A stretch of DNA of 49,065 bases from Spongiibacteraceae bacterium (GTDB taxonomy: Bacteria; Pseudomonadota; Gammaproteobacteria; Pseudomonadales; Spongiibacteraceae). The DNA lies in NCBI GenBank assembly GCA_002710725.1, contig PAKT01000028.1, positions 1 to 49,065 of the forward strand, in the 5' to 3' direction. The notes beneath the pieces are model-generated. The model ran no database searches, was not told where the DNA came from, and saw only the letters and a program-made list of their open reading frames with translations. This document shows, piece by piece, positions 1 through 49,065 of the stretch. The position numbers and the translations under genes are program-made. The number at the start of each line of letters is the position of its first letter. Position 1 is the stretch's first letter.

Positions 1-510
1 ACTGAGCTGTCGCATCAGTTTAAGGGTTTCATCGGCCACCCTGAAACCGAGGTAGTGGTAGCGGGCGGCAAAACGGGCGGTGCGCAGGACGCGCAGGGGG
101 TCCTCTGCAAAGGCCGGGGATACGTGGCGCAGCAGCCGTGCCTCGATATCGCGCTGGCCGCCGTAGGGGTCGATGATCTCGCCGCCTTCGGTCATGGCCA
201 TGGCGTTGACGGTTAGATCGCGGCGCTGCAGGTCTTCCTCAAGGGTGACATCCGGGTGGGCGTCGATGTCGAAGCCGTGATAACCGCGGCCGCGCTTGCG
301 TTCGGTGCGCGCCAGGGCGTATTCCTCGTGGGTGACCGGGTGCAGAAATACCGGGAAATCTTTGCCCACCTGGCTAAAACCTGCGTCGAGCATGGCCTGT
401 GGAGTGCTGCCAACCACGACCCAATCCACTTCGGATACCGGGCGGCCTAAAAGCGTATCTCGAACGGCGCCACCGACTTTGAAGCACTGTGCATCCGTGC
501 CGGTAGTCAT
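1..510 (-). CDS. cca: CCA-adding tRNA nucleotidyltransferase, 5' part (gene runs off the window)
   Basis: Adds or repairs the 3'-terminal CCA of tRNAs from CTP and ATP. Only the first 170 codons are in the window; the 3' end lies before base 1. The translation shows the nucleotidyltransferase head: GGAVRD near residues 13-18, the metal-binding SEVDW at 26-30, the nucleotide-selecting segment [16 protein letters not shown], and [20 protein letters not shown] further on. These closely follow the E. coli and Pseudomonas enzymes. The first of the two catalytic carboxylates is Glu27 where E. coli has Asp; Asp29 is kept. The ATG at 510 overlaps the apaH stop as ATGA, suggesting translational coupling. 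Whether the C-terminal HD domain is present cannot be seen. Confidence 0.95.
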
Positions 511-1328
511 GGGGCAGGCTCGCAGTCGCAGCGGTGAAACTCCCGCGTATCCATATTGAACAGGGTCATATGTCGACCCCACACGCAGCCGGTATCCAGG
601 GGGATATAGGCGGGATCATCGAGCTGTCCTTCAAGGGCCGCCCAGTGGCCGAACAGCTGGGTTTCGCGGCGTGGGGTTTGCGGCGGCCAGCTGAACCACG
701 GCGCAAAGCCCTCAGGGGCATCTTCCACCCGGCCTTTGAACCGCAGGTCGAGTTCGCCATCGGCGCGACAGATACGCATGCGGGTAAAGATATTGGTGAT
801 GGCGCGCAGGCGCTCGAAATCTTTCAGTGAATCATCCCAGCGCGCCGGTTCGTTGCCATACATGGTCGTCAAAAAGTCATCGATCTGGTTTTCGTCACGC
901 AACACGGCTTCCAGCTCGGCGCTGCGGGCCAGAGCGGCTTCAGTCGACCACTGGGAGGGAACGCCGGCGTGACTCATCACATAGTCGCCGGCCTCACTGC
1001 GAACGCACAGCGGCAGTTCCCGAAACCACGCCATATAGGCCGGCAGCTGGGTTGAACTCAGCAGGGGTTCGAGACTGGGATGTCGGCCCTGAAAGGTTGC
1101 ACCGCGTGCAAGCGCCAGCGTGTGCAGGTCGTGGTTCCCCAGCACCACGGTGAGGGCGTGGCGCATGGGATAGAGGTAGTCCAGCGCCTCCAGCGAATGG
1201 GGACCGCGATTGACCAGATCACCCACCAGCCAGAGCTGATCAACCGATGGGTTGAAATCAACCTCTCGCAGCAGGCATTGCAAGGGTTCCAGGCAGCCCT
1301 GCAGGTCTCCGACGGCGTAGCGGGTCAC
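507..1328 (-). CDS. apaH: Symmetrical diadenosine tetraphosphatase ApaH
   Basis: Hydrolyses Ap4A to two ADP, and is also known to remove NpnN caps from RNA. The 273-residue length is typical. Calcineurin-type metallophosphatase motifs are visible in order: GDLQG at 7-11, GDLVNRG near 36, GNHD near 64 and a later MSHAG. The start is GTG ([11 protein letters not shown]), which puts the first motif where E. coli ApaH has it; an AGG lies about nine bases upstream. The gene sits nine bases after apaG and overlaps cca. The apaG-apaH pairing downstream of rsmA-pdxA-surA-lptD is the classic gammaproteobacterial operon. Confidence 0.96.
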
Positions 1329-1337
1329 CGTTGCGAC

Positions 1338-1727
1338 CTAGTGCAGGGCGGACGGTTCAACCAGCGAAAAGGTCTCTATGGGCGCGATAAACGGGCGGCC
1401 GGATTCGCTGATCATTTCGTAGCTGCCTTCCATGGTGGCGACAGCGGTTTCGATAATGGTTCCGGAGGTGTAGCTGAAGCTTTTCCCCGGTTCGATCAGG
1501 GGTTGCTTGCCAACAACGCCCTCGCCGCGCACTTCGGAGATGCGGTTGCGGCCGTTGGTGATGATCCAGTGGCGGTTCAGCAGGCGCACCGCTTCCTGGC
1601 CGCTGTTGGTGATGGTGATGGTGTAGGCAAAGGCGAAGCGGTCTTGGTCGGGCGCGGACTCGTCTGCCAGGTATTGGGTGGCCACCTGAATATCCACGTG
1701 ATCGTGCTCGTTAGCCGTATGCGTCAT
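1338..1727 (-). CDS. apaG: ApaG (CorD) family protein
   Basis: ApaG is a small fibronectin-type-III-like beta-sandwich protein linked in E. coli and Salmonella to Ap4A metabolism and cobalt/magnesium efflux; its biochemical role is unsettled. The 129 residues match the family length of about 125. Recognisable family segments include FAYTITITNSG and a motif of the form LLNRHWIITNGRN, followed by GEGVVGKQPLIEPGKSF. The ATG start has AGGAA five to seven bases upstream. It lies 33 bases after rsmA and 9 bases before apaH, consistent with cotranscription. Confidence 0.95.
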   Translation of the reverse strand: MTHTANEHDHVDIQVATQYLADESAPDQDRFAFAYTITITNSGQEAVRLLNRHWIITNGRNRISEVRGEGVVGKQPLIEPGKSFSYTSGTIIETAVATMEGSYEMISESGRPFIAPIETFSLVEPSALH

Positions 1728-1760
1728 AGTTCCTCTTTTTACAGGCCCTGCAGTCTGGCT

Positions 1761-2549
1761 TCAGTCTGCTGGGCAAAGTTGATTCGACAAGTTTACAAAA
1801 TCTGTCAGCGCCAGAGTTTCCGGGCGGGCGCCCGGGTTAATACCGGCGGCTTCGATCTGCTCTGCACTGGCGACAGCTTTCAAAGCGTTGCGCAGGGTTT
1901 TGCGGCGCTGGTTAAAAGCGTCGCGCACCAGTACCTGCAGGTGCTCTGCACTGTGAGCCGGGCAGGGCAGGGGGTCGAATGGCGTCAATCTTACCACGGC
2001 TGAGGTCACTTTGGGGCGCGGCGAGAAGGCCTCGGGGGGGACCTCAAACAGCGACTCCACCTGACAGTAATACTGGGTCATCACGCTGAGGCGGCCGTAG
2101 GCCTTGGTGTTTGGCTTTGCCGCGAGGCGGTCGACCACCTCTTTCTGGAGCATAAAGTGCATATCTTTAATGCGCTGGTGCTGAGCCAGCAGATGAAAAA
2201 TCAGCGGCGTGGAGATGTTATAGGGGAGGTTGCCGACCACGCGCAGCTTTTGCTCTGGGTAGAGGCTGGCGAAGTCGGTTTTCAGGGCATCCCCCTGAAA
2301 CAGGGTGACCTGGGGCTGATCGCTGAACTTGCGCTGCAGAATCGAGACCAGGTCGCGATCCAGCTCCACCAGCGTCAGCAGTGCGCCGCTGGCGACAAGC
2401 TGTTCCGTCAGCGCGCCCTGGCCGGGGCCGATCTCCACCAGCGCATCGCTGGCGCGGGGCGCGATGGCGCGGCCAATGCGGTCGATGATGTTCGGGTCGT
2501 GCAGGAAGTTCTGGCCAAAGCGCTTGCGCGCCCGGTGTTCGTTGCTCAT
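1761..2549 (-). CDS. rsmA: 16S rRNA dimethyladenosine transferase RsmA (KsgA)
   Basis: Dimethylates two adjacent adenosines in the 3' hairpin of 16S rRNA (A1518 and A1519 in E. coli), a late 30S quality-control step, using S-adenosylmethionine. The 262-residue protein opens with [11 protein letters not shown], has the SAM-binding [10 protein letters not shown] and the N6-adenine methyltransferase motif NLPYNIS, and ends with the family helical domain ([13 protein letters not shown]). Its ATG overlaps the pdxA stop in an ATGA junction, so it is probably translationally coupled to pdxA. Confidence 0.97.
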
Positions 2550-3532
2550 GAGCTGGCCTGCGCCATAACAATGGCCTGATTGAGGGCTTCTTCCAGACTG
2601 CCGGTATCGGCACCGCCGGTTCCGGCCAGGTCCAGCGCGGTACCGTGATCAACGCTGGTGCGAATGATGGGCAGCCCCAACGTGATATTTACGGCGCGGC
2701 CAAACCCCTGATATTTCAGTACCGGCAAGCCCTGATCGTGGTACATCGCCAGCACCGCGTCGGCTTGCGACAGGTGTTTGGGCGTAAACGCTGTATCGGC
2801 CGGCAGGGGCGCGCTCAAGTTGAGGCCTGCTGCCCGAAGTGCGTCCAATGTGGGAATGATCACATCCAGCTCTTCCCGGCCCAGATGGCCGCCTTCGCCG
2901 GCGTGGGGGTTGAGGCCCAGCACCAGAATGCGGGGTTGGGCTATGCCAAACTGCTGCTGAAGGCTTTGGTGAGTAATGCGCAGCACCTGGCTGAGACTGT
3001 CCCGGGTAATGGCATCCGGCACCTGCCGCAGTGGCAGATGGGTGGTGGCCAGTGCGACCCGCAGTTCGCGAGTCGCAAGCATCATGACGACCTTCTCGGC
3101 ACCGCAGCGCGCGGCCAGAAATTCCGTGTGACCACTGAAGGCAATGCCCGCGTCGTTTATTACCGATTTCTGCACCGGCGCGGTGACCAGCGCCTGACAC
3201 TGGCCCGCCAGACAGGCATCGGTCGCGGTTTTCAGGGTGTTCAGCACGTAGTTGGCGTTGTTGGTATTGAGTTTGCCAGCGGTGACCGGGCTCGCCAGTT
3301 TTACCGGCAGTACCTTCAGCGAACCGGCGCGATGGGGCTGCGGCGAAGCGCTGAAATCAGCTTCGGTCAGGTTGATTGCAAGGCCAAGCGCAGCCGCGCG
3401 GGCCTGCAGGAGCTCAGGGTCACAAACCGCCACCAGCTCGGCGGGCCAGTCGCGCTGGGCCAGCGCCAGCACAATGTCCGGCCCGATCCCGGCGGGCTCA
3501 CCGGGGGTAATCGCGAGTCGCGCGATACTCAT
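2546..3532 (-). CDS. pdxA: 4-hydroxythreonine-4-phosphate dehydrogenase PdxA
   Basis: NAD-dependent oxidation of 4-phosphohydroxy-L-threonine in the DXP-dependent pyridoxal phosphate pathway. The 328 residues match the family. Visible features are the N-terminal [12 protein letters not shown], the metal-ligand segments [16 protein letters not shown] and [14 protein letters not shown], and the C-terminal [14 protein letters not shown]. The ATG start follows surA by only six bases, and the gene overlaps rsmA by four. Placement between surA and rsmA is standard in gammaproteobacteria. Confidence 0.97.
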
Positions 3533-3538
3533 AGGAAC

Positions 3539-4810
3539 TTACTTGATATCGACGTAGGCTTCGTCGCGAATCTTGCGCAGCCAGATATCCAGCTCTTCGC
3601 CGAATTTGCGCTCGTGCAGGATATTGCGGGCCATATTGCGGCGCAGGTCCATGGTCACGTCCTGCATGCGACGGTCTTCCACTTTGACAATGTGCCAGCC
3701 ATAGCGAGATTTAAAGGGCTCGCTGATCTTGCCGATGGGGGTGGCCTCCATGGCATCCTGAAATTCCGGCACCAGTTGCCCCGGATTGCTCCAGCCGAGA
3801 TCGCCCCCTTCCTGAGCCGAGCCAATATCTTCTGAAAAGGTCTTGGCCAGCTCGTGAAAGGACTCGCCACTCTGGGCGCGCTTGCGCAGCTCTGCCGCCA
3901 GTTTGCGCGTGGCCTCTTCGTCGCGAATCGCGGAGGATTTGAGCAGGATGTGGCGGGCGCGGGTCTGGGCAATCACTTCATTGTGGCCGCGGCTTTCCAG
4001 CAGTCGAACCACGTGGAAACCACTGGCACTTTCCAGCGGCGCCAGCACTTCACCGTCCTGCACCAGACTGGCCTGATCGGCAAACAGGCTGGGCAAATCC
4101 GGTTGCTTACGCCAGCCCAGATCGGTGGCGCGCACGTTGTCAGCTTTCAGCAGGGCGTCAATTTCTTTCTGTTTGCCGCCCTGCAGGGCACTGTAAATCT
4201 TGTCTGCCTGCTGGCGTGCCTGGGCTTTCTGGGCGCTGCTGGCATCGCTCGGCAGCGCCACCAGAATGTGGGCGAAATGATATTCAGGCGCGGTGCGCTT
4301 GCGACCTTCTTCCGATTCCAGGTAGTTGGCAATTTCCTGGTCGGTGATCTGGATGCGCTGATTGACGTTGCCGCGTTGCACCTGCTGCAGCACCATTTCC
4401 CGGCGAATCTGTTCGCGGGCGGCGGTGTAGGAGGTGCCGGACTCATTCAGGGCTTCGCGAAACTGTTCCAGCGACATGTTGTTCTGGGCGGCAATGCGCG
4501 CCATGGCGGCGCTGAGCTGCTCATCGCTGATGCGCAGGCCCACGCGCTCGGCCATCTGCATCTGGATGTTCTCCAGGATCATCATGTCCATGACTTCCCG
4601 GCGAATACGCTCTTCGGGAATGTCCTGGCCGGACTGGGCGATATTGGCTCGCACCTGCTGCATGCGGGCATCGAGTTCGCTGCGCAGAATGACGTTGTCA
4701 TCCACGATGGCGACAATTTCGTCCAGAATCTGCACATCTGCAAGAGCAGACAGCGGGAGGGTGGCCAGGGTCAGCAGGCCAATCAAGCGCTTGAAAAACT
4801 GTTTATTCAT
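3539..4810 (-). CDS. surA: Periplasmic chaperone and peptidyl-prolyl isomerase SurA
   Basis: Escorts outer-membrane proteins, including LptD, to the BAM complex. The ATG at 4810 gives 423 residues with a clear signal peptide (MNKQFFKRL, then a hydrophobic stretch ending ALA-D). A TTG four codons upstream is possible, but the ATG gives a better Lys/Arg-rich signal-peptide start. The N-terminal SurA domain is followed by two parvulin (PpiC) domains at roughly 170-270 and 280-385, the second containing ARHILLKSS and GGDLGWSNPGQLVPEF. The start overlaps the end of lptD by eight bases, so chaperone and client are coupled. Confidence 0.96.
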   Translation of the reverse strand: MNKQFFKRLIGLLTLATLPLSALADVQILDEIVAIVDDNVILRSELDARMQQVRANIAQSGQDIPEERIRREVMDMMILENIQMQMAERVGLRISDEQLSAAMARIAAQNNMSLEQFREALNESGTSYTAAREQIRREMVLQQVQRGNVNQRIQITDQEIANYLESEEGRKRTAPEYHFAHILVALPSDASSAQKAQARQQADKIYSALQGGKQKEIDALLKADNVRATDLGWRKQPDLPSLFADQASLVQDGEVLAPLESASGFHVVRLLESRGHNEVIAQTRARHILLKSSAIRDEEATRKLAAELRKRAQSGESFHELAKTFSEDIGSAQEGGDLGWSNPGQLVPEFQDAMEATPIGKISEPFKSRYGWHIVKVEDRRMQDVTMDLRRNMARNILHERKFGEELDIWLRKIRDEAYVDIK

Positions 4811-7241
4811 CGCGGTAACCAAAAATACTCTCTTCCAGGACGCCGTTTAATTTGTCGCCAAGTCCGCCGAGACCTTTGAGCTGGAATTCCAGCAGAATGG
4901 CTTCGTCGTGTTCAAGGTCGTTAGACAAGGTTTCGTCGTCGGGTTCCAGGGCACGCTGATAAAGCGTACGCACCGTCCAGCAGCAGCTCTCGTAAGCTAT
5001 GCCAAACAGGGCTTCCAGTGATCTGTCCATTTCCAGGTCGTAATGCCAGCGGCCAAAGAGCTGCCACTGGCGACCGACGGGCATGCTGAATGACGCGTCC
5101 AGTTGTTGCAACTCCTGGCGATCGTCGCTGTCGACCACGGTCAGGCGGCGCTGACTGTAGCCGAAATTGTACAGGGTCTGCCGACCGTCGCGATAGTGCC
5201 AGCCCAGATGACTTTGATTGACCCGTCCGTCCTCGCGATCCAATACCAGATCGGCTTCAAGCCAGTGATTATCGGCGGTGCGCCAACGCAGGGTGGTGGC
5301 CACATCGGAATATTTCTCCTCGCGCTGTTCCGGCGAGCCGTCGGCGGCCGCGGTGGCATTGCCCGGGTGGCGGTAGCTAGTGGTGCCGGGGATGACAATG
5401 CTGTTGTCGAGGAGGCTGGGGTCGGTGGTCAGGGTGCCGGCGACCACTGTGTCGGGCAGGCTGACCTTGCGGTCTTCAAAATAAAACGCCTGGCCGATGC
5501 CCAGGGCAAGGACTTCCTCGCCGGTGAGCTGGTCAAAAAAGCGGCTGCGCAGGCCAAAGGACAGGTGTTTGGCATCGTCTACCCGGTCGTAGCCGGTGTA
5601 GCGTGAGTCGCGAAACAGCTGGTTGTAGTCAAAGGTGCGCAGGCTGGTATCGAAAATCGGCTGGTCATCCTGGCCGGCTTCGAAATCGCTGTAGAGGTAG
5701 AACAGCCGCGGCTCGAGGGTCTGTCGCCAGTTGCCGGTGCTGCGCTCAAACACCAGTTGGGTATCGATACTGCCCTGAGCGGCAGTGACTTCCGGGTTCT
5801 CGTTAATGACACCGTCATCAAGCTGATACTTCAAATGGCGGGCCTTGGCAGTCGCAATAATATGACCGGCGCGGCCGATAAAAGGCAGCCGCGCACCGGC
5901 TTCGGTGTAGGTGCGCTGGCCGGTGATAAACAGGCCGCCATTGTCGAGATTGTCGTTGTGGTCAAACACGGTGATGTCGGCCCGAAACAGCGGTTGCGGT
6001 CGCAGGTTTCGAACCACCGGCAGGTATTCCAGTGACCACTGGGGCAGTTTGCGGTAAGTGTCGTCCAGATTGGCCAGCGCCTGATACTGCTGCACATTGA
6101 GCTGGGAGCGCCAACGCTCACTCTGATAATCGATACGGGCGCGCTGATCCAGATAGGTGGTGCGGCGAACGTTCAACGAGGCCACGCTCAGATCGGAAAA
6201 ATAATCGTCGTCACTGACCCGGGTGTAGTCGACCTCGGTGCTCCAGCTTTTGCCGATGGAGCCCTGTTCGGTGACGCCGATCAGCCAGCGATCGCGGTTG
6301 GCTTCACGGTCATTGTTGAGGTAGGCAGTGGACAGCTGCCACTCGCTCCAGGTGTTCAGGTAGCGCGCTTCGGCTTCCAGCATGTCGCCACGGGCTTCCA
6401 GAAAGCGTGGTGTCAGGCTTAAGTCATAATTCGGCGCGAGGTTGAGATAATAAGGCACCGAAATGTCCAGCCCGCCATCGGTACTGGCAAAGCCGGGCCA
6501 GAGCAGGCCGGTGGCGCGACGATCGTCGACCGGAAAATCGAGCCAGGGGCTGTAGAACACGGGCACGCCCTTTATTTTCAGGCTGGTATCGCGGGCTACG
6601 CCGCGTCCCGTTGCAAAATCCAGGTGAATATCGTCGGCGTGCAAGGCCCAGGCTTCAGAGTCCGGCGGGCACTGGGTGTACTCGGCGCCCAGGAGGTTCA
6701 GGGTTTGCGGGGTGGGGCGCTCGATCAGCTCCGCGCTGGCGCGCACACCGGATTTAAACGCGACAAAGCGCGCCTGTTCAATACGCCCGGTACTGTCGGC
6801 GCCACTTAATACGGCGCTTTCACCCTGCAGCATCATGTCGGGCAGCACAATCCGGACGCCGCCGTCGAGGGCAAAGATCTGGCTGTCCCGGTCAAACTCG
6901 GCGCTGCCGGCGTTCAGCCCCAGCGGGCCTTTGTAGACCACCACCTCGCCGCTCAGCGCAACGGCGCTGCCCTGCATGCTGGAACGGTCGGCGCTGGCGT
7001 GAAGCGGTGCCTCGCGCAGGGGCAAGTCGGCGCCGGGCCAGGAACGTGTTGGGGCCAGATAGCGACCGTCGCAGCCGGTTGCCAGCGAGCATTGGCTGAA
7101 ACTGGCCACTTCTTCCGCCGTAAACCAGTACCACGGGCGAAGCGAGTCCGCCGGTGCGGTACAGGCGGATTGAGCCTGCACTGCTGTCGGAATCAGCAAT
7201 GAAGACAGTAGCGTCAGTGTGCGCAGTGTTGGAAGCTTCAA
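4803..7241 (-). CDS. lptD: LPS-assembly outer membrane protein LptD
   Basis: With the lipoprotein LptE, LptD forms the plug-and-barrel translocon that inserts lipopolysaccharide into the outer leaflet. The 812 residues comprise a signal peptide ending AVQA, an N-terminal periplasmic OstA-like domain (about 90-180) and a large C-terminal barrel. The disulfide cysteines are present: Cys27, extra Cys51 and Cys57, Cys191, and an adjacent pair in YESCCWTV near the C-terminus, matching the C31/C173/C724/C725 pattern of E. coli. The only start that keeps the signal peptide is TTG; no in-frame ATG lies just upstream. The gene diverges from amgK across about 95 bases. Confidence 0.96.
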   Translation of the reverse strand: MKLPTLRTLTLLSSLLIPTAVQAQSACTAPADSLRPWYWFTAEEVASFSQCSLATGCDGRYLAPTRSWPGADLPLREAPLHASADRSSMQGSAVALSGEVVVYKGPLGLNAGSAEFDRDSQIFALDGGVRIVLPDMMLQGESAVLSGADSTGRIEQARFVAFKSGVRASAELIERPTPQTLNLLGAEYTQCPPDSEAWALHADDIHLDFATGRGVARDTSLKIKGVPVFYSPWLDFPVDDRRATGLLWPGFASTDGGLDISVPYYLNLAPNYDLSLTPRFLEARGDMLEAEARYLNTWSEWQLSTAYLNNDREANRDRWLIGVTEQGSIGKSWSTEVDYTRVSDDDYFSDLSVASLNVRRTTYLDQRARIDYQSERWRSQLNVQQYQALANLDDTYRKLPQWSLEYLPVVRNLRPQPLFRADITVFDHNDNLDNGGLFITGQRTYTEAGARLPFIGRAGHIIATAKARHLKYQLDDGVINENPEVTAAQGSIDTQLVFERSTGNWRQTLEPRLFYLYSDFEAGQDDQPIFDTSLRTFDYNQLFRDSRYTGYDRVDDAKHLSFGLRSRFFDQLTGEEVLALGIGQAFYFEDRKVSLPDTVVAGTLTTDPSLLDNSIVIPGTTSYRHPGNATAAADGSPEQREEKYSDVATTLRWRTADNHWLEADLVLDREDGRVNQSHLGWHYRDGRQTLYNFGYSQRRLTVVDSDDRQELQQLDASFSMPVGRQWQLFGRWHYDLEMDRSLEALFGIAYESCCWTVRTLYQRALEPDDETLSNDLEHDEAILLEFQLKGLGGLGDKLNGVLEESIFGYRDE

Positions 7242-7336
7242 GAGGATCGTTGTTATCAGTCTGGTTAAATGCAGGTGGATGATAATGGATTCTTTGATAG
7301 GATGCGCGCCTGCAGGTGTGGAAAAGGCAGGTAAAT

Positions 7337-8287
7337 ATGCTCGACAGTCTGCGGCAATGGTGTGCCGCCGAGCTTGGTGTACCAGAGACCGCGTTGGGCG
7401 AACTGCTGCCGGTGGCCGGCGATGCCAGTTTTCGGCGCTATTTTCGGCTCTTCCCTGAAGGTCGCCCTCCCGTCATCCTGATGGATGCCCCGCCCGAAAA
7501 AGAGAACAGCCAGCCCTTTCTCGATATTGCCGAGCGCCTGCGTCGGGCAGATATTCATGCGCCTGCGATTCTTGCCCACGATTTGGCGCGCGGTTGGATA
7601 CTGCTCGAAGATCTGGGTGATACCCTCTACAAAGCCGCCTTTGAATCACAGGACGGGGAGGCGGTATTCGCGCAGATTTTGCCGGTGCTGGCGAAACTGA
7701 CTCGGGTCGACGCCGGGGGCTTGCCCCTGTATGACCGCAATCGCCTGCAGGACGAACTGAACCTGTTTGTGGACTGGCATATTCCAGAACAGACCGATCG
7801 ACCGCTGTCTGATAAGGAGCAGGTCGAGTGGCAGGCGCTGTGCGACCTCCTGATCGACAGTGCCCTGACTCAACCTCAGGTGTTCGTGCACCGGGATTTT
7901 CACTCCTGCAACCTCATGGTGCTGGACGGAGCGCCGGGGGTGATCGACTTTCAGGACGCGGTGCGGGGGCCGATCAGCTACGATCTGATGTCCATTCTGC
8001 TGGATCGCTATATCACCTGGCCCCGGGATCAGCTGGAGCGCTGGATGGAGGGCTTCCGACAGCAGGTGGCACCGTCGGTGGCCCCGGAAACCTGGCTGCG
8101 CTGGTGCGATTTTATGGGCCTGCAGCGCAATCTGAAAATCATCGGTATTTTTGCAAGACTTGCCCACCGGGACGGAAAAACGGGGTATCTTTCTCTGGTT
8201 CCGCGCTTTGCCGACTATGTTCGCGACGTGCTAATACGTTATAACGAGCTGAAGCCCTACCAGGCGCTTCTGGAGCCGCGACTATGA
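7337..8287 (+). CDS. amgK: N-acetylmuramate/N-acetylglucosamine anomeric kinase AmgK
   Basis: Phosphorylates MurNAc and GlcNAc at the anomeric position during peptidoglycan recycling, bypassing de novo UDP-MurNAc synthesis. The 316-residue protein has an aminoglycoside-phosphotransferase fold: an N-terminal lobe with GDASFRRYFRL, the catalytic loop VFVHRDFHSCNLM and the metal-binding IDFQDAVRGP. The ATG at 7337 follows an AGGCAGG ribosome site; an upstream in-frame GTG at 7316 is less likely. It overlaps murU as ATGA and diverges from lptD, the same arrangement as in Pseudomonas. The partner MurU makes this assignment firmer than the general APH family label. Confidence 0.9.
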   Translation: MLDSLRQWCAAELGVPETALGELLPVAGDASFRRYFRLFPEGRPPVILMDAPPEKENSQPFLDIAERLRRADIHAPAILAHDLARGWILLEDLGDTLYKAAFESQDGEAVFAQILPVLAKLTRVDAGGLPLYDRNRLQDELNLFVDWHIPEQTDRPLSDKEQVEWQALCDLLIDSALTQPQVFVHRDFHSCNLMVLDGAPGVIDFQDAVRGPISYDLMSILLDRYITWPRDQLERWMEGFRQQVAPSVAPETWLRWCDFMGLQRNLKIIGIFARLAHRDGKTGYLSLVPRFADYVRDVLIRYNELKPYQALLEPRL

Positions 8288-8952
8288 AAGCCATGATCCT
8301 TGCCGCCGGCCTGGGCAAGCGGATGCGCCCACTGACCACGGTGCGACCCAAGCCGCTGCTGAAAGTAAACAATAAAGCCCTGATCGATTATCACCTGGAG
8401 CGCCTTGCCGCCGCAGGGGTGGTGGACGTGGTGATTAACCATTACTGGCTGGGCGAGCAGATCGAGGCGCATATTGGCGACGGGTCCGCCTATGGCCTGA
8501 ACGTGGTTTATTCTCCCGAGGCTGAGCTGCTGGATACCGCCGGTGGCATGATCAATGCCTTGCCGCTGCTGGGCGATCAAGCCTTTTTGCTGATCAATGG
8601 CGATGTCTGGTGCGATTTTCCCGTCGCCGACTTGCTGACCCGGAAACCCTCCGGTGCCCATCTGGTGATGGTAGATAACCCCGCGCACAATCCCGATGGC
8701 GATTTTGCACTGCACGGTGAGCAATTGAGCTTGGATACAGGCAATGCACTGACCTACGCCGGGATCGCCGTAATTAATCCAGCTCTGTTTGCAGGGGCGG
8801 AGCCCGGTTGCCTGCCACTGAAGCCCTTTCTGGTGCGCGCCATTGAGCGCGGCGAGCTGACCGGCGAGCATTTCTCCGGCGAGTGGGTCGATGTTGGCAC
8901 GCCCGAGCGCCTGTCCGAGCTGGATGCCCGGGTTTCGGCGGTGTTGGCCTGA
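8284..8952 (+). CDS. murU: MurNAc-alpha-1-phosphate uridylyltransferase MurU
   Basis: Converts MurNAc-1-phosphate and UTP to UDP-MurNAc, the second step of the fosfomycin-insensitive recycling route started by AmgK. The 222 residues match the Pseudomonas enzyme. The nucleotidyltransferase signature AAGLGKRMRPLT with a following RPKPLL is at the N-terminus, and a metal-site motif LLINGDVWCDFP lies mid-protein. It is translationally coupled to amgK by a four-base overlap. Sugar-1-phosphate nucleotidyltransferases are a broad family, but size and pairing with AmgK support this specificity. Confidence 0.9.
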   Translation: MKAMILAAGLGKRMRPLTTVRPKPLLKVNNKALIDYHLERLAAAGVVDVVINHYWLGEQIEAHIGDGSAYGLNVVYSPEAELLDTAGGMINALPLLGDQAFLLINGDVWCDFPVADLLTRKPSGAHLVMVDNPAHNPDGDFALHGEQLSLDTGNALTYAGIAVINPALFAGAEPGCLPLKPFLVRAIERGELTGEHFSGEWVDVGTPERLSELDARVSAVLA

Positions 8953-9031
8953 GCCGTGTTCACATAGCCCCGGGCCCGCTTAGCCGGTAAACTACGCGCT
9001 TTCAAATTTCCGATTCGCGAGTTTGCCGTCA

Positions 9032-9700
9032 ATGTCTGATTTCTGGATTGCTCCTTCCATTCTTTCCGCCAATTTCGCCCGTCTCGGCGAAGAAGTGGAC
9101 AATGTTCTCGCCGCCGGTGCCGATGTGGTGCATTTCGATGTGATGGACAATCACTATGTACCCAACCTGACCATTGGTCCGATGGTGTGCAAGGCTCTGC
9201 GCGATCACGGCGTGACGGCGCCGATTGACGTGCACCTGATGGTGCAGCCGGTGGATGCCCTGATTGGCATGTTCGCCGAGGCCGGCGCCAGTTACATCAC
9301 CTTTCACCCCGATGCTTCCGTGCATGTGGATCGTTCCCTGCAGATGATCCGCGACGCCGGCTGCAAGGCCGGGCTGGTGCTGAACCCGGCAGTGTCTCCC
9401 GACTGCCTGCGCTATGTCATGGATCGACTCGATATGATTCTGCTGATGTCGGTCAATCCGGGCTTTGGCGGGCAGAAGTTCATCCCGTCGACCATTGATA
9501 AGGTGCGCGAAGTGCGCCAGCTGATTGATAACAGCGGCTTCGATATTCGGCTGGAAGTTGACGGTGGCATCTCCGCGAACAACATTGCCGAAGTGGCTGC
9601 CGCTGGTGCGGATACCTTCGTCGCGGGCTCGGCCATTTTCAACGCCGACGACTACAAGACGGTCATCGATGATATGCGCCAGCGACTGGCTTCCGTCTGA
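9032..9700 (+). CDS. rpe: Ribulose-phosphate 3-epimerase
   Basis: Interconverts ribulose-5-phosphate and xylulose-5-phosphate in the pentose phosphate pathway. The 222-residue TIM barrel shows [15 protein letters not shown], the metal-binding [37 protein letters not shown] and the C-terminal [10 protein letters not shown] with AGSAIF phosphate-binding loop. ATG at 9032 is chosen; an in-frame TTG three codons upstream is a weaker alternative. The gene is followed after two bases by gph, as in Pseudomonas. Confidence 0.96.
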
Positions 9701-9702
9701 CA

Positions 9703-10377
9703 GTGCTTCTCGAACAACTGCTCGGGCGCCAGCCTGAGGCCCTGCTGTTTGACCTCGACGGCACCCTGATCGACAGTGTGCCGGATCTTGCCAGCGCGGT
9801 AGATCACACCCTGAAAAGCGCAGACCTGCCTGTGGCGGGAGAGGCGCTGGTGCGCGGCTGGGTGGGCAATGGGGCGCGCAAACTGCTGGCGCGGGCTCTT
9901 GAGCATTGTTGCGGACGCGCAGACGAGGCCGAACTGGATCGGCTGTTGCCGGTATTTTTTGAAGCCTATGAGCATTGCTGCGCCGAGCAAACGGTGGCTT
10001 ATGCGGGTGTTGAAACAGCTCTGCAGCACTGGCATAAGGTAGGAATCAAACTCGCTTGTGTAACCAACAAGCCCGAGCGTTTTGCCCTGAAAATCATTCA
10101 TCACTTTGCTTGGGATGAATGGATGCCGGTGGTGCTGGGTGGCGATAGCCTAACTCAGAAAAAACCCTCGCCTGAGCCCTTGTGGGAAGCCTGTAGACGC
10201 CTCGGTGTAGCGCGGAACGGTGCCATTATGGTGGGAGATTCGGTAAACGATGTGCAGGCGGCCCGCGCGGCGGGCATGCCGGTCATTGCTGTGCCCTACG
10301 GCTATAACTACGGCAGCGATATTCGCGAGGCGGGGCCGGATCTGGTGGTCTCGCAACTGGATGAATTGCTGACCTAG
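9703..10377 (+). CDS. gph: Phosphoglycolate phosphatase (HAD family)
   Basis: Dephosphorylates 2-phosphoglycolate, a product of DNA 3'-end repair and oxidative metabolism. The 224-residue HAD hydrolase has the nucleophile motif LLFDLDGTLIDSVPDL, the motif II threonine in CVTNKPERF, a lysine in LTQKKPSPEP and the acidic motif IMVGDSVNDVQAARAAG. The start is GTG, two bases after the rpe stop, so coupled translation is likely. It precedes trpE as in Pseudomonas, though here a convergent DUF488 gene lies between. A hairpin terminator follows directly. Confidence 0.93.
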   Translation: MLLEQLLGRQPEALLFDLDGTLIDSVPDLASAVDHTLKSADLPVAGEALVRGWVGNGARKLLARALEHCCGRADEAELDRLLPVFFEAYEHCCAEQTVAYAGVETALQHWHKVGIKLACVTNKPERFALKIIHHFAWDEWMPVVLGGDSLTQKKPSPEPLWEACRRLGVARNGAIMVGDSVNDVQAARAAGMPVIAVPYGYNYGSDIREAGPDLVVSQLDELLT

Positions 10378-10386
10378 CCGGCCCGC

Positions 10387-10409
10387 AAGCCCGTTAATCG
10401 GGCTTTTTA
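10387..10409 (+). terminator. Rho-independent terminator of rpe-gph
   Basis: A seven-base-pair stem AAGCCCG / CGGGCTT closes on a five-base loop TTAAT and runs into a T tract. It lies ten bases after the gph stop. The same bases encode the last residues and the TAA stop of the convergent DUF488 gene. On the minus strand there is no T tract after the stem, so termination is expected mainly for the plus strand. Confidence 0.85.
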
Positions 10410-10978
10410 TAGGCGCAGCGCCTGCTCTGCTCGCGCCAGGCATTTTCCAGACATTCCTCTTCTCCGGTCAGCATGTCCGGCACGATCCCCGTTTCGTCCA
10501 TCAGCCTTCGAGCCAGCGCTGATTCGCTTTCCAACTCACCGTCGTGATTGATATGGGCGATATCCAGCCCGTGCTCGCGCTTCAGAAAATGCGCAATCAG
10601 CAGGCTGCGGTGACAGACTGCCGGGTCTTTCTCGGCGCAGGTCAGGGCAATCGAAAAACCTTTGTCGAGCCCATCGAGTAGGCGCTCCACGCCGCGCAAA
10701 AATGCGCTTGAGCGCTGCAGACGATCAAACTGTACCTGGCCGTTTTCATAGTGCGCGTCGTAGGGAGAGCGCGGCCCGAGCTCCTCGCCGAGATAGACGT
10801 AACGTATACCCGCCTTGCGCAGATGTTCTATCAGGTTCTCCCGGTGGTAGTCGTGAAAGGCCTTGCTGTAGGGCACTGAGCGCACGTCCGCCACCACATT
10901 AATGCCGTGAGCGTGCAAGTGGGCGATAAAGGTTTCGATGGCTTTGGTGGCGTAGCCGATACTGAACAGGGCAGGCAT
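10394..10978 (-). CDS. DUF488 family protein
   Basis: A 194-residue member of the DUF488 family, whose biochemical function is not established. Recognisable elements are FSIGYATKAIETFIAHL near the N-terminus, VVADVRSVPYSK, YLGEELGPR and the conserved cysteine segment LTCAEKDPAVCHRSLLIAHFL. An open frame extends to 11212, but the ATG at 10978 places the family motif at residue 4 and avoids covering the trp promoter and leader. No strong ribosome site is visible. Its 3' end lies within the gph terminator loop. It is divergent from trpE and not obviously linked to it in function. Confidence 0.85.
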   Translation of the reverse strand: MPALFSIGYATKAIETFIAHLHAHGINVVADVRSVPYSKAFHDYHRENLIEHLRKAGIRYVYLGEELGPRSPYDAHYENGQVQFDRLQRSSAFLRGVERLLDGLDKGFSIALTCAEKDPAVCHRSLLIAHFLKREHGLDIAHINHDGELESESALARRLMDETGIVPDMLTGEEECLENAWREQSRRCAYKKPD

Positions 10979-11058
10979 GAAAGGGCAGAGTCGCAAGGCT
11001 GAAGAGTCAACAGGCGCTGAGTGTAGCGGTGGCACCGGGCCGCCGCAAATCCGCAGTT

Positions 11059-11086
11059 TTACAAACCCGGGCGCTGGGGTAGAATG
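11059..11086 (+). promoter_or_regulatory. Sigma70-type promoter of the trp operon
   Basis: A -35 TTTACA (11059-11064) and -10 TAGAAT (11081-11086) are separated by 16 bases, each five of six matches to consensus. The start of transcription would fall near 11093, giving a leader of about 150 bases before trpE and about 30 before the trpL start. Confidence 0.7.
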
Positions 11087-11115
11087 CGCCTTTGAATTCA
11101 TCCTTTCATCTGGAG

Positions 11116-11228
11116 AAAACGGTGATCTGCTCCGCTCACACAGCGCTGCAATCTGATACCCGCCGATGGCGATGGTAGGCCCCTGCGTACGTGCAAGCAC
11201 GCCCCTGAACATCGTTATTCACCGTTTT
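11116..11228 (+). promoter_or_regulatory. Complementary arms spanning the trp leader
   Basis: AAAACGGTGA at 11116-11125 is an exact reverse complement of TCACCGTTTT at 11219-11228. The first arm covers the trpL GTG start; the second ends at a T tract just before the trpE ribosome site. Pairing would hide trpL initiation or create a terminator-like stem. This is a sequence observation only; a regulatory role is inferred. Confidence 0.4.
11122..11178 (+). CDS. trpL: trp leader peptide TrpL
   Basis: A short reading frame, GTG at 11122 to TAG at 11178, encodes 18 residues: [23 protein letters not shown] ribosome site at 11112-11115 is correctly spaced. Two Trp codons (11167-11169 and 11173-11175) sit immediately before the stop and alternate with Arg codons. 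Tandem or near-tandem Trp codons in a translated leader upstream of trpE are the hallmark of attenuation, which is known for Pseudomonas putida trpE. I did not find a convincing terminator/antiterminator pair, so the mechanism downstream of ribosome stalling is open. Confidence 0.8.
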
Positions 11229-11242
11229 TGAAGGAAAGATCC

Positions 11243-12727
11243 GTGACTCCCGAACAATTTGCCGAACTGGCCCAGCAGCCCTATAACCGTATTCCGGTCT
11301 ATCGCGATGTGCTGGCTGACCTCGATACTCCCCTCAGCGCCTATCTGAAACTGGCGCGCGGCCCCTACAGCTACCTGTTCGAATCGGTGGAAGGGGGCGA
11401 GAAGTGGGGCCGCTATTCCATCATCGGTCTGCGGGCTTCCACCGTGCTGACTGTGCGTGGCAATGCGATTACTGTCACCGAAAATGGTCAGGAAATGGAA
11501 AGCCTGAGCAGTGAGGATCCGCTGGATTTTGTCGAGCAGTTTCAGGCGCGCTATCAGGCGCCGGACCTCGACGCTCTGCCGGCATTCAACGGCGGGCTTG
11601 TCGGTTACTTCGGCTACGACACAGTGCGCTACGTCGAGAAGAAGCTGGCAGCCACCTGCCCTCCGGACAAGCTCGGCAACCCGGATATACTGCTGATGCT
11701 TTCCGACGAGGTGGTTGTGTTCGACAACCTTGCCGGCGTTATCACCCTGATTGTGCACGCCGACCCCGCCGACGCCGATGCCTACAACAAGGCGCAACGG
11801 CGCCTGGATCAGCTGGAAACGCTGATGGCGGGTCCCGCGCCCGAGCTGGCGCGGCCCGCAACGGTGCCGGGCGAACTGCCCGAATCGGCCTTTGAATCGG
11901 AAGTGGGCGAAGCCGGTTACAGCGCGATGGTGGAGCGGGTAAAAGAATACACGCTCGCTGGCGATGTCATGCAGGTGGTGCCATCGCAGCGCCTGTCCAC
12001 GCCGTTTAATGCCGAGCCGATCAATCTCTATCGCGCCCTGCGACGACTGAATCCCTCACCCTATATGTTTTATCTGGATCTGGACGATTTTCATATCGTC
12101 GGTTCCAGCCCGGAAATTCTGGCGCGGGTAGAACACGGTGAAATCACCTTGCGCCCGATTGCCGGTACCCGGCGTCGCGGCCATACCGAGGCCGAAGACC
12201 GGGCGATGGAGGCCGAACTGCTGGCCGACCCGAAAGAGATTGCCGAGCACTTGATGCTGATTGATCTGGGTCGCAACGATGTCGGCCGGGTCGCGGAAAC
12301 CGGTAGCGTGGTGGTGACCGATCAGATGGTGGTCGAGCGCTATTCCCATGTGATGCATATCGTGTCCAACGTTACCGGCAAACTGAAAGCGGGTTTCAGT
12401 GCGATGGATGTGCTGCGCGCCAGTTTGCCGGCCGGTACCTTGAGTGGCGCACCCAAAGTGCGGGCGATGGAAATCATTGATGAGCTGGAGCCGGTCAAGC
12501 GCGGTGTCTACGGCGGCGCCGTAGGCTATCTGGGCTTCAACGGCAATATGGATACGGCCATTGCCATTCGCACGGCGGTCATTAAAAACGGACGTCTTTA
12601 TGTGCAGGCGGGCGGTGGCATCGTCGCGGACTCGGTGCCGCGCCTGGAATGGAAGGAAACCATGAACAAGGCGCGGGCGATGTTCCGGGCTGCGGCGATG
12701 GTGCTGGACGGTAAGGGAGATCACTGA
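11243..12727 (+). CDS. trpE: Anthranilate synthase component I TrpE
   Basis: Converts chorismate to anthranilate using ammonia supplied by TrpG; the committed step of tryptophan synthesis. The GTG at 11243, after AAGGA, gives 494 residues beginning [18 protein letters not shown], aligned with Pseudomonas TrpE; a TTG five codons earlier is less likely. The N-terminal feedback site follows the LLESX10S pattern with LFES and the Ser of GRYS, so tryptophan inhibition is expected. The catalytic half contains [26 protein letters not shown] and the C-terminal GGGIVADS. It is one base from trpG, unlike Pseudomonas where trpE is separate from trpGDC. Confidence 0.96.
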
Positions 12728-12728
12728 A

Positions 12729-13307
12729 ATGCTGTTGATGATCGATAACTACGACTCCTTTACCTACAACATTGTGCAGTACCTTGGTGAACTCAAGGCC
12801 GAGGTCAACGTGGTGCGCAACGATGAGGTTTCCATCGACGACATTCGCGCGATGAAGCCCGAGCGCATCGTGGTGTCTCCCGGTCCCTGTACTCCCAATG
12901 AGGCGGGTATTTCCATGGAGGCGATCAAAGCCTTCGCCGGTGAGCTGCCGATACTGGGTATCTGCCTTGGTCACCAGAGCCTGGGGCAGGTGTTTGGCGG
13001 TAAGGTGGTGCGCGCCCGGCAGGTGATGCACGGTAAAACCTCTCCCATCTACCACGCGGATAAGGGTGTGTTTTCCGGCCTCAAGAATCCTCTGGTGGCG
13101 ACTCGCTATCATTCACTGGTGGTGGAAAAAGACAGTCTGCCGGATTGTCTCGAAATCACTGCGTGGACACAGACTGAAGCCGGTGAGGTCGATGAGATCA
13201 TGGGGCTACGGCACAAAACCCTGGACGTAGAAGGGGTGCAGTTTCACCCGGAATCAATCTTGAGCGAAGAGGGTCACGCCATGCTGGCCAACTTCCTTAA
13301 ACGCTGA
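12729..13307 (+). CDS. trpG: Anthranilate synthase glutamine amidotransferase TrpG
   Basis: Class I glutamine amidotransferase that delivers ammonia to TrpE. The 192 residues start [14 protein letters not shown] and carry the nucleophilic cysteine in GICLGHQ, plus the His-Glu pair in VQFHPESIL. No fused PabA-specific or TrpD extension is present. Because some bacteria share one amidotransferase between tryptophan and folate synthesis, this protein could also serve PabB. It follows trpE after one base and precedes trpD by ten. Confidence 0.95.
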
Positions 13308-13317
13308 GGGACAGTTT

Positions 13318-14352
13318 ATGGATATCAAGACTGCGTTGGGGCGCGCCATTCAGCATCTGAGCCTGAACACCGAAGAAATGGCCGCTGTGATGCGTGACAT
13401 CATGACGGGCCAGTGCACCGACGCCCAGATCGGTGCCTTTCTGGTGGCGCTGCGTATGAAAAGTGAAACCATCGACGAGATTGAAGGCGCCGCCAGAGTC
13501 ATGCGCGAGCTGGTTACGCCGGTGGATGTTGCTGATCTCTCTCATCTTGTAGATATCGTTGGTACTGGGGGCGACGGCGCCAACCTGTTCAATGTGTCTT
13601 CAGCCAGTACCTTTGTGGCGGCAGCTGCCGGCGCCGTGGTGGCCAAACACGGCAATCGCTCGGTGTCTTCCAAAAGCGGCAGCGCCGACCTGCTCGAGAG
13701 TGCCGGTATTAATCTGGGCTTGAGCGCCGAGCAGGTGGAGCAGTGCATTCGCGAAGTAGGTGTGGGTTTCATGTTTGCGGTTAATCACCACAGCGCCATG
13801 AAGCACGCTATCGGTCCGCGCAAGGAAATTGCCCAGCGCACCATCTTTAATATTTTGGGGCCGCTGACCAATCCAGCGGGCGTGAAACGCCTGTTGCTCG
13901 GTGTATTCAGTGCCGAACTGTGTCGGCCAATGGCTGAAGTGCTCAAGCGCCTGGGAGCCGAGCATGTGATGGTGGTGCATGCCAGCGACGGCCTGGATGA
14001 AATCAGTCTGGCTTCTCCCACCGAGGTGGCAGAATTGAAAGACGGTGTTATTAGCGAATACCGTATTACACCGGAAGACTGTGGTTTGAAAAGTCAGTCG
14101 CTGGTCGGTCTGGAAGTAGCCGACAGCGCGGCTTCACTGCAGCTGATTCGCGATGCCTTTTCCGGTGTGGACAGCGAGGTGGCCCGTAAGGCCGCCGATA
14201 TGGTTGCGCTCAATGCGGGTGCCGCTTTGTATGTAGCAGGAAAAGCCGATTCGCTTAAAGCCGGTGTGGCACTGGCGCAGCAAGTTATAGCCAGCGGCGC
14301 AGCACTGGAGAAAATGCAGCAGCTCGCCCAGTTTTCCCAAGGTTTGAAGTAA
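13318..14352 (+). CDS. trpD: Anthranilate phosphoribosyltransferase TrpD
   Basis: Transfers phosphoribose from PRPP to anthranilate. The 344-residue protein has the PRPP-binding [14 protein letters not shown], the [18 protein letters not shown] segment and the [11 protein letters not shown] motif of the nucleoside phosphorylase-like fold. The stop overlaps the trpC start as TAATG, implying translational coupling. Length and motifs are those of a monofunctional TrpD. Confidence 0.96.
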
Positions 14353-15170
14353 TGTCGACGCCCACGGTTCTTAAAAAGATTCTCGATCGAAAAGCGGAGG
14401 AAGTTGCTGAGCGTTCACAGAAAGTTTCTCTGGAAGCCCTGCGCGAACAGGCAAAGTCAGCGTCGCCCGTACGCGGTTTTGTCGCGGCGATGGAGCGCAA
14501 ACTGGCGGCGGGCCAGTCAGCGGTAATTGCTGAATGCAAAAAGGCCTCGCCTTCCAAAGGCGTTATTCGCGCCGATTTTCAACCTGCGGCCATTGCCCGC
14601 AGTTACGAGCAGGGCGGAGCGGCTTGCCTGTCGGTGCTGACAGACCGGGATTTCTTTCAGGGCAGTGAAGCCTATCTGCAGGAAGCGCGGGCGGCCTGTT
14701 CATTGCCGGTGATTCGCAAGGATTTTATCGTTGACAGCTATCAGGTGCTGGAAGCCCGCGCCATCGGCGCTGACTGTATTCTGCTGATTGCCGCCGCCCT
14801 CAATGATGCACAGATGCGCACCTTGTATGACGAGGCTCTGGACCTGGGTATGGATGTACTCATTGAAGTACACGACGAAGACGAGTTACTGCGCACGCTG
14901 CCCCTGGGCGCCAAGCTGGTGGGTATCAACAATCGCAATCTGCACAATTTTGAAACCTCGCTCGACAATACTTTTTGTTTGCTCGATAAAATTGGTGCAG
15001 ACCGGATTGTGGTGACCGAGAGTGCGATTCACACGCCCGCCGATGTGGCCGCAATGCGAGAGCGCGGGGTGAATGCGTTTTTGGTGGGTGAGGCTTTTAT
15101 GCGGGCAGAGGAGCCTGGGGAGAAATTGGCGGAGTTGTTTGGCGTCGGACGTCTGACGTCTGACGTCTGA
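14352..15170 (+). CDS. trpC: Indole-3-glycerol phosphate synthase TrpC
   Basis: Closes the indole ring from carboxyphenylaminodeoxyribulose phosphate. The 272-residue TIM barrel shows [43 protein letters not shown] and [11 protein letters not shown]. It is the monofunctional form, without a fused TrpF. The natural C-terminus appears to end near ELFG; the last eight residues (VGRLTSDV) and the stop codon are encoded by the first copies of a GACGTC repeat that begins at 15144. trpF, trpB and trpA are not in the window. Confidence 0.95.
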
Positions 15171-15231
15171 CGTCTAAGGCCACGCGCTTAGTTGGTTTAA
15201 CGTCAGACGTCCGACTTCAGACGTCCGACAA
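15144..15231. repeat. GACGTC hairpin repeat, copy A
   Basis: The left arm (15144-15177) carries tandem GACGTCTGAC-type units; the right arm (15197-15231) has the complementary GTCAGACGTCCGAC plus a second partial unit. The arms can pair over at least 16 bases around a 19-base spacer. The element lies between the convergent trpC and vfr genes, overlaps the trpC end and stops five bases before the vfr stop codon, so it may terminate both transcripts. Similar elements are at 21116-21143 and 26436-26468. Confidence 0.85.
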
Positions 15232-15236
15232 TCCCA

Positions 15237-15869
15237 TCAGCGCGTCCCAAACACCACCATGGTTTTGCCCTTAACCGACACCAGCCCCTGTTCTTCCAGA
15301 GTTTTCAGTACCCGGCCGACCATTTCCCGCGAACAGCCGACAATGCGGCCGATTTCCTGACGGGTGATCTTGATCTGCATACCGTCGGGGTGGGTCATGG
15401 CGTCAGGCTGATTGCAGAGGTCGAGCAGGGTGCGGGCAACGCGGCCGGTCACGTCCAGGAAGGCCAGGTCGCCTACCTTGCGGGTGGTCTGACGCAGGCG
15501 CTTTGCCATCTGCGTACCCAGCGCAAACAGGACTTCCGGATACTGTTCTCGGAGTTCATGAAATTTGCTGTAGCTGATTTCGGCAACTTCGCACTCGGTT
15601 TTGGTTTTGACCCAGGCCGAACGGGTTTCCTCGTGATCAAAAACGCCCATCTCACCGAAGAAATCGCCTTTGTTGAGATAGGCGACAATCATTTCCCGGC
15701 CTTCATCGTCTTCGATCAGCACGGTGACAGAACCTTCGATAATGTAATACAGCGCGTCACTGTCGTCGCCCGCGTAGATAATGGTGCTCTTGGCGGGGTA
15801 GCGGCGGCGCCGGCAATGGCTTAAAAAACCATCGAGGTTTGGAATCGCAGGCTTTGGTGCACTGATCAC
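15237..15869 (-). CDS. vfr: Cyclic-nucleotide-responsive transcription regulator Vfr/Crp
   Basis: CRP-FNR family regulator, nearly colinear with P. aeruginosa Vfr, which binds cAMP and controls virulence and global functions. The 210 residues contain the cyclic-nucleotide barrel with [11 protein letters not shown] followed by the phosphate-binding ETRSAWV, the dimerisation helix, and a winged-helix DNA reader with [20 protein letters not shown]. The C-terminus [11 protein letters not shown] is identical in character to Vfr. The start is GTG after a GAGGA site. It is convergent with trpC and divergent from the osmC-like gene, as in Pseudomonas. Confidence 0.94.
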
Positions 15870-16007
15870 AATGGGTCCTCTTGGAAAGGTTTTCTCAAAT
15901 TATTCGACCTATTATGCCGTGTGCAACCTCCAATGGCGACCCCTGCGAGCTTCGCGGAGCTTGTGGTAGGATGCGCTTCTCAAAAAATATCGCAATAGGG
16001 TTATCGA

Positions 16008-16427
16008 ATGGAAGCTACCGTTAAGTGGAAGGACGGTGTCAGTTTCGAAGCGGAGTCCGGTTCCGGGCATACTGTGGTCATGGATGGGCCGCCGGATCTC
16101 GGTGGTCGCAATCTGGGGCCGCGTCCCATGGAGATGCTGATTATGGGGATGGGGGGCTGTGCCTCATTTGATGTGCTCACCATATTGCAGAAGTCGCGGC
16201 AAAACGTCACTGGCTGCGAAGCGTGCATTAGTGCCGAGCGCGCCGACGCGGTGCCTGCGGTATTTACCAAAATCCATATGACTTTCAAGATTAGCGGCGA
16301 TGGCCTCAAGGAATCACTGGTCAAACGCGCGGTTGCCCTCTCGGCCGAGAAATACTGTTCCGCATCCATCATGATGGAAAAGGCCGGAGTAGAGGTGACC
16401 CACAGCTACGAGATTGTGCCCGCATGA
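16008..16427 (+). CDS. OsmC-family protein (YhfA-like)
   Basis: A 139-residue member of the OsmC/Ohr superfamily, closest in layout to E. coli YhfA and the gene next to vfr in Pseudomonas. Two cysteines are where thiol peroxidases of this fold have them: MGMGGCASFDV near residue 50 and AEKYCSASIMM near 112. Classical OsmC and Ohr reduce organic hydroperoxides; for the YhfA branch the role is not established, so only a redox function is suggested. The ATG start gives the family N-terminus, and the gene overlaps the following VOC gene by four bases. Confidence 0.88.
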   Translation: MEATVKWKDGVSFEAESGSGHTVVMDGPPDLGGRNLGPRPMEMLIMGMGGCASFDVLTILQKSRQNVTGCEACISAERADAVPAVFTKIHMTFKISGDGLKESLVKRAVALSAEKYCSASIMMEKAGVEVTHSYEIVPA

Positions 16428-16843
16428 CTGCCAAGCGGCCTCCACCGACCGCGGGCCTGCGGCATATCGCGCTTTTTGTAGAACGTTATGAAGAGACGCT
16501 GGCGTTCTATCAGAACCTGATGGGAATGGCCCTTGAGTGGCAACCCGACGCCGACAACAGCTATCTCTGTTCCGGCAATGACAATCTGGCCTTGCATCGC
16601 TATCAGGGCCCGGCGCGCGACCCGGCGACACAACGACTTGATCACATCGGTTTTATTATCGATACGATGGACGGCGTTGATGAGTGGTTTGCCTTTCTGA
16701 AGACCGAGGGCGTCAAAACCTTGTCTGAACCTCGCACCCATCGCGATGGGGCGCGCAGTTTTTACTGTCTTGATCCCGACGGCAATACGGTGCAGATCAT
16801 CTATCACCCACCGATCAGCGGCCAGCAGTTTACCCGCCCGTAG
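16424..16843 (+). CDS. VOC (glyoxalase/bleomycin-resistance) family protein
   Basis: A 139-residue vicinal-oxygen-chelate fold protein made of two paired beta-alpha-beta-beta-beta modules. Module one starts GLRHIALFVERYEETLAFYQ, module two RLDHIGFIIDTMDGVDEWF and ends LDPDGNTVQIIYH. Possible metal ligands are the histidines in LRHIAL and LDHIGF. The usual C-terminal Glu is replaced by Gln in TVQIIY. Substrate cannot be told from sequence. The start overlaps the OsmC-like stop as ATGA, so the two proteins are probably made together. Confidence 0.85.
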   Translation: MTAKRPPPTAGLRHIALFVERYEETLAFYQNLMGMALEWQPDADNSYLCSGNDNLALHRYQGPARDPATQRLDHIGFIIDTMDGVDEWFAFLKTEGVKTLSEPRTHRDGARSFYCLDPDGNTVQIIYHPPISGQQFTRP

Positions 16844-16864
16844 GGCCGCTTGTTCGACACGGCG

Positions 16865-17503
16865 TCAGAGGTAATAGGTAGAGCGCGTCATGACTTTTGA
16901 CGCCAGCGTCATGGCCTCCTTGATGCCGGGTGCAAAATCCTGCCCGCCCGCTTCAATTGCCTTGCTGGCGTGGGCGGATTCGTCTTCCAGCATTTGCTGC
17001 AGAATTGCACGCGACTTGTGGTCTTCCGGTGGCAGCTGTGTCAGATGGTCGCGCAGGTGCTTGCAGACCTGCTCTTCGGTAGCGGCCACAAAGCCCAGAC
17101 TGATTTTGTCACCCAGTGTTCCGGCGAGCGCGCCGAGGGTGAACGAGGCCGCATAGAACGCCGGGTTCAGGCGGCTGGTATGACTGCCCAGCTCCTTGAG
17201 CCGTTGCTCACACCAGGCCAGATGATCCACTTCTTCGTCGGCCGAGTGCTGCATGGCCTCGCGCACGGCGGGATCTTTGGCGGTGAGTGACTGGCCGTGA
17301 TAGAGCGCCTGGGCGCAGACTTCGCCAGTGTGATTGATCCGCATCAGGCCTGTGGTATGACGGGGACTGTCGTCGAGCAGGGCCTCGCCGTAGGTGTCGG
17401 CGGGATTGCTGCGGCGCGGGCTGGCGCTGCCCGGTACCAGCGTTTTAAGGCCCCGATCGAACGATATGAGCAGCTTGTCGATCAGTGAAAATCTTCGGTT
17501 CAT
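16865..17503 (-). CDS. coq7: 3-demethoxyubiquinol 3-hydroxylase Coq7
   Basis: Hydroxylates demethoxyubiquinol in ubiquinone synthesis with a di-iron centre. The ATG at 17503, preceded by GAGGAG, gives 212 residues ([12 protein letters not shown]...). An open frame continues 72 codons upstream but is Arg/Pro-rich and not conserved in character. Iron ligands are visible as Glu in [12 protein letters not shown], the ExxH of [12 protein letters not shown], Glu in [10 protein letters not shown] and the ExxH of [10 protein letters not shown]. Pseudomonas has coq7 at the same distance from vfr, though speD, found there, is absent here. Confidence 0.95.
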
Positions 17504-17525
17504 GCGGTTCTCCTCGCCGGCCATT

Positions 17526-19853
17526 TTACCGGAAAACCGTCGCTTGAGTCTGTGCGGAAGCCGTTTCTGTGGTTTCCAGCAGCTCGACGATGAGGCGTTT
17601 AAGCGTCTGACCGGCTGACGGACGGGCCATGACTCGAAATGGGGCGTGCGCCGCCGCCGGAAATTCACGGTTGCTCTCCTGAAGGAAAATGGTGGCCGGC
17701 GGTGGCAATTGGCTGGCACTGGCCTCTTCGTGCAGGCGATGATTCAGGCTGATGGGCCTGTCGATGGTGTCGCTGATCAGTACGATGTCGATCGGGGTCT
17801 TGAACAGACACTGATTGCGGCTCAGGGCGATGGCCTGTTGCCGGGTGTGGGCGATAAAACAGATCATCCCCCACTGTTCGCACAGCTTTTTCTGCTGCAT
17901 GGCAAAGGTACGATTTGGTTCGACGATCAGGATGCGTCGGAAACGAAGCTGCAACAGTTTTGGTAGCCGCTGCTGGTGCTTCCACTCCGACAACGGCAGA
18001 GAGACTTCAATAAACTGATTGTCACCAATGGAGTGCAGCCGCAGATCGCCGTTCAAGGCTTCAAGCAACTGGCTGGCCAGCTCTGCCCGAGTGTGGATAG
18101 CGTGATCGGCAGTGAGCCCCGGGGCGCGGGGCTGAACTAGGCTGAGGGCCTTTTTACCCTGGTAGCGAAGCTCAAGCCAGAGGCTATCGCGCCATTCGAT
18201 CTGCAGCGCCAGGCCGGTTTCCCGGCTGTGGTGGCTGGCGACCAGAATGATATGCAGCAAAAACTGGCGCAACCGGCCTGGGTCGCCGATAACCTGCTCC
18301 GGCAATGTCACTTCCGGGTTCTGCCACAGCAGTTCCGACTGATGGGATTCGACAATGTCCTGTAGCAACGGGCGCAGCTCGTACAGCAGTTCGGGGGTGG
18401 TGGCGGACACGGTCGCCAGCGGAGGGTGAGACAGCACATTTTCGATAAAGCCCAGCATTTCCTGGCTGGCGCTTTGCAGGCTGTTGACGTAGTCCCTTTG
18501 CTGGGGCGTGAGCTGCGAGTTTTTGAGCATTTCAGCGGTGCCAAAAATAGCGCTGAGGGGCGTCATCAAATCGCGGTTGATGCGGCGCAGAGATTCATTG
18601 CCGCCACGGCTTTCCGCTTCCAGCGCAGCGACATGCAGCCGGTGCTCAAAGCGCTGCTGGGCCCGGTTCTGGTGATACACGCCGTAGATAGTGGTGAGCA
18701 TCAGCACTTCCACCGCGGTGCCTAGCAGCATGATCAGGTTGATGGTTTCCAGACTGGCGTCGACATGAAGGTAAATCAGCACGACCAACGCCACAAACAG
18801 GATCAGCCAGGCGCGGGAGAACAGGTAGTAATAAGTGACCGTATCCTGATATTTCAGATAGGTTTGCAGGGCGCGCAGTGTGACGATGGCGGAGCTCAGA
18901 CCCACAACAATGAGCATTATCGGAAGGCTGCTGCTTACCGGCAGAAAGATGGCAGCGACTCCGGCCAGGGCATTCACTGTCAGCAGGCTTATGAGCATGG
19001 CATCGTGCCGCTGGTGTCGTCGCGAGGGCTGAAACCTTTCAGACAGCAGTGTAGCCAGAAACATGCTGAGATGGGTCAGGCTGATAAAAGCCGGGTTCCC
19101 AAACAGGGAAGACGCTTGGGCGTGCAGGGCAATATAGCCCCAGGAGGCCCCAATCGTCAGCATGTTGCAGATGGCATAGAGTCCCATCAACAAAAAGATA
19201 CGCGAGGGCGGCAATACCAGAGCCATTGCCTGGTTGGCGATGGCCAATGCCAGCAACAGCCCCACCCCGACGCCATTGCCGAATAGTTCATAGCGAAACT
19301 CCGTCAGGAAAGGGTGAAGGTCCGTAAGCTTGGGGGTCAGCAGCACCTTGCCCTGATTGTCGAGCGCCAGGTAGTAAAGCTGCTGGCTGTGCGGCTCGAC
19401 GCTGAGGATAAATAATTGTGGTGTGCGCAGGATGCCGGCGTTGTAGACCTTGGCAATTTCAGTACCGTCGTGGCGAAAAAGCCGCGCCGAGTCAATTTCG
19501 GCAGGGCTGAGGTGCAAAATGGCATAGCGCTGTTTGGCCTGATCATTGGCAAGGCCAAAGCGGAGCCAATAGCGGCCTTTGCTGAAGTCCAGCCTGAGAT
19601 CACCGGTTTGCGCCTGGCGGAAGCGGGGTTGATTGTCGCTGAGATCGGCAATCGTCAGTGTTGCGTCGGCATCGAGCAGGATATCGACCTGCTCTTTGAT
19701 TGGAAGCTCGAAGCCGCCTGAGCCCAGGCGCAATAGGTCCGCGGCCTGCAGCGAGCCGGGCAGAAACAGCAGCAGGAAGAGCCAGAAAAACCTAGCTCTG
19801 CTGCTCCCGAGCAATCGCCCGATAGGCGATATCCTTGCGGTAGAAAACACCAT
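17526..19853 (-). CDS. RetS-like 7TMR-DISM hybrid sensor with degenerate kinase and receiver
   Basis: About 775 residues: signal peptide ([15 protein letters not shown]), periplasmic 7TMR-DISM extracellular domain (about 40-180), seven-helix membrane region (about 190-395), coiled linker, histidine-kinase-like region (about 420-625) and one receiver-like domain (about 638-758). Its place beside purD matches retS of P. aeruginosa, which restrains GacS. Key residues are replaced: the phospho-acceptor His is Arg427 (RDLMTPL), the ATP-binding N-box asparagine is Val537, the DxGxG and GLGL boxes are missing, the receiver acid pair is Glu-Pro (ILIVEPN), the phosphorylated Asp is Ser693 and the conserved Lys is Arg. 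A signalling role through protein contact is inferred. The ATG start overlaps purD by 62 bases; a TTG at 19814 is possible. Confidence 0.85.
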
Positions 19854-21081
19854 CCCAGGCGATCTTCCCGGTCAATTGATAGGCTTTTTGCTGGGCTTCG
19901 GTCACGCTGTGGCCGAGTGCGGTGGCGCACAGTACCCGTCCGCCGCTGGTTACAACCTGCTCACCCTGCAGCGCTGTGCCGGCGTGGAATATTTTTGCTG
20001 TGGCATCACCGGCTTCGTCCGGCAGGGAAATGACTTTGCCTTTTTCGTAACTACCGGGGTAACCGCCTGCTGCCAGCACCACACCAACGGCCTGACGCTC
20101 ATCCCATTGGGCCGTGGTGGTGTCGAGCTTGCCGGCGAGAGCCTGTTGGATCAGTTCGACCAGATCTGATTGCAGTCGCAACATGATGGGCTGGGTTTCC
20201 GGGTCGCCAAAGCGGCAGTTGAACTCGATGACTTTGGGTTCGCCCTGGTCCGTAATCATCAGGCCGGCGTAGAGGAAGCCGACATAGCGATGACCTTCGC
20301 TGGCCATACCCTGTACTGTCGGCATGATCACCTGGTCCATGATGCGATCGTGAATATCCGGGGTAACGACTGGTGCCGGCGAATAGGCGCCCATGCCGCC
20401 GGTGTTGGGGCCGGTATCGCCGTCGCCAACGCGCTTGTGATCCTGACTGGTCGCCATGGGCAACACGTTTTCGCCGTCGACCAGTACGATAAAGCTGGCT
20501 TCTTCGCCTTCCAGAAACTCTTCAATGACAACCCGGCAGCCGGCGTCGCCAAAGGCGTTACCCGACAGCATATCGCGCACGGCTTCTTCGGCCTGCTCGA
20601 GGGTTTCCGCCACAATCACCCCTTTGCCTGCGGCGAGACCGTCCGCCTTGACTACAATGGGAGCGCCTTTTTCACGCAGATAAGCGAGCGCGGGATCCAC
20701 TTCGGTGAAGTTCTGGTAACTGCCGGTGGGAATGTTGTGGCGCGCCAGAAAGTCCTTGGTAAAAGCTTTTGAGCCTTCCAGCTGGGCGGCACCCTTGCTG
20801 GGGCCGAAGCAGGGCAGGTTGCGCGCCTCGAAAAAGTCGACCACACCGCCGACCAGCGGGCCTTCCGGGCCGACGATGGTCAGGCCGACCTGATTCTGCT
20901 CGGCAAAATCCGCCAGCGCGGCAAAGTCCATCACGTCGATAGCGACGTTTTTCATCTTTTCTTCGCGGGCGGTGCCGGCATTGCCGGGCGCTACGAAGAC
21001 GGTGTTTACCTTGGCAGATTGGGCTGCCTTCCAGGCGAGGGCGTGTTCGCGACCGCCACCGCCAATGATGAGAACGTTCAT
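19792..21081 (-). CDS. purD: Phosphoribosylamine-glycine ligase PurD
   Basis: ATP-dependent condensation of phosphoribosylamine with glycine, step two of purine synthesis. The 429-residue ATP-grasp enzyme starts MNVLIIGGGGREHALAWKA and carries FGPSKGAAQLEGSKAF, PIVVKADGLAAGKGVIVA, GFLYAGLMI and EFNCRFGDPETQ. Length is typical. It follows purH with 69 bases between, which hold repeat copy B, and its 3' end runs into the RetS-like gene. Confidence 0.97.
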   Translation of the reverse strand: MNVLIIGGGGREHALAWKAAQSAKVNTVFVAPGNAGTAREEKMKNVAIDVMDFAALADFAEQNQVGLTIVGPEGPLVGGVVDFFEARNLPCFGPSKGAAQLEGSKAFTKDFLARHNIPTGSYQNFTEVDPALAYLREKGAPIVVKADGLAAGKGVIVAETLEQAEEAVRDMLSGNAFGDAGCRVVIEEFLEGEEASFIVLVDGENVLPMATSQDHKRVGDGDTGPNTGGMGAYSPAPVVTPDIHDRIMDQVIMPTVQGMASEGHRYVGFLYAGLMITDQGEPKVIEFNCRFGDPETQPIMLRLQSDLVELIQQALAGKLDTTTAQWDERQAVGVVLAAGGYPGSYEKGKVISLPDEAGDATAKIFHAGTALQGEQVVTSGGRVLCATALGHSVTEAQQKAYQLTGKIAWDGVFYRKDIAYRAIAREQQS

Positions 21082-21115
21082 AGAGTCCTTTTTTAGCGCT
21101 ATGAGTTAGATACTG

Positions 21116-21143
21116 GTCCGACGTCAGACGTCAGACGTCCGAC
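21116..21143. repeat. GACGTC hairpin repeat, copy B
   Basis: Three overlapping GACGTC palindromes form a unit starting GTCCGACGTCAGACGTC and ending CAGACGTCCGAC, between the purH stop and the purD start. The right flank (ACAATTCAATCAG up to the stop codon) is almost the same as at copy A (ACAATCCCATCAG), so the conserved element extends to the stop of the neighbouring minus-strand gene. Confidence 0.8.
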
Positions 21144-21150
21144 AATTCAA

Positions 21151-22728
21151 TCAGTGCCGGAAATGGCGCATGCCGGTAAAGACCATGGCCATGCCATGCT
21201 CGTCAGCGGCGGCGATGACTTCTTCATCGCGAATCGATCCGCCGGGCTGAATCACACAGGCGATGCCGACATTGGCGGCATTATCAATGCCGTCGCGGAA
21301 GGGGAAGAAGGCGTCTGAGGCCATCACCGACCCTTTAACTTCCAGCTTGGCATGCTCTGCCTTGATGGCGGCAATACGGGCGGAGTTGACCCGGCTCATC
21401 TGGCCGGCACCGACACCGATGGTGCGACCGTCGCGACCGTAAACAATGGCGTTGGACTTGACCATCTTGGCGACCTTCCAGGTGAACAGCAGGTCGCGGA
21501 TTTCCGCCTCCGTGGGCTGGCGCTTGCTGACCACTTGCAGGTCAGCGGCGCCGACCATACCCAGATCTCGATCCTGCAGCAGCAGGCCACCATTGACGCG
21601 TTTGTAATCGAGGGCGGCCTGGTTTGCCTGCCATTGACCGCATTCCAGCAGGCGCACGTTTTTCTTTGCCGCAACAGCTGTTACAGCCTCGGCGCTGATA
21701 GCGGGGGCGATAATGACTTCGACGAACTGACGCTCGCAGATAGCGCTGGCGGTTGCGGCGTCGAGCTCGCGGTTAAAGGCGATAATACCGCCAAAGGCGG
21801 ATTCCGGATCGGTTTCGAAGGCCTTGTCGTAGGCTTCCAGCAAGCTGGCGGCCACAGCAACGCCACAGGGGTTGGCGTGCTTGACGATAACGCAGGCGGG
21901 CTCGTCAAACAGTTTGACGGTTTCCAGCGCCGCATCGGTGTCGGCAATATTGTTGTAGGACAGTTCTTTGCCTTGCAGTTGCCTGGCAGTGGCGATGGTG
22001 CCCGCCGCCGGGTTTTTCTCTATATAGAAAGCGCTGCGCTGGTGGGAGTTTTCGCCGTAGCGCAGCTCCTGCTGCTTGGTGAAGTTGGCGTTGAAGGTGC
22101 GCGGGAAACCCTCGCTGCCGCCGTCCACTTTCTGGCCGAAGTAGTTGGCGATGGCGCTGTCGTAGGCCGCGGTGTGTTCGTAGGCCTTGATCGCCAGGTC
22201 AAAGCGGGTGCTGTAGAGCGTGGCGCCGTCGTTGGCGTCCAGTTCGTCGAGGATCCGCTGGTAGTCTGAGGCATTGACCACGATGTTCACGTCGCGGTGG
22301 TTTTTGGCCGCTGCGCGAACCATGGTCGGCCCGCCAATATCGATATTCTCAATGGCATCTTCCAGCGAGCAGTCGGGCTTGGCCACGGTCTGCTCGAAGG
22401 GGTAGAGGTTGACCACCACCATATCGATGGCCTCGATACCGTGCTCTCCCATGATGGCCTCATCAGTGCCGCGTCGACCGAGGATGCCGCCGTGTACTTT
22501 CGGGTGCAGGGTTTTAACCCGGCCGTCCATCATCTCGGGGAAACCGGTGTAGTCAGACACTTCGGTCACATCCAGACCGTTTTCCTGCAGCAGGCGGAAG
22601 GTGCCGCCGGTCGACAGCAGTTCAACACCGCGTTGGCGCAGGGCGCTGGCGAATTCGACGATTCCGGATTTGTCGGAAACACTGATAAGGGCCCGTTTTA
22701 CCGGGCGAGGTAGTTCAGCTGTGCTCAT
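21151..22728 (-). CDS. purH: Bifunctional AICAR transformylase/IMP cyclohydrolase PurH
   Basis: Catalyses the last two steps of IMP synthesis. The 525 residues contain the N-terminal cyclohydrolase domain ([43 protein letters not shown]) and the C-terminal transformylase domain with [12 protein letters not shown], the catalytic Lys-His of [12 protein letters not shown], and [11 protein letters not shown] near the end. The ATG start is 57 bases after fis. The fis-purH-purD order is shared with Pseudomonas. Confidence 0.97.
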
Positions 22729-22784
22729 TGAGGCTCAGATACCCTTAAGGTTGCAGATTGAGAAAGTGGTGTATCGCAGAGGGC

Positions 22785-23090
22785 TTAAAGCAGCCCGTAT
22801 TTCTTCAGTTTCTTGCGCAGCGTGCCGCGGTTCAGGCCAAGTACCTGAGAGGCGCGGGTCTGGTTGTTGCGCGTATAGCTCATCACTTTTTCCAGCAGCG
22901 GCGCTTCCACTTCTGACAGAACCATTTCATAGACGTCAGTTACGTCCTGGCCATCGAGCTGGTCGAAGTAGTTTTTTACGGCAATAGCCACGCTTTCGCG
23001 CAGTGAATGCGATTCGGCGATGGTGGCGAAGGTTTCAGTGCTGGCGGGCGTTTCCACCAGCTCCAGTTTGGTTTCTGCACTAGCGTTCAT
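22785..23090 (-). CDS. fis: Nucleoid-associated regulator Fis
   Basis: DNA-bending protein that activates rRNA promoters and shapes the nucleoid in fast growth. The 101 residues end in the highly conserved helix-turn-helix [21 protein letters not shown], preceded by the dimer helices ([14 protein letters not shown]). The N-terminal 20 residues differ from the E. coli protein. It overlaps dusB by four bases (ATGA), the standard dusB-fis operon, and therefore uses the dusB promoter. Confidence 0.97.
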
Positions 23091-24082
23091 GCGGCTTTAT
23101 CCCCTGTTTTATAAGCTGACCACCCAGCCGCGAGGCGGTGGATGGTATCGATCTGTGCGCTGGCGTCAGTCAGGCTGTTGAAGTGACTGCGAGCTGCATC
23201 GCTGTCTGCCAGATTCTGCAGATACCACGACACATGCTTGCGGGCGATCTTCAGGCCCTGACGTTCGCCGTAAAAGTCGTGAAGGGCGCTCAAGTGGCGG
23301 AGCATGGTGTCAAACAGCTCCGTCGGCGTAACGCCCTCCCGTTGCTCACCGCTTGCCAGATAATGATTGATCTCACGAAACAGCCAGGGGCTTCCCTGGG
23401 CCCCTCGACCGATCATTACTCCGTCGGCACCGGTGTAATCCAATACTGCCCTGGCCTGCTCGGGCGAGGTGATATCGCCATTGGCAAAGACCGGCAGGCT
23501 CACGCTCTGTTTAATCGCTGCAATGGTGTCGTACTCCACTGCACCGTGATAACGGCAGGCGCGGGTGCGGCCGTGCACTGCCAGCGACTGGATGCCGCTG
23601 TCTTCGGCAATACGGGCAATGTCCACGCCATTGCGGTGTTCTGGCGACCAGCCGGTGCGGAACTTGAGCGTTACCGGCACCTCAACCGCTGCGACCACCG
23701 CCTGCAGGATATCCCGCACCAGCTGCGGATCGCGCAGCAGCGCGGACCCTGCGTCCCGCTTGCAAACCTTTTTCGCCGGGCAGCCCATGTTGATATCGAT
23801 GATATCGGCGCCCAGTGACTCGTTGTAGCGTGCAGCCTCGGCCATGGCCTGTGGCTCGGCCCCGGCAATCTGAACCACCCGCAGGTGCTCGGACTCATCC
23901 TGGGCCAGGCGCAATCGCGTTTTGCGACTGTCGCGTAATTCGGAGTTGCTGATCACCATCTCTGACGTTGTCAGGCTGGCGCCGAATTCCCGGCACAGGC
24001 GGCGAAAAGGCAAATCGGTCACCCCCGCCATTGGAGCGAGAACAGCCCGGCCTGCCAAGGAGAAGCGGCCAATCCGAATCAT
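23087..24082 (-). CDS. dusB: tRNA-dihydrouridine synthase DusB
   Basis: FMN- and NADPH-dependent reduction of uridines in the tRNA D-loop. The 331-residue protein begins [27 protein letters not shown], with the catalytic cysteine motif [36 protein letters not shown] and [13 protein letters not shown]. It is the promoter-proximal gene of dusB-fis. Confidence 0.96.
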
Positions 24083-24130
24083 GGTCGGGTCCCTTGGAGC
24101 ACAATAAAAGACAACGAAAAGTGAGGCGCA

Positions 24131-24158
24131 ATCATACTCCCTTGCGCGAGGTCGTTAA
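24131..24158 (-). promoter_or_regulatory. Candidate sigma70 promoter of dusB-fis with GC-rich discriminator
   Basis: Read on the minus strand, TTAACG (24158-24153) and TATGAT (24136-24131) are 16 bases apart, followed by TGCGCCTCAC. A GC-rich stretch right after the -10 element is typical of stringently controlled promoters, as at E. coli fis. The start would be near 24124, about 40 bases before the dusB ATG. Confidence 0.6.
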
Positions 24159-24218
24159 AGGCTTGTGTTTATCTTTTGATCAATGTAGGAGGGGCGAGAT
24201 TGGGCCGGTTTTAGCGGG

Positions 24219-25382
24219 TCAGGAACCGCCGGAATCCTCGGTTGGGAGAAAGCGCATCTCGTAATTGACGGCGTTGCTGCCCGGGTCGGCAATGCTGATA
24301 TTGATGCGCACGCTCTGGCCTACAGGCATCAGCTTTACGCCGCGCAGCTCGCCTGCGAGGTATTCATCGGGCAAAAATGCGCGACTGGCGACGATATTGC
24401 CGCGATCGTTGCGGAAAACCAGTTCGATCTGGGGAAAGGGCTGTTCGAAAGCCGCGCGGTTAAGGATAAGCGTATCTACCAGCAGGCTGTCGGCGTAGCG
24501 GGGGTGGGACATAATATTCAGGCCGAGTGACTCGATGCGCGCCAGATTGCGCGGTGGCGGCAATTCGCAGCGGCGCTCACCCCAGACCCAATTGATCACC
24601 TTGCAGGTTTCGGTCAGGGCGTTGCGATAGCGGGACTGGGCCAGCTTGTCGAAATTGGCATAGACGACCTGGCCCGCCAGAGCTGCGGCGGCCAGCAGGC
24701 AGAGCAGAGTCCAGCCGAGCTGGCGGCGATCCACTTGTATGCGGCGGCGTTGGTGAGCGACCAGTGCATCAAACTCGTCTTCGCTGGCACGCGGTTCCCC
24801 ATCGGCGGTGTCTGCTTCCCCGGCTTGATACTCGGGCTGGTCGATAGCCTCGGGTTCTGAAGCTGTCGGCGTCGTGTCGGCAAAATGGTCGTCAGCGGGG
24901 TCGTCGGAGTCATTTGTCGGCGCTTGCTCAAAAGTCGACGCCACAGTCTCGGAAGGTTCATTTGCCGTGGCTGAAGGCTCGTCCAATACCACCATGGGGT
25001 CATCAGGCGTGGGGGCATCAGGAATAGGAGCATCGGCGTCGTCAGCAGCTGTCGCTGAGGCCGTGATATCTTCCTGTTCGCCGGCGACGGTCTGTTCTTC
25101 TGGCGTTTTGTCAGTTGTTTGCCATTCTTTGCCGGAAGGCCTGTCTTCGACTTCCGACAGGTCATTGGCCTCTTCTTCCGGCAGCGGGCTGTTGTCGTCG
25201 AAGCGCGGCTCGGGATCGGGAATGGCTGGCTGGGCAGGCGTTGGGTCAACCCAGTTTTCAGTGGCGTTAAAGACTTCCAGGCAGGCACCGCATCGCACCC
25301 GCCCACGCGCTGTCGCCAATTGCGAGTCGGTAACGCGAAAGCTGGTCTGGCAGTGGGGGCAGCGCGTGGCCCGGTTGGCCAT
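24219..25382 (-). CDS. Zinc-ribbon (MJ0042) and DUF3426 membrane protein
   Basis: A 387-residue single-pass membrane protein of unknown function. The N-terminus is an MJ0042-type zinc ribbon with CPHC at 8-11 and CGAC at 31-34. A long acidic, Pro/Thr-rich disordered linker (about 45-205) follows, then a basic patch and one membrane helix (LLCLLAAAALAGQVVY), placing the ribbon and linker in the cytoplasm. The C-terminal DUF3426 domain (about 260-380) would be periplasmic. The gene lies between prmA and dusB, where Pseudomonas also has a DUF3426 gene. ATG follows AGGAG. Confidence 0.88.
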   Translation of the reverse strand: MANRATRCPHCQTSFRVTDSQLATARGRVRCGACLEVFNATENWVDPTPAQPAIPDPEPRFDDNSPLPEEEANDLSEVEDRPSGKEWQTTDKTPEEQTVAGEQEDITASATAADDADAPIPDAPTPDDPMVVLDEPSATANEPSETVASTFEQAPTNDSDDPADDHFADTTPTASEPEAIDQPEYQAGEADTADGEPRASEDEFDALVAHQRRRIQVDRRQLGWTLLCLLAAAALAGQVVYANFDKLAQSRYRNALTETCKVINWVWGERRCELPPPRNLARIESLGLNIMSHPRYADSLLVDTLILNRAAFEQPFPQIELVFRNDRGNIVASRAFLPDEYLAGELRGVKLMPVGQSVRINISIADPGSNAVNYEMRFLPTEDSGGS

Positions 25383-25467
25383 GGAGGCTCCTGAAGTGTT
25401 TAATTTTTCAGCATTTTAAGCGAAACGCAGTCTAAGACAAACTTGTTACTTCTGTCAGATAAGCAGA

Positions 25468-26370
25468 TCAGGTTTTTTGCTGAAAACGTTCATTGCGCAC
25501 TCCGGCGATACAACACCAGTCGTCCTTGCTGGTGACCGTCAGGTCGTCAAACCACTCACTGTAGTGTTTGCGCAGGGTTTCGGCTTGCTCCGCCAGTATG
25601 CCGGACAGGGCAATGCGACCACCGGGCTCGAGATAGGCAGCCAGCCGTGGTGCCAGCTCCATCAGCGGGCCGGCGAGTATGTTGGCAACCACTACATCGG
25701 CCTTGCCGGTCCGGTCGGCTTTGTCAGGCAAGTCGCAATGCAGACGTTCGTCGCCGAGTTTGTTGCGCGCAAGATTGTCGCGGGTGGCAATCAGCGCCTG
25801 GGGATCATTGTCGATGGCGGTGACCTGAGCCGCGCCGAGCAGCAGGGCGGCGATGCCGAGAATGCCAGAGCCGCAGCCGTAATCGACCACGTGGCAATCG
25901 CTGAGTGGCTGACTGTCCAGCCACTGCAGGCAGAGAAAAGTGGTGGGGTGGGTGCCGGTGCCGAAGGCGAGGCCGGGGTCCAGCAACAGGTTGACGGCCT
26001 TTGGGTCAACCGGCTCGCGCCAGCTGGGGCAGATCCACAGGCGCTCCCCGCACTGGATCGGCTGGAAGTGGCTCATCCATTCCCGTTCCCAATCTTTGTC
26101 TTCGAGTATTTCAATACGGTGGGGCGGCAGGGGCGCCGGGTAGTTGCGGGTGAGCGCCTCGACCACGCTGTCCATATCGGTCGCGGCGTCAAACAGCCCG
26201 GTGACGCGAGTGCGGTTCCACACCGGTCGCTCATTCAGGCCGGGCTCATACAGGGGCTGATCGGCGTTGTCCTCGAGGGTTACGGCGGCCGCGCCCAGTT
26301 CCAGCAGGGCGTCTTCGAGGGCTTCGGCGTTGTCGCGATCAGCATCCAGCTTTAGTTGTAACCAGGGCAT
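25468..26370 (-). CDS. prmA: Ribosomal protein L11 methyltransferase PrmA
   Basis: Trimethylates lysines and the N-terminus of ribosomal protein L11. The 300-residue protein starts MPWLQLKLDADRDNAE, typical of the substrate-recognition domain, and then has the linker and SAM-binding domain: LAFGTGTHPTTFLCLQWL, DYGCGSGILGIAALLLGA, VVANILAGPLMELAP. It follows accC at 105 bases, with repeat copy C between. Confidence 0.96.
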   Translation of the reverse strand: MPWLQLKLDADRDNAEALEDALLELGAAAVTLEDNADQPLYEPGLNERPVWNRTRVTGLFDAATDMDSVVEALTRNYPAPLPPHRIEILEDKDWEREWMSHFQPIQCGERLWICPSWREPVDPKAVNLLLDPGLAFGTGTHPTTFLCLQWLDSQPLSDCHVVDYGCGSGILGIAALLLGAAQVTAIDNDPQALIATRDNLARNKLGDERLHCDLPDKADRTGKADVVVANILAGPLMELAPRLAAYLEPGGRIALSGILAEQAETLRKHYSEWFDDLTVTSKDDWCCIAGVRNERFQQKT

Positions 26371-26435
26371 GGATTGACTCCGGTAGGGGGAAATGCGGCG
26401 ATTGTAACAGTAGCGGCGGCTGCCGTGAGGGGGGA

Positions 26436-26468
26436 GACGTCAGACGTCCGATATCAGACGTCTGACGC
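26436..26468. repeat. GACGTC hairpin repeat, copy C
   Basis: CGTCAGACGTC (26438-26448) and GACGTCTGACG (26457-26467) form a perfect 11-base-pair stem on an eight-base loop. It lies seven bases beyond the accC stop, between accC and prmA. A short common flank (ATTG next to the element on the minus strand) is shared with copies A and B. Confidence 0.82.
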
Positions 26469-26475
26469 AATGGCG

Positions 26476-27816
26476 CTAGTCTTTCAGTTTTTTCTCGAGA
26501 TAGTGGATGGTGACGCCACCCTTGCGGAATTCGCCGTCGCGCACCAGATCCTTGTGCAGGTCGATATTAGTGCGAATGCCGTCAACCACCAGCTCCTCCA
26601 GTGCGTGCTGCATGCGGCTCAGGGCGATTTCCCGGGTTTCCCCGTGGGTAATGACCTTGCCGATCATGGAGTCGTAGTAGGGCGGTACGGTGTAGCCGCT
26701 GTAGAGGTGTGAGTCGACGCGCACACCTAAACCGCCGGGGGCGTGATAATGCTTTATCTTGCCGGGGCAGGGCATAAAGGTTTTCGGGTCTTCGGCGTTG
26801 ATGCGCGCCTCAAAGGCGTGACCGCGCACGATGATATCTTCCTGCTTCAGGCTGAGTTTTTCACCGGCGGCGATGCGCAGCTGCCACTTGATCAGGTCGA
26901 CCCCGGTAATCATTTCGGTCACCGGGTGCTCCACCTGAATGCGGGTGTTCATTTCAATGAAAAAGAACTCGCCATCTTCGTACAGAAACTCAAAGGTTCC
27001 GGCGCCGCGGTAGCCAATCTTGATGCAGGCCTCGACGCAGGAGTTGGCGGTTTTCTCCAGCGCCACCTGATCGATGCAGGGCGGTGGGGCTTCTTCCAGC
27101 ACCTTCTGATGACGGCGTTGCAGTGAACAGTCGCGGCCGTTCAGGTGGATGGCGTTGCCCTGACCGTCGGCCAGCACCTGAATCTCGACGTGGCGGGGTT
27201 TTTCCAGAAATTTTTCCAGATAAACCGTACCATCGCCAAAGGCGGCACTGGCTTCGGACTGGGTGACAAAGACGGCGTTGAGCAGGGCGGCTTCGCTGTG
27301 CACCACGCGCATGCCGCGACCACCGCCGCCGGCAGCGGCTTTGATGATCACCGGGTAGCCGATTTTGCGGGCCACGGCCAGCGTGCGCTCGCCATCGTCG
27401 GTCAAGGGGCCATCGGAACCGGGTACGGTCGGTACGCCGGCTTCTTTCATCGCCCGGATGGCAGAAACCTTGTCGCCCATCAGGCGAATAACGTCCGGCT
27501 TGGGGCCGATAAAGATAAAGCCGCTGTTTTCCACCTGTTCGGCAAAATCGGCATTTTCCGAAAGGAAGCCGTAGCCCGGGTGGATGGCGACGGCGTCGGT
27601 GACTTCGGCGGCGGAAATAATGGCCGGGCCGTTCAGGTAGCTTTGCGTTGATGGAGCGGGGCCGATGCAGACTGATTCGTCTGCCAGGCGCACGTGCATC
27701 AGGTCTTTGTCAGCCTGGGAATGCACGGCAACGGTTTTGATCCCCATTTCCTTGCAGGCGCGGAGAATGCGCAGCGCAATTTCACCGCGGTTGGCAATAA
27801 TGACTTTCTTCAACAT
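26476..27816 (-). CDS. accC: Biotin carboxylase subunit of acetyl-CoA carboxylase AccC
   Basis: Carboxylates the biotin on AccB with bicarbonate and ATP, the first half of malonyl-CoA formation. The 446 residues begin [20 protein letters not shown], with the ATP-grasp glycine-rich loop [12 protein letters not shown], the Lys/His/Glu residues of the active site in EKPRHVEIQ and [14 protein letters not shown], and a C-terminal [12 protein letters not shown]. It is 36 bases after accB, the usual accBC operon. Confidence 0.97.
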
Positions 27817-27852
27817 GAGGTTGTTTGTCCTGTCGTTGCGCGGGTGTGAGCC

Positions 27853-28311
27853 TTAAACGATGGTGATCAGCGGCTGATCAAACTCAACCGGTTGCGCATT
27901 TTCGACCAGGATGGCCTCTACGACGCCGGACTTGTCGGCTTCGATCTGGTTCATCATTTTCATCGCTTCCACGATGCAGACCACATCGCCGGCCTTGACG
28001 TGCTGGCCGACCTGAACAAAGGCGGGTGACCCGGGCGAGGGAGCGCTGTAATAGGTGCCCACCATGGGGGATTTGATGACATGGCCATTTATTTTAGCGG
28101 GCTCTTCCTCGGCGGCGGGAGCTGCTGCGGCCGCTGGTGCCGGTGCTGGGGCGGGCGCCGGCTGCGGCATGGCGTAGCCCGGGTTGTAGGCCATCGGTGC
28201 GGCGGCGTTGCGGCTGATGCGCACCGATTCTTCACCTTCTTTTATCTCGATTTCATCGATGTTGGATTCTTCAAGCAGTTCGATCAATTTTTTAACTTTT
28301 CGTATGTCCAT
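27853..28311 (-). CDS. accB: Biotin carboxyl carrier protein AccB
   Basis: Carries biotin between the carboxylase and transcarboxylase parts of acetyl-CoA carboxylase. The 152 residues comprise a short N-terminal helical segment ([20 protein letters not shown]), a flexible Ala-Pro-rich linker (about 45-75) and the biotinyl domain with the modified lysine in [12 protein letters not shown]. The thumb region preceding it is present (KSPMVGTYY). It follows aroQ after 20 bases. Confidence 0.97.
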
Positions 28312-28331
28312 GGGGCTCTCTGAAAGTAGTT

Positions 28332-28775
28332 TTAAGATTTATCAAGTTGTGCCAGTGCCGCGTCCAGCGCCGCCAGGTAGCCTTTCGGCCCCAGCCCGCA
28401 GATCACGCCAACGGCGATATCGGAAAAATAGGAGTGTTTGCGAAAGTCCTCGCGCGCGTGCACGTTGCTGAGGTGGACTTCTATAAATGGTATGCCGGTC
28501 GCCAGCAGGGCATCGCGCAGGGCAATGCTGGTGTGGGTGAAGGCGGCCGGATTGAATAAGATGAAATTGATGCCTTCCTGCTTGGCATCGTGAATGCGTT
28601 CAATCAATTCGTATTCCGCATTGCTTTGCAGGGTTTGCAGATGATGGCCGGCATCGGTGGCGGCATCGACCAGCAGCTGGTTGATGTCAGCCAGCGTCGC
28701 GGAGCCGTAAACACCGGGCTCGCGGGTGCCCAAAAGGTTGAGATTGGGGCCGTGCAGTACGAGTATGGATGCCAT
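28332..28775 (-). CDS. aroQ: Type II 3-dehydroquinate dehydratase AroQ
   Basis: Dehydrates 3-dehydroquinate in the shikimate pathway. The 147-residue length is exact for the type II enzyme. [16 protein letters not shown] holds the catalytic Tyr loop; [16 protein letters not shown] and [19 protein letters not shown] follow. The ATG at 28775 is chosen because it begins [11 protein letters not shown]; the frame is open 34 codons upstream through the promoter region. aroQ-accB-accC is a common gammaproteobacterial operon. Confidence 0.96.
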
Positions 28776-28818
28776 CGTCTTTAAAAACAGTAGGTTAGCG
28801 AATTTTCTTTTGATTCTG

Positions 28819-28872
28819 CCTGAAACTTTCAGGTTCGTCCATGCGTTGGCGCTATTTTTCCACAAAATAGCG
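28819..28872. promoter_or_regulatory. Two perfect dyads upstream of aroQ-accBC
   Basis: CCTGAAACTTTCAGG (28819-28833) is a perfect palindrome around one base. CGCTATTTT (28850-28858) and AAAATAGCG (28864-28872) form a nine-base-pair stem around five bases. Both lie within 100 bases of the aroQ start in the intergenic region. They could be operators or leader hairpins; no regulator can be named. Confidence 0.5.
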
Positions 28873-28940
28873 ACCAATTTCCAGCGCGTTTTAAGAAGTT
28901 AATGTGAATTTCGACGTATTTAGTGTTGTCGGTGTTAACA

Positions 28941-30677
28941 CTAGGGCGTGGTTTTCAGCGGTTCCAGTGCGCGCAAAATAAGCGATTCGGTGAGAATCTG
29001 CGGCAGGATGCGGGCGCGTTCCTCTCCCGGAAGATAGAGAAGGTAGAGCGGAATGCCATTGCGCCCGTAGTCGGCGAGCAGGGCCGTTATACGCTCGTCG
29101 TAGCGGGTCCAGTCCGCCACCATATAGGCGACATCGTAGCGCTCAAAGGCCTGTTCCACCGCCGGCGTGTGCAGCGCCACCGCTTCGTTGACCTTGCAGG
29201 TAATGCACCAGTCGGCCGTCACATCGACCAGCACCGGGCGGCCCTCGGCACGAAGCGCATCCAGTGCGCTGCGGCTGTAGCTCAGTTGGCTGCTGTTGGC
29301 AGTGGGCGCCGTTTGGCCTGAAGTGACTGGTGGGCTGAAGACCAAGGCCAGCGCCGACAGCAGAAAAAACAGAGTGAAAAAGCGCGATAACCGGCTGTTA
29401 AGGCGCCAGCACCAGATGCTGAGAGCCAGCGCCAGCCAGGCGAGCAGGGTTGCTCCCATGCCATCGGCGCCCACCTGACGGCCGATTACCCAGCACAGCC
29501 AGATGGCCGTGGCCAGCAGCGGAAAGCTCAGCAGCTGTTTCAGGTGCTCCATCCAGGTGCCGGAGCGCGGCAGTGATTTGAGAGCCTGAGGGTAAAGGGT
29601 CAGCAGGTAAACGGGCAGGGCCATTCCCAGACCAAGAGCAGCAAAGACCAGCAGGGCGGTAGTCGCCGGCTGGGTGGCGGCAAAGCCGAGTGCCGTGCCC
29701 ATAAAGGGCGCGGTGCAGGGCGTGGCAACGATGGTGGCTAATACGCCAGTAAAGAAGCTGCCGGTGTAATCATTGCGTTGGCTGAGCTGCTGCCCCGGCA
29801 CCGCGCCTAGCAGGCGGATTTCAAACAGGCCCAGCAAATTCAGCGAAAGAACAAAAAACACACAGGACAGGAGGGCGACAAACCAGGGGGTTTGCAATTG
29901 AAAGCCCCAGCCAACGGCAGCGCCGGCGCTTTTCACCGCAATCAGAACGGCTGCAACAGCGAGAAAGCTGCTGATCACACCGGCACTGTATACGGCGCCG
30001 TGACGGGCGGCGGTGCCGGTGGGGCTCTGGGCAAAACTCAATACTTTGAGTCCCAGCACGGGAAAGACGCAGGGCATGAGGTTGAGAATGGCGCCGCCAG
30101 CCAGCGCGAAAATCAGCATCAACCAGATCGAGGGCGATGCTTTGGGCGGGCTATCAGTGCCGCCAGTGGCTGCCTGCCAGGCGGTTTCGTCAATCGCCTC
30201 GACAGAGGCTGAAGTGGAGTCGATTCGAAAGAACCAGTCGTGGGGTGGGTAGCACAAACCGGCGTCAGCACAGCCCTGGGCGGTCAGTTTCAGCAGAAAG
30301 TCCTGATGTTTTGGCGCTGCAACAGACGCATTGGCGAAGTTGTAATAAACCGGCGTTGCCCCAAAGTAGGGGTCATCTTTGATTTCTGCGGCGCCGTAAT
30401 TCAGCGTCAATGTGCCCTGTGCGCTTGCGGCCAGCCAGCGTGCGGCAAATTGTTTCTGGTAGAGGTAATAGGCCTCGGTAATCTGCCAGTTGACCTCAAT
30501 CTCACCCGCATCACTGAGGTTGACCAGCGGTTGATACGCCTCGGTTACCGGGAGGAATTGGCTTTGCTGCGGGGAAAAGGGGGAGGCATCTGAGGTGCTG
30601 CTGAAAGCGTCGCTCAGTGATTGCCCCGAACCCAGCATACCGAGCCACAGTAGGGTAAACTGTAAAAAATAGCGCAT
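28941..30677 (-). CDS. dsbD: Thiol:disulfide interchange protein DsbD
   Basis: Carries electrons from cytoplasmic thioredoxin across the inner membrane to periplasmic reductases such as DsbC and CcmG. From ATG 30677 the protein is 578 residues: signal peptide, periplasmic alpha domain with Cys136 and Cys142 (GCADAGLCYPP), eight-helix membrane domain with Cys203 (NLMPCVFP) and Cys321 (TPCTAPF), and thioredoxin-like gamma domain with Cys491-Cys494 (DWCITCK). All six functional cysteines are present. The open frame extends 150 codons upstream, but that stretch is the shadow of the divergent PCuAC gene. It lies downstream of nothing on its strand and is followed by aroQ, as in Pseudomonas. Confidence 0.95.
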   Translation of the reverse strand: MRYFLQFTLLWLGMLGSGQSLSDAFSSTSDASPFSPQQSQFLPVTEAYQPLVNLSDAGEIEVNWQITEAYYLYQKQFAARWLAASAQGTLTLNYGAAEIKDDPYFGATPVYYNFANASVAAPKHQDFLLKLTAQGCADAGLCYPPHDWFFRIDSTSASVEAIDETAWQAATGGTDSPPKASPSIWLMLIFALAGGAILNLMPCVFPVLGLKVLSFAQSPTGTAARHGAVYSAGVISSFLAVAAVLIAVKSAGAAVGWGFQLQTPWFVALLSCVFFVLSLNLLGLFEIRLLGAVPGQQLSQRNDYTGSFFTGVLATIVATPCTAPFMGTALGFAATQPATTALLVFAALGLGMALPVYLLTLYPQALKSLPRSGTWMEHLKQLLSFPLLATAIWLCWVIGRQVGADGMGATLLAWLALALSIWCWRLNSRLSRFFTLFFLLSALALVFSPPVTSGQTAPTANSSQLSYSRSALDALRAEGRPVLVDVTADWCITCKVNEAVALHTPAVEQAFERYDVAYMVADWTRYDERITALLADYGRNGIPLYLLYLPGEERARILPQILTESLILRALEPLKTTP

Positions 30678-30821
30678 ATTTCGTTGTCGAAAATGGTTAG
30701 AATTCCGGGCTCGCCAGCTATTGCGAGGTTTTGGCCGCTGCGTCAGGGGCGGCCTCATTGTACTGGATATTGCGCGACAAGTTGTATTCGCAGCTGCTAC
30801 AGAAAATTGCAGGAGTCTTTT

Positions 30822-31271
30822 GTGGTGAAACATCTCGCAGCAGCGATGCTGTTGTTGGTTGCTTGTGTTAGACCGCTGGCGGCGCTTGAGTTCAATCAAG
30901 GCTTTGTCCGCGGGCTGCCGCCCACCCAGACCACGACAGCCGCCTTCTTTACCGTCAGGAACAGTCAACAGGAGAGCTGGGTGCTGAACCGTGTGATCAG
31001 CCCGGCAGCAAGCCGCGTGGAAATACACGAACATGTGAATAGCGGTGATACCCTGCAAATGCGCCAGCGGGAATCTCTGACCATTCCAGCGGGCGAAGAG
31101 GTGGTGTTTGAACCCGGCGGCCTGCATTTGATGTTAATGGGTTTGACCGCGCCGCTGCGTGAGGGTGACAGCGTCAGACTGGAGTTTCACAGCGAGACCG
31201 GGGCCGTGGCTGAAGCGGTATTTCCTGTGATCAGTGTTATTAATGAACATCATCACCACCGTCATCATTAG
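30822..31271 (+). CDS. PCu(A)C-type periplasmic copper chaperone
   Basis: Periplasmic copper carrier of the DUF461/PCuAC family, which delivers Cu(I) to cytochrome oxidase in other bacteria. The start is GTG 30822 (or GTG 30825), 6-9 bases after AGGAG, giving about 149 residues with a signal sequence; LVAC could be a lipobox, so membrane anchoring is possible. The family metal motif is complete: His in IHEH, ten residues to Met (LQM), 21 residues to HLM. The C-terminus is an unusual His-rich tail (NEHHHHRHH) that may hold extra metal. It diverges from dsbD, and both act on periplasmic thiols or copper. Confidence 0.87.
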   Translation: MVKHLAAAMLLLVACVRPLAALEFNQGFVRGLPPTQTTTAAFFTVRNSQQESWVLNRVISPAASRVEIHEHVNSGDTLQMRQRESLTIPAGEEVVFEPGGLHLMLMGLTAPLREGDSVRLEFHSETGAVAEAVFPVISVINEHHHHRHH

Positions 31272-31319
31272 CGAAGACGCAATCGACATCGCTATTAATA
31301 AAGACAAAGGAGAACAGGC

Positions 31320-32351
31320 ATGGCAGCTGGCTGGTTGAAGGAGCGCTGGCAAATTCTGCGCGAAGTCACCGAAGACTGGATTGGCGGCAAAGGCTCGTTC
31401 AAGTGGGCGGCGGTGGCGTTCTGCGCCTATCTGTTGCTGGTCTTCATTCTGGGGATTTACTGGAGCCGTGAACCGCAGGAAATTGCGGTCGAACAGCCAG
31501 GCAGTGGCCCGGTAGTGGTTGGCACGGCGACAACCAATATGCTGATTGCTGTCAGTGAAACCCTGCTGGATAAACCCGGCGGTTTTCTCACCAATGATAT
31601 TACTCCGCCGGGGCTGTTTCTGGACAATATGCCCGCCTGGGAATACGGGGTACTGATTCAGGTGCGCGATCTCACCCGCGCCCTGCGCGAGAGTTTCAGC
31701 CGCAGTCAGTCCCAGTCGACCGAAGATGCGGCGCTGGCCAAAGCCGAGCCGCGATTTAATTTCTCCAACAACAGCTGGGCGGTGCCCGCGTCTGAGTCTG
31801 AATACCGCGACGGGATCAAATACCTCAAGGAATACCGCGATCGTCTGGCCAACGTGGATGATCCGCAGGCGCAGTTTTACGCCCGTGCCGACAATCTGCG
31901 TTACTGGCTGGCCAGTGTGGAGTCCCGCTTGGGCAGCCTGTCCCAGCGTCTCAGTGCCAGTGTTGGGCAGAGCCGTCTGAATACGGATCTGGCCAACGAT
32001 GTGGCTGCGCGGCAGTCGACGGCGGCGCCGGACGAAATGATGGTCAAAACCCCGTGGCTGCTGATAGATGATATTTTTTACGAGTCGCGCGGTGGAGCCT
32101 GGGCTCTGATTCATTTTCTGCGCGCAGTCGAGCACGATTTTGCCGACGTGCTGGCCAACAAAAATGCACAGGTCAGTCTGCGCCAGATCATTCGCGAACT
32201 GGAGCAAACCCAGCAACCCATCTTCAGCCCGATGGTGTTGAACGGCAGTGGCTTTGGCCTGCTGGCGAACCATTCACTGGTGATGGCGTCTTATATATCG
32301 CGCGCCAATGCCGCCATTATCGATCTTCGTGAACTGCTCTCTAAAGGATAA
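31320..32351 (+). CDS. DUF2333 family inner-membrane protein
   Basis: A 343-residue protein with one N-terminal membrane helix (WAAVAFCAYLLLVFILGIYW at about 29-48) and a long periplasmic region, matching the DUF2333 family found in Pseudomonas and relatives. Segments such as FLTNDITPPGLFLDNMPAWE and KTPWLLIDDIFYESRGG are family hallmarks as I recall them. Function is unknown. The ATG follows AAGGAG. It is 49 bases after the copper chaperone and three bases before the YajG-like lipoprotein, suggesting a three-gene envelope operon. Confidence 0.82.
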   Translation: MAAGWLKERWQILREVTEDWIGGKGSFKWAAVAFCAYLLLVFILGIYWSREPQEIAVEQPGSGPVVVGTATTNMLIAVSETLLDKPGGFLTNDITPPGLFLDNMPAWEYGVLIQVRDLTRALRESFSRSQSQSTEDAALAKAEPRFNFSNNSWAVPASESEYRDGIKYLKEYRDRLANVDDPQAQFYARADNLRYWLASVESRLGSLSQRLSASVGQSRLNTDLANDVAARQSTAAPDEMMVKTPWLLIDDIFYESRGGAWALIHFLRAVEHDFADVLANKNAQVSLRQIIRELEQTQQPIFSPMVLNGSGFGLLANHSLVMASYISRANAAIIDLRELLSKG

Positions 32352-32354
32352 ACT

Positions 32355-32927
32355 ATGCGTGTTCAAGCTATTCTGACTGTGTGTATGGCTCTTCTGCTGG
32401 GCGCCTGTGCGCTCAGCCCGCAACAGGTCACCATCAACCCGACCCTGGAGTCCGGCAAGAGCAATATCGGTGAGGGGCGCACCTTGTCGGTGGAGGTTGT
32501 GGATGCGCGTGAGCAGCCGGCGATTGGTTCGCGCGGTGGCATGTACAAGGACACCAGCCTGATAACGCCCGCCAATGATCTTGCTGACGCGATTCGCGAT
32601 GCCTCAGCGCGCAAGTTCCGGGAGATGGGCTTTGTGGTGCAGGCGGCAAAAGGCGCCAGTGCCGACATCACTATTTTTGTCGACGAATTAAGCTATCGCG
32701 ATCCTGATTCGAGCGTAGGCTTTGAAGTTGAACTGGAAAGCATTTTGCGCGTGGTGGCCAAGCAGAACGGCGATACCTATACCGGCCGCTATCAGGTGAA
32801 GAACAAGAAAACCTATGCGACGGTGCCGGGGCGTGACCGCAACGAGGAAATGATCAACGAGACCCTGTCCGGCGCGCTGCAGCGTTTGTTTAATGACCCG
32901 AAGTTGCTTGCTTTTACCTTAAGGTAG
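32355..32927 (+). CDS. YajG-like outer-membrane lipoprotein
   Basis: A 190-residue predicted lipoprotein: signal sequence with lipobox LLGAC and lipid-bearing Cys18, followed by APS rather than Asp at +2 (residues A-L-S), consistent with outer-membrane sorting. The mature part resembles the YajG family (QQVTINPTLE, VEVVDARE, DELSYRDPDSS). YajG function is not known; in enterobacteria it neighbours ampG. Here it is the last gene of the PCuAC-DUF2333 group. A six-base-pair hairpin (32931-32945) without T tract follows the stop. Confidence 0.83.
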   Translation: MRVQAILTVCMALLLGACALSPQQVTINPTLESGKSNIGEGRTLSVEVVDAREQPAIGSRGGMYKDTSLITPANDLADAIRDASARKFREMGFVVQAAKGASADITIFVDELSYRDPDSSVGFEVELESILRVVAKQNGDTYTGRYQVKNKKTYATVPGRDRNEEMINETLSGALQRLFNDPKLLAFTLR

Positions 32928-32974
32928 AAAGGAACTGTTAGTTCCATCAAACCCAGGGCTTGCTTCTGTGAGTG

Positions 32975-33007
32975 CCCTCTCCCAGGGGGAGAGGGTTAGG
33001 GTGAGGG
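32975..33007. repeat. CCCTCTCCC/GGGAGAGGG intergenic hairpin element
   Basis: CCCTCTCCC (32975-32983) and GGGAGAGGG (32987-32995) pair perfectly on a three-base loop, followed by TTAGGGTGAGGG. This sequence type recurs in intergenic regions of many proteobacterial genomes. It lies between the convergent yajG-like and PfkB kinase genes and may serve as transcription end or mRNA stabiliser. Confidence 0.75.
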
Positions 33008-33008
33008 A

Positions 33009-34001
33009 CTAAAGACTGGCCAACAACTCCCCATGCTTCGCCGCAGGCAAGCGCGGCCCGTAATGGCTGACGACCTCGGCGGCTGAGACGCTTGCCAGTC
33101 GACCGGCTTCGGCGAAGCTTTTACCGCTGGTAATGGCATACAGGAACGCGCCGGCAAACATATCGCCCGCGCCGTTGGTATCCACGGCCTTGATCTGACG
33201 CGGCGCGACCTCAATCAATTCGCTGCCATCAAAAACCAGCGCGCCTTTGGCCCCAAGGGTAATGGCGAAGGTTTTGGCGACCTGCTTCAGTGCCGCAATG
33301 GCCTCGTCGAGGCTGCGAGTCTGGGCCCAGCCCAGTGCTTCTTCTTCATTGCAGAACACCATGTCGACGCCCTGGCCCAGCATTTCCTGCAAGCCGTCGC
33401 GGAAAAACTCGACCATGCCGGGGTCGGAAAAGCTCAAGGCGGTTTTGACGCCATGTTGCTCGGCTACTTCACGGGCTCGGATGGCGGCGGCGCGGCCAGT
33501 CGGTGAAGTCACGAGATAGCCTTCCATGTACAGGTACTCGGCGTCCGCCAGCGCGGTTTCGTTCAGTTCCGCCGTCGACAGGGTTTCACTGATGCCAAGA
33601 TAGGTGTTCATGCTGCGCTCGGCGTCGGGGGTGATCATCACCAGGCAGGTGCCCGTCAGACCTTCGGCACTTTTCTGGCTGTAGTCTGCGTCGACACCTG
33701 CCGCGCGCAAATCGTTCATGTAGAATTCGCCCAGCGCATCGTCTGCCACCTTGCAGGAATAGAAGGTGCTGGCGCCGAAGTAGCTCGCGGCAATGAGGGA
33801 GTTGCAAGCGGACCCGCCGCTGGCCTGTTTGGAGTGGACCAGGTGGCCCTCGAGATTTTGCATGATCTCTTCCTGGCGGCTGCGATCAACCAGCGTCATC
33901 AGGCCCTTGTCTATGCCCATGTTGGCCAGATCGTCGTCAGTGACATCGATTTCGGTATCGACCAGCGCCGCGCCGAGGCCGTAGATGTGGTATTTACTCA
34001 T
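33009..34001 (-). CDS. PfkB-family carbohydrate/nucleoside kinase (adenosine kinase-like)
   Basis: A 330-residue ribokinase-fold kinase. Both PfkB signatures are visible: GGSACNSLIAASYFGA near residue 62-77 and DTNGAGDMFAGAFLY near 275, the latter holding the catalytic Asp and anion hole. The N-terminus (YGLGAALVDTEI) and the overall layout resemble bacterial adenosine kinase-like members, but substrate cannot be fixed from sequence. It is a single gene divergent from mrcB, with a minus-strand promoter candidate at 34035-34062. Confidence 0.85.
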   Translation of the reverse strand: MSKYHIYGLGAALVDTEIDVTDDDLANMGIDKGLMTLVDRSRQEEIMQNLEGHLVHSKQASGGSACNSLIAASYFGASTFYSCKVADDALGEFYMNDLRAAGVDADYSQKSAEGLTGTCLVMITPDAERSMNTYLGISETLSTAELNETALADAEYLYMEGYLVTSPTGRAAAIRAREVAEQHGVKTALSFSDPGMVEFFRDGLQEMLGQGVDMVFCNEEEALGWAQTRSLDEAIAALKQVAKTFAITLGAKGALVFDGSELIEVAPRQIKAVDTNGAGDMFAGAFLYAITSGKSFAEAGRLASVSAAEVVSHYGPRLPAAKHGELLASL

Positions 34002-34028
34002 GATGGTTCCGCTGTTCGTGAAAAGTGA

Positions 34029-34128
34029 CGCCGCATTATCCGGTTTGAGTACGATTTTGCAAAGGTAAGCGGATAAAGGTGGTCAGACGTGCGGTAGAGT
34101 TTGCGTGTTTTCCCTGGATAATGCGGCG
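34029..34128. promoter_or_regulatory. Divergent promoter region with 13-bp inverted repeat
   Basis: CGCCGCATTATCC (34029-34041) and its exact reverse complement GGATAATGCGGCG (34116-34128) flank 74 bases between the PfkB kinase and mrcB. Each arm contains a GATAAT that could be a -10 element pointing outward. On the minus strand TTGCAA (34062-34057) lies 16 bases from it and makes a plausible -35; the plus-strand -35 is weak. Confidence 0.55.
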
Positions 34129-34181
34129 AATGGCAGCACCATCTCGCTACGATCAGCAATAGAGCCTGTTAGACTACATCG

Positions 34182-36479
34182 ATGCCTAAAAAGAAAACTT
34201 CAGCCCGCAAACGCCACCCCAGACGTTTTTTCCGCTTCCAGACGCTGTTCAAGCTCTTTGTGGTGTTTTGTGTAGTGGGCTTTGCTTTTATTGTTTACTG
34301 CGATATTCAGGTTCGCTCGGCCTTCAGTGACATTCGCTGGCAGCAGCCCGCCAAGGTGTACGCGCGGCCGCTGATACTGGCGCCCGGGGTTCCGCTGGGG
34401 CCGCAGGATCTGGAATACGAATTGGGGCTGCTGGGTTACCAGAGCGACTCCCGGCTGCGCTACCCGGGCAGCTTTTACCGGCAGCAATCCACCTTTGCGC
34501 TGCACTATCGCGACTTTGCCTTTCCGGATCAGCAGCGTCAGGCCGAGCGGGTGCTGGTTCACTTTACCGGTAACACAGTTCGGCGGGTGGAATCGATGAG
34601 CGGCGCCCCGCTCGAAGAGGTGGTGCTTGAACCCACCGTAATCGGCGGCATTTACCCCAATGTGCGCGAAGACCGCCTGCTGGTGCGATTGGAAGATGCC
34701 CCGCGCATGCTGGTAGAAGTCTTGCTGCAGGTTGAGGACAAGCAGTTCTACCAGCATTTTGGCGTGTCCCCGCGTGGGATAGCCCGGGCCATGCTCGCCA
34801 ACCTCAAGGCCGGCCGCACCGTGCAGGGCGGCAGTACCATCACCCAGCAGCTGGTGAAGAATGTGCTGCTCACCCGCGAGCGCAGCCTTTGGCGCAAGTT
34901 TCAGGAAATGGTGATGGCGATCCTGCTGGAGGTTCACTACAGCAAGGACGAAATTCTCGAGGCCTATATCAATCAGGTATATCTCGGGCAGGAGGGGTCC
35001 CGGGCCATACACGGTTTTGCGCTTGCTGCCCGTCACTATTTCAACAAACCCCTAGAGGAACTGAGCCTGCCCCAGATCGCCATGCTGGTAGGCATGGTCA
35101 AAGGGCCATCTTACTACGATCCCTGGCGCCGAGAAGACCGGACCCGCGAGCGCCGCAATCTGGTGCTGTCGGAGCTGGCGGAAGAGGGCTGGTTGTCTGC
35201 GGATCAGCTGGCCGCTTTTCAGCGTCAGTCGCTGCAGCTTGCCAAAAGCAGTGCACTGGAGGGGGTCTTCCCCGCCTATGTGGATCTGGTGCGGCGACAA
35301 TTGCGCCGGGATTATCGCAATGCAGATCTCGCCAATGAAGGTCTGCGAATTTTTACGCCCTTTGATCCGCTGGTGCAGCGCCACGCCGAGCGGGCGCTGA
35401 CTGCGACTTTAGAGCAGCTGGGCGCCCAGCAGGCTGAGTTGCAGGGCGCGATGACGGTCACCTCGGTGGACAATGCGGATGTGGTGGCGGTTGTAGGGGG
35501 GCGCCGGCCGCGCTTTGCCGGCTTTAATCGCGCGCTTGATGCACTCAGGCCGATTGGTTCGCTGATCAAGCCGGCGATCTATCTGACGGCGCTGCAGCAA
35601 CCTCAAAACTATACGCTGGCGACCTTTGTCGACGATAACCCCATTGCGGTCAAAAACCCCGATGGCAGCCTGTGGACGCCGAGCAATTACGACAATGAAG
35701 TGCACGGCCGGGTGATGCTGCACGAGGCACTGTCCAAATCCTACAATCTGGCGGCAGCCCGGCTAGGGCTTGAGCTGGGTGTGAGCAATGTGATTTACAC
35801 GCTCAAAAAGCTGGGAGTGCAGAGGCCCCTACCCGAAGTGCCAGCCCTGCTGCTGGGCGCGGCGGAATTATCACCCATTGAAGTCCACGCCATGTATCAG
35901 ACCCTGGCTGCCAACGGTCGCCTGCAATCACTGCGCGCGATCTATGCGGTCACCGACAGTCAGGGGCGTCTGCTGGCGCGCTATCCGCAGAAGCCTCGTC
36001 AGTCTGTCGATGAGGAAGCGGTTCATCTGCTGCAATACGCGATGATTGAGACGGTTCGGGAGGGAACAGGCCGGGCGGTTTATCAAACTTTGCCGGCGGA
36101 CTACCGGGTGGCTGGCAAGACCGGAACCAGCAACGATTTTCGCGACTCCTGGTTTTCCGGCTTTGCTGGCGACTACGCCGCAACCGTGTGGCTTGGCAAC
36201 GACGATAATTCGCCGACAAACCTGACCGGTTCCAGCGGCGCCCTGAAGGCCTGGCGCCAGTTTATCGCGGAGGCCAGCCGTCAGCAGATGCCTTTTCAGC
36301 CACTTGAGGGGGTAAGCTATCGCTGGATAGATCCGGAAAACGGGCGCGGCAGTCACGCCTGGTGTGAAGGTGCCCGGCAGATGCCCTTTATCGGCGGCAG
36401 CTGGCCTACCCAGGAATCGCCGCGCTGTGTACGCACTCTGCCCAATATTTTTCAGTGGTTCCGCAATGTCTTCGAATAG
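34182..36479 (+). CDS. mrcB: Bifunctional penicillin-binding protein 1b
   Basis: Polymerises glycan strands and cross-links peptides in peptidoglycan synthesis. The 765 residues have a basic cytoplasmic tail, one membrane helix (about 24-42), the UB2H-like domain (about 60-145, the LpoB contact region in E. coli), glycosyltransferase motifs EDKQFYQHFGVSPRGI and GGSTITQQLVKN, then the transpeptidase with the SxxK serine in PIGSLIKPAIYL, SYN and KTGTSNDFRDSWF. The E. coli-type architecture supports PBP1b rather than PBP1a. No strong ribosome site precedes the ATG. It overlaps the Nudix gene by 14 bases. Confidence 0.95.
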   Translation: MPKKKTSARKRHPRRFFRFQTLFKLFVVFCVVGFAFIVYCDIQVRSAFSDIRWQQPAKVYARPLILAPGVPLGPQDLEYELGLLGYQSDSRLRYPGSFYRQQSTFALHYRDFAFPDQQRQAERVLVHFTGNTVRRVESMSGAPLEEVVLEPTVIGGIYPNVREDRLLVRLEDAPRMLVEVLLQVEDKQFYQHFGVSPRGIARAMLANLKAGRTVQGGSTITQQLVKNVLLTRERSLWRKFQEMVMAILLEVHYSKDEILEAYINQVYLGQEGSRAIHGFALAARHYFNKPLEELSLPQIAMLVGMVKGPSYYDPWRREDRTRERRNLVLSELAEEGWLSADQLAAFQRQSLQLAKSSALEGVFPAYVDLVRRQLRRDYRNADLANEGLRIFTPFDPLVQRHAERALTATLEQLGAQQAELQGAMTVTSVDNADVVAVVGGRRPRFAGFNRALDALRPIGSLIKPAIYLTALQQPQNYTLATFVDDNPIAVKNPDGSLWTPSNYDNEVHGRVMLHEALSKSYNLAAARLGLELGVSNVIYTLKKLGVQRPLPEVPALLLGAAELSPIEVHAMYQTLAANGRLQSLRAIYAVTDSQGRLLARYPQKPRQSVDEEAVHLLQYAMIETVREGTGRAVYQTLPADYRVAGKTGTSNDFRDSWFSGFAGDYAATVWLGNDDNSPTNLTGSSGALKAWRQFIAEASRQQMPFQPLEGVSYRWIDPENGRGSHAWCEGARQMPFIGGSWPTQESPRCVRTLPNIFQWFRNVFE

Positions 36480-37062
36480 TCTGTTTCATTCGCTGCACCA
36501 TGTGCAGGAAACCCTGTCGCCTTTTCGGCCGCGCAAGCGCTGGTACCGACGCTGGGTAAAACGCTCGGCAGTAGCGATGTTGGTGCGCGAAGGCAAGCTG
36601 GGGCCGGAAGTGCTGATGATCAAGCGCGCGGAGCGCGAAGGTGACCGTTGGTCCGGTCATATGGCCTTTCCCGGCGGGCGTATGGAAACCGATGACCAGC
36701 ACAGCAAGGCCACCGCCGAGCGGGAAACCCGTGAGGAAATCGGCATTGACCCGAGCAGGGTGGGGCACTGTATCGGTCGTCTCTCTGATATCACCACCCA
36801 ACCCCACAGTGGGTTGCGGCCAATGGTGATTACGCCGTATGTCTATGCGCTGAAGCGTTTCCCCGAGCCACGCCCCAATTACGAGGTGGACGAAGTTATC
36901 TGGGTGCCGCTGAACTTTCTGGCGGATCACGGCAATCGGGAGCGGATATTCTGGGAGCGGGGGCGTCTGAAAATCGAACTGCCCTGCTATTACTACGAAA
37001 AAAGACAGATCTGGGGCTTGTCCCTGGCGATGCTGGACGAACTAGTCGGCCTCTTCCAGTGA
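36466..37062 (+). CDS. Nudix hydrolase (CoA pyrophosphatase-like)
   Basis: A 198-residue Nudix protein starting at ATG 36466 within the end of mrcB. The Nudix box is present from GGRME to RETREEIGI, with the family hydrolysis residues; FPGG just before it and HSGLRPMVITPYVY after it resemble the NUDT7/YeaB CoA-pyrophosphatase subgroup. Substrate is therefore tentative. An upstream start at 36364 would overlap mrcB by over 100 bases and is not favoured. The last 21 bases overlap the convergent secreted-protein gene. Confidence 0.85.
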   Translation: MSSNSLFHSLHHVQETLSPFRPRKRWYRRWVKRSAVAMLVREGKLGPEVLMIKRAEREGDRWSGHMAFPGGRMETDDQHSKATAERETREEIGIDPSRVGHCIGRLSDITTQPHSGLRPMVITPYVYALKRFPEPRPNYEVDEVIWVPLNFLADHGNRERIFWERGRLKIELPCYYYEKRQIWGLSLAMLDELVGLFQ

Positions 37063-37701
37063 CTCCAGTTCTTCTCGAATAAGCTGATCGCGTATCTGTT
37101 GTTGCAGAAATACCCGGGTATTGGTATGTAGCTCCTGCTTTTTCTCTGGTTCACGCGCTGCTTTGGCCAGCAATTCCTTGTCAGCGCGGCCATCGATAAA
37201 AGCTTTGACGAGCTCCAGGCTGACCGGCGATTTTTTCCGGTCCAGATAAAACCAGCGGCGTGTGTCGTCGACGTTGCCGCTTAAATAACCGTTGCGGTGC
37301 TTGAGCCAGTAAACCCCGCAGCGGCTCAACTCATAGTCGCCCACCCGGCCGTAACTGAAGTTTGGTGTGCTGGGGTTAAAACCCCACTCGGGAATCTCCT
37401 CAATTTTGTCGAGCACCATCAGCCATTGGGAGCCCTGTTCAAACTCTTTCACGTCGGCCCGGCACAAATTGCCAATGGCCCCCCAGACACGAACCTGTTC
37501 CTGATACAGCGGGCCTCGCAGAACCTCCATCACCGACAGATCCAGCGAGTTGCCACTGTGACTGACCACCTGGCCCACCACTATAGTGTGGCTGTCCAGA
37601 TCGAGGTCGGTGAAGTTGCCTTCCCATATGCAGCGACAGGCCTGGGCCGGCAGCGCCAGCAGTATGAAGAAAAGGGGGATGAGTGCGTTCAGTCGGGCCA
37701 T
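37042..37701 (-). CDS. Secreted protein with NTR/TIMP-like N-terminus
   Basis: A 219-residue predicted exported protein I cannot assign to a named family. A signal peptide (LIPLFFILLALPAQA) is followed directly by CRCIWEG. The mature N-terminus begins with a CxC pair, then a beta-rich segment (TIVVGQVVSHSG, LDLSVMEVLRGP), a further Cys in NLCRADVKEFEQGSQWLMVLD and another in ELSRCGVYW. This spacing resembles the OB-fold netrin/TIMP domain, in which the N-terminal Cys pairs with downstream cysteines. The last 60 residues are charged and helical. The resemblance is by eye, so function is unknown. Confidence 0.7.
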   Translation of the reverse strand: MARLNALIPLFFILLALPAQACRCIWEGNFTDLDLDSHTIVVGQVVSHSGNSLDLSVMEVLRGPLYQEQVRVWGAIGNLCRADVKEFEQGSQWLMVLDKIEEIPEWGFNPSTPNFSYGRVGDYELSRCGVYWLKHRNGYLSGNVDDTRRWFYLDRKKSPVSLELVKAFIDGRADKELLAKAAREPEKKQELHTNTRVFLQQQIRDQLIREELESLEEAD

Positions 37702-37781
37702 AAATCACCTTCGCCAATGCGGCCCAAGCCTACTCAAAGGCGGGCCGAGGCTCAAGCGCTGGCTGCATAAACCACAGACAT

Positions 37782-37807
37782 AAAAAAGCCCGGCGAGGCC
37801 GGGCTTT
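37782..37807 (-). terminator. Rho-independent terminator of the barrel protein gene
   Basis: A ten-base-pair stem AAAGCCCGGC / GCCGGGCTTT on a three-base loop, with six T residues following on the minus strand. It starts about 20 bases after the stop of the gene at 37827-38573. T residues on the plus-strand side are fewer, so the main direction is minus. Confidence 0.88.
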
Positions 37808-37826
37808 ATCAGACGTTTGCGATAGA

Positions 37827-38573
37827 TCAGATATCAACCACAATGCCGAGGAAGGCGCCTTCAACGGTCATGTTGAATTCTTCGTCGTCATCGCCTTCTA
37901 CATCAATATCAAAGGAGCGCAGGCCAGCCTCAAGGGCGACAATGCCGATTTCGTAACCAATACCCAGCTTGGTATCCATAATGGAGTTGCCGTCGATGCT
38001 CAGGCCGTGGATCTCACCGGTCGCATAAAGGCCAGTCAGTGGCAGATCAACGCGGGCGCCGACAAACAGCAGGGGAATGGTGGCGTCAATGTTCGCTGAG
38101 CCTGTTTTGGTGCCGTCAGTAAGAGTGGCTTCACCATCAAATATCCGCGCCGTTAGACCCACGTCCAGAGATACGACATTATCCAAAATCTCGTAGTAGA
38201 GGGTGGCGTCGATGTGGCTCAGATCGATGTCTGAGGTAACCTGGCTGTTCTGCGTATAAGTTTGGTTTTCGTAGTTTCGGTCACGCGAAAAAGTGTTGGT
38301 TTCGCTGATTTCCATTTCAGTGCTGGCCAGTCGAATATTTGGCAGTACAGGGATGGGATGCTCCAGAGCAACGTAAATGCTGTTGGCGCGCTCGTCGTCA
38401 AAGCCCAGATCGTCTTCAAGGTCGATTTTGTCATCGCCGGTCTGTTCGCCGCGCAGATCACCGGACCAGTCCTGGTTCCAGCTGTAAGCGCCTGCAGTGA
38501 CCCCGATAATGTCCGCTTGCGCGCCAAAGGGAAGTGCCAGCGCCAGAGCGGCGCCCAGAAGTTTTTTATTCAC
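37827..38573 (-). CDS. Predicted outer-membrane beta-barrel protein (TIGR04219-like)
   Basis: A 248-residue protein with a signal peptide (KLLGAALALALPFGAQA) and a series of alternating hydrophobic strands, ending FLGIVVDI; a C-terminal hydrophobic residue suits BAM recognition. The start IIGVTAGAYSWNQDWSG and segments NSIYVALEHPIPVLPNIRL resemble the TIGR04219 outer-membrane family. Acidic patches (DLEDDLGFDDE, EGDDDEE) probably lie in loops. Start codon is GTG. It is monocistronic, ending in a strong terminator. Role unknown. Confidence 0.8.
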   Translation of the reverse strand: MNKKLLGAALALALPFGAQADIIGVTAGAYSWNQDWSGDLRGEQTGDDKIDLEDDLGFDDERANSIYVALEHPIPVLPNIRLASTEMEISETNTFSRDRNYENQTYTQNSQVTSDIDLSHIDATLYYEILDNVVSLDVGLTARIFDGEATLTDGTKTGSANIDATIPLLFVGARVDLPLTGLYATGEIHGLSIDGNSIMDTKLGIGYEIGIVALEAGLRSFDIDVEGDDDEEFNMTVEGAFLGIVVDI

Positions 38574-38648
38574 CTTGTAAAGCCTCGTTGTTATGAGTGT
38601 TTCGCGTCGAGTGTATGCAAAAATGATGAGGTTTCCTAGCGTTTCGCC

Positions 38649-39677
<1,029 letters not shown>

Positions 39678-40958
39678 CTAAAGGGTTTTGAACACGCGCT
39701 CGGCGGCGTCGAGCGTGTCGCTGATGTCCTGATCCGAATGTGCGGCGGACAGAAAGCCCGCCTCGTAGCTGGCGGGGGCCAGATACACGCCTTCCTGCAG
39801 CATGCCGTGGAAGAAGCGGTTGAAGCGATCGGTATCGCAGGCCATCACCTGCCGGTAATTGGTGATGGTTTTTTCGCCGGTAAAGAATACGCCAAACATG
39901 GTACCGACGTGGTTGCTGGTCATGGCAATACCGGCCGCCTCGGCGCGCTCGCGCAGCCCGGCGACCAGTGCGTCGGTTTTGGCAAACAAGGGTGGATAAA
40001 AACCGGGCTGCTGAACCGCCTTGAGCATGGCCAGTCCGGCAGCCATGGCCAGCGGGTTGCCGGAGAGCGTGCCTGCCTGGTACACCGGGCCTGCCGGCGC
40101 CAGCTGCTGCATGATATCGCTGCGACCGCCGAAGGCTGCCACCGGCATGCCGCCGCCCATCACCTTGCCGAGGGTTGTGATATCCGCTGTGACGCCATAG
40201 TAACCCTGCGCACCTTGTGGTCCGAGGCGGAAGCCGGTCATTACCTCGTCAATGATCAAAAGGGCGCCGCTGGCGTCGCACTGCTCGCGCAGGGCTTCCA
40301 GAAAACCGGGAATGGGCGGCACGCAGTTCATATTGCCGGCAACTGGCTCGACAATCACACAGGCCACCTGATCACCGATTTCCGCAAAGGCCTGTTTAAC
40401 CCCGTCGATATCGTTGTAGGTAAGGGTAACCGTGTGGTCGGCGAGGGCTTTGGGTACGCCGGGGGAGCTGGGAACGCCGAAGGTCAGTGCGCCTGAGCCG
40501 GCTTTGATCAGCAGCGAATCCGAGTGGCCGTGATAGCAGCCTTCGAACTTTATGATCTTGTCACGACCGGTGGCGCCGCGCGCCAGTCGAATCGCGCTCA
40601 TGGTGGCCTCGGTACCGGAGTTCACCATGCGCACCTGCTCCATACCGGGCACCAGTGAGCACAGCATCTCAGCCAGTTCGGTTTCCAGCGCTGTGGGTGC
40701 GCCAAAACTCAGGCCTTTATCCAACTGCTTGCGCACCGCGTCCAGTACATCGGGGTGGGCGTGCCCCAGCAACATGGGGCCCCAGGACAATACATAGTCG
40801 ATATAGCGTTTGCCATCGACGTCGAACAGATAAGGGCCTTCGGCGCGATCGATAAAAACGGGTGTGCCGCCCACGGCTTTAAAAGCGCGAACGGGAGAAT
40901 TGACGCCACCGGGGATGCGTTGCTTGGCGGCTTCAAATAATGCGTCTGAACCTGACAT
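39678..40958 (-). CDS. hemL: Glutamate-1-semialdehyde 2,1-aminomutase HemL
   Basis: PLP enzyme that makes 5-aminolevulinate in the C5 route. The 426 residues include [17 protein letters not shown], the PLP contact [26 protein letters not shown], the Asp of [12 protein letters not shown] and the Schiff-base Lys in [18 protein letters not shown]. The next gene downstream is hemB, whose substrate HemL makes, so two consecutive pathway steps are in tandem. Confidence 0.97.
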
Positions 40959-41021
40959 GGAGTCTCTCTGTTTTCGTGCGTGTATTTAGACCTGCTGCAT
41001 TATCGCTGATTGACCGGCAGT

Positions 41022-41441
41022 TTACAGGGGGCGAACGACCACCAGTATGACAGCGCCGAACAGCACCAGCACCGGCGCCTCGTTAAACCAGCGGTAAAAG
41101 ACGTGGCTGCGAATGTTCTCGTCCTGCTCAAAACGTTTTACCAACACGCCGCAATAGCCGTGGTAAATAATCAGCCCAACTACCAGCGCGAGTTTTATCT
41201 GCATCCAGCTTTCGCCCAGATAGAACCGCCAGTTCTGCGCAAGCAGGATCAGTCCGAATACAACCGTCAATGCCGCAAAGGGAGTGATGAAGCGGTACAG
41301 CTTGCGCTCCATGGTTTTCAGGTGGTTTCGGGTTGCTGCGTCGTCTGCCATCGCGTGATAGACGAACAGGCGCGGCAGATAGAAGATGCCGGCAAACCAG
41401 CAGACCATGGCGATAATATGAAAGGCTTTAATCCAGAGCAT
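41022..41441 (-). CDS. hemJ: Protoporphyrinogen IX oxidase HemJ
   Basis: Small four-helix membrane protein that oxidises protoporphyrinogen IX near the end of heme synthesis in many bacteria lacking HemG/HemY. The 139 residues start MLWIKAFHIIAMVCWFAGIF, with the essential His in KAFHII, then YLPRLFVYHA, and the conserved Lys in WMQIKLALV. It was formerly annotated as UPF0093/TIGR00701. It lies three bases after the CLC gene and 63 bases before hemL. Confidence 0.92.
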   Translation of the reverse strand: MLWIKAFHIIAMVCWFAGIFYLPRLFVYHAMADDAATRNHLKTMERKLYRFITPFAALTVVFGLILLAQNWRFYLGESWMQIKLALVVGLIIYHGYCGVLVKRFEQDENIRSHVFYRWFNEAPVLVLFGAVILVVVRPL

Positions 41442-41443
41442 GC

Positions 41444-43177
41444 TTAGAACCTGATCGGTAGGTTGTAGTGATCTGACAGCGCTTCGCGGGTCAGAATGCC
41501 TTCATCAGGCGGGCCGCGCCGCTGCCGTCGGGAACTGACAAAAAGGCTGTCCAGGCCTTCCTGGTTCATGGTCTCCAGCGCTTCCATCAGGGTGCCGTTG
41601 ATATCGAAGGCGGCGGTGCGGCGGCGATTTTCCAGAACCGCCAGCAGGTCAAGTGCCGCCATGTCTTCCTCCTTGATTTCACTGAGCACGGGAAACCAGT
41701 GTTCGCGGTGGACGATGATACGTTGCCCCTCGGTATTGGTTATCACCAGCCAGCGCACGGGATTCTGCACAATGCTGACCAGAGTTTCCGCATCGGGCTT
41801 CTGGTCGATGTGGCGAAGATTGCGATCGATAAGGGCGGCCGCACTGGTGCGCAGCAGCGTAAGCGTCACCGGGTTGGCTCGCACCGACTGTTGGGTTGCC
41901 AGTAGGGTGGTCTGGTGGGCGGATTGCAGTTTGAACAGTTCCCGATGTACCAGCTGCGCGGCAATCACCGCCAGCATGGCCGGAAAAATAATATTGAGAT
42001 TGTGGGTCAGCTCGATAACCGCGAGCAGGGCCGCCAGCGGGGCATTCAAGATAGCACCCATCACGGCTGCCATACCCATCAGCACATAAAAACTGTGTTC
42101 TGCGGCCAGGCCGGGCATCGCCATTGAGCCGAGCTGCCCCATTGCGCCGCCGGCAAAGGCGCCAATCAAGAGCGCCGGGCCGATGATGCCAATCGGCATA
42201 CCCATGCCTGTAGAAACTGCGGTGGCGAACAGTTTCAGCAGCATCAGAATCAGTAGCAACTGAAGCCCGTAACTGCCATCCAGCGCTGCCTGCAAGCTGT
42301 CGTAGCCTATGCCCAGAATCTGGGGTGCTGCCACCGCGCAAAGACCCGTCACCAATCCGGCAAAACCGAGCCGAAACCATACCGGCTTGTTGACCCAGCG
42401 CAGGCAGCGCCCCTGAATCAGCACAAAAACACTGGACAGCACACCGCCGAGGCAACCGAGCAGGGCAATAAAGGGCAGCTCCAGCAGCGAGCTCATATTC
42501 ACATCGCCGGCGGGCAGAAAGACCACGGCACCAAACACTGCCTGCGACAGGGTGGTGGCAATCACGGCCGCCAGAATAACCGGGACAAAACCGGCGACGG
42601 TGTATTCCAGCATCACTACTTCCATCGCAAAAATAACGCCGGCAATGGGTGTATTGAAGGAGGCGGCAATAGCGGCAGCGGTGCCGCAGGCCGACATGAC
42701 TCTCAGGCTGTTGTTTGGCAGGCGCAGACTGGCACCGAACAGGCTGCTGGCTGCAGCGCCGATGTGAACCGCGGGCCCTTCGCGGCCACCCGACTGACCG
42801 CTGAGCAGGGCAAGCAGCCCACCAAAAAACTGGGTGAGCAGGTTGCCCGGTGGCAGTCGCCCGCGGCCATTGTGCAGGGCCGCAATCACGTGGGGTATGC
42901 CGGTAAAACGGTGGATGGGGTTTACAAAATGCAGGCACAGGCCAAGCAGCAGCGCGCCGCCGAAGGGCAGCAACAGGTGCCAGTGTCGACTCAATCCTTC
43001 GAAGTTTTCCGGAGACTCACCCGGCAGCCACTGGGCGAGTGGCCACTCCAGCGCCAGCCGGAATACGATCATCAGAACCGCGGTAATGGCGCCAGCAAGA
43101 ATGCCGAGTACCGCGTAGGGCAGGGCCGCTTCAGGGCTGGCGAGCCGACGTCTGAAGTGTGAAAGGGAATCGCGCAT
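41444..43177 (-). CDS. CLC-family chloride channel/transporter with CBS domains
   Basis: A 577-residue CLC membrane protein (about residues 15-435) followed by a pair of CBS domains (about 450-575). Pore motifs are TGIPHVI (Thr92 where ClC-ec1 has the central Ser), GREGPAVHIG with gating Glu133, and GMGMPIGIIGP. The inner proton glutamate of antiporters (E203 in ClC-ec1) aligns with Val187 in IFAMEVVM, as in eukaryotic CLC channels. Channel rather than antiporter behaviour is thus possible but unproven. It heads the transcript continuing into hemJ, hemL and hemB. Confidence 0.92.
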   Translation of the reverse strand: MRDSLSHFRRRLASPEAALPYAVLGILAGAITAVLMIVFRLALEWPLAQWLPGESPENFEGLSRHWHLLLPFGGALLLGLCLHFVNPIHRFTGIPHVIAALHNGRGRLPPGNLLTQFFGGLLALLSGQSGGREGPAVHIGAAASSLFGASLRLPNNSLRVMSACGTAAAIAASFNTPIAGVIFAMEVVMLEYTVAGFVPVILAAVIATTLSQAVFGAVVFLPAGDVNMSSLLELPFIALLGCLGGVLSSVFVLIQGRCLRWVNKPVWFRLGFAGLVTGLCAVAAPQILGIGYDSLQAALDGSYGLQLLLILMLLKLFATAVSTGMGMPIGIIGPALLIGAFAGGAMGQLGSMAMPGLAAEHSFYVLMGMAAVMGAILNAPLAALLAVIELTHNLNIIFPAMLAVIAAQLVHRELFKLQSAHQTTLLATQQSVRANPVTLTLLRTSAAALIDRNLRHIDQKPDAETLVSIVQNPVRWLVITNTEGQRIIVHREHWFPVLSEIKEEDMAALDLLAVLENRRRTAAFDINGTLMEALETMNQEGLDSLFVSSRRQRRGPPDEGILTREALSDHYNLPIRF

Positions 43178-43341
43178 CAGCTACAACAGCCTGAACAATT
43201 CCGGTTTGTGTGCGTGATTGCGGTCATCCTGCCTTCGCGTGTGGACGGTAAATCCAGTATTATACGTGGCCTTGTCACCACAGGCCTAATGGCCGTTTTG
43301 ACGTGGTGCGAACAGATGACAGACTAGGCAGGGGTTGAACA

Positions 43342-44382
43342 GTGTTAAAGGTAGGTATTGTTGGTGGCACCGGGTATACCGGCGCGGAATTGCTGCGCAT
43401 TCTGGTGGACCACCCCCAGGCGGAAGTCGCCATGATTACCTCGCGCGGCGAGGCGGGTGTGGCGGTTGATGAGCTGTTCCCCAGCCTGCGCGGCCGCCTC
43501 GATCTCAAATTTACTGAGCCCGATACCCAGCAGCTGGCGACCTGCGATGTGGTGTTTTTTGCGACCCCGCACAACGTGGCCATGAATAGTGTGCCCGAGC
43601 TGCTTGAGGCCGGCACCCGCGTTATTGACCTGTCGGCGGATTTCCGGATCCGCGATGCTGAGCTCTGGAGCGAGTGGTATCACGAAAAGCACGTGTGTCC
43701 CGAGCTACTGGAAGAAGCGGTTTACGGTTTGCCGGAAATCTTTGGTGAACAGTTGCCCAAGGCGCGACTGGTGGCCTGTGCGGGCTGTTACCCGACGGCC
43801 ATTCAGCTGGGTTTCTGGCCCCTGCTGGAACAGAAACTGGTGGATTTCGGCAGCCTGATTGCCAGTGCGGCCTCTGGCGTCAGCGGTGCCGGTCGTCAGG
43901 CCAAGGTGAACAATCTGTACACCGAGGTGTCTGAGAACTTCAAGGCCTACGGCGTGTCAGGACATCGGCATGTTCCGGAAATCGATCAGGGGCTGTCCTG
44001 GGCGGCAGGCGAGGCGGTATCTGCAGTCTTTACACCGCATCTGGTGCCGATGACTCGCGGCATTCACGCGACCCTCTATGCCAAGCTGCGTGATCCGGCG
44101 GTGGCCATCGACGAGCTTCAGTACCTCTTTGAAGAGCGCTTTCAGAATGCACCCTTTGTGGATGTGATGCCCCTTGGCAGTCATCCTGAAACTCGCAGCG
44201 TCAAGGGCAGCAACACCCTGCGTCTGGCGCTGCATCGCCCGCCGCAGAGCGATATGGTGGTGGTGTTGGCGGCGGAAGACAACCTGGTCAAGGGCGCATC
44301 CGGGCAGGCGATCCAGTGCATGAACCTGATGTTCGGGCTGGAAGAAACTGCCGGTCTGGGCGCCATCGCCGTTTTGCCGTAA
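43342..44382 (+). CDS. argC: N-acetyl-gamma-glutamyl-phosphate reductase ArgC
   Basis: NADPH-dependent reduction of N-acetylglutamyl phosphate in arginine synthesis. The 346 residues begin [21 protein letters not shown] (Rossmann dinucleotide site), carry the catalytic Cys in [13 protein letters not shown], and [11 protein letters not shown] plus [12 protein letters not shown] further on. The start is GTG after an AGGGG site. The stop codon overlaps the IscR-type operator of erpA. Confidence 0.96.
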
Positions 44383-44405
44383 ACTTGACTGAATTAGTCG
44401 GTTAT
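44381..44405 (+). promoter_or_regulatory. IscR type 1 operator at the erpA promoter
   Basis: The 25 bases match the published type 1 IscR consensus at 23 positions by eye, including the core CTTGACTGAATTAGTCGG. TTGACT (44385-44390) doubles as a -35, with GAAAAT (44408-44413) 17 bases on as a weak -10. IscR repression of erpA is known in E. coli. The regulator itself is not in this window. Confidence 0.75.
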
Positions 44406-44441
44406 TTGAAAATTTCACTCTGCGATTGAGTGAGGAGTTGT

Positions 44442-44795
44442 ATGTCCAGCGTTGAGCAGTTTACCCCCACCGTGGTCGGCCTGACCGAGCGTGCCGTGCA
44501 CAAAATTCGCTCATTGAAGGAAGAAGAGGCCAACGATGATCTGAAGTTGCGGGTTTTCGTGACCGGTGGCGGCTGTTCGGGCTTTCAGTACGGCTTTACC
44601 TTTGATGAGCTGGTTGCGGACGACGATACGGCTGTCGATATCGACGATGTGACGGTGCTGGTTGATCCGCTGAGCTACCAGTACCTGGCCGGTGCCCAAG
44701 TCGACTACGAGGAAGGTTTGGAAGGCTCCCGCTTTCTGGTCAAAAACCCCAATGCCAGCACCACCTGCGGCTGCGGTTCTTCCTTTTCTATCTGA
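44442..44795 (+). CDS. erpA: Iron-sulfur cluster insertion protein ErpA
   Basis: A-type carrier that transfers Fe-S clusters to targets such as IspG. From ATG 44442 (after GAGGAG) the protein is 117 residues; an in-frame start four codons earlier is not needed. The three cluster cysteines are in [10 protein letters not shown] and the C-terminal [11 protein letters not shown]. The acidic segment [19 protein letters not shown] is typical. It is monocistronic, with its own promoter and operator, between argC and anmK. Confidence 0.96.
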
Positions 44796-44804
44796 TCAAT
44801 CGCC

Positions 44805-44837
44805 TTGGCGACCTTTAGGCAGAATAAAGGGCGCCAA
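44805..44837. terminator. Convergent hairpin between erpA and anmK
   Basis: TTGGCG-A-CCTTT pairs with AAAGG-G-CGCCAA around a nine-base loop, 11 base pairs with one mismatch. The anmK stop codon lies inside it (44815-44817). T tracts are weak on both sides, so it is a candidate bidirectional terminator, not a certain one. Confidence 0.5.
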
Positions 44838-45939
44838 GTATCGCTTCCTTTTGCGCCCCGGTAACGCTGGGCAGGTTTCCCGTCAATTGATTCACTCGGC
44901 GCCAGGCCAGCCAGGCAAAGGCCACGGCTTCTACCTGCAGTGGGTGAAGGCCAAGGCTTTCTGTGCTCGCTATCAGGCTTGGATGGACGAGGCTTTCCAG
45001 TCGTTGCATCAGGGCGGTATTAAACGCACCGCCGCCGCAAATAAATACCTGAGATACCGGTTTGGGCAGGCGCTGCAGGGCTTGACTGATACTTTGCGCC
45101 GTAAATTCCAACAGTGTTGCCTGAATATCTTCCGGGCGCAGCGTTTCGGCCTGTGCCGCCAGTATTGTCATTAGCTGATTGGCGTCGAAATCTTCTCGTC
45201 CTGTGCTGCGAGGGCCGGCTTTGTAGTCAAAGTAGGGGTGTTGCAGCAGGCTATTCAGCAAATTGGCCTGTGCCGTGCCGCTGGCGGCGAAGCGGCCACC
45301 GTCGTCGTAGGGCGTGCCCAGATGCTGCTGTGCCCAGCTGTCCATCAGTACATTGCCGGGGCCGGTATCAAATCCCAGAGCGCCTTCTGCGCCATTCAGC
45401 CAGGTCACGTTGGCCATGCCGCCGATATTGACCACGGCGCGACAGGTGCCGGTCTTGGCAAACAGGGCCTGGTGCAGCACGGGGGCCAGCGGCGCGCCCT
45501 GACCGCCCTCGGCGATATCGCGGCGCCGGAAGTCGGCAGCTACGGTGATGCCGGTCAGGCTGGCGAGGGTGTTGGGATCGCCAATCTGCAGTGTAAATGC
45601 GGTTTTCGGGGCTTGGGTGTCGTTTGCGGGGCGGTGGCGGATGGTCTGGCCATGACAGCCAATGGCCGTTACCTCTTCGGTGCGGCACTTAGCTTTCGCC
45701 AGCAGATCGCTTACCGCCGCCGCGTATTCGCTGCCCAACCAGCGATCGGCCGGGCCCAAGCGTTCGATTTCGTTGTCGCCGGGTTGGCAGAGGGCGCGAA
45801 GCTCCTGCTGCAGTACACCGGGAAAAGGGCGGGTGTGGTGTGCCAGGAGCTGGGGTTTGCCGGCGACGTCGATGTCGCAGAGCACGCAATCGATGCTGTC
45901 CAGGCTGGTGCCGGACATAATGCCGATATAGCGCGCCAT
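44815..45939 (-). CDS. anmK: Anhydro-N-acetylmuramic acid kinase AnmK
   Basis: Opens and phosphorylates 1,6-anhydro-MurNAc from murein turnover to MurNAc-6-phosphate. The 374 residues start MARYIGIMSGTSLDSIDCVL, the nucleotide-binding glycine motif, followed by CHGQTIRH, DFRRRDIAEGGQGAPL, GFDTGPGNVLMD and VFICGGGAFN. With AmgK and MurU in the same window it suggests recovery of cell-wall sugars toward UDP-MurNAc; the MurNAc-6-P phosphatase MupP is not seen here. Located after the M23 peptidase gene with two bases between, as in Pseudomonas. Confidence 0.95.
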   Translation of the reverse strand: MARYIGIMSGTSLDSIDCVLCDIDVAGKPQLLAHHTRPFPGVLQQELRALCQPGDNEIERLGPADRWLGSEYAAAVSDLLAKAKCRTEEVTAIGCHGQTIRHRPANDTQAPKTAFTLQIGDPNTLASLTGITVAADFRRRDIAEGGQGAPLAPVLHQALFAKTGTCRAVVNIGGMANVTWLNGAEGALGFDTGPGNVLMDSWAQQHLGTPYDDGGRFAASGTAQANLLNSLLQHPYFDYKAGPRSTGREDFDANQLMTILAAQAETLRPEDIQATLLEFTAQSISQALQRLPKPVSQVFICGGGAFNTALMQRLESLVHPSLIASTESLGLHPLQVEAVAFAWLAWRRVNQLTGNLPSVTGAQKEAILGALYSA

Positions 45940-45941
45940 AA

Positions 45942-47309
45942 TCAGCCGGCGTCGATGCTGGAATTGGTCGGGCTGCGGTAGCCGGCTTGCACCGCATAGG
46001 TCGACAGCTGCAGGTGCATACCGTGAATGGTATTTCGGTACTGGCTCATTTCCGTCGCAGTGATCTTCTTGGCCTTGGGCAGTTTTTCCACAATGGTGCG
46101 TGGGTCGCGGTGCACCCCGTTCAGCAGGAATTCGTAGTGCAGGTGGGGGCCGGTGGCATAGCCGGTGGCGCCGACCCAGCCAATAATCTGTCGCTGATCA
46201 ACCCGTTCTCCTTTGCGCACGGCCTTGCGATCAAGGTGAAGATATTTGGTGATGTACTGGGAACCATGCTGGACGACGACATAGTTGCCGTTGGCTCTGG
46301 TATAGCCAGCCTCTAGAACCCGCCCATCACCTGCCGCATACACCGGCGTTCCGCGGGGTGCAGCGTAGTCTATGCCGCGATGGGGGCGCACGGTCTTGAA
46401 TACAGGGTGCAGGCGTTTAGGGTTAAACGGCGAAGAAATACGTGAAAATTCCAGTGGTGCCCGCAGGAAAGCCTTTTGCATACTTTCGCCATTCAAGGCG
46501 TAGTAACCGGTTTTGCCCAGAGAATCGGTGTAGCGGTAAGCCTGATAACTGCGCCCGCGATTGACGTACTCGGCTGCCAGAATCTTGCCGGCCTTGTAGC
46601 GCTCGCCGTCCAGATAGAGCTCTTCGTAGAGCACGATAAAGTGGTCGCCGGCGCGCACGTCGTAAACAAAATCCATTACGCCGCCAAAGATATTGGCCAG
46701 TTCCATGATCAGCCGTTCAGGCATATCCGCATCTTCGGCGGCTTTGTAAAGGGAGCTGGAGATGGTGGCGCTGGTCACGCGGGTGCGAACTTCGGGCTCG
46801 CGGTTCAGCTCGGAAACCTGAAAACCGTCTGGCGCACGCTCGTAGAGCAGGGTGGTCATCTCGCTCTTTTTGATCTTGAGGCCCAGCAGTTTGCCGCCTT
46901 CAATATGAAAGGCCAGCTCCTGGCCGGGTCTTAGCCGGGTTAGCGGGCGGGTCAGCTCGGTGCCGGTCAGCAGTTCGTGAACATCGCTAGCGCTCAGCCC
47001 TTGGCGCTGAAAAATGATAGACAGACTGTCGCCACTGCGAACCTTCGCTTCCTGCCAATGATCTGAGGGGGAAATTGCCTCGACAGCCGGGTTGAAGCGC
47101 TCAACCTCCGTGGGAGTGATATCCAGTGGCAGGGGAATGGCTGTGCGCTTGGCCTCGGCCTGTTCGCCAGGCAGCAACAACAACAGGGCCACGACCGCGC
47201 AAAACGTGGCAGCGGCTGCCACCAGTTGTTTCCCGGGCGGACGGCTTTTCTGCTGTCGATAGACTGATATGGGCTGCATGAATCCGGTGCGTCTTTTTTT
47301 GCTTGCCAC
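45942..47309 (-). CDS. M23-family peptidoglycan DD-metalloendopeptidase (MepM-like)
   Basis: Cleaves peptide cross-links to allow wall growth; the family member in E. coli is MepM. The 455 residues have a short cytoplasmic head, a membrane/signal helix (about 28-46), a LysM/OapA-like domain (about 65-150), the Csd3-like second domain and a C-terminal lysostaphin-type peptidase. Zinc ligands are in HRGIDYAAPRGTPVYAAGDG and GPHLHYEF. The first start is GTG at 47309; ATG at 47279 (MQPISVYRQQ) is also possible. It is divergent from tyrS and upstream of anmK, so sugar release and salvage are adjacent. Confidence 0.9.
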   Translation of the reverse strand: MASKKRRTGFMQPISVYRQQKSRPPGKQLVAAAATFCAVVALLLLLPGEQAEAKRTAIPLPLDITPTEVERFNPAVEAISPSDHWQEAKVRSGDSLSIIFQRQGLSASDVHELLTGTELTRPLTRLRPGQELAFHIEGGKLLGLKIKKSEMTTLLYERAPDGFQVSELNREPEVRTRVTSATISSSLYKAAEDADMPERLIMELANIFGGVMDFVYDVRAGDHFIVLYEELYLDGERYKAGKILAAEYVNRGRSYQAYRYTDSLGKTGYYALNGESMQKAFLRAPLEFSRISSPFNPKRLHPVFKTVRPHRGIDYAAPRGTPVYAAGDGRVLEAGYTRANGNYVVVQHGSQYITKYLHLDRKAVRKGERVDQRQIIGWVGATGYATGPHLHYEFLLNGVHRDPRTIVEKLPKAKKITATEMSQYRNTIHGMHLQLSTYAVQAGYRSPTNSSIDAG

Positions 47310-47357
47310 TATAACCCGCCAACGGACGATTGAGAACCGAGAGTAAATGTAATGCTG

Positions 47358-47385
47358 TTAAACACTTATTCAAGAAACCTATAAT
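47358..47385 (+). promoter_or_regulatory. Candidate sigma70 promoter of tyrS
   Basis: TTAAAC (47358-47363) and a perfect TATAAT (47380-47385) lie 16 bases apart, giving a leader of about 110 bases before tyrS. Confidence 0.6.
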
Positions 47386-47420
47386 AGAGTATGAGAGTGT
47401 GCTGATAAAGTGCCAGCTTA

Positions 47421-47445
47421 CCCCCGAGCGCTTGCAATTCGGGGG
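47421..47445 (+). promoter_or_regulatory. Hairpin in the tyrS leader
   Basis: CCCCCGA (47421-47427) pairs with TCGGGGG (47439-47445) around 11 bases. It is flanked by a direct repeat GTGCCAGCT (47410-47418 and 47458-47466), the second copy running into eight T residues. A leader structure that affects readthrough into tyrS is possible; no known leader family is recognised. Confidence 0.4.
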
Positions 47446-47503
47446 CTTTGCTGTATTGTGCCAGCTCTTTTTTTTGGGGCCATAAGAATATATCCGGAGT
47501 GTG

Positions 47504-48805
47504 ATGGTGGTAAACAATGAGTTGATTGCGGACTTGCAGGCCCGCGGCCTGATCGCGCAAATGAGCAGCGATGAAGAGTTGGCAAAACATCTGAGTGAAG
47601 GCCCCCGTACCCTCTATTGCGGCTTTGACCCAACTGCAGACAGCCTGCACATCGGCAGTCTGGTTCCCCTGCTGACGCTGAAGCGGTTTCAGCTCGCCGG
47701 CCACAAGCCTCTGGCGCTGGTGGGTGGTGCTACCGGCCTGATCGGCGATCCGAGCTTCAAAGCCCAGGAGCGACAGCTCAATACGCCCGACGTGGTTGCT
47801 GGCTGGGTCGACAGAATTCGCGCTCAGGTCAGCCAGTTTGTGGATTTCGACTGCGGCGAGCACTCTGCAGAAGTGGTCAATAATCTAGACTGGATCGGCC
47901 AGATCAATGTGCTGGATTTCCTGCGCGATGTCGGCAAGCACTTTGCCGTTAACGCGATGATTCAGAAAGAGTCGGTCAAGCAGCGGATTGAGCGCGACGG
48001 TGAGGGTATCTCCTTTACCGAATTCACCTACATGATTTTGCAGTCCTACGATTTTGCCGAGCTCAACCGGCGCAACGGCTGCACCCTGCAGATTGGGGGC
48101 TCGGATCAGTGGGGCAATATTACCGGTGGTATTGACCTCACGCGGCGCCTGAATCGCGCCCAGGTGTTTGGTCTGACCTTGCCGCTGGTCACCAAGGCCG
48201 ACGGCACCAAGTTTGGCAAGACCGAAGCCGGCACTATCTGGCTGGACCCGGCCAAAACCTCCCCTTACGCCTTTTATCAGTTCTGGCTCAATACCGCCGA
48301 TGCAGACGTATACAAGTTCTTGAAATTCTTTACCTTTCTCTCTCCTGTTGAGATTGATGAAATCGAGGCGTCCGATAAGGCTGCGCAGGGGCGCCCTGCG
48401 GCTCAGGGCATTCTGGCTCGGGAAGTGACTCGCTTGATTCACGGCGATGAGGGCCTGGCGGCGGCAGAAAGGATTACCGAGGCCCTCTTCAGTGGTAACG
48501 ATGAGAGCCTGTCGGCTGAGGATTACGCCCAACTGCAGTTGGATGGCCTGCCCAGTTCGGCGCTTGAGGTGTCGAGCCTGGAGCGAACGCCGCTCACGCA
48601 AGTACTGGCGGATGCTGGTCTCGCGTCAGGCAAGCAGGTAAAGGATGCGCTGGCGCGCAATGCGGTGCTGATCAACGGTCAAGCCGTCGGAATCGAAGAC
48701 ATGATGAAGTCTGTAGAAGTATTTGCTGCAGATCGGGCGCGATTCGACCGCTATTTTCTGGTGAAGCTGGGCAAGAAAAAATACCAGCTGTTTTTTATCC
48801 GCTAG
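47504..48805 (+). CDS. tyrS: Tyrosyl-tRNA synthetase
   Basis: Charges tRNA-Tyr. ATG at 47504 after GGAG gives 433 residues; GTG at 47501 and 47507 are alternatives. Class I signatures are HIGS (in [11 protein letters not shown]) and KFGKTE, with [15 protein letters not shown] between. The C-terminal S4 RNA-binding domain starts near 360 ([21 protein letters not shown] has its core). The placement directly before an rRNA operon and beside anmK matches tyrZ of P. aeruginosa. Confidence 0.96.
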
Positions 48806-48916
48806 CCGACTGCAGGTGGTTAGCCAGGCCCAGAGATGTTCTTTTGACTGGCATGGCATCTTTGCTGTTCAAGAAATAACCGCATGAAATTCTTTTAGAT
48901 TTTTTCTCAAAAGTGC

Positions 48917-48944
48917 TTGCAGCGCAGAGTAAGGTGTTTATAAT
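48917..48944 (+). promoter_or_regulatory. rRNA operon promoter
   Basis: TTGCAG (48917-48922), a 16-base spacer and a perfect TATAAT (48939-48944) are followed by a GC-rich discriminator GCGCACCTCG. An AT-rich stretch upstream (48886-48912) could serve as UP element. This combination and the boxA downstream indicate an rrn P1-type promoter, expected to be activated by Fis and shut down by ppGpp. Confidence 0.85.
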
Positions 48945-48950
48945 GCGCAC

Positions 48951-49065
48951 CTCGCTTGAGAGACACACTCTTAAGCGGATTCGACAGCCCCGGCGGCTTC
49001 GAGCTATTTAACAAATCGAGATTAAGTAATTTGTGTGGGCACTTGTGTGGCGATGTGACGACAAT
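48951..49065 (+). ncRNA. rRNA operon leader with boxA antitermination site (partial)
   Basis: GCTATTTAACAA at 49003-49014 matches the boxA consensus in 11 of 12 positions. About 20 bases later TTGTGTGGGCACTTG closely resembles the E. coli rrn leader. boxA loads the Nus complex for antitermination of rRNA transcription. The 16S gene itself is not reached; it should begin within about 200 bases beyond the window. Confidence 0.85.

Follow-up and report, generated by a model that had tools for sequence, protein, structure and literature searches.

A putative trp leader peptide with CGA-TGG codon pairs upstream of trpE in Spongiibacteraceae

The locus described here raises the question of how a Spongiibacteraceae bacterium might sense tryptophan ahead of its trp operon, and whether a short open reading frame (ORF) found there serves this role. 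The window, that is, the whole stretch of DNA that was analysed, comprises 49,065 nucleotides (contig PAKT01000028.1 of assembly GCA_002710725.1). On its plus strand the short ORF is followed by trpE, trpG, trpD and trpC, in this order. The trpE gene (11243..12727), encoding anthranilate synthase component I, begins with GTG, and its product carries the Pfam domains Anth_synt_I_N and Chorismate_bind; trpG (glutamine amidotransferase, 12729..13307), trpD (13318..14352) and trpC (14352..15170) were likewise assigned with Pfam. A DUF488 gene on the minus strand (10394-10981) is divergent from the trp promoter.

As read from the window, the ORF extends on the plus strand from 11122 to 11178, with a GTG start codon at 11122-11124, 18 sense codons and a TAG stop codon at 11176-11178. 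A Shine-Dalgarno (SD) sequence, GGAG (11112..11115), is located 6 nt 5' of the GTG and is the same in two loci of the same genus, L004 and L005. The Trp codons occupy 11167-11169 and 11173-11175, the third-last and the last sense codons, respectively. Both belong to in-frame CGA-TGG (Arg-Trp) codon pairs, at 11164..11169 and 11170..11175, the second of which adjoins the stop codon, and both pairs are conserved among relatives. The leader stop is separated from the trpE start by 64 nt. Upstream, a sigma-70-like promoter is predicted, TTTACA-16-TAGAAT (11058..11085, 10 of 12 matches); one such promoter-like pair was found in the region versus 0.2 expected in shuffles, and its hexamers and spacing are the same in L004 and L005. 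The GTG frame with its ribosome site, the position of the two Trp codons and the near-consensus promoter had all been reported in a preliminary description of this DNA, and each was found where it had been placed. Three points were absent from that description: both Trp codons follow a CGA, the leader start is predicted to pair with the trpE SD region, and a canonical terminator is lacking.

Within the genus, L004 carries an identical leader, though the sequence 5' of the promoter has diverged, and L005 encodes a variant 18-residue peptide. In a second genus of the family (Zhongshania/Spongiibacter) the leader reads MVHKARITLLCDCRRWRW and variants thereof. All 15 Spongiibacteraceae genomes with a leader-type trpE have the leader, and its length is 17 or 18 codons in all 13 tabulated cases. 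The exact block CCGYCGATGGCGATGGTAG is kept in 13 of these 15 genomes, confirming conservation in close relatives, and all 13 of its occurrences in the family sit at the trpE leader. The remaining two leaders keep one Trp codon, ending in SRRWR-stop and TRRWRG-stop. A one-mismatch match to the DNA pattern of the block in genome G015 is far from the trpE-like gene and was taken as a chance match.

The order was sampled with 200 trpE upstream regions (120 loci plus 80 loci from named relatives), and about 110 of the 192 order genomes with the window's type of trpE were covered; some genomes are represented twice, and 196 of the 200 upstream strings are distinct. Trp-Arg-Trp (WRW) soon followed by a stop codon was detected at 128 of the 200 loci. 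When the search was confined to the 250 nt 5' of trpE, the pattern was present at 126 of 200 loci, compared to none of the 200 reverse strands and 0-1 after shuffling, in line with the earlier estimate that such a pattern is unlikely to arise by chance. Leaders with a single Trp-Arg block bring the count to 160 of 200 (L051, L073 and L182 were set aside beforehand). The placement of Trp directly before the stop codon, which the preliminary description had contrasted with the E. coli trpL layout, is indeed seen in the window, but it is not an oddity, being the commonest layout among WRW leaders (62 of 128). Outside the order but within the class, 69 loci were taken from the trpE matches, and a looser rule gave a candidate leader at 32 of them, compared to 1-8 in shuffles under the same rule. 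The leader is conserved in most of the sampled families of the order and in other orders of the class. Its N-terminal peptide is poorly conserved between families; what is conserved is the C-terminal R-W-R block together with its codons. Three TrpE matches of family f41 (L040, L044 and L045, in G253, G096 and G060) have an open frame, as reported, that is interrupted by one in-frame TGA or TAA stop codon.

Since the frame, its Trp codons and its position relative to trpE are conserved in genus, family, order and class, the earlier identification of a trp leader peptide stands, and on this comparative evidence the ORF is almost certainly a trp leader. Our core claim, that stalling of ribosomes within the leader senses Trp, appears very probable from the same sequence comparisons.

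The distribution of the Trp repressor, TrpR, bears on the same question. Of the 21 Spongiibacteraceae genomes, 15 have a leader-type trpE, and in none of these does TrpR exceed the cut-off; the six genomes without it (G010, G011, G013, G015, G018 and G020) all have TrpR. In those six genomes TrpR lies directly upstream of a TrpE-like gene (a 35-38% match), with 42-136 nt between the match edges (loci L021-L026 and L219-L222); Pfam was run on one of these TrpR-linked genes. Leader-type trpE and trpR exclude each other in Spongiibacteraceae, and the family shows a clean swap between a leader-controlled and a trpR-linked trpE. Across the 244 genomes of the order, TrpR exceeds the cut-off in 10 of 192 genomes with the window's type of trpE and in 45 of 52 without it, the latter number resting on absence from the list of trpE matches, with the 52 partly listed and the genomes compared by hand.

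A further feature of the leaders is that the codon before Trp is usually a rare one. Of the 128 WRW leaders, 104 use CGA for Arg, 14 CGT and 10 CGC, and CGA is found in 21 of 23 families. CGA stands directly before TGG in 133 of all 160 leaders, including 20 of the 27 single-Trp leaders, and in 73 of 95 leaders when the 120-locus subset is taken alone. Where one Trp codon, or the CGA between the two, has been lost, CGA frequently precedes the remaining or first Trp codon; the shared feature is therefore CGA directly before TGG. We also searched all loci, with no choice of leaders and no exclusions, for an SD-led short ORF with an in-frame CGA-TGG within 260 nt of trpE. Such an ORF was present at 137 of 200 order loci and at 31 of 69 loci elsewhere in the class, compared to 0 of 269 on the reverse strand and 0-2 in shuffles. 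Random windows elsewhere in the same records, a less clean control than the reverse strand, gave 4 of 426. The same search with other Arg codons yielded 38 of 200 and 3 of 69 for CGC-TGG (order and outside, respectively), 23 of 200 and 4 of 69 for CGT-TGG, 2 of 200 and 0 of 69 for CGG-TGG, 1 of 200 and 0 of 69 for AGG-TGG, and none in either set for AGA-TGG.

General codon usage shows no such preference. CGA makes up 8.9% of 9615 Arg codons in 424 neighbouring ORFs, where it accounts for 9 of 100 Arg codons before TGG, and within trpE it precedes TGG in 0 of 167 cases. On the 3' side, 147 of the 160 order leaders continue after the last TGG with an Arg codon or a stop. Here the Arg codons are mostly common ones (CGC 45, CGT 27, CGA 9, CGG 3), which places the CGA bias on the 5' side of Trp. 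Among the other 13 leaders, 12 have a codon starting with C or T at this position; of 191 leaders, 190 have C or T as the first base 3' of the last TGG. CGA-TGG is found in 0 of 9 leaders of family f21.

Bacteria decode CGA with tRNA-Arg(ICG), whose inosine forms a wobble pair with the adenine of the codon. In yeast, according to PMC6301793, the I-A wobble of a P-site CGA makes elongation less stable, in competition with A-site tRNAs. A literature search turned up no bacterial measurement of CGA-UGG. PMC1183508 predicts that non-regulatory codons lower the sensitivity of a leader, which makes the placement of CGA genuinely puzzling if the standard race model holds. A P-site role of CGA in sensing is suggested by the codon counts, and we put its chances a little below even. 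The wider proposal is more tentative still: trp leaders across Gammaproteobacteria may sense Trp through the CGA-UGG pair, P-site CGA sensitising UGG such that a single Trp codon would be enough. Should the pair be functional, sensing by a leader would depend on a neighbouring codon and on inosine wobble, and not only on the number of regulatory codons. In that case CGA-TGG would also provide a signature for finding trp leaders, including single-Trp ones that searches based on terminators or on consecutive Trp codons would miss.

The boldest form of this proposal invokes a +1 frameshift. Starvation at CGA-UGG would shift ribosomes onto GGC or GGU, whereupon they would pass the leader stop and open the trpE ribosome site. 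In 110 of 185 cases the +1 frame stays open, versus 102 expected (sd 5.9), which is not significant, and we rejected such a passage beyond the leader stop. The trpE frame of the window is open for 39 codons upstream; the relative L009 has a TAA in this frame, 12 nt 5' of the trpE start. Of the two forms, the plain codon pair is more likely.

CGA might instead act only through its slowness, holding the ribosome close to the Trp codons for timing, with its placement before UGG incidental. PMC4046918 does report slower translation of CGA than of CGU or CGC in the his leader of Salmonella, and CGA follows TGG in 7 of the 27 leaders that lack CGA-TGG. We nevertheless consider this explanation unlikely, because AGA and AGG, though rare too, together precede TGG at 1 of 269 loci, and because the Arg codon after the last Trp is mostly a common one. 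That AGA and AGG are rare yet unused favours the wobble pair over slowness alone. It is a good deal less probable that CGAUGG is conserved as a sequence element, for RNA pairing, as a protein site or as a hidden AUG, rather than as a codon pair. The nine bases TGGCGATGG are near-invariant in WRW leaders of 23 families, but the WRW search itself fixes eight of them, leaving only the A informative, and the flanking bases vary. The Trp block shows no enriched pairing with sequence 3' of it in the order leaders (7% at rank 0.05 or below, n = 128), and retention of CGA for such pairing was rejected. A hidden AUG for reinitiation was also rejected: relative to trpE it falls in the three frames at random (39/34/31 of 104), and the ORF it would open tends to close early, remaining open in 69 of 185 cases versus 101 expected from shuffles. 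This early closure before trpE looks as if an internal start were a cost that is contained. An action of the leader peptide or its small RNA in trans, as for peTrpL/rnTrpL of Sinorhizobium, has a precedent in PMC7298713; the poor conservation of the N-terminal peptide between families, with only the C-terminal R-W-R block and its codons kept, makes it highly improbable here.

How could stalling in the leader reach trpE? In the predicted free RNA of the window, the segment GAAAACGGUGA (11115..11125, plus strand), which includes the leader start codon, pairs with UCACCGUUUUU (11219..11229), directly 5' of the trpE SD, GAAGGA (11230..11235, as read from the window); the SD itself is partly paired. 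An inner helix between the Trp-codon block AUGGCGAUG (11166..11174) and CAUCGUUAU (11210..11218) is also predicted in the window's genus; its support is weak, such pairing not being enriched across the order. The fold of the whole region is no better than that of shuffles (z of -0.98; 32 of 200 shuffles were as good). The long-range helix has support from comparison within the family: over 10 haplotypes, 92 of 100 pairs are standard, compared to a mean of 87.5 when the 3' arms are permuted (P = 0.0036, a value that ignores ancestry), and both sides are altered at three pair positions, as expected of compensatory changes. The arms were put in register by hand, as MAFFT misplaced them on the family leaders. 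When pairing was ranked against mismatched genomes, 11 of 13 family leaders had a rank of 0.07 or below; the two lower-ranking loci, L015 and L017, contain an insertion, and their start was picked automatically. In the second genus the helix extends over the trpE SD and start codon. Beyond Spongiibacteraceae the pairing is patchy and weak, with 22 of 115 loci at rank 0.05 or below, a count that includes family members and is dominated by few families; a cruder choice of start gave 18-20% of 122. We therefore rejected an order-wide helix and claim it for Spongiibacteraceae alone. In several families, CCGTTTTTC is found just 5' of the trpE SD (L034, L035, L062 and L148).

Folding under constraints was applied to the 13 family leaders. 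Without ribosomes, the predicted probability that the trpE SD is unpaired is 0.23-0.47. A ribosome modelled at the leader start raises it to 0.45-0.75 in 12 of 13 leaders, L012 staying at 0.23. A ribosome modelled as stalled on the Trp codons alone left the helix unopened in these leaders, with no change in the probability. The helix opened only when a ribosome at the leader start or a queue was modelled, and in those cases too the trpE start codon frequently remained in a pair. Because a stalled ribosome alone does not free the trpE SD in silico, the model has to invoke either a second ribosome or timing during transcription. We see about an even chance that the long-range helix is the off-state.

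The helix could act instead as part of a composite terminator, with the same sensor: a stem of CGGUGA and UCACCG followed by UUUUU would end transcription unless ribosomes hold the leader open. The 3' arm does run into five U, in several other families ACCGUUUUU immediately precedes the trpE SD, and terminator-like sites were found in 16 of 130 leaders over all families, compared to 3-5 in shuffles. However, the loop would be about 93 nt, and L010, L011 and L012 have a shorter or interrupted U run while keeping the leader-start pairing whole or in part. With loops of up to 30, no terminator-like site was found in the window region or in the 13 Spongiibacteraceae leaders; L015 and L017, which have the insertion, do show one, as do 14 further leaders of the 130. 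Between leader and trpE, the insertion (about 144 nt, with terminator-like sites; L015, L017 and L176, Zhongshania-type) leaves the helix arms intact. Transcription attenuation of this composite kind is possible but doubtful. The leader would work like an attenuator, but as no canonical terminator was found in 13 of the 15 Spongiibacteraceae leaders, we call it a new variant, not an E. coli-type attenuator.

The model that we prefer can be summarized as follows. The ORF would encode the leader peptide through which ribosomes sense Trp ahead of the trpE-G-D-C operon. Under a shortage of charged tRNA-Trp, they would stall in the C-terminal R-W-R-W-stop, at UGG codons that each follow CGA. With CGA in the P site and UGG in the A site, decoding of UGG would become a slow, Trp-sensitive step, and owing to this effect of CGA one or two Trp codons would suffice. 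When Trp is plentiful, ribosomes would finish and leave, the helix of 11115-11125 with the pyrimidine stretch at 11219-11229 would form, and trpE would be off. If one ribosome is held on the Trp codons of the 18-codon leader and another over its start, the helix would be blocked and trpE turned on. We infer that the leader is translated, that ribosomes stall and queue on it, and that CGA acts from the P site; our preference is for a helix that would act on translation of trpE rather than on transcription.

Several known systems can be set beside this leader. At the gathering score, no Rfam family matched in the window, including Trp_leader and T-box, and T-box control was rejected on that ground. 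TnaC is marked by conserved Trp, Asp and C-terminal Pro residues and precedes a catabolic operon. An arrest peptide of this type, with a Trp-induced stall at the stop codon, was rejected, as only the R-W-R block is conserved here and the operon is biosynthetic. The E. coli trpL contains two consecutive Trp codons with no CGA before them. The window leader resembles it in being an SD-led short ORF with Trp codons just 5' of trpE, in a trp operon with its own promoter; it differs in lacking a canonical terminator, in having Trp codons that are split by Arg and placed at the stop, and in the CGA that precedes each of them. Within the same order, attenuation of trpE and trpGDC in Pseudomonas putida was reportedly described by Olekhnovich and Gussin in 2001. 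The leaders of family f21, which we take to be Pseudomonadaceae, end in ARWRWR plus one residue and differ from the window leader in having CGC or CGT in place of CGA. The Sinorhizobium meliloti peTrpL is likewise a trpE leader with Trp codons near the stop, but its Trp codons are consecutive. A terminator/antiterminator is described for it, and trans-acting products are reported (PMC7298713). Finally, ermC-type translational attenuation resembles our model in the predicted sequestration of a downstream ribosome site that is relieved by ribosomes on the leader, whereas here the signal would be shortage of Trp, not a drug, and the pairing partner would be the leader's own start region.
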